DNA from: a virus
Length of the DNA: 27,420 nt
Reading direction: 5' to 3' (one strand)
IMG/VR virus record: IMGVR_UViG_3300017755_000074
Span: 1 to 27,420 of that record
Shown: positions 1 through 27,420 of the stretch, piece after piece
How positions within the stretch are numbered: the first letter of the stretch is position 1
Layout: the number at the start of each line of letters is the position of its first letter
The notes under the pieces: generated by a model
Database searches by the model: none
What the model was told of the DNA's origin: nothing
The model's input: the letters and a program-made list of their open reading frames with translations, nothing else
Translations under genes and position numbers: made by a program

Positions 1-3000
1 AACAGATAAATCTGTTCCAGACCAATCACCATTGTTAATTGAAAGTGTTCCTCCTAAAGTAACAGTACCTGTAGATGTTATTGTGCCTCCAGTCAAAGTT
101 AATCCATTTACACTACCAGCTGTTGAAACAGATGTAACTCCTGAACTTGAGCTTGTTCCAGCTCCAATTAATGAACGCACCTCAGCAGCTGTGATACCTG
201 AATTTAATGATGGTGATGTACCATCAGATAATATAGCCGGTACACCAGTATCACCAGTTACAGTACAATTTAATGTTACTGCACCACTTGTTCCTCCACC
301 ACTCATTCCTGTACCTGCAATAACGTTTGTTATATCACCTTGTGGAATACTAAATGATGTAGTTAAAGTACCACCATCTTGTTGTGTAAGAGTAAGTGTT
401 TTTGTAGAAGAACCTGAATCACTAAATCCAGTAATCATATTATCATATGCAGAATTAGATTCTGTTGATCCACCACCACTCCAAGTTACTGCACCACTAA
501 CAGCTAAAGCATTTGTACCACCATTAAATGTTAATCCTGAATCACTTGTTATATTTGATGAACTATTCCAATATGCTACTCTACCAGATGAACCACTACC
601 TGTTACATTACCAACTTGGGTATTATCTATCTTCTGCCAAGCATCTGTTGCTTGATCAGAAAATACTGCCCAATCTCCTACGGCCCAATCTGTGATGCCA
701 TCTAGGTTAGTAGATCCAGCTACAGATACTATATAGTATTCTCCTACTGTTCCTGATCCACTTGATAATGTTGGTGAGTTTGTACTTGCGTTCCATACTC
801 CATCATATTTTAATACTCCTGTTACAGCTGTATTAATAGCTGTTTGAATTTGTGCTCCTGTTGCTAAGTTAGAAGAAGAAGAAGATACTGTACCCGTTAC
901 TGGTGTTAATGTTATTGCTGTTGTTCCGCTGGAAGTTAATGTGTTACTATTTCCAGTTGCAATAGTAACTACTTTACCAGTTGCTCCTGTTGTTACACCT
1001 GTTACCCTTCCATATGCATCTACTGTTATTTCATCTATCTTAGTACTGTTAGATGTAGAACCGTAAGTTCCAGAGCCTACACCACCAGTTGCCATGTTAA
1101 TAGTAATTGTTTCATTACTACCCTGATTAGTTGTAAAATTACCACCAGTAGTTAAATTTGTACCTGCAGCTATAGTTATAGTTGCATCGTTTACTGTAGG
1201 TAAAGATCCAGATGTTATATAACCTGCACCATTTGTAAGTTGATTATTATTTGTTATTCCGTTATTTATAGTAACAGTAGCCCCACTACGTGATGTTGTT
1301 ATATTAGTTCCTCCTGCAATATCTACACTTTCTCCGTTTGAAATTGTTTCAGATCCCCCACTATCTGCTGTTAATGTCCAGCTTGACATAGATCCTGCAG
1401 ATGTTAAATATCCTGAATCATTAGTCCACTGAGAAATGTTTCCACTTTTGTTTGTGAGGGTATTAGTTGATGAAGCTGTTATGTATCCTGATCCGTTACT
1501 AAGTTGATTATTGTTAGTTATTGTATTATTTAATGTTACACTACCTGATGTACCTCCTCCACTTAGTCCAGTTCCTGCCACTACTGCTGTTATATCACCC
1601 TGTGGCACACCAGATATAGCGTTATCTACATAAGTTTTATTAGCCGCATCTGTGCCTGATGATACTGTATCAATACCTTGAATACGTCCTGTACCCCCAA
1701 GAGTAATGTCACCACCTGATACTGTTATATCATTAGCAAAAGTAGAATTACCACTTGTGTCATTTATTGTTGTAGTATTTCTTCCTGCCCATCCACTATT
1801 CCAATTATCAGGAGAAGAGTTAATCTGTATTCCTGCCTCAGCATTTAAATAAACTAACTCATTAGTCTGTCCTGTAGGATAATTATGTGATTCACCTGCA
1901 TTAAGAACAAGTTGTTGTCCAAAACCTCTAATCTCATAAACTCTCATACTATCGTCAGCAGAAAAATCTTGTCTAACTGAAAAGGTTTTAGTACCTGATA
2001 TAGTTTGACTACCTGTAGTTCTTACTACTGTACTGTCAACTGTTAATGTACCTGTAGAGGTAATAGTTCCTCCACTTAATCCATCTCCCGTTGCTACAGA
2101 AGTTACTCCTTGGGCGTCACTATTAGCTGATATAGACGTAACGTGTCCTGTAGCATTTACTGTTACAGTAGCTCTTGCATATGAACCTGCAGTCACACCT
2201 GAATTAGCATGAGCAATAGTTACAGAACCACTTGATCCACCCCCAGTTATTGGTGAGGTTGTACTTACATTTGTAATATCACCTTGAGGTACACCTGCAA
2301 CAGCATTATCAACGTAAGTCTTGTTTGCTGCATCAGTTCCAGAACTTACTGTATCTACACCCTGTATTCTACCTGTGCCTCCTAATGTAATATCACCACC
2401 ACTAACAGTAAAATCACCTGTTACTGTTGCTGAACCAGCGTTAAACATTTTAAACATTGTCACAGCATCAGTTTCATTATAAAAATACATTGATGATGCG
2501 TCATGTTCTATTGACATGGATTTTCCCCCAGTTCTATCAAATGATATTTTCTTATCTGAAGCAGGATTATTAATATTAATGGTTGCTGCAGTTGTTATAC
2601 CCCCTGTAAAAGTTGCATCACCATTTTCAACAAGACTTAAAGCACCACCTAAATCTAAAATTGAAGCACCACTACCTCCTGTGTTAGATATATAAACACT
2701 ATCGGTTGCACTTGCATTTTCAATTTGAATTCTTGCACTACCTTTTAGTTTTAAAACATCACTACTACTTCCTTGACCATCTATAGTTAAACTTCCGGTC
2801 ATTGTACCTCCAGTAAGTTCTAAGTATCTACCATCAAGATCTACTGTAACAGAAGACAGACCATTTCGTGCTGCAGTAAGAACACCTGTACCTGTATTAA
2901 AACTTAAACTAGTTAAATAATAATTAGTAGTAGTATCTGTAGCATTAATAGTCAGAACATCACCTGTAACTGAGGTAGTAACATTAGTACCACCTTGAAT

Positions 3001-3348
3001 ACTTAAAGTATCATCATTATTATCAGCTATTGCTGTACCTGAATCAGAGTCAACTCTTTTAAATATGTTTTGACTAGATCCTCTATCAGAGTTTGTTAAA
3101 GTAATAGTACCAGAAGTTGTTATTGTACCACTACCACTTAGCCCAGTTGTACCTTGTACTGTAACTGAGGTTACTGTACCAGTATTACCTGTAGCACCAA
3201 TATCACTAAGTATCTGAGATTTGGTTCTATATTTTAAATTACCACCATCCCAAACTAGTATACCTGTATATGAGCTATTGTCATTAGCTATACTTGATAC
3301 ACTTGTAGTTCCTGTTATTGATACACTAGATAAAAACTGTATTGCCAT
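1..3348 (-). CDS. Phage tail fibre / adhesin-like protein, C-terminus cut by window edge
   Basis: The minus frame is open from ATG at 3348 to base 1: 1116 codons without a stop, so the gene continues beyond the window. The protein starts MAIQFL, like the 764-residue protein encoded upstream, and is rich in Gly, Ser and Thr. It has fibre-type repeats of the form TVTSV-x-GxGLSGG-xIT-TSGT-xTL, DAANKTYVD motifs and VVRTTGSQTISGTKTFS, all common in phage fibre shafts. Near codons 830-900 a segment with NASTNSPTL and WAVGDWAVFS resembles a small domain found in many tail fibres. No signal peptide or catalytic motif was seen. It probably forms a trimeric fibre involved in adsorption. It lies last in the late block, downstream of a terminator. 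The fibre class is well supported; receptor and exact tail position are unknown. Confidence 0.85.
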   Translation of the reverse strand, partial: MAIQFLSSVSITGTTSVSSIANDNSSYTGILVWDGGNLKYRTKSQILSDIGATGNTGTVTSVTVQGTTGLSGSGTITTSGTITLTNSDRGSSQNIFKRVDSDSGTAIADNNDDTLSIQGGTNVTTSVTGDVLTINATDTTTNYYLTSLSFNTGTGVLTAARNGLSSVTVDLDGRYLELTGGTMTGSLTIDGQGSSSDVLKLKGSARIQIENASATDSVYISNTGGSGASILDLGGALSLVENGDATFTGGITTAATININNPASDKKISFDRTGGKSMSIEHDASSMYFYNETDAVTMFKMFNAGSATVTGDFTVSGGDITLGGTGRIQGVDTVSSGTDAANKTYVDNAVAGVPQGDITNVSTTSPITGGGSSGSVTIAHANSGVTAGSYARATVTVNATGHVTSISANSDAQGVTSVATGDGLSGGTITSTGTLTVDSTVVRTTGSQTISGTKTFSVRQDFSADDSMRVYEIRGFGQQLVLNAGESHNYPTGQTNELVYLNAEAGIQINSSPDNWNSGWAGRNTTTINDTSGNSTFANDITVSGGDITLGGTGRIQGIDTVSSGTDAANKTYVDNAISGVPQGDITAVVAGTGLSGGGTSGSVTLNNTITNNNQLSNGSGYITASSTNTLTNKSGNISQWTNDSGYLTSAGSMSSWTLTADSGGSETISNGESVDIAGGTNITTSRSGATVTINNGITNNNQLTNGAGYITSGSLPTVNDATITIAAGTNLTTGGNFTTNQGSNETITINMATGGVGSGTYGSTSNSTKIDEITVDAYGRVTGVTTGATGKVVTIATGNSNTLTSSGTTAITLTPVTGTVSSSSSNLATGAQIQTAINTAVTGVLKYDGVWNASTNSPTLSSGSGTVGEYYIVSVAGSTNLDGITDWAVGDWAVFSDQATDAWQKIDNTQVGNVTGSGSSGRVAYWNSSSNITSDSGLTFNGGTNALAVSGAVTWSGGGSTESNSAYDNMITGFSDSGSSTKTLTLTQQDGGTLTTSFSIPQGDITNVIAGTGMSGGGTSGAVTLNCTVTGDTGVPAILSDGTSPSLNSGITAAEVRSLIGAGTSSSSGVTSVSTAGSVNGLTLTGGTITSTGTVTLGGTLSINNGDWSGTDLSV
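1591..1716 (-). repeat. Internal fibre repeat, copy 2 (C-terminal copy)
   Basis: This 126-bp segment encodes 42 residues containing GGDITLGGTGRIQG and DAANKTYVDNA, and differs from the copy at 2275-2400 at only 3 residues. By hand alignment the two DNA copies differ at about 34 of 126 positions with no gaps, mostly at synonymous sites. Confidence 0.85.
2275..2400 (-). repeat. Internal fibre repeat, copy 1 (N-terminal copy)
   Basis: Partner of the repeat at 1591-1716, with the same length and reading frame. The encoded differences are I/V, I/V and S/A. Both copies are followed in the protein by a GVPQGDIT motif and a Gly/Ser-rich SGGG stretch, so the duplicated unit is probably a whole shaft module. 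Confidence 0.85.
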
Positions 3349-3383
3349 TATATTTTATTTTATTGCTAAGATAATAATTTAAG

Positions 3384-3426
3384 TATAAAAAGGGGGTTTT
3401 AAATTCTATTAATCTAAGACCCCCTT
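3384..3426 (-). terminator. Intrinsic terminator after the 764-residue fibre gene
   Basis: Read on the minus strand, AAGGGGGT pairs with ACCCCCTT (8 bp, 21-nt loop), followed at once by a U-rich run. It lies 17 nt after the stop codon of the upstream fibre gene and about 40 nt before the next start codon, so it separates the two tandem fibre genes. Confidence 0.75.
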
Positions 3427-3442
3427 AATATGTGAGTTTATA

Positions 3443-5737
3443 TTATCTTACTTTCATCATTGCTACTCTTAATGAATTAGCAGTTTGATTTGACTCAGTT
3501 GCTAAAGTCACAGCTCCAGTTGATGGATTAACAGTAATATCTAATTGAACTTGTGCTCCAGTAGCTACTACATAACACTGAACAATTAGTGGTCCAGTTC
3601 CCAAACCATGTGTTCCTGCTGCAATACTTGTTGAAGCTGCTGCAGTTGATGGGAACGTTGCTGTATAAGAATCTGCATCAATATGAGCTTTTAATGTAGC
3701 TGGTGTAACCATTAAATCATCTCCTGCTGTACCTGCATCAACTTCTGCTTGTGTTGCTGTCTCAGCTACACCAGATGAAGTTTTTGTTGCATCTGGTAGA
3801 GTTCTTGTACTCATTGATGTAATAACACCATCAGTAACATTAATTTGATCTACTACTACTACACCACTAGTATTAATATCTGAATCAGTACCAATAATTG
3901 TATTTGGTGTAAAATCAAGTTCATTAATATTAATACCACCATTTTTAACTGTTACTTGACCTGCTGCACTAACAGCAAAATTATCAGAACTAAATGATGC
4001 TATACCTGGAGTAGTAGTTGAAGCTAAGTCAATATTACTCTGAACAGTTGTCCAATCAGCTAAAGCTGTAGGAGCATCTTGATTAGCAATTAAGAAATCA
4101 CCCGCTCTTACTTGTTCCGTAAAGAATGAACCGTCATTTGTAACTACATATGACCAACCTTTTTTAATACTTGCACTAGGATTAGAATCAAGATCTGGTG
4201 AGTTAGTAGCTGCATTATATCCTCCTTGGAAGATTAACACCCCTGAGCCAGCTAACTGTGTATCTACATAATTTTTAGATGCAGCGTCTGTTGTAGCTGA
4301 AGGAGTTAATGGTATAGTAGGTAAAGCTGAAAAAGTTTTTACACCAGCAAGTGTTTGAGCACCTGATGTTCTAACAACTGTACTATCTACTTCTATATCA
4401 TTAGCGTTAGCTGTAATACCATCTCCACCAATTACATTTAATGTTGGATTGACAGTTGAGGTTCCAGATTGAGTCATACCAGACCCTGCTGTTACTGAAG
4501 TTACAGTACCTACATTAGTTGTTGCACTAGTATTAATAGTTACTGTAGTTCCACTTACTGAAGTAGTAATATTTGTTCCACCTGAATAAGTAAATGTTCC
4601 TGAAGTAGTAATTGCTGTTCCAGTTCCTGAATCTGCTGCATTTGTAATACTTGTTACTGTACCACCTGAATTACTATCTGCTTGCCAAGATGGTAAACCA
4701 CTATTAACTTTTAATACTTGTCCTGCTGAACCAATAGCTAATTTAGCTAATGTTGAACTATTTGAAGCATATAGTATATCTCCTGTTGTAAAACTTGTTA
4801 AACCAGTACCACCAGAACCTGTTGCAAGTAATCCACCTAAAGTTAATGTACCACTTGTTGTTATAGCTCCTCCTGTTAATGTTAACCCAGTTGATCCACC
4901 AGATCCATCTACACTTGTTACAGTACCACCTCCAATTGCTGAAGTAATCTGTGAGATATTTACATACTTAGCATTGTTATCAGATGCATCACTTACTAAT
5001 AATCTATCTCCTGCTACTACAGTAACACCTGTACCATCAGCTGCTGCTAATATAACGTTATCAGTTCCAGCATAATCTACTGCTAAACTACCAGATGCTG
5101 TTATTGCACCTCCAGTTAAACCTGCTCCAGATCCTACAGAAGTTACAGTACCATCTTTTCCAAATCCTGGCATTGCAGAAATTAAAGCTTTTTTGATTGT
5201 ACTATCTGTTGCATCAGAGAACCATACTGTATCTGCACCAACTGGTGTTGCAGTAGTAGCAACTAAAATTGCGTTGTCTGCTCCAGCATAATCTATATTA
5301 ACTGTTGGTGTTACGGATGCAGAACCTGTAATTGTTATACCAGTTCCACCAGATACACTAGTTACTGTACCTGCTGCTGAGTCAGTACCTGTAACTGTAA
5401 GTGTATTACCACTTCTTGTTACTCCTACTGTACCAGCTCCTACTATTAATACATCATCATTAGTACCATCTGATCCTGCTAATCTTACACCAGCTGAACC
5501 ATTAGTTGAACCAACACCTGATAAATCATATGTAGTATTACCATCAGTACCTGTTTGAATATCAACCCATCCTCCATTATAAAGTCTAAGTTTACTTGTA
5601 TCAGTGTCATAATAGATTCTTCCTAGTGATCCTGAAGGTGCACCAGCGTTATTATCTATTCTAACCTCCTTTAATTGATTTGAATTTAAATCAATGTTTC
5701 CATCTATATTTAAACCCGTTAGAAATTGAATTGCCAT
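3443..5737 (-). CDS. Phage tail fibre / adhesin-like protein, first of two tandem copies
   Basis: 764 residues, complete. It starts MAIQFL like the following fibre gene, then carries a short motif (YYDTDTSKLRLYNGGWVDI, about residues 42-60) common near the N-terminus of phage fibres. At least five TVTSV-led beta repeats follow over roughly residues 120-440. After a DSTVVRTSGAQTLAGVKTF segment and DAASKNYVDTQL comes a small domain (NAATNSPDL, then AGDFLIA) also seen in the downstream fibre. The C-terminus (about 690-764) is Ala/Thr/Val-rich and may be a receptor-binding or trimerisation tip. No enzymatic motif is visible. The leader before ATG is A/T-only (AAATAAAATAAA), with no Shine-Dalgarno. 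A strong terminator follows. Likely an adsorption fibre; it could be a subunit distinct from, or an alternative to, its paralogue. Confidence 0.85.
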   Translation of the reverse strand: MAIQFLTGLNIDGNIDLNSNQLKEVRIDNNAGAPSGSLGRIYYDTDTSKLRLYNGGWVDIQTGTDGNTTYDLSGVGSTNGSAGVRLAGSDGTNDDVLIVGAGTVGVTRSGNTLTVTGTDSAAGTVTSVSGGTGITITGSASVTPTVNIDYAGADNAILVATTATPVGADTVWFSDATDSTIKKALISAMPGFGKDGTVTSVGSGAGLTGGAITASGSLAVDYAGTDNVILAAADGTGVTVVAGDRLLVSDASDNNAKYVNISQITSAIGGGTVTSVDGSGGSTGLTLTGGAITTSGTLTLGGLLATGSGGTGLTSFTTGDILYASNSSTLAKLAIGSAGQVLKVNSGLPSWQADSNSGGTVTSITNAADSGTGTAITTSGTFTYSGGTNITTSVSGTTVTINTSATTNVGTVTSVTAGSGMTQSGTSTVNPTLNVIGGDGITANANDIEVDSTVVRTSGAQTLAGVKTFSALPTIPLTPSATTDAASKNYVDTQLAGSGVLIFQGGYNAATNSPDLDSNPSASIKKGWSYVVTNDGSFFTEQVRAGDFLIANQDAPTALADWTTVQSNIDLASTTTPGIASFSSDNFAVSAAGQVTVKNGGININELDFTPNTIIGTDSDINTSGVVVVDQINVTDGVITSMSTRTLPDATKTSSGVAETATQAEVDAGTAGDDLMVTPATLKAHIDADSYTATFPSTAAASTSIAAGTHGLGTGPLIVQCYVVATGAQVQLDITVNPSTGAVTLATESNQTANSLRVAMMKVR

Positions 5738-5772
5738 TTTATTTTATTTTTATAATTATTATTTTTTTATCT

Positions 5773-6315
5773 TTAATTTAAGAATGCACATCCTGTAAAA
5801 GCTGTTTGAAATGTTATAGTTATTATATTAGTACTATTATATTTTACATCTCCTACAACTACTTTATTATTATCATCTACTACTGTTACAGATGGATATC
5901 TTCCTAAATTATGTGTTATTACCCAAGATGCTGAAGCAATCTCAAAACATTGTGAAAAAGTTCCTGCTCTTGCAATTATATCTGCTAAGTCAAGTATAGT
6001 ACACACATTAGATGGTACTGCTGGACATGTCTTACTAGCTACTACATTAACTACTGCTAATGGTTCTACAAATACTCCTACTGTTTCTGTTGCAACAACT
6101 ACTTTACTGCTTGATGAGTTTTTCCAATCACATAAATCTTTTTGGATTGCTGCATCTTCAAAATCTGTATAGCAACATGCACTAATACCAAACTTAACAG
6201 CTTTAAAATTTGCATATGCTTGATTTGCAAAATTCTGTTCAATTTGTATCCTCTTCATCAAAGAATTATATTCCTTTTGACTTTTATTAGATGATGATAC
6301 TATTGCTGTTGCCAT
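5773..6315 (-). CDS. Small tail protein with C-terminal HNLGRYPS-type fibre domain
   Basis: 180 residues. The C-terminal 55 or so residues contain WVITHNLGRYPSVTVVDDN, then VKYNSTNIITITF and a final GCAFLN. This block ends many phage tail-fibre and baseplate proteins, which supports a tail role. The N-terminal half has a short helical, charged region (about 10-40) and then an unrecognised Val-rich part. Cysteines are frequent (about eight, including a CC pair near residue 48), as in neighbouring virion genes. It starts 2 nt after the stop of a 57-residue zinc-ribbon ORF and ends 35 nt before the first large fibre gene, consistent with co-transcription. It may be a short fibre or a fibre-attachment protein; the choice is inference. 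Confidence 0.75.
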   Translation of the reverse strand: MATAIVSSSNKSQKEYNSLMKRIQIEQNFANQAYANFKAVKFGISACCYTDFEDAAIQKDLCDWKNSSSSKVVVATETVGVFVEPLAVVNVVASKTCPAVPSNVCTILDLADIIARAGTFSQCFEIASASWVITHNLGRYPSVTVVDDNNKVVVGDVKYNSTNIITITFQTAFTGCAFLN

Positions 6316-6317
6316 AT

Positions 6318-6491
6318 TTACTTATTTCTTAAATCCGTTATTTGTTGTCTAGCTAATTCTAAATTTAAATCTCTTCCCGTACTTACATTTTCAGCTTTAG
6401 CCTTACAAGCCTTACAAACTATTATTCCATTTCCTATAGATGCTTTTTGACATCCACATGTAAAGTTTTTTCCACAATGTGCACAACTCAT
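6318..6491 (-). CDS. 57-residue zinc-ribbon-like protein in the tail module
   Basis: A short ORF (58 codons with stop) that fills the space between two tail-module genes. It begins MSCAHCGKNFTCGCQKASIG and continues to VCKACKAKAEN. The CxxC, CxC and CxxC groups within the first 30 residues look like a zinc ribbon or similar metal-binding fold; a Lys/Arg/Gln-rich helical tail follows. The leader carries TTTAAACCAAC six bases before ATG, the same arrangement as the scaffold-like gene. The stop is 2 nt from the start of the 180-residue tail gene. A role in virion assembly or as a small regulator is possible; the sequence does not decide. The ordered cysteines and tight fit make it a credible gene despite its length. 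Confidence 0.65.
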   Translation of the reverse strand: MSCAHCGKNFTCGCQKASIGNGIIVCKACKAKAENVSTGRDLNLELARQQITDLRNK

Positions 6492-6515
6492 AATTTAGTT
6501 GGTTTAAATTATTAC

Positions 6516-7100
6516 TTAATATGTTTTACTACTACTAGAACTACTTTGACCACAGTTTCCTGTAGGACAAATAATTCTATCTAATCTTATTTTAGCATAA
6601 TTATAAATCTGCATTCCTTGAGCAGGTGCTTGACAATATTCTACATTGGATACAGCTGCATCAATCATTGTTCTTATGTAACTCATCTCTGCAAGTAGAT
6701 CTTGTTTGGATGAGTTAGGTTGGCATGCATGAACATCTAAATCACATAATACCTCATAATAGGTATGCATTAAAGATGTTACTCTCAAATGATTATATTC
6801 TACATATACTTTAGAGTTTGGTGAAACACTATATCTTATAATGTATATTCCATCAGGTATATTAGATTGTGTTGTTCCACAATCAGTTTTCTGTAATGCT
6901 AAAGTACATGCTGTTAAACACATATCAAAGTCTTTGTTAACTTTTACTAATACTGGAACTGAAAATCCAGGTAGTGTAATTTGCAGCTCTTCACAATCTA
7001 CTGCTAGTTCTTTAGAGTATTGACTTGTGTCTTTAATACACAACAATTCACAGTTAGATACTGTGGGAATCTCTAAACTTAATATATGCTTGTCTGCCAT
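6516..7100 (-). CDS. Cysteine-rich virion-module protein of unknown function
   Basis: 194 residues, not assigned to a named family. About 11 cysteines are spread along the chain (for example NCELLC, MCLTAC, ICPTGNC). The N-terminal 110 residues look beta-rich, with alternating hydrophobics and NIPDGIYIIRYSVSP; the part after about residue 120 looks helical (LLAEMSYIRTMIDAAVSNV). A Ser-rich tail ends the protein. It lies between the terminator after the 601-residue virion protein and the 57-residue zinc-ribbon ORF, so it starts a tail sub-operon. A tail or baseplate component is the likeliest role, from position only. No signal peptide or membrane segment is present. The ATG is preceded by an A/T-rich leader without Shine-Dalgarno. 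Confidence 0.65.
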   Translation of the reverse strand: MADKHILSLEIPTVSNCELLCIKDTSQYSKELAVDCEELQITLPGFSVPVLVKVNKDFDMCLTACTLALQKTDCGTTQSNIPDGIYIIRYSVSPNSKVYVEYNHLRVTSLMHTYYEVLCDLDVHACQPNSSKQDLLAEMSYIRTMIDAAVSNVEYCQAPAQGMQIYNYAKIRLDRIICPTGNCGQSSSSSSKTY

Positions 7101-7150
7101 TTGAGTTCAATTTATTATACTATACTAATAATATACAAAAAATTAAACAG

Positions 7151-7190
7151 AATATAAAATAAAAAGAGCAGGAGATTTATCCCCTGCTCT
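7151..7190 (-). terminator. Strong intrinsic terminator after the 601-residue virion gene
   Basis: On the minus strand AGAGCAGGGGAT pairs with ATCTCCTGCTCT (12 bp with one G-U, 2-nt loop), followed immediately by TTTTTATTTT. It lies 44 nt beyond the stop of the 601-residue gene. This is the best-formed terminator in the window. Confidence 0.9.
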
Positions 7191-7233
7191 AATTAAAATA
7201 TTAAGATTGATTAAATCTTATTGGAAGTTGCTA

Positions 7234-9039
7234 TTATGCATCAATACCAGTTGTACTAAATGGTACTGGATTAAAGTTAGCACCTGCCCAGGCAGATAAA
7301 GATAAGAACATGTTATCCATTGCAGTAATTAAGGCTGCATTGTCACATTTTACATATACTTTATATTGATATTGATCATTATCAAATACACCTGTAGGGT
7401 TATTAAATCTTGGCACACTGTGCTGGAAGTAATATCCTAAGTATGTAGAGCTTCTAGAAACTGAATCTAATAATTCATCAGACATTTCAATTTCTCTGAT
7501 TCTTGCACTACTTGCATTCCCTTGGTTGTAAGGAGATTGTCTATATCTTTCAGACATAATCAATTCTCTAATTACTCTTTCACCTTGAGTTTGTTGCATT
7601 TGTCCAGGAGTTCTTGATGCTACACCACAATCATTACATGGGTTACCAGTTTCATCTAGTGAAGACACTATGATTTCAACAGGCTCAGCATTATAGTGAT
7701 CTCTTGTATCAAATGAGCAGTTTCCAAATTCAGTATCTACGTATGCACCTTTAAAAGTTACACAAGCAGAAATCTTAGTTGCTCCATTAGGATCAGTAGA
7801 AGGTACATAATTTCCTGCAGCAGCTTTACCAACAGCTTGTGCTATTGAGTAATACTCAGTAGTTACTAATCCTGCAGCATCAGTTGTTGTAATTTCTACA
7901 GCACCTTCTGATACAGAAGCTACATCTAAAACAGCATTAGCACCACCACCTTGAACAGTTACATCATCACCAACAGCGTATCCAGCTCCTTCATCAGCAA
8001 CAGTAACAGCTTTAATTGCACCTGAAGCACCAATAGAAGCAACAGTAATTGTACCGTTACCACCACCACCTGCAACTGTAAGAACTTCTCCTACAACATA
8101 TCCAGAACCACCAGAATTACCTAGTGTTGGGTTTGTAATTGCAGCACCAGAACCTGTATAGTTAACAGTAGCACCACTACCAGCACCCGCAGATGTTGTA
8201 GCAACGTTAGTTTGTGCACCATTACTATAACCTGTTCCTCCTGCAGTTAATGTATATGTTAATGCATCAGCAGTAATAGCTGTAACTACAACAGTTAAGC
8301 CAACACCTGCACTTGGACTAACAGCTACTGTCTCTAAAGCAGCAGCACCAACAGAATAACCTGTACCAACTCCTGCAGCTGTAATAGCTGTAATAGTCTT
8401 AGCTCCATCAGGATCACCTTCTCCTACAAAAGGAGTAATAAGTGGATCACCAGCTACGTATCCTGGATCAGATTTTGGTAAGCCATTACCAATAGCCATT
8501 TCAGCCATAGTAGCAATTACTAAACCAGCATCTAAATATTCTTGACCATCAACGCAACAAATATTTGCTGAGTCAGCAATTGCATATGCATTGTGATTTA
8601 AAAATCTTAGTGCAGGTGAACCCTTCACGTCAATTCTCATAAATTGTGTTTTTCCACATGGAGCGCAGTCTGATGCTAAACATAATTTAGCAGTAGCATT
8701 ACTTGCTACAGAACAACTACTTTTCCACATTTCAGTAATATATCTTGGATTAATTCCTTTAGACTTTACTGATTCTTTGTAACCCCCATGCCCAGGGTTG
8801 TTGCCAATTGTGTCTTTAGTGTAAACAGAACCTTGTACTAAGTACCCGTGAGTACCAAGTGGTAGATCAGCTAAAACTGGAGCAGCTCCGGCAGCCAATA
8901 CTGACTTCCAAGAACCTAATGCACCTTGTTCACTTACTAAAGCAAATTGACCAGCAGTCAAGGCACTTGTTGCAACGTTAGCTCCCGCTACAGACGTTGC
9001 TAAAAATGTCTTGTTAAATGCATGATTAAAATATGCCAT
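7234..9039 (-). CDS. Large virion structural protein with inserted glycine-rich beta repeats
   Basis: 601 residues. Residues 1-210 and 390-601 look like two parts of one structural domain, with about 11 cysteines including LCLASDCAPC near 119-128 and PCNDC near 468-472. Between them lies a Gly/Thr/Val/Ala-rich insert (about 213-385) with four GxGYxxG motifs near residues 225, 268, 311 and 351, about 42 residues apart. Such GxGYxxGDxVTVxGG repeats occur as beta decorations on marine phage virion proteins. The gene has its own structured leader (9055-9080) and is followed by a strong terminator, as expected for an abundant virion protein. A tail-tube or major tail protein is possible; the fold cannot be assigned from sequence alone. 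Structural role fairly sure, specific role not. Confidence 0.7.
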   Translation of the reverse strand: MAYFNHAFNKTFLATSVAGANVATSALTAGQFALVSEQGALGSWKSVLAAGAAPVLADLPLGTHGYLVQGSVYTKDTIGNNPGHGGYKESVKSKGINPRYITEMWKSSCSVASNATAKLCLASDCAPCGKTQFMRIDVKGSPALRFLNHNAYAIADSANICCVDGQEYLDAGLVIATMAEMAIGNGLPKSDPGYVAGDPLITPFVGEGDPDGAKTITAITAAGVGTGYSVGAAALETVAVSPSAGVGLTVVVTAITADALTYTLTAGGTGYSNGAQTNVATTSAGAGSGATVNYTGSGAAITNPTLGNSGGSGYVVGEVLTVAGGGGNGTITVASIGASGAIKAVTVADEGAGYAVGDDVTVQGGGANAVLDVASVSEGAVEITTTDAAGLVTTEYYSIAQAVGKAAAGNYVPSTDPNGATKISACVTFKGAYVDTEFGNCSFDTRDHYNAEPVEIIVSSLDETGNPCNDCGVASRTPGQMQQTQGERVIRELIMSERYRQSPYNQGNASSARIREIEMSDELLDSVSRSSTYLGYYFQHSVPRFNNPTGVFDNDQYQYKVYVKCDNAALITAMDNMFLSLSAWAGANFNPVPFSTTGIDA

Positions 9040-9054
9040 AATTAATTATTTTGT

Positions 9055-9080
9055 GTGAGGAACCATTACCCTCACTGGTT
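9055..9080 (-). promoter_or_regulatory. Leader with two mutually exclusive hairpins before the 601-residue gene
   Basis: On the minus strand AACCA, GTGAGG, GTAA, TGGTT and CCTCAC follow in order. GTGAGG can pair with CCTCAC (6 bp), or AACCA with TGGTT (5 bp). The two stems interleave with no spare linker, so they probably exclude each other. The element ends 15 nt before the ATG. Confidence 0.5.
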
Positions 9081-9157
9081 ATAAAAGTGATTTTAACAGT
9101 TTACTCTGTGCGTAACTTCATTGTTACTATAATAATATACAAAATAAATATTATATA

Positions 9158-9865
9158 TTAATTATTTCTTTCAGCAGATGCTTGACCTCTTTTCTGTTGA
9201 TATAAGTTTTCTATGTCTCCAGCAATCAATGCTGCTGTATCATCTAACATTACTTCAACTAAATCATCTTTAAATTCACATAATACATTATTCAAACTTA
9301 TTTGACCTGTATATGGATCTGTACAACCTGCTACTTGAATATATACTGGCTTTCTATAATAAGTTAATACTGGATTAACTATATTAAAATTAGTATTTCT
9401 ATATATTCTTATTCTGTTATCTAACATAGTACAAAATGTTTCACCCCATTCAAAATCAGGATTCTTTAATGGATCCCTTAGAATAAGTGGTACATTTGCT
9501 TCTTCTGCTAAGTATACTGTCATGGATCTAGGATCTTTACAACAGTCATCAGTAGCATCTGTAGATACTCTTTTATATTCTAAGTAAGTGTCAACAGGAA
9601 AATTATCTGTTTCAAAATATGTATCTGTCACAGTTCCTGTTAATGATAATTCAATCAATAATGGTTGAAGATCATCAATTCTTTTCTTAGATAATTCATC
9701 TCCCTCTTTATACATATTACCACCATGTAGATTTCTTCTACACCATTCTAACTGTGCTTTATTAAATGCTTCAACAAATTGCCAACATTGTATATTGTCA
9801 AAATCTTGACTATCTAACTTATTGAGTCTTTGTTTTAATTTAATTAAAAGAGTTTGATTATTCAT
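9158..9865 (-). CDS. Probable head-tail connector / tail adaptor protein
   Basis: 235 residues. The N-terminus is helical (LLIKLKQRLNKLDSQDFDNI), followed by QFVEAFNKAQLEWCRRNL, then a beta-rich middle with TVYLAEEANVPLILRDPL and RIRIYRNTNF, and an acidic helical C-terminus (LVEVMLDDTAALIAGDIEN). Size, position about 1.5 kb after the capsid gene and this helix-beta-helix layout resemble phage connector or tail-adaptor proteins that sit under the portal. About seven cysteines are present, including a DDCCKD group. It starts 10 nt after the 339-residue gene, so the two are co-transcribed. No enzymatic motif was seen. The connector assignment rests on context and general layout; another tail protein is the main alternative. 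Confidence 0.55.
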   Translation of the reverse strand: MNNQTLLIKLKQRLNKLDSQDFDNIQCWQFVEAFNKAQLEWCRRNLHGGNMYKEGDELSKKRIDDLQPLLIELSLTGTVTDTYFETDNFPVDTYLEYKRVSTDATDDCCKDPRSMTVYLAEEANVPLILRDPLKNPDFEWGETFCTMLDNRIRIYRNTNFNIVNPVLTYYRKPVYIQVAGCTDPYTGQISLNNVLCEFKDDLVEVMLDDTAALIAGDIENLYQQKRGQASAERNN

Positions 9866-9875
9866 TTTATATTAT

Positions 9876-10895
9876 TTATGAGTTCCAGTAAGGTTCTACT
9901 TTTGCAAGTGTTGATTCAAGAACCTCATCATTTTTTGGATCCATTAAAAATAGTTTTACTTCATCAGGAGACTTACCCATTCTTACACCACTATCAGCAG
10001 GCTCTATCCATCCACCAGCTTTAGTTGTTATAAATCTATAGAATAGTGCATCTTTTACTAATGCTCTTATTTTTACTTCCTCCATACTTAACTTTGCAAC
10101 ATTAATAAAGTTTTTAGCTGCTCTCTTCTTATTAGACTCTGAGCCATCACCATTTATATAGTCATCCATATTTTCATACATCACATCATTAGGAGTACTC
10201 TTAACATATTGTGAACTATTTACATCACATATTTTAGCAACATACATAAGCTTAGAAGTATTACTATTATATAAAGTTTCTAATTCTACTACAGCTTTAT
10301 TTTTAAGTTTACTTAATTCTGTTCTTGTACTTAATGTTTCCTCTAATGTATCTAAATAAAATTTAGGAGCATTATGAGCTGCTTTAGCTTCTTTTAATGA
10401 CTTAGCTACTATAGAAAAACCACCAGCATTTATAGCATGTAATTTTATCTTATCATATGGATCAACATCTGGATCTAAAAATACAGGATCATTACCACAT
10501 CTTAAAGATATTTTATCCCAAAACTTAGAATTATCTGGCTTCATTATAGTTAAGTTATTCCAAAAATCTTTATCTTCTGGATCAACTACATTAGCAGCTA
10601 GTTCAGCTTCTAATTCAGAAACTACTCTTCTTATCTCAGCAATCTTAGCCTTCTTTTCAGCTGGTTTTAACATTTTAACTTCAGGAGCAAATTCATTCAA
10701 TCCTGTTACATATCTTTTAACTCCGTTCATTTCTAAACAAGCTAATGATTCTTCATGATAAACTCCATCATGTAGAGCTAGCCCATAACTTTCTAACCCC
10801 ATGTTTTCTTTGCTAGGATTAAAAAAAGGACGTACTGCTACAGAACTTTGTCTTTTTTCTTGTTGATACTTTTCTACAATAGTGTAATCACTCAT
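9876..10895 (-). CDS. Head/connector-module protein of unknown function
   Basis: 339 residues, not recognised. It is soluble in character, with no signal peptide or membrane span. The N-terminal 60 residues include AVRPFFNPSKENMGLESYGL; a Lys/Glu-rich probable coiled coil follows (about 75-110, EKKAKIAEIRRVVSELEAEL). The rest mixes helices with short Gly/Asp loops, ending in a region with AKAGGWIEP-like residues (TTKAGGWIEPADSGVRMG). It lies directly after the structured gap that follows the 65-residue gene and has its own possible -7 box (TACGTTTG, 10935-10942). Its ATG has a TTAAAACCAA leader. Position between capsid and connector suggests a virion or head-completion protein. Function is otherwise open. 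Confidence 0.6.
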   Translation of the reverse strand: MSDYTIVEKYQQEKRQSSVAVRPFFNPSKENMGLESYGLALHDGVYHEESLACLEMNGVKRYVTGLNEFAPEVKMLKPAEKKAKIAEIRRVVSELEAELAANVVDPEDKDFWNNLTIMKPDNSKFWDKISLRCGNDPVFLDPDVDPYDKIKLHAINAGGFSIVAKSLKEAKAAHNAPKFYLDTLEETLSTRTELSKLKNKAVVELETLYNSNTSKLMYVAKICDVNSSQYVKSTPNDVMYENMDDYINGDGSESNKKRAAKNFINVAKLSMEEVKIRALVKDALFYRFITTKAGGWIEPADSGVRMGKSPDEVKLFLMDPKNDEVLESTLAKVEPYWNS

Positions 10896-10934
10896 AATAT
10901 TTGGTTTTAAAAATTAATAATTTGTTCTACTTGT

Positions 10935-10942
10935 CAAACGTA
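10935..10942 (-). promoter_or_regulatory. Candidate Bacteroidota -7 promoter box
   Basis: The minus strand reads TACGTTTG, a full match to TAnnTTTG, 40 nt before the ATG of the 339-residue gene and just after a terminator-like hairpin. A perfect palindrome (GTACAAA-AA-TTTGTAC, 10940-10955) overlaps it and could be an operator. No clear -33 TTTG is present, so this is tentative. Confidence 0.35.
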
Positions 10943-10973
10943 CAAAAATTTGTACTGTCCTATTATTAAGTTT

Positions 10974-11001
10974 CTTAAGCAAGATTTTACTCTTGCTCAA
11001 G
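10974..11001 (-). terminator. Hairpin between the 65- and 339-residue genes, possible weak terminator
   Basis: On the minus strand CTTGAGCAAGA pairs with TCTTGCTTAAG (11 bp, one G-U, 6-nt loop). The following bases are AT-rich but lack a clean U-run, so termination may be weak. It may instead stabilise the mRNA end or process the transcript. Confidence 0.45.
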
Positions 11002-11012
11002 TTGTTTGACTA

Positions 11013-11210
11013 TTACGTAAGTACAACTCTTAAAACACCTGCGTTGTGATATATGTCACCTTTACCTAACCCAGCAGCTTTTGCTGCAGCGTCATCTGCG
11101 TAATTTTTTGATATAATATCTTTACCAAATGCTTTTGAAGCAAGTATTTTTGAAACATCTGAGTTTGAAAACTCATATGCTTTATTTGCTAATTTAATAT
11201 CTAGTGCCAT
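11013..11210 (-). CDS. Small virion-type protein, possibly capsid-associated
   Basis: 65 residues from the ATG at 11210 (MALDIKLANKAYEFSNSD). An in-frame ATG at 11258 would add 16 residues, but that stretch encodes the terminator of the capsid gene's own transcript neighbourhood, so the internal start is preferred; it also has an A/T-rich leader. The C-terminus (DDAAAKAAGLGKGDIYHNAG then a short hydrophobic end) matches a short motif I recall at the end of many small phage virion and tail proteins. It follows the capsid gene closely, as decoration or head-stabilising proteins often do. The role is inferred from position and the C-terminal motif; no fold can be proved at this length. Confidence 0.65.
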   Translation of the reverse strand: MALDIKLANKAYEFSNSDVSKILASKAFGKDIISKNYADDAAAKAAGLGKGDIYHNAGVLRVVLT

Positions 11211-11226
11211 AATTTCTATTTTTAAG

Positions 11227-11264
11227 GTTAAAATAAAAAGGGAGGAGGTATAGACCACCTCCCT
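11227..11264 (-). terminator. Strong intrinsic terminator after the capsid gene
   Basis: On the minus strand AGGGAGG pairs with CCTCCCT, extended after one mismatch by GGT with ACC, and is followed directly by TTTTTATTTT. It lies 20 nt past the capsid stop codon and overlaps the leader of the 65-residue gene, so expression of that gene needs readthrough or a start inside the gap. Confidence 0.85.
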
Positions 11265-11283
11265 ATTTACTTGATTAATGTTC

Positions 11284-12903
11284 TTAGAATGATCCTCCTG
11301 TAATAGGGTTTCTCATTACTATTTTAAGAACTTTGGTTGGATCCTTAACCCAAATAGCTGGCATGGTCTGAGTCATATAAACTCTATATCCATTGAATTG
11401 TCCAGTAGAAGCAAAACCTTGAGTTCTTCCCATGTAGTCCATAGTACCATTTTGGTAGAACCACTTAAGTTGATTATCCCAAGAAAGTTTCAACAAGTGA
11501 ATGTTGTCATTTCCTTCATCTGTTACATCAAAGATAATAAAGCTAAATGAACTTAGAGGTCTTCCATCAATTAGTGGATTCTCTATATCATTAGTATTTA
11601 AGTTATCAAATGCTGGATTTAATACAAACTTAACGTTAGCTAAGAAAGGAATAGTAAAGCTTGTGTAAGCAAAACCATAATCTAAATCCATACCAGAACC
11701 TTGTACAGCCCCAATATCTGTTGCATTTTGAACTAAACCAGAACCGTATACTTCATCAGCAATTGCTTTGTTGATAAGTTGCATACCTCCAATACCTGTT
11801 TGTACAACAAGTGATCTTTGTGGGTCTGGCCCTTTAAATTCAACTTTACCTTGATAGAAGTTATAAAGTTCAGACTTAAACATGTCAAGAGTAAATGATG
11901 ACTTGTTATATACTCTCTTGAAAGAGTTATCTAACTGTGACCATAAACCTACAGATAATCTAATATCATCCGGTCCATCTTGTTTAATTCTACCACCTTT
12001 ACCCCACATTAGGTAAGTTTCAATATCCGTTGCAATTTTAGATAAGTGAGCTGCTTCCATATTTGTAATGAAAGTTCTTGTTAGAGTTCCATTCTCAAAT
12101 GCTTCTCTAGCACCTGCTTTACCCATGTTTGCTACAAGTCCTTCAATACTAGGTACTGATGGATTGTTTGGATCTGTGTTGAAGTTTCTCCAAATCTCAG
12201 TAACAGGAACTGTACCATCAGCGTTTAATCCGCCTTTGATCATTAAATCTGCTCTTGAAGAAATTGAATAGTGAACATGTGCTTCTGCTCCTCCTACAAA
12301 GTTGTAGAATTCACGGAAACCTGAACCTGTTTCAATGTCAGAGAATCTTTCACCGTACTCACCTCTTGCAGAACCTTTTCTAAAGTACTTTGTACCTTTA
12401 GCTAAGTATTTTGCATCAAGAGTAGCGGCATTGTTATTATTTACTAATTGAACAGTATAAACATAACCATCACCTGCTGGGATAATATCATCAGCTGTAA
12501 TGTAAAGTTCAAGACCATTATACTTATCATAAGTAATAATGTCACCATGTCCAAAAGTTCTTTTGTTGATCTTAATCTGGAAAGTTGTTCCGTCAATACC
12601 TTTTGAAGTATTTGCAGCGTCAATATCTGCTACTATGTAAGGTAGATCTTGTGCAATAGGAGTTTGCCACTTGTACTCACCTCTAGCGTTGTCCACCATG
12701 ATTGTATTCTTTCCACCGAATGATGCCATTTGATATAAAGGCATCTCTACCTTCTGAGTCATTGCCCATAAATCAATTGGTCCCATATCCATAGGCTCAG
12801 CATTGCCAAGCATCTGTGTAAGGTGATAAGAATCAACATGTGAACTAGCTTTGTAGCTTGTATCACGTAGGAAAATCCCATTATTTAAAACTGGAGTTGC
12901 CAT
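11284..12903 (-). CDS. Probable major capsid protein
   Basis: 539 residues, soluble, with no signal or membrane segment. The N-terminus (about 25-80) contains HLTQMLGNAEPMDMGPIDLW and a KVEMPLYQMASFGGKNTI stretch; the middle alternates helices and strands, and the C-terminal third has beta segments such as GFAYTSFTIPFLANVKFVL and a KLSWDNQLKWFYQNGTMDYMG region. The evidence is position (after portal and an acidic scaffold-like gene), size, and a strong terminator directly after the gene, typical of an abundant product. HK97-type capsids have little sequence signature, so the fold itself is inference. A long insertion in the peripheral domain would explain the size above the usual 300-400 residues. 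No protease gene was seen nearby. Confidence 0.7.
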   Translation of the reverse strand: MATPVLNNGIFLRDTSYKASSHVDSYHLTQMLGNAEPMDMGPIDLWAMTQKVEMPLYQMASFGGKNTIMVDNARGEYKWQTPIAQDLPYIVADIDAANTSKGIDGTTFQIKINKRTFGHGDIITYDKYNGLELYITADDIIPAGDGYVYTVQLVNNNNAATLDAKYLAKGTKYFRKGSARGEYGERFSDIETGSGFREFYNFVGGAEAHVHYSISSRADLMIKGGLNADGTVPVTEIWRNFNTDPNNPSVPSIEGLVANMGKAGAREAFENGTLTRTFITNMEAAHLSKIATDIETYLMWGKGGRIKQDGPDDIRLSVGLWSQLDNSFKRVYNKSSFTLDMFKSELYNFYQGKVEFKGPDPQRSLVVQTGIGGMQLINKAIADEVYGSGLVQNATDIGAVQGSGMDLDYGFAYTSFTIPFLANVKFVLNPAFDNLNTNDIENPLIDGRPLSSFSFIIFDVTDEGNDNIHLLKLSWDNQLKWFYQNGTMDYMGRTQGFASTGQFNGYRVYMTQTMPAIWVKDPTKVLKIVMRNPITGGSF

Positions 12904-12958
12904 AAATTTGATTGTTTTTGATTAATAATTAATTTTCATTTATATTTAATTTACCTAA

Positions 12959-14281
12959 TTAAATGCGTTTAAAAATGTTGTTAGCCCTTTGTAGTTTTTT
13001 TCTACCTGTTGTTCTAGCATTTGAAGGTTCTTTGTCTTTAACCCCTAATGAAGAAGATCCACCAGTATTAGCCTGTTCTGTTTTTAATTTTCTAACAGTT
13101 GCCTCTACACTTTTTTGTGCACCTTTATCCATTATCTTTGCTTTATATCCTTCTGGATCTTGTAGCAACCATAATGCTTCAGATATTAAACCATAGTTTG
13201 GCTCAACAAATTGATATTTTTCTAGTAAGTGTCCTAATAAATTAGTATTTCTACCACTTACAGATGGATAAGATGGAGATACCAAACCATTATATAACAT
13301 AGCTTGTGTTTTTTTATCTACCTTTATTTCATTAATCTTACCATCTTTTAATGTATTATATACATTTTTCATATATTCTTGAGATGCTTGTTCTTGTTGT
13401 TTTTTCTTCAACTCTTGTTCTTGCAGTTTTCTTGCAACAACTTTTTCTTGCATCTTATCTAATTTTGGTTTAAACTTTGAAGCTTGTTTCTCTAACTTAC
13501 CTAAGTCTTTCCAAATTTCTATTTCTTCTTGGATCTCTTCTGAAGTACCATAACCTGTTGCACTTAAGTACTCAGTTATAATTTTTTCTTGATCCCTTTC
13601 TTCTTTAATATTTAAAGATTTACTTTCTTCTACTTGTGATAGAGTTGAAAATAATCCTTTTAAATCTTGACCACCATCAGCTACGTATCTTGCAGCTATT
13701 TGTAATTCTTGTGGTAAACTATCAAAAAACTGTTTAGGAGTTTCACGTCTAACCTGGTTAGCCTTCTCCTCTAAATTAGCTTGTATAAGCTCTTCCCAGT
13801 CTTTAGCAGTATAATCATTTAAATCTTTATCATCATCAAAAGGAACAATTTTATCATCCTTAATTAATTTTGAAAAAACATCAGATATACCACTGATTGG
13901 CTTTCTACCTTTTTTAGTTTTGACAACTTCTTCTTCTGTTTCATTGTCTAATGTATCTAAAATATCAGCAGCATCTTCTTTATTAGTTTCTTCTGCTTTT
14001 ACTTCTTCTACTTTAACCTCTTCTTTTTCTTCTTCTTTTGCTTCTACTTTGGTTTCTTCAACCTTAGCTGTTAAATCATCAGCATCATCTTGATCAGGAT
14101 CAGCAAAAGAAAAATCTGATTTGTTATTATTTCCTGAAAAAATATTTTTTTGTTTAGGAGTTTCTTTTTTCTCCTCTGGTAAAGTCATAGTGTCACCTCC
14201 TGGTGCACCATTAAAGATCTCATCTAAATTAATATCTATAGTCTCTACTTTACTATCCATAGTTGTTTCTTCTGAACTCAT
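12959..14281 (-). CDS. Acidic scaffold-like head assembly protein
   Basis: 440 residues. Residues 1-130 are disordered and highly charged, with long Glu/Lys/Val runs (EEKEEVKVEEVKAEE). A short basic segment follows (KTKKGRKPISG, about 124-134), then a helical region with likely coiled coils around 265-310 (KMQEKVVARKLQEQELKKKQ). The C-terminus is basic (GRKKLQRANNIFKRI), as expected where a scaffold binds the inner capsid. It lies between portal and capsid genes, the usual place for a scaffold. The leader has TTAAAACCAAC six bases before ATG, and a possible -7 box lies about 64 nt upstream. No protease motif is seen. Scaffold is the best reading; an internal head protein is the alternative. 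Confidence 0.65.
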   Translation of the reverse strand: MSSEETTMDSKVETIDINLDEIFNGAPGGDTMTLPEEKKETPKQKNIFSGNNNKSDFSFADPDQDDADDLTAKVEETKVEAKEEEKEEVKVEEVKAEETNKEDAADILDTLDNETEEEVVKTKKGRKPISGISDVFSKLIKDDKIVPFDDDKDLNDYTAKDWEELIQANLEEKANQVRRETPKQFFDSLPQELQIAARYVADGGQDLKGLFSTLSQVEESKSLNIKEERDQEKIITEYLSATGYGTSEEIQEEIEIWKDLGKLEKQASKFKPKLDKMQEKVVARKLQEQELKKKQQEQASQEYMKNVYNTLKDGKINEIKVDKKTQAMLYNGLVSPSYPSVSGRNTNLLGHLLEKYQFVEPNYGLISEALWLLQDPEGYKAKIMDKGAQKSVEATVRKLKTEQANTGGSSSLGVKDKEPSNARTTGRKKLQRANNIFKRI

Positions 14282-14344
14282 AATTATGTTGGTTTTAATA
14301 ATTAATACTTTCTATATATATAATATAAGAAATGTTTATTAAAA

Positions 14345-14352
14345 CAAACTTA
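14345..14352 (-). promoter_or_regulatory. Candidate -7 promoter box before the scaffold-capsid genes
   Basis: The minus strand reads TAAGTTTG, matching TAnnTTTG. AAACTTTT lies 18 nt upstream of it (14371-14378); the box before the 99-residue gene has the same AAACTTTT 19 nt upstream. The same 8-mer also occurs inside coding sequence (for example 19733-19740), so chance is not excluded. Confidence 0.35.
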
Positions 14353-14378
14353 TAATATTTAAAAAAATTTAAAAGTTT

Positions 14379-14396
14379 TTAGCAGTATATAGCTAA
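14379..14396 (-). terminator. Weak hairpin after the portal gene
   Basis: TTAGC pairs with GCTAA around an 8-nt loop, starting 4 nt after the portal stop; a U7 run follows about 12 nt downstream. The short stem and late U-run make it a weak or non-functional terminator. Confidence 0.25.
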
Positions 14397-14399
14397 CGC

Positions 14400-17150
14400 C
14401 TATTTTTTATCTCCTGATTTCCCAACATCATACTTATTTTTGTTCTCTCTTGCTATTTGGAGTTTTGTGTCAGCTATTTGTTTTTGTGCAGATATTTTCT
14501 CTCTTTCAACATCTAATCTACTACTTTCCATCATTTGTTTAGAATTTGATTCTTCACGTTTAAGATTCATTTGTTCTCTATACTGTGTAGTTTCTCTAAT
14601 ATCTTTCATAGCATCTTGATAATCAGATTGTTGATTTTGATTTATATCAACTGCAGATCCAAAACCAGCTGATCTTATTTCAGCTAAAGTAATATCATTT
14701 TGTCTATCTTTATCATTTTCAGAAATCTCTACTTGTAGCTTTTGTTGTTCTTCCTGAGCTTTTGCTTCAAGTGCTTGTTGTTGCATTTGCTGTTGCTGTT
14801 GCATTTCTTGTTGACGTTGTTGTTGTTGTCTAACTTCAGAGTCTTTTAGTATGTCAGTTACTTCTGCAATTGAGTCTGCTTTAACAATATTACCTAATTC
14901 ATAGATACTTGCTCCAGTAGTATTATTAGTTAAAGCCATTTGTTTTAAGTTCTCTAAGATAGCTCTGTGATTAGTTTTAGTAGTAGCAAATATATTAAAG
15001 TCTCTCATTAATAAATCTGTTCCATTAATAGTAAAATTAACCTTTTGTGCTTCTGTAGATATATAAGATAACCTAACACTTGGATTATTACTACAGTAAT
15101 ATTGTGCTAAGTCAGTTCTCATTTGATGTACTCTTGGCATAAGTTGATCTGAATGCTGTACAAAATACATCTCTGTTTGAGCATATGATTGTTGCATAGC
15201 CTGTACTACCCCTGTTGCAGTTTGTGCTGATACAGCTCCTCCTAAACGTTGTGGGTTAATACCTATTGCATCAAAACATTGTTGTTTAAAATAATTAGCT
15301 AATTGAATTCTTGACATCAATCTGCTAGTTTGCTCCATGTTTAAAGTCTGATAATGATTAAAGTTGGTGGCATTCTCAGTATTAGTAATTGAAGTATCTA
15401 AAGGAAGCATTTGAAAATCTTTCATTGCTACCCATGCTTTTGCATAATTATTTTTACCCCAGTCTTCTCCCATTGAGTGACGTGGCAAAGCATTTTGATC
15501 AAACATGATTACTGTTCCTAATTCATCTATTAGAATGTCTGCAATCTGGTTATTAACCATATTGTACCCAACTTGATATGCCTTCATTAAATCTACTAAT
15601 GAAGTTGATCTGTTATTTCTATCTGAGAATACTCTTCCTTCTACAGGAAGTTTACACCCATATAGTGTATTATTACCTTTAAACTGAAAAGGTAACCTAC
15701 CAGGTTTAGTTCTATTTATTCCTATATATATTGGATTAATGTTGTCACCCATTGTAGATCTCCACATGGCTGGTAAATTTGGACCAACTTTAACACCACC
15801 CCATACTTCATTAATCCATATCCAATCTATATGCTCACCTTGTAATAAATTTTCCTTTGTCTTGTTCTTAAAAATAGAAGTGTCATATACTGCTTTCTCA
15901 GTAATCTTAAATGTTTCATCAACTACTTCTTGTGTTACTTCACCATCATTTTCTATTTTAGTTAAATGACCTAACATACGTTGAGTCTTCCAATATATAG
16001 TTGAAACTCTCATTAAATTACCTTCATCTAAAGGTGTCATGTCTTCACTCTGATCTAGTATTTCACTTAGGATATCTCCACCTGCTGATGGATCATTCCA
16101 ATAATTACTTGTGTATTGTCTATATGCTAAACCAGGCATTTGGGTATTCCATGCATGTGATCTAGTAGCATCATAATATGCACCATCATTTTGATAACCA
16201 TTAACTTGATATTGTGCTGATCTTGCTGGATATATTTTTTGTAAAGATTCAAGTTGTTTCTTATCCATTAAATATCCATATCTATCAACTACATCAGATA
16301 CAGTCATAAGATCTACTTTACCTACATAGTTTGAATCTGCTATATATCTTTGATCTGGAGACTTTTGATAGAAGGTTAATACAGGATTCCATAGCTCTAC
16401 ATCATAGTCATCTTCTAGCATACGGAAATGCCAGAATTCTCTATCTGCTATAAGCATATCTCTAAATCCTCTTTCTTCTAGTTCTTGCATATGAAATCTT
16501 TCTTCATCTACTGCAAGTTGATGTGATGCCCATTCTTCAACCATACTTCTATATGACTTACTAAAGAAGTCTTCTATTTCTGGTAAAGTTTTTAAATTTT
16601 CTGGTGATAGTTGTTTTAATCCTTCTTCTGATCCAGGATTCATACCCATATCAAGCATCTTCATAGTAAGCTGTCTCTCAGCATCAGCTAATAAAGATTG
16701 CTCTACTTGCATTCTTTTTTGTTCTAGCATCTCATTATAAGATGCATCATCAACTGCTCTAAACTGAACCTTAGAATATCTTTTAGCAAACTCACCTGTT
16801 AATACATTTATAACATTTGGTACAATAGGATAAAACTTTAATTCTAATGCAGAGTCATTCTCTTTAGTAAGAACATCCATCATGTCTTTATAATCATTGT
16901 CTGGTTCTACAATGTAATCTGTTTTATCAATAATACCTTTAGCAAGTTTATAATTCTTTAAAAGTCTTCTTGCATTTAAACGTAAAAATTCAATACCTTG
17001 TAATTCTAACCAATCAAGATTCCAAGCAGCCCAATCATCTGTCTTTTTAGAAAATGGTAAAAATTGAGTTGGTTGTGTTAGACTAGAAAATGTAGGTCCA
17101 CTTTCTGCCTTAGCACCATTCTTTAATTGCATTGCATTTAATACTCTCAT
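14400..17150 (-). CDS. Portal protein (large, Bacteroidota-phage type)
   Basis: 916 residues, far above the usual 450-700 for portals but like those of crAss-like and related phages. The N-terminal part has a tyrosine/asparagine-rich clip-and-wing style layout (YPIVPNVINVLTGEFAKRYS, about 110-130). A helical core carries QCFDAIGINPQRLGGAVSAQ and ATGVVQAMQQSYAQTEMYFV (about 645-685), a stretch typical of large portals. From about residue 774 the protein is a Gln-rich coiled coil (runs of Q near 774-795) and then a charged helical tail to the end; the DNA there is a CAA/CAG-rich simple repeat. The gene starts 5 nt after terL. It would form the dodecameric DNA gate at one capsid vertex. The assignment rests on order, size and these motifs. 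Confidence 0.85.
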   Translation of the reverse strand: MRVLNAMQLKNGAKAESGPTFSSLTQPTQFLPFSKKTDDWAAWNLDWLELQGIEFLRLNARRLLKNYKLAKGIIDKTDYIVEPDNDYKDMMDVLTKENDSALELKFYPIVPNVINVLTGEFAKRYSKVQFRAVDDASYNEMLEQKRMQVEQSLLADAERQLTMKMLDMGMNPGSEEGLKQLSPENLKTLPEIEDFFSKSYRSMVEEWASHQLAVDEERFHMQELEERGFRDMLIADREFWHFRMLEDDYDVELWNPVLTFYQKSPDQRYIADSNYVGKVDLMTVSDVVDRYGYLMDKKQLESLQKIYPARSAQYQVNGYQNDGAYYDATRSHAWNTQMPGLAYRQYTSNYWNDPSAGGDILSEILDQSEDMTPLDEGNLMRVSTIYWKTQRMLGHLTKIENDGEVTQEVVDETFKITEKAVYDTSIFKNKTKENLLQGEHIDWIWINEVWGGVKVGPNLPAMWRSTMGDNINPIYIGINRTKPGRLPFQFKGNNTLYGCKLPVEGRVFSDRNNRSTSLVDLMKAYQVGYNMVNNQIADILIDELGTVIMFDQNALPRHSMGEDWGKNNYAKAWVAMKDFQMLPLDTSITNTENATNFNHYQTLNMEQTSRLMSRIQLANYFKQQCFDAIGINPQRLGGAVSAQTATGVVQAMQQSYAQTEMYFVQHSDQLMPRVHQMRTDLAQYYCSNNPSVRLSYISTEAQKVNFTINGTDLLMRDFNIFATTKTNHRAILENLKQMALTNNTTGASIYELGNIVKADSIAEVTDILKDSEVRQQQQRQQEMQQQQQMQQQALEAKAQEEQQKLQVEISENDKDRQNDITLAEIRSAGFGSAVDINQNQQSDYQDAMKDIRETTQYREQMNLKREESNSKQMMESSRLDVEREKISAQKQIADTKLQIARENKNKYDVGKSGDKK

Positions 17151-17155
17151 ATTTA

Positions 17156-19348
17156 CTATTTATAATTTTTAAATCCAGATCTTTTGATCTTACTACTTGA
17201 ACTACCTCTACCCCTACCAATATTCTTAAACGGGCTATACTTTAATTTATACAAATTTTCTGAGTTTACCAAGGATTTATCCTCTGATTCACGTCTTTTA
17301 GAGTATCCTCTGTTAGATTGTTGTATTTTTACAAATGCAATCAATGCACCAAAAGCTACCAGTCTATCTACGTTAAGTCCAGGATAATACGCTAACATTT
17401 CTTTTAATAGCATTTGATCAGGTATTCTTTCTACACCTAATGTTTGTGTAATTACATTACCACTATCATCTAAATCTTCATCAATTACTTCTCTTATAAA
17501 TTCTATAGCATATGATATTAAATGGCTTTTAAATAATGTCCCAGTATTTTTCCAACCGTATTCTTGATATACTGATTTATTAGAGCCAAGATCTTTTAAA
17601 AATAGTATTTGTTGTTTAGGTACCAAGTATCTTTGTTTTCTTCTTGCTATCATATGTTGAATAAATAATGATATATTATTCTCTACAATTGTCCATGCAT
17701 TATACCATTCTACAAGCAATTCTAATCTTTCATGTGTTTTATTTATATCATCAAATCTACCACACCATGCAGCTACTATTTTATCTTTCTCTATAAACTG
17801 TTCTGTATCTCCTGCTACTGTTTCTCTAATTACTTCTACAGCATTTTTATATACAAATATACTACACAATGAATCTGAAGTTGTGGTTTTACCTTCTGAC
17901 ACAGGGTCAATAGATGCATAGTACTGTCCAAAGTCTGGACGTGCAGATGTTGGTCTTTCCCATACTACTATTACACCAGTCTTATCATGTTGTTTTCTAT
18001 CAACAGGAAATCTAGATATAGGTAATTTGTTAGATCTCTTAGCTACTATTCCTTCTTGCTCTCTTGTTAAATCAATTAATTCATATGGGTATTCTTTTTC
18101 TTCAATTTTCTTAAGTTGTTTAGATAATACACCTTGTGGAAATATTGAAGCTTTTCTATATGCAAATGCCTCAGAAATGTTTAATGGTTTCTGAGATATT
18201 CTTAATTGAAATTGTTCACCATTTAATTCATTTTTCCATCTTTCTCTTTCTAATTGTATTGCTTCTATTGCTTCTTCTATTTGTGAATTACCATAGTCAT
18301 CAATGTAGGGAGGCATAGACCATTGTTCTGGAATAAATAAACCTGCCATACCTATTGTTCCATCAGCATCTATTAAGTTTGTTTCTACTGCATATATATC
18401 ATTAGCATCAGGATTCATTATCATTTCTTTCAAAGGATTACATTGATCTAAATCACCCACAGATCCTGCAGCTATAAACATACCCGTAGTCATCATACCA
18501 GATGACATAGCAGGACGTAAGTATTCATAAGTCTCAGACATCTTTGGTGCAATTCCAGCCTCCTCATGAAAGAAGTATGTACATGGACCCCCTACCCCTG
18601 TAGTTGCATTCTTTTCAAAAGAACCACCTTGTATCTTTGATTTTAGTCCTCTTGCTGTTTTTCTATTACCAACCTTAACTTCAATTTGTTGTTGCCACAA
18701 TAAAACCTTTTCTGGATTACTTGGTCTATACCAAGCAGTATGTTCATTTAAAAATATTTTATATTCTTCTAGAAACTTCCAGGAACCTTTATCATTAATA
18801 AAGTCTTTTAGTGAAGCACCAATCTTACAAGTACTACCTTCTTCAAACCAATAGGTATTTATTATCTTACCCATATGAAAGTATGATGAAGCTATCTGAC
18901 GTTTTTTAAGTATAGCAGCATGTTGATTATTTAACTCTGCTAACCATTCATATAATGCCATGTGATATTGTGCATCTCTAACCTTAGCAAATCCATAATG
19001 TTTTTCCTCTTTATCAAATATTGGTAAAAAGTTTAACCACATATAATAATCTCTAGTTATATACCAAGTCTTATCTTTATCTTTGTATATAACACCATTC
19101 CTACATTTATTCTTTTGATCATCCCAGTATGCTGTAAAATCTTTAGATCTAAAAGGGCTAGAACAATAAACACCTTCTGCTGTAAATCTTTTAGCTTCCT
19201 CATTAAATTTATAAGCCATCTCAGTAAAACCATATTCACCTGGCTCACTAAAAATTGACTCAATAAATTCTCTAAGTTCTAAATCATTTTTAAATTCAGT
19301 AGTTGTCCACTTATTATTATCATATGTAGGTATGATTCTACTCATCAT
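17156..19348 (-). CDS. terL: Terminase large subunit (packaging ATPase-nuclease)
   Basis: 730 residues. A Walker A-like element with a deviant P-loop (KKRQIASSYFHMGK) lies at about 148-161 and a Walker B element, TYFFHEEAG, at 257-265, with E262/E263 as catalytic glutamate candidates. FIAAGSVGDL (about 291-300) fits the coupling motif. The C-terminal RNase H-like nuclease starts at YYASIDPVSEG, with D481 and D492 as metal-ligand candidates, and continues to a DRLVAFGALIAF segment near the end. A basic Ser/Arg tail follows. The start overlaps the GroES-like gene by 11 nt, and the portal gene follows 5 nt after the stop. The protein would dock on the portal, drive DNA into the head and cut concatemers. 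A second ATG (19345) is an equally possible start. Confidence 0.93.
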   Translation of the reverse strand: MMSRIIPTYDNNKWTTTEFKNDLELREFIESIFSEPGEYGFTEMAYKFNEEAKRFTAEGVYCSSPFRSKDFTAYWDDQKNKCRNGVIYKDKDKTWYITRDYYMWLNFLPIFDKEEKHYGFAKVRDAQYHMALYEWLAELNNQHAAILKKRQIASSYFHMGKIINTYWFEEGSTCKIGASLKDFINDKGSWKFLEEYKIFLNEHTAWYRPSNPEKVLLWQQQIEVKVGNRKTARGLKSKIQGGSFEKNATTGVGGPCTYFFHEEAGIAPKMSETYEYLRPAMSSGMMTTGMFIAAGSVGDLDQCNPLKEMIMNPDANDIYAVETNLIDADGTIGMAGLFIPEQWSMPPYIDDYGNSQIEEAIEAIQLERERWKNELNGEQFQLRISQKPLNISEAFAYRKASIFPQGVLSKQLKKIEEKEYPYELIDLTREQEGIVAKRSNKLPISRFPVDRKQHDKTGVIVVWERPTSARPDFGQYYASIDPVSEGKTTTSDSLCSIFVYKNAVEVIRETVAGDTEQFIEKDKIVAAWCGRFDDINKTHERLELLVEWYNAWTIVENNISLFIQHMIARRKQRYLVPKQQILFLKDLGSNKSVYQEYGWKNTGTLFKSHLISYAIEFIREVIDEDLDDSGNVITQTLGVERIPDQMLLKEMLAYYPGLNVDRLVAFGALIAFVKIQQSNRGYSKRRESEDKSLVNSENLYKLKYSPFKNIGRGRGSSSSKIKRSGFKNYK

Positions 19349-19616
19349 ATCTTACTATGGCAAACACATCACCTTCTTGAACAAGAAGATGTTCTTCATT
19401 TTGGTGCATCATTGGTGTTGGCATAGCGTGTTCTGCATATTGTACTATATCTCCTACTTCAATTTCATGTACATCTTTTCCTTTACCTACTACAGTACCT
19501 TTAAACTCTTTCTTCTGAGCTATCTCAGGAATAATAATTCCAGAAGCTGTTTTTGTTTCTACCTTCCATTTTTTTAATAGTAATTTTTTACCTACCGGTA
19601 TAACTGTCATACTCAT
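19338..19616 (-). CDS. groES: Phage GroES-like co-chaperonin
   Basis: 92 residues, close to bacterial GroES (about 97). It begins MSMTVIPVGKKLLLKKW; the mobile-loop segment KTASGIIIPE (22-31) holds a hydrophobic III triplet in the position that binds GroEL. Later GTVVGKG, VGDIVQYAEHAM and a final LLVQEGDVFAIVRYDE follow the strand pattern of the family. No groEL is present, so it must work with host GroEL, as T4 gp31 does in capsid folding. Its overlap with terL and place just before the head genes suggests coupled expression and a role in folding a head or tail protein. Which substrate is unknown. Confidence 0.9.
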   Translation of the reverse strand: MSMTVIPVGKKLLLKKWKVETKTASGIIIPEIAQKKEFKGTVVGKGKDVHEIEVGDIVQYAEHAMPTPMMHQNEEHLLVQEGDVFAIVRYDE

Positions 19617-19631
19617 ATTTAATAATTTTAT

Positions 19632-20150
19632 TTATAGTTGGTCATAAGCTAATCCTGCACCACCACGTACAGAGCTTTCTTGTTCTTGTTTCATATCTAA
19701 AAATGCACCTTTATATGATTGTCTTATTTGTTCAAACTTAGCAGCTGCATTTATCATAGAGTTCATATTACCGTCTCTACCATGTTCTATAGGGGTTACC
19801 TCCATATACTTACCTAATCTATCTAACATAGCCTTAATACCCACATAAGCCCTATATGTAGGTGTTTCATATAGTTTCTTACACATATCAAAACCATATC
19901 TTATTGTTCCATCTTCTGGTGACTCTTCTAATTTTATTTCTTCAATAATAATATCTTCTTTTTGATGTTCAGGTAAATTAAAAAATGGATTAAGATCAGG
20001 ATCAGGACATGTCATGTAAAATATATATTGATATACTTGCATATGCGTATCAGGATATTCATCCATAATCTTTTTAAGAAATGGAAGAGCATAACAATGT
20101 TCTGTTACAACTAAAGTTTGATTTTGTATATCAAATAATTTTACTATCAT
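19632..20150 (-). CDS. Packaging-module protein of unknown function
   Basis: 172 residues, not recognised. It begins MIVKLFDIQNQTLVVTEHCY, has a helical region with YPDTHMQVYQYIFYMTCPDP and a Pro/Asn-rich NPFFNLPEHQ stretch, then a helix with YVGIKAMLDRLGKYMEV (about 103-120) and a Gln-rich helical C-terminus ending in GGAGLAYDQL. The gene overlaps the 81-residue gene by 4 nt (ATGA) and precedes groES and terL. Small terminase subunits often sit here, and size and helix content would allow one, but no helix-turn-helix is evident, so that remains a guess. It has no signal peptide or membrane span. Confidence 0.6.
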   Translation of the reverse strand: MIVKLFDIQNQTLVVTEHCYALPFLKKIMDEYPDTHMQVYQYIFYMTCPDPDLNPFFNLPEHQKEDIIIEEIKLEESPEDGTIRYGFDMCKKLYETPTYRAYVGIKAMLDRLGKYMEVTPIEHGRDGNMNSMINAAAKFEQIRQSYKGAFLDMKQEQESSVRGGAGLAYDQL

Positions 20151-20392
20151 GATATGTTATTTTTAAATTCTTCATATCCTATTCTTAATACAATAGGTTT
20201 TTCAGCACCTTTCATTAGTACTTCTGTATAGTCATTCTGAAAAGCTTCTCTTCCTAAATGAAAGTATTGTTTAAAGTATGCTATATCTTCTAAATCAATA
20301 GTTACCAATGTTTCAAAAAAAGCAAAGTCAGTTGGTATTCTTGATGTACGTGATTGTATTGGTACTGCTGCTGTAAATTCTTTTAATTTCAT
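20147..20392 (-). CDS. Small conserved-context protein, unknown function
   Basis: 81 residues, not recognised. Short beta and helical segments are suggested (VTIDLEDIAYFKQYFHLG, then PIVLRIGYEEFKNNIS). It overlaps the nuclease gene upstream by 4 nt and the 172-residue gene downstream by 4 nt, so all three are translationally coupled. That makes it a real gene, probably acting with the nuclease or packaging proteins. No motif allows a function to be named. Confidence 0.55.
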   Translation of the reverse strand: MKLKEFTAAVPIQSRTSRIPTDFAFFETLVTIDLEDIAYFKQYFHLGREAFQNDYTEVLMKGAEKPIVLRIGYEEFKNNIS

Positions 20393-21201
20393 TGGTTATC
20401 TTTTATCCACATCATTAGTGAGTTTACTTCATCTCTTAGATATGGTAGTTCATATATTTTTATATTTTCTAAAACTGGCTCACCATTAACATGTTCATTA
20501 ATTGGATAACCATTTGAATCTTCTCCTACTTGTTTAAACTTTACATGTTGTATTACTAATTTACCTATCTTTAGTTTAGGGTTATGCTTTTTAATAATAT
20601 ACGCATAAATACTGAGTTGTAAATTATAATGATTAAGATTACAATCATCTAAATGATTTACAGGCCTAAACATTTTATTAGTAATACCTTCCCAATTTGT
20701 AAATCCTTTATCCTTTATTTCTTTATTGGTTTTATAGTCAGTAATATTTATATGTCCATTTACTACTTCAACTAAATCTGCTTGTCCACATATGCCTACT
20801 GACTTAAGAAATACTAAATGTTCTGGATATACACCTTCTTTAAGTTTCTGATTAGGAGATATCTTAACCCCTTCTTCATTAACTAAAGGTTTTATAATTG
20901 GTACTTCTGTTCCTTCTCTCTGAATAGTTTTAAAATCAAGCATATCATTCTCTCTTTGATTATGATAAAAGTTTCCTAACTTTATTGCTCTTTCTGTTTC
21001 ACCATCCCATGCTGCTATAATTTCTTTTGCAGTCATACCATACCATTTTGATCTTTTATTTTTTGCAGATTTTGCAGCTTGACCTTCTCTATCAAACTTA
21101 GGTTTAAACTTACTTACTAATCCAGTAACACTTACCCAAGATATTTTATCATTATCTGTGCTTTCATAGATATGACCTTCTTCTTTAAATAGTATTGCCA
21201 T
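20389..21201 (-). CDS. PD-(D/E)XK nuclease (RecB/Cas4-like exonuclease)
   Basis: 270 residues. The signature residues fall in order: GNFYH with H80, E127 in YPEH, D142 in GQADLVEV, then D155-Y-K157 in ITDYKTNK, and Q195 with Y199 in LQLSIYAY. This is the motif series of RecB-type and phage lambda-type exonucleases, whose two acidic residues and lysine bind metal and cut DNA. It probably trims or processes phage DNA for recombination, replication or packaging. Its C-terminus overlaps the 81-residue gene by 4 nt and its N-terminus lies under a possible 40-residue ORF. No cysteine cluster is visible, so an iron-sulphur Cas4 type is unlikely. Nuclease class is secure; substrate is not. Confidence 0.88.
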   Translation of the reverse strand: MAILFKEEGHIYESTDNDKISWVSVTGLVSKFKPKFDREGQAAKSAKNKRSKWYGMTAKEIIAAWDGETERAIKLGNFYHNQRENDMLDFKTIQREGTEVPIIKPLVNEEGVKISPNQKLKEGVYPEHLVFLKSVGICGQADLVEVVNGHINITDYKTNKEIKDKGFTNWEGITNKMFRPVNHLDDCNLNHYNLQLSIYAYIIKKHNPKLKIGKLVIQHVKFKQVGEDSNGYPINEHVNGEPVLENIKIYELPYLRDEVNSLMMWIKDNQ

Positions 21202-21307
21202 TATATTCTGTTTTTAAATTATATGTATCAGTAGTACACCATACAACTTCTGTATTACCTGCTATACTAGTGTTGCTATTGATTAATGTTAAATTATTGT
21301 TTTTCAT
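21185..21307 (-). CDS. Possible 40-residue ORF bridging the nuclease and zinc-cluster genes
   Basis: Starts MKNNNLTLINSNTSIAGNTE and runs to TEYNGNTI. It overlaps the end of the 113-residue gene by 14 nt and the start of the nuclease gene by 17 nt, so it fills an otherwise empty 92-nt gap almost exactly, as real genes in tightly packed phage operons do. The composition is Asn/Thr-rich with no motif. Length alone cannot prove it; it may be a leader peptide that couples translation or a chance ORF. Confidence 0.35.
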   Translation of the reverse strand: MKNNNLTLINSNTSIAGNTEVVWCTTDTYNLKTEYNGNTI

Positions 21308-21635
21308 TTTCTTGATTTTTAATTACTTGATTCATAATCTCTTCTTCTTGTTTTTCAGTAGCCATTGCTTTCCAATATCCTTTTGGGCACTCAGATTGTA
21401 AAGATCTAATTTTAAAAGCTAAACTACAACCACAATCTGAACAACATGGTTGAGTTCCTGGAGCTAAACAATCTTTGCCAAATGCATCAAACAATGAACA
21501 ACTTATACACACTTGAAATCTATCTGTTGCAACAGCTTCAACATGTTCTTTTTTAAAGACATTGTTTGATAATCCTTCTGCAATCTGATCAAAATTTTTA
21601 AATGCTCCTAATAGTTGTTTTATTTTACTTGCCAT
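21294..21635 (-). CDS. Zinc-cluster protein
   Basis: 113 residues. A cysteine cluster covers about residues 43-82: CISC, then DCLAPGTQPCCSDCGCSL and ECPKGYW. This arrangement suggests two zinc sites. The N-terminus (about 1-35) and the Gln/Glu-rich C-terminus (about 90-113) look helical. It overlaps the IHF/HU-like gene by 11 nt and lies before the nuclease gene, in a DNA-handling cassette. A DNA- or RNA-binding role is plausible, for instance as a transcription or replication accessory factor; this is inference from metal site and neighbours. No catalytic motif was seen. Confidence 0.65.
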   Translation of the reverse strand: MASKIKQLLGAFKNFDQIAEGLSNNVFKKEHVEAVATDRFQVCISCSLFDAFGKDCLAPGTQPCCSDCGCSLAFKIRSLQSECPKGYWKAMATEKQEEEIMNQVIKNQENEKQ

Positions 21636-21996
21636 TTTTATTTTTCTTAAAGATTTTTTTGTCTGTTAAGTTTTTTTCTATTAGTTCTCTAGCCTTTTCC
21701 ATATTATCAATATTCAATTGTATATCTTCACTTTTAGCAAAACCATTATAAGTTCTTTTAGCTATATTACCCAACATACTCTTATTCTTTTTTATTGCTT
21801 TTTCAAGCTTACTCTTTCTTAGTATAAATGTACCTAGACCATCTACTTGAATTCTAGGATACTCTAAGTTAGATAAATGCTTTCTAAGCTTAGCATAGTA
21901 AAAAGCAATAAAATCATCTACTACTGATTGATGAACCCCAACCTCTTCAGCTATATTTTTTTTAAATTCTTTATGCTTCTTGGGATTCATTACCAA
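21625..21996 (-). CDS. IHF/HU-like DNA-bending protein
   Basis: 123 residues from ATG 21996; MNPKK at 21990 is an alternative start. Residues 11-70 fit the HU/IHF N-terminal half: IAEEVGVHQSVVDDFIAFYY as the helical dimer core, then PRIQVDGLGTFILRKSK, where GLGTF matches the conserved strand turn of the family. The C-terminal part is strongly basic (KKNKSMLGNIAKRT, later KKIFKKNKNGK) and may bind DNA in place of the usual arms. crAss-like phages, as I recall, carry IHF-type genes in a similar place. It would bend or compact DNA during replication, transcription or packaging. Its start overlaps the gene upstream by 26 nt (20 for the shorter form). Confidence 0.75.
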   Translation of the reverse strand: MVMNPKKHKEFKKNIAEEVGVHQSVVDDFIAFYYAKLRKHLSNLEYPRIQVDGLGTFILRKSKLEKAIKKNKSMLGNIAKRTYNGFAKSEDIQLNIDNMEKARELIEKNLTDKKIFKKNKNGK

Positions 21997-22342
21997 GTAT
22001 TTTATAATCCAACAATACTAAACCTTCCTTTTGTATATTCATGTCTTTATTTATGGTAATAGTTTTTTTATTTATTCCACTTTTACTTAATAATCCTTTT
22101 TTCTCTGCTTTTGTTATTGCATTTCTTGCAGATTGTGGGCTTTTAAATATATTACCATCTACTAGTTTAATACAGAACTTAGTTAGTTCTATATTATCAT
22201 TCTTAGAAAGGTGCATAAGAAATTTTAAATCAGAATTACTTATAACTATTTTTTTAAAAAAACAATAAGTCATTATTTGATACATTACGCATGTATCTAA
22301 ATTAACTTTTAATTTTAAATCTATCTTATTTACTAATGCCAT
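21971..22342 (-). CDS. Winged-helix-like DNA-binding protein, candidate regulator
   Basis: 123 residues. The C-terminal half shows a likely winged helix-turn-helix: SPQSARNAITKAEKKGLL (about 68-85) as helix-turn-recognition helix, then KKTITINKDM as the wing. The first half (MYQIMTYCFFKKIVISNSDLK) looks helical and may dimerise. The SARNAI-KAEKKGLL pattern is shared by many small phage regulators and replication proteins. It overlaps the IHF/HU-like gene and starts 3 nt after the amidase stop, so all are in one operon. Binding of DNA is likely; the target and whether it represses or activates are not shown by sequence. No second domain is present. Confidence 0.65.
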   Translation of the reverse strand: MALVNKIDLKLKVNLDTCVMYQIMTYCFFKKIVISNSDLKFLMHLSKNDNIELTKFCIKLVDGNIFKSPQSARNAITKAEKKGLLSKSGINKKTITINKDMNIQKEGLVLLDYKILGNESQEA

Positions 22343-22345
22343 ATA

Positions 22346-23269
22346 TTATAAACTCATTATCATATCAACAAAGTCTGGATGGGGATAACAATCCCACTTA
22401 TCTTTTCTTACATTGGTGTGTGTTAATAAACCTTCTACTTTACCATAGTATGCATCCTCTTGAAAATCAAAACCTTTTATAGCACCATATTTTTGTATAA
22501 ATTGTTTGAGTCCTAATCTAACATCTATTTGATCTCTCTCACCTACATACCTAATCCACTTTTCAGTTTCTTTTATTTGTTTATCAGAATAAGAATGCCA
22601 ATGCATTTTACCTTTAAACATTTGATCCAATTCTGTAATCTGATCTTTCTGACATATACTATTTACATAAGTTTTTTTAGTAGTACTGTCTAAATATCCC
22701 ATGTTGCATATTTCTAATCCTACAGAATGTTTATTCATAAACCCAGATCCAGTTCTTCCTAAATGATAAGCTTGATTGCCTGTATCAAATGCTTGAACCA
22801 TAACACCATCATGTTCATCATTACCATTTCTATGATTTATACCACCTAAAACAAATTCAGTAGCAATTCTTCCTCTTTTATCTCTACCCCACATATCTAT
22901 ACATGCATAGGGATTTGAATTACCTGCTGTATGATGCAAGAATATATAATGATTTCTAACGGGTCCTTCTACATATTCACCTTTTGGTAAAAAGTATTTA
23001 TGTATAGTTTGATTATAGTTAGTTGTATAATGTTGTTTAGATAAATCATTATCTTCATCAATCTCTTCAGATAATCTAAATGGTGTATTAATTAATAAAG
23101 TCCATGTCTGAGAACCAACTATACCATCAGCTGTTATACCATTGCTTAATTGGAATCTTATTACGTGCTTTTCTGTTTGTGGACCAAAATGACCATCTTG
23201 TGGTAAACCAAGTTTAAGTTGTAACTTTTTTACCTCTAAATTCTTATCACCTAACTTAAGAAGTCTCAT
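22346..23269 (-). CDS. Endolysin: N-acetylmuramoyl-L-alanine amidase with peptidoglycan-binding domain
   Basis: 307 residues. Residues 1-62 form a PG_binding_1 domain (KKLQLKLGLPQDGHFGPQTE, then FQLSNGITADGIVGSQTW). The catalytic Amidase_2 domain (about 100-300) has FLHHTAG with H112 as a zinc-ligand candidate, a YHLG site with H169, GLEICN with E186, and a final THTNVRKDKWD with H284, K291 and D293 as the other ligand and active-site candidates. It cuts the bond between muramic acid and the stem peptide during lysis. No signal peptide is present, so it needs a holin or similar; none was recognised nearby. A lipoprotein candidate (24277-24381) in the same block could act at the outer membrane. 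Confidence 0.92.
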   Translation of the reverse strand: MRLLKLGDKNLEVKKLQLKLGLPQDGHFGPQTEKHVIRFQLSNGITADGIVGSQTWTLLINTPFRLSEEIDEDNDLSKQHYTTNYNQTIHKYFLPKGEYVEGPVRNHYIFLHHTAGNSNPYACIDMWGRDKRGRIATEFVLGGINHRNGNDEHDGVMVQAFDTGNQAYHLGRTGSGFMNKHSVGLEICNMGYLDSTTKKTYVNSICQKDQITELDQMFKGKMHWHSYSDKQIKETEKWIRYVGERDQIDVRLGLKQFIQKYGAIKGFDFQEDAYYGKVEGLLTHTNVRKDKWDCYPHPDFVDMIMSL

Positions 23270-23270
23270 A

Positions 23271-23570
23271 CTATTCTATATTAGATGCAGCTTTTTCCAT
23301 TGCTTCTTTAAATGCTTTAGCATCTTCAGAGTCTGGGCTTGCGTTATCACCTTCTTTAGAAGCAGCATATGCTTGTGCTAAATACATTTGTGCTTGCATT
23401 CTTTCAGCTCTTGCCTTTTCTATTGTAGCTAATAGATCTTCATACTCAGCTTGTACAGTTAAGTGTGGTATATTATCTTTATAGAAAGCTGTGATTTCTT
23501 CTCTACGTGCTGCTAATTCTTCTTTGCTTAATTGTGGATCCTTGTTTGGATCAAGATTTAATTTTGCCAT
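23271..23570 (-). CDS. Helical acidic protein of unknown function
   Basis: 99 residues, almost wholly helical: PQLSKEELAARREEITAFYK (about 12-31), then YEDLLATIEKARAERMQAQM, an Ala-rich stretch and an acidic C-terminus. A coiled coil is likely around 43-70. There is no signal peptide or membrane span, so it is not an evident holin or i-spanin. It is the first gene after the promoter-like gap 23571-23640 and lies 1 nt before the amidase gene. It may be a virion or lysis accessory protein; function is not known. Confidence 0.6.
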   Translation of the reverse strand: MAKLNLDPNKDPQLSKEELAARREEITAFYKDNIPHLTVQAEYEDLLATIEKARAERMQAQMYLAQAYAASKEGDNASPDSEDAKAFKEAMEKAASNIE

Positions 23571-23585
23571 TATAATTTTTTTATG

Positions 23586-23615
23586 TTAAACTACAAACAT
23601 ACATAAATAGTTTAA
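23586..23615 (-). promoter_or_regulatory. Promoter-like box inside an inverted repeat before the amidase operon
   Basis: The minus strand holds TATGTTTG (23594-23601), a full match to the Bacteroidota -7 box TAnnTTTG, 23 nt before the ATG at 23570. It sits between TTAAACTA and TAGTTTAA (23608-23615 and 23586-23593), a perfect 8-bp inverted repeat that could be an operator. AAACTTTT lies 19 nt upstream of the box. This is the only gap in the neighbourhood, which adds support. Confidence 0.5.
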
Positions 23616-23640
23616 ATAAAAAAAGTTTAAGACATTTATT

Positions 23641-23931
23641 TTACCATTTGACTTTATCAGCCCAATATGCAGCACTCATTTTGCCTTTGGCAATATTCTT
23701 TCCGTGCCTAGCTTTAAAACTCTTACGTCTTGCCTTTTGTTTTGCAGATTCTCCTGCTTTAGGTTTACCTGCAGTTTTTACGCCTTGTTGACCAAAACGT
23801 ATAGTTTTTACTTTATCTCCTACCTTAGCTACAACTACATGTGATTTTTTTGGATGAGAAGGAGTTCTTTTAGGTTTATTATAACCAGACACTCCTGCTT
23901 TTGCTAATCTACTATCTTTTTTTGCAGCCAT
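23641..23931 (-). CDS. Basic small protein of a marine-phage family
   Basis: 96 residues, Lys/Arg-rich. It begins MAAKKDSRLAKAGVSGYNKP, continues with TPSHPKKSHVVVAKVGDKVK and IRFGQQGV, and ends SFKARHGKNIAKGKMSAAYW before ADKVKW. I recognise this chain as a widespread small family in marine phages, with no established function as far as I know. The SHVVVAKVGDKVKTIRFGQQG section looks like a small beta unit between basic arms, so binding of nucleic acid is possible. It lies 2 nt after the 80-residue basic gene. The 70-nt gap behind it separates this cassette from the amidase operon. Confidence 0.7.
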   Translation of the reverse strand: MAAKKDSRLAKAGVSGYNKPKRTPSHPKKSHVVVAKVGDKVKTIRFGQQGVKTAGKPKAGESAKQKARRKSFKARHGKNIAKGKMSAAYWADKVKW

Positions 23932-23933
23932 AA

Positions 23934-24176
23934 TTATCTATTTTTACCTTTATGTAAACCATGACTAGCATGTTGTTTACCTTTTCTTGTAGCAGCTCTT
24001 TTCTTTGCGTTTGCTGCAGCTAATTTCTTTTTACCTTTCTTAGTACTCTTCAGCTTAGAAATAGTCTTAGACGGAGCATATACTTCACCAGTCTCAGAAG
24101 ATTTCTTTCCGCTTGCCGTTCTCCACTTCTGTTTAGTCCATCTAGTAAGACTTTTCTGCTGTTTAGTCTTTGCCAT
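23934..24176 (-). CDS. Basic small protein (SLTRWTKQKWRTASGK type)
   Basis: 80 residues, extremely Lys-rich. The N-terminus has SLTRWTKQKWRTASGKKSSE and GEVYAPSKTISKLKS; the C-terminus holds AAANAKKRAATRKGKQHASH. I recall this type from marine phages and also from some giant viruses of protists; I cannot check that here. No catalytic residues stand out, and the charge suggests binding to DNA, RNA or polyanions. Its ATG overlaps the stop of the 39-residue gene (TAATG), so translation is coupled. A histone-like or virion-packaged protein are both possible. Confidence 0.65.
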   Translation of the reverse strand: MAKTKQQKSLTRWTKQKWRTASGKKSSETGEVYAPSKTISKLKSTKKGKKKLAAANAKKRAATRKGKQHASHGLHKGKNR

Positions 24177-24295
24177 TACTTTTTCTTTTTAGGCATAGCC
24201 TTAAGAAGCTTTTCTATTTTAAGTGCCTGTGCTTTGTGCATAGCTGAAGCTTTTTTTAATTCTTTAGCTATTTGCTTTAATTGTTTTGATTGCAT
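24176..24295 (-). CDS. 39-residue Lys/Ala-rich helical protein
   Basis: Starts MQSKQLKQIAKELKKASAMH and ends EKLLKAMPKKKK. A single amphipathic helix with a basic tail is likely. Its stop overlaps the start of the 80-residue basic gene (TAATG), and its start lies 19 nt inside the lipoprotein-like ORF, so the packing supports a true gene. The LKKASxMHxxQAxxxEKL pattern recalls small proteins seen beside the other basic genes in marine phages. Function is unknown. Confidence 0.55.
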   Translation of the reverse strand: MQSKQLKQIAKELKKASAMHKAQALKIEKLLKAMPKKKK

Positions 24296-24381
24296 ACTAT
24301 ATCTTTATTTTGTGAGCAACACTCTTTTGGTGCTGCACATGCTGCTAATGTAAACAGCACGAATATTATTATTTTTTTCAT
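24277..24381 (-). CDS. 34-residue lipoprotein candidate, possible lysis (o-spanin-like) protein
   Basis: Starts MKKIIIFVLFTLAACAAPKE and ends VCNQNN. Two lysines, a hydrophobic core (IIIFVLFTLAA) and LAAC at 12-15 give a complete signal peptide with lipobox; Cys15 would be lipidated, leaving a 20-residue mature chain with three more cysteines. Such tiny lipoproteins are typical of outer-membrane spanins (Rz1-like), and an amidase lies about 1 kb further in the block. No partner inner-membrane spanin was found. It overlaps the 39-residue gene by 19 nt. The signal is clear; the lysis role is inference, and a surface-exclusion lipoprotein is an alternative. Confidence 0.55.
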   Translation of the reverse strand: MKKIIIFVLFTLAACAAPKECCSQNKDIVCNQNN

Positions 24382-24404
24382 GAAGGCCAAATTATTATCA
24401 TTAG

Positions 24405-24614
24405 TTATTTCTTTTTTCCTCTATATCCGCCTCCGTTTGCTTTATACCTTTTTGCTAGCATTTGAGCTTTACGAGCAGACCACTGACCAGGAGCCCCACC
24501 TTTACTCCCAGCTTTGATAGAATTAAACAATCTTTTACGCATAGTAGGTTTAGTATAGTTTCCTGAACTATTTACGGTGCTTTTTTTCTTAGTTGCTTTT
24601 TTCTTTAACGCCAT
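24405..24614 (-). CDS. Basic small protein (PGQWSARKAQ type)
   Basis: 69 residues. A Lys/Thr/Ser-rich N-terminus (MALKKKATKKKSTVNSSGNY) is followed by RKRLFNSIKAGSKGGAPGQW, SARKAQMLAKRYKANGGGYR and a KKK end. The GGxPGQWSARKAQxLAKxYKxxGGGY block is one I recall from marine phages and from large eukaryotic DNA viruses, without known function. Charge and size suggest nucleic-acid binding. It lies 23 nt before the lipoprotein candidate, in a cassette of similar basic genes. Confidence 0.65.
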   Translation of the reverse strand: MALKKKATKKKSTVNSSGNYTKPTMRKRLFNSIKAGSKGGAPGQWSARKAQMLAKRYKANGGGYRGKKK

Positions 24615-24648
24615 AATTTCTTTTTATTTTTTATAACAGATACGATAT

Positions 24649-24969
24649 TTATGCTTTAGAAGTTTGAGGATACGCTTCATCCATTATCTTTTGCAGTTTA
24701 GCACATCTTTCATATTGTTCAAAACCTATGTAGTGATGGATCATATTCTCAAGTTGTTCTTGCGTAGGTCCAGTTATTGGGTCGTAAGCCATTACTGCCT
24801 CATGACCTTTATCAAATTTCTTTTCTAACAAGTCATCAAAACTAATTTGATTAGTTAAAACAAAATAAGAATTATTATAAGCTGTCTCTAGAAGTACTTG
24901 CTCCAATTGCATTTGTTCAATTTCCGTTAAACCGTTTTCATGCTCAGGTTCATTTTCCCATTGTGACAT
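24649..24969 (-). CDS. Acidic small protein with UvrB/UvrC-like C-terminal motif
   Basis: 106 residues, and the first gene of the leftward block. The N-terminus is acidic (ENEPEHENGLTEIEQMQLEQ); the middle has AYDPITGPTQEQLENMIHHY. The last 35 residues (YIGFEQYERCAKLQKIMDEA) resemble the UVR motif of UvrB/UvrC, a helical hairpin for protein contact; small phage proteins of this kind are common and not proof of repair function. Its leader (AACTAAAAACAAAACTT before ATG) is A-rich without Shine-Dalgarno. It lies beside the divergent control region, so it may be among the first leftward genes expressed. Confidence 0.6.
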   Translation of the reverse strand: MSQWENEPEHENGLTEIEQMQLEQVLLETAYNNSYFVLTNQISFDDLLEKKFDKGHEAVMAYDPITGPTQEQLENMIHHYIGFEQYERCAKLQKIMDEAYPQTSKA

Positions 24970-25203
24970 AAGTTTTGTTTTTAGTTATACTACATCTATA
25001 AGAATAATATACTAAAATTTCTAGTCCCATAAAAATTATTTAGCACTAACATTACCCCCACACCCTTCAAAAACATACTCCCCCCCCCCACCAAAGTTGT
25101 GTATTTTGCGTGCTATGTACCTCCTCCCCTTTTGCTCCCCACCTTATAATTGTGGTTGGGTTACCCCCCGTAATATTTCCACAACAATTAAAATTTATTA
25201 ATT
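24970..25203. promoter_or_regulatory. Divergent control region with C/G-run tracts
   Basis: This 234-bp gap separates the leftward and rightward blocks and should hold promoters for both. The plus strand has C5 (25055-25059), C10 (25080-25089), CCTCCTCCCC (25120-25129), C4 (25137-25140) and C6 (25164-25169) in an otherwise AT-rich genome. Several G-runs on the minus strand could form a G-quadruplex. TATAAT (25145-25150) lies before the rightward gene, and TAGTATATT-type sequence lies before the leftward gene. It could also be a replication origin. No gene is seen in it. Confidence 0.55.
25130..25154 (+). repeat. 25-nt element, copy 1, upstream of the first rightward gene
   Basis: TTTTGCTCCC followed by 15 nt that include TTATAAT and TGTG. 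It matches 25733-25757 at 20 of 25 positions by hand count without gaps, and ends 49 nt before the ATG at 25204. It may be a promoter or regulator site. Confidence 0.45.
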
Positions 25204-25614
25204 ATGTTATATTTTTATTCCTTAAATCAAGGACAACGTTCAGACGGATCACAGTTCCGTTCTATTATCACAACTGATACACCAATAGAAAAAACTAGAT
25301 CAGTATCAATTGGTTCACAATCTGCAAGTGCAAGTACAGACAGAAGATCTGTAAAATATGGTGTATTCAATCCAAAAGATGAAAACAATAATGCTTATTC
25401 ATTTGATAATCCATGGTGGGATACTTTCATTCAGGACTTTGAGATTGATATGGATAACCCTATCAAGACAGGTGATAAGAGTAAAGACAGTTGGTTTAAT
25501 ACTTACCAAGGTAACTTTGCTTTATTATCAGAAGACTTAGAGTTAAGTAAAGAAAATCTTGTTAATTCTAATGGTGAAACAGTAAATAATGTATACTATG
25601 TAAAAACTATGTAG
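25204..25614 (+). CDS. First rightward (probable early) protein, unknown function
   Basis: 136 residues, not recognised. It has no signal peptide or membrane span. The N-terminal 50 residues are polar and Ser/Thr/Arg-rich (SIGSQSASASTDRRSVKYG); the middle carries NPWWDTFIQDFEIDMDNPI, acidic and aromatic; the C-terminus (LSEDLELSKENLVNSNGETV) looks helical then beta. The leader AACAATTAAAATTTATTAATT before ATG is A/T-rich, as for other genes here. It is alone between the divergent control region and a terminator, so it is a single-gene unit, often the pattern of strongly expressed early phage proteins. Host takeover, inhibitor and DNA-binding roles are all open. Confidence 0.6.
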   Translation: MLYFYSLNQGQRSDGSQFRSIITTDTPIEKTRSVSIGSQSASASTDRRSVKYGVFNPKDENNNAYSFDNPWWDTFIQDFEIDMDNPIKTGDKSKDSWFNTYQGNFALLSEDLELSKENLVNSNGETVNNVYYVKTM

Positions 25615-25619
25615 ACTGT

Positions 25620-25655
25620 AAGAGAGAGTGTAATAGCTCTCTCTTTGTTTATTTC
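25620..25655 (+). terminator. Terminator after the first rightward gene
   Basis: AAGAGAGAG pairs with CTCTCTCTT (9 bp, 8-nt loop) 5 nt past the stop codon, followed by TGTTTATTT. The U-run is interrupted, so strength is moderate. Confidence 0.65.
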
Positions 25656-25978
25656 CATACAATCTAACACATGTTTCTGGTTTTATACTACATACTACAA
25701 CATGTTTCCCGTTTCTCTCTCTCTTTCCTCTTTTTTGCTCCCTTTCTTTTAAATGTGTGCATAACATGTACATTAAAGTGTGTTAAACTGTATGTACCTG
25801 GTCTCATATCCACATATTACCACTATTTACCACATCAAAATAATTATTACAACCTAAAGTATATATATAGCTAACAACAATACAACAAGGGTAGTCTTTG
25901 TCTCTCTCTCTATAGGATAAGAGGCATAGTACCCGGAATCTTAATCAAATAATCTCTAACAAATAAACAATAACAATT
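25656..25978 (+). promoter_or_regulatory. Long non-coding gap with pyrimidine tracts before the LRR gene
   Basis: No gene is supported here. A tract at 25705-25750 has no A and only two G's on the plus strand, with (CT)n runs; a second (TC)5 run lies at 25901-25910. ACATGTTTC occurs twice (about 25669-25678 and 25700-25708). AT-rich TATATATATA (25858-25869) and TATAGGAT (25911-25918) are possible -10 elements. The gap probably controls the LRR gene and its neighbour. A small hydrophobic reading frame across the tract is explained by its base composition. Confidence 0.4.
25733..25757 (+). repeat. 25-nt element, copy 2, in the gap before the LRR gene
   Basis: TTTTGCTCCC followed by TTTCTTTTAAATGTG, partner of the element at 25130-25154 (20 of 25 matches). 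It lies 221 nt before the LRR start codon, further than copy 1 from its gene. Confidence 0.45.
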
Positions 25979-26605
25979 ATGAAAAAACTATTAATAATCT
26001 TATTCATGCCATTAATATCTATGGCTCAACAACAAACCTATGTACCAGATGATAACTTTGAGGCTGCCTTAGAGTATATGGGTATAGGTAACGGAATACC
26101 AAATGATAACTATGTCACTACATCTAACATAAGTGATATAACAAATCTTAATATATATGGCCAAGGTATATCTGACCTAACAGGTATAGAAGACTTCCTT
26201 AGCTTAATAAACCTTGAAGCTCAATATAACCAATTGACAAGTATAGATCTAAGTAATAATATTGCTCTAAAGATTTTGTTTATTAGTGACAATCAGCTTA
26301 CACAACTTGATATAAGCAATAACCCTTTGATAAATATACTTCATACATTTAACAATCCAGGCTTAGAATGTATAAATGTATATGATATAACTCAAGCAAA
26401 TAATTTTCCTGCTGGTCATGCTCAGCTTGATAATAACCAATACTTCAGTGAATCGTGCATGTTAACAGACGTAGCTGAAACATATCAGTATAGAAAAGTC
26501 GTAAAGATAATAGATCTATGGGGTAAAGATGTAATCATGTACAATCAACCTGTGTTCTTTATCTATGATGATGGAAGCGTAGAAAGAAAAGTAATAATCC
26601 AATAA
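25979..26605 (+). CDS. Secreted leucine-rich-repeat protein of flavobacterial type
   Basis: 208 residues. MKKLLIILFMPLISMAQQQT is a Sec signal peptide with cleavage near SMA-QQ. TYVPDDNFEAALEYMGIGNG then begins a chain typical of flavobacterial secreted LRR proteins. About three LRR units follow (around 60-125): LINLEAQYNQLTSIDLS, LKILFISDNQLTQLDIS and LINILHTFNNPGLECINV. The C-terminal part (KVVKIIDLWGKDVIMYNQPV, then IYDDGSVERKVIIQ) matches the end of many marine flavobacterial exported proteins; whether it acts as a type IX sorting domain is unsure. With few repeats it may be a trimmed copy. Most likely host-derived cargo acting at or beyond the envelope, perhaps surface modification or exclusion. 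It is 10 nt before the next gene. Confidence 0.8.
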   Translation: MKKLLIILFMPLISMAQQQTYVPDDNFEAALEYMGIGNGIPNDNYVTTSNISDITNLNIYGQGISDLTGIEDFLSLINLEAQYNQLTSIDLSNNIALKILFISDNQLTQLDISNNPLINILHTFNNPGLECINVYDITQANNFPAGHAQLDNNQYFSESCMLTDVAETYQYRKVVKIIDLWGKDVIMYNQPVFFIYDDGSVERKVIIQ

Positions 26606-26615
26606 ATATACTGCT

Positions 26616-26849
26616 ATGACACAAGAACAATATGAATCTTTACTACGTTTTCTTAGTGAAGAAAGAGCACATCTTAAATATAAAGAAGAAGCAGTAGAAC
26701 TAAATACGCACACAGGAGACATTGAGTTTACTGATAATGCAAATAAATATATCAGGACTGAGATAGGTGTATTAGAAATGACCTTTGAACAGTTCGGATT
26801 TAAACCCAAATTAAGCTTATTAAATAGAATTAAGAAACTATTTAATTAA
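26616..26849 (+). CDS. Small helical protein encoded with the LRR gene, unknown function
   Basis: 77 residues: an N-terminal charged helix (MTQEQYESLLRFLSEERAHL), an acidic middle (LNTHTGDIEFTDNANKYIR), and a basic C-terminal end (KPKLSLLNRIKKLFN) that could be amphipathic. It starts 10 nt after the LRR stop, so the two are probably co-transcribed. No signal peptide is present, so it is cytoplasmic or membrane-peripheral and is not obviously a partner of the secreted LRR protein. It is not recognised. Confidence 0.55.
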   Translation: MTQEQYESLLRFLSEERAHLKYKEEAVELNTHTGDIEFTDNANKYIRTEIGVLEMTFEQFGFKPKLSLLNRIKKLFN

Positions 26850-26955
26850 AAACCTATTAGTGATAATAGACTAACAACACCAGCTATTTATGTTAGATAA
26901 TAACATGAGTAGTTAGGTCTTGTTTTTGTTTTTGTTAATTGTGGTTAGTTGATAT

Positions 26956-26998
26956 GGCACCTGATACCTTTTCTTAACGTGTTTGGGTATTGGGTGCC
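26956..26998 (+). promoter_or_regulatory. 13-bp hairpin in the leader of the last rightward gene
   Basis: GGCACCTGATACC pairs with GGTATTGGGTGCC over all 13 positions, two of them G-U, around a 17-nt loop. It lies 40 nt before the ATG at 27039. Neither strand has a U-run after it, so a terminator is unlikely; an operator, RNA switch or stability element fits better. The surrounding 26850-27038 gap holds no gene. Confidence 0.55.
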
Positions 26999-27038
26999 CT
27001 CTATCATAAAACAAAATACTAATACTAAATAAAATTAT

Positions 27039-27420
27039 ATGCCAGACAATTATAACATATCAAACCAAGCACTACAAAAGTTGCTAAAAGAAATACTAAA
27101 TGTACAGGGTAACAGTAACACTGAACACATATTCTCTATGCTAATGACAGATCTAACTGATCATGCCAAAGAATCTATATTACATCTTGCATACATGGAC
27201 ACACAGTATAGACCATTACAAATAGGAGACTATTGTATAGTTAAGCCTAGATCATATCATGCAGGAGCTGAATTTGAATGGGATGTACTAGATGATCTTA
27301 AGCTTAGTCCAGGTAATGGCTATGTTTATGCTAAAGTTACAGGAGATTCAAGCTGGAGTAGCACTGAACCATATAATCCTTTTCGTTCAACACTAGAAGT
27401 AGAACTACTATATCATGACA
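27039..27420 (+). CDS. Unknown protein, C-terminus cut by window edge
   Basis: At least 127 residues, open to the right edge. It begins MPDNYNISNQALQKLLKEIL, then a helix-rich region with EHIFSMLMTDLTDHAKESIL, followed by a beta-type part (YRPLQIGDYCIVKPRSYHAG, VLDDLKLSPGNGYVYAKVTG). The second half may be a small beta-barrel or SH3-like fold, as IGDYCIVKP suggests, but no named family is clear. It has an A/T-rich leader and lies 40 nt behind the 13-bp hairpin. No signal peptide. It is probably part of the early block. Confidence 0.6.
   Translation, partial: MPDNYNISNQALQKLLKEILNVQGNSNTEHIFSMLMTDLTDHAKESILHLAYMDTQYRPLQIGDYCIVKPRSYHAGAEFEWDVLDDLKLSPGNGYVYAKVTGDSSWSSTEPYNPFRSTLEVELLYHD

Follow-up and report, generated by a model that had tools for sequence, protein, structure and literature searches.

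The window analysed here, i.e. the whole 27,420-nt stretch of IMG/VR record IMGVR_UViG_3300017755_000074, covers part of the genome of a marine crAss-related phage. Its terminase, portal and head protein match PHROG families 6681 (6e-64), 6547 (4e-92) and 11589, respectively, and among annotated phages the nearest are crAss-like and Flavobacterium psychrophilum phages, with terminase identities of 26–28 %. Judged by the similarity of these three proteins, the window is crAss-like (Crassvirales-related). Among the closest cultured relatives found is FPSV-S29 (Fipvunavirus), which is listed outside the order.

Two gene blocks diverge in the window. The leftward (late) block carries the lysis, terminase, portal and head genes, while the rightward (early) block opens with small genes to which no function was assigned, the first of them having homologues in the same place in the relatives. 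The gap between the blocks is, as the first-pass annotation had stated, the only divergent switch of the window, and the homologous gap of the 108-kb relative G014 (98 % terminase identity) is the point at which the two main blocks of that genome, a long late and an early one, diverge. A terminator-like hairpin, read from the sequence with no program score, lies 3′ of the first early gene and has equivalents in the relatives; such a structure is expected if the early genes form separate units. On the late side of the gap, the box GTATATTATTCTTATAGA is nearly invariant 5′ of the late block and FPSV-S29 has a similar TTTGTATAATA, making it a putative late promoter; scanning with the late-promoter pattern gave chance matches within genes too, and nothing was gained from it. 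Two further features of the surroundings were noted, i.e. a second early gene (25979–26605, + strand) encoding a secreted-looking, leucine-rich-repeat-like protein (PHROG 7816), and a series of three small proteins rich in Lys/Arg, encoded close to where the late block begins (23641–24614, − strand). The features of the locus are listed in Table 1.

Table 1. Genes and sequence features at the divergent gap of the window
Feature	Position	Strand	Remarks
First gene of the leftward (late) block	24649–24969	−	106 aa, no assigned function; from the ORF list
GTATATTATTCTTATAGA	24995–25012	−	Putative promoter of the leftward (late) block; kept in nearly all relatives
C5 tract (CCCCCACACC)	25055–25064 (C5 itself 25055–25059)	+	Second upstream degenerate C-box (putative); CCCCCCACC in relatives
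C10 tract (CCCCCCCCCCACC)	25080–25092 (C10 itself 25080–25089)	+	Upstream degenerate C-box (putative)
AAAGTTGTGTATTTTGCGTGCTAT block	25093–25116	+	Conserved spacer from C10 to the core, from alignments
CCTCCTCCCC tract	25120–25129	+	Immediately 5′ of the C-box; close relatives only
Core element	25133–25169	+	TGCTCCCCA-N-CTA...TTG...GGGTTACCCCCC; 34 nt from its end to the first early gene
C-box TGCTCCCCA	25133–25141	+	First of the two core C-tracts; all 54 aligned relatives share TCCCCA
C4 run	25137–25140	+	Within the C-box region
A/T box CTTATAATTG	25143–25152	+	At a constant distance from the C-box; CTA-N5/6-TTG in the family; might be a −7-like box
Lineage-specific hairpin TTGTGG...CCACAA	25150–25184	+	Surrounds the second C-tract
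Second C-tract GGGTTACCCCCC	25158–25169	+	Short G/C inverted repeat; its C-run begins 27 nt from the first C of the C-box
C6 run	25164–25169	+	Second C-tract of the core
First early gene	25204–25614	+	136 aa, no assigned function; ATG 34 nt past the element
Terminator-like hairpin and T-rich tail (AGAGAGAG..CTCTCTCTTTG)	25621–25650	+	3′ of the first early gene
Secondary C-box TTGCTCCCTTTCTTTTA	25735–25751	+	Next early gap; second-best matrix score in the window

On re-examination of the window sequence, the C-runs that had drawn attention to the gap were all present where the annotation had placed them, and its description of the genome as very AT-rich is fair (the window has ~33 % GC). Apart from the C10 tract, no C-run in the window exceeds 6, and the runner-up, C6, is located in this gap as well. 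With 47 C, the 119-nt stretch containing the runs is the C-richest of that length in the window; the longest G-run of the window measures at most 5. Where the window has C10, its nearest relatives have C5, C6 or C7, while distant relatives have a short tract or none. The suspected variability in length was thus borne out (C5 to C10 among close relatives), and since C5–C7 stand at the same tract in the nearest relatives, C10 is, by comparison with them, a lengthened variant of a conserved tract. The exact length might also be a sequencing or assembly artefact in an otherwise real tract, as C10 occurs in a single contig only; we regard this as unlikely, given that the window also deviates from its relatives in the bases flanking C10 and that the tract as such is conserved, so that any doubt is confined to the length of C10 at most. 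Both upstream tracts, C10 and C5, resemble the C-box of the core element (TGCCCCCCACC vs TGCTCCCCACC) and may, on this resemblance, represent extra weak, degenerate copies of it.

The strictest conservation is found not at C10 but in the core next to the early gene, i.e. TGCTCCCCA-N-CTA-N5/6-TTG...GGNTACCCCC. In this arrangement the C-box is followed by ~20 nt containing the A/T box, by (GGG)NTACCCCC and, after another 34 nt, by the first early start codon. A pattern scan of IMG/VR returned more than 100 stretches, nearly always with one copy per contig, of which ~70 distinct elements could be aligned, the matches in L121, L135, L181 and L199 having been dropped as chance matches. These ~70 relatives share the divergent gap and its C-tracts, and the same tract array lies on the leader strand 5′ of the first late-block gene. 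Absence of the tract from near relatives was looked for and the relatives have it, which upholds the tract as a conserved feature of the switch. The family form of the A/T box was derived from the alignment of 54 relatives, and this box also recurs behind the C-boxes found deeper in the early block. An Rfam search with the element returned nothing above chance.

These further C-boxes were collected with a matrix built from the core C-box, which was scanned over both flanks of 73 loci at a threshold of 15 bits. The early strand of the early block gave 62 secondary sites within 4 kb (148 kb scanned), while the controls gave two matches in all, one on the opposite strand of the early block and one on the early strand of the late side, whose late strand gave none (252 kb per strand); as related sequences are counted, the 62 sites do not represent 62 independent events, and what matters is how they compare with the controls. 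Of the 60 secondary sites listed, 56 lay outside ORFs of at least 50 aa, many of them 44–120 nt before an early ORF. The secondary site of the window, with a matrix score of 9.6 vs 24.2 for the main site and 7.2 for the next best, is weak if taken alone. FPSV-S29 has an analogous motif, CAAAACCC(C/T)CACT(T/C)ATT, also written CAAAACCCTCACTTATT, five times in its early gaps and only on the early strand, one of the five copies being CCCCCACTCATT. The matrix scan also bears on the strand that matters: it points to the C-rich strand, reading towards the early genes, and not to the G-rich leader of the leftward block that the first-pass annotation had emphasized. In L039/G002, we additionally observed that a gene paralogous to the first early gene, located ~800 nt inside the early block, has its own C-box directly upstream.

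Outside the marine group, genomes with an identifiable strand switch were examined for two tracts of at least C4 spaced 26–30 nt apart, a test that is partly post hoc as the cross-family spacing had been spotted by eye beforehand. Such a pair was found on the early strand, at most 1 kb from the switch, in 11 of the 13 non-marine genomes (crAss001, cr85_1, cr128_1, cr108_1, DAC15, cr126_1, cr6_1, cr50_1, crAss002, phi14:2 and FPSV-S29), and on the late strand near the switch in none of the 13. A further genome, cr116_1, has the pair as well, its switch being one that could not be placed. Elsewhere, six such pairs occurred in ~1.3 Mb, one of which is the copy within the DAC15 terminal repeat; the second DAC15 copy was considered as a duplicated promoter and rejected, and it is not counted as independent, since it belongs to that repeat. 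The spacing histogram shows a sharp peak at 25–29 nt near the switches and is flat elsewhere; the window pair has a spacing of 27 nt, with 34 nt between the end of C6 and the ATG. Around the switches (within 500 nt), G-run content was 160, vs 63 ± 16 at random places. The looser pattern CCCCAN{17,24}TAN{0,1}CCCC stayed at control level (six control matches) and was discarded, only position giving it meaning. In most genomes the element ends 34–67 nt before the early start codon, e.g. 45 nt before gp1 in crAss001, where one reverse-strand gene, gp2, is found on the upstream side of the element, and 67 nt before the first early gene in phi14:2; an A/T tract is found 30–70 nt upstream of it in most families. 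In p-crAssphage only the second tract was found (TACCCCCGTCAAG), and in Dulem virus 41 no element. Taken as a pattern in sequence, the element is a recurrent, fixed-spacing signal before the first early genes of most of the crAss-like phages that were examined, marine and human-gut ones included. As a separate observation, (A/T)CCCC(CC)GT(A/G)GAGGAT(G) occurs ~18 times genome-wide on one strand of p-crAssphage (BK010471.1, L285–L289), possibly as a repeated regulatory hairpin.

A strand-specific signal that precedes the early block and is repeated at further early genes is what would be expected of a promoter, and of the roles proposed at the outset, transcription control fits the strand- and position-specific tracts best. 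We therefore consider it probable, though far from certain, that the C-tracts constitute a conserved early promoter/leader element of crAss-like phages. Against this speak the reduced element of p-crAssphage, the lack of one in Dulem virus 41, the loss of the G-run/hairpin part in three genomes and the position of gp2 in crAss001. Placed ahead of the early gene block, the element would act as an early promoter with its leader, similar C-boxes deeper in the block would mark the starts of other early units, and the giant, injected virion RNA polymerase would be the most probable reader. That last assignment is the more speculative one, and we would put it at somewhat below an even chance. The early genes of crAss001 are on from 0–10 min, and a similarly placed early operon of phi14:2 has been reported as transcribed by the virion polymerase (PMC8375218); the early regions of both phages carry the same element in the same place before the early genes. 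The window itself has no polymerase gene, the region in question lying outside it, and the polymerase was identified in the close relative G014 as a late protein of 4387 aa that contains DFDIDQ (DxDxD motif) and aligns with phi14:2 gp66 over 360 aa (E 7e-8, two-sequence BLAST). A search of solved structures with the polymerase region gave no match.

Two known types of promoter invite comparison. N4-type promoters are early-gene signals with a hairpin, used by a phage-injected RNA polymerase, and the element resembles them in preceding early genes, in marking several early units and in often containing a short G/C hairpin. It differs in that another polymerase family would be involved and that the invariant part is here the pair of C-tracts at 26–30 nt; an obligate hairpin of the N4 type was not found, as the G-run/hairpin part is absent from FPSV-S29, crAss002 and cr6_1 and the folding signal is weak. 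Host promoters in Bacteroidota have the form −33 TTG/−7 TAnnTTTG, and in many marine members the CTA-N5/6-TTG A/T box is similar to this −7 box, whereas 13 of 16 genomes lack an exact TAnnTTTG close to the element. We know of no Bacteroidota host element where the C-box lies.

Instead of being the promoter itself, the element could also form part of the 5′ leader. In one such scenario, the C-tracts form a leader hairpin of the early mRNA that serves in message protection or translation control, with the promoter further upstream. The position of the element in most genomes, 34–67 nt from the start codon, would suit this, as would the G/C hairpin on the early strand, whose arms are TTGTGG/CCACAA in the window, TTGAGG/CCTCAA in L021 and a G-U form in L011. 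The hairpin is thus present in several lineages with one compensatory change, although it is statistically weak: mean folding z was −1.04 at the main site, −0.43 at the secondary sites and −0.28 in the control, i.e. a mild excess at the former and none at the secondary sites, for which reason it was rejected as the main feature. Moreover, what is strictly conserved is the sequence and not the pairing, and no Rfam family matches the element, so that a leader hairpin appears improbable as the primary function.

The first-pass annotation had also proposed that the G-runs opposite the C-tracts are able to form a G-quadruplex. A conserved G-quadruplex or i-motif on the leader strand of the leftward block would agree with the G4Hunter peak of 1.88 at C10 in the window, yet the median maximum across 68 elements was 1.04, none of the 68 had four tracts of at least G3 with loops of at most 12 (8 of 68 with loops of at most 30), and distant members have only a short C-run in place of the long one, or none. 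A conserved quadruplex is consequently not supported, and we give this reading hardly any weight. Length-variable C-tracts in a strand-asymmetric control region are also known from the mitochondrial conserved sequence block II; the phage element shares both properties with it but differs in having neither a conserved quadruplex nor a sign of primer formation.

The gap had further been put forward as a replication origin, and a divergent gap with T-tracts and C-tracts could indeed be a site of replication start, perhaps primed by an R-loop. In four long relatives, the minimum of the cumulative GC skew lies 0.3–3.5 kb from the element, and G014 has a local minimum ~1.2 kb from the gap and a maximum near the convergence of the blocks; A/T tracts, as noted above, lie upstream of the element in most families. 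An inversion of GC skew is thought to split crAss-like genomes into two replichores (PMC10136315). The predicted turn in the skew was found near the gap, but ~1.2 kb to the right of the tracts and not at them. Over the late arm, moreover, the + genes have a third-position skew of 0.248, which drops to −0.015 in the two reversed genes if the strand is kept the same. Since skew thus partly follows gene strand, its turn does not constitute independent evidence for an origin, and GC skew was rejected as proof of one. The secondary copies at other early genes likewise fit promoters better, and we consider an origin quite improbable.

In the literature that we searched, no published promoter for the virion polymerase of crAss-like phages was found. 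The open literature searched contains no description of the element either, but the primary phi14:2 polymerase paper was outside the search and priority is therefore uncertain. In kind, the element belongs with the early control elements of phages; the specimen itself appears to be new and order-wide. In the human gut, crAss-like phages rank with the most abundant viruses; a virion RNA polymerase is among their proteins, and the element provides a concrete candidate for the DNA read by this enzyme. As the candidate is short enough to be cloned and is common to cultured phages (crAss001, crAss002, DAC15, phi14:2 and the Fpv phages), the start of early transcription in the order becomes directly testable. 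The element would, in addition, serve as a landmark for orienting crAss-like genomes.

Finally, the element might mark a terminase cut site or the end of a terminal repeat, the early block then reading inwards from the genome end. The linear record of DAC15 (MT074136.1) has a direct terminal repeat of 1,842 bp (1–1842 and 97653–99494), the right boundary of which lies 9 nt upstream of the element (copies at 1796 and 99448), and crAss001, which has been reported with short direct terminal repeats (PMC8042965), has a record that begins inside gp1, ~130 nt from the element. It is owing to these two phages that a role at the terminus is kept in play. A few marine contigs (L083, L086 and L173) end within the gap, but the upstream ends of 58 terminase-bearing contigs are broadly spread with no sharp pile-up there, and many contigs, some longer than 100 kb, run through it; a physical genome end at the gap is accordingly not supported for the marine group. 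In addition, crAss002 carries the element and yet is predicted to package by a pac-type headful mechanism, and secondary C-boxes before other early genes are unexpected for a terminus, so that this explanation seems unlikely overall. It could nevertheless be compatible with the promoter reading. It is tempting to speculate, even if we think it rather unlikely, that across crAss-like phages a single ancestral signal, i.e. two C-tracts 26–30 nt apart, marks the early start, is the virion-polymerase promoter and also lies at the genome end that enters the cell together with this polymerase; if true, entry, early transcription and packaging would be coupled at one site. With regard to record ends more generally, positions 1–49 of FPSV-S29 (MK764449.1) are identical to 91660–91708, beside the putative late promoter, reflecting either an assembly overlap or a short terminal repeat, and several gut crAss-like records share 55-bp ends.
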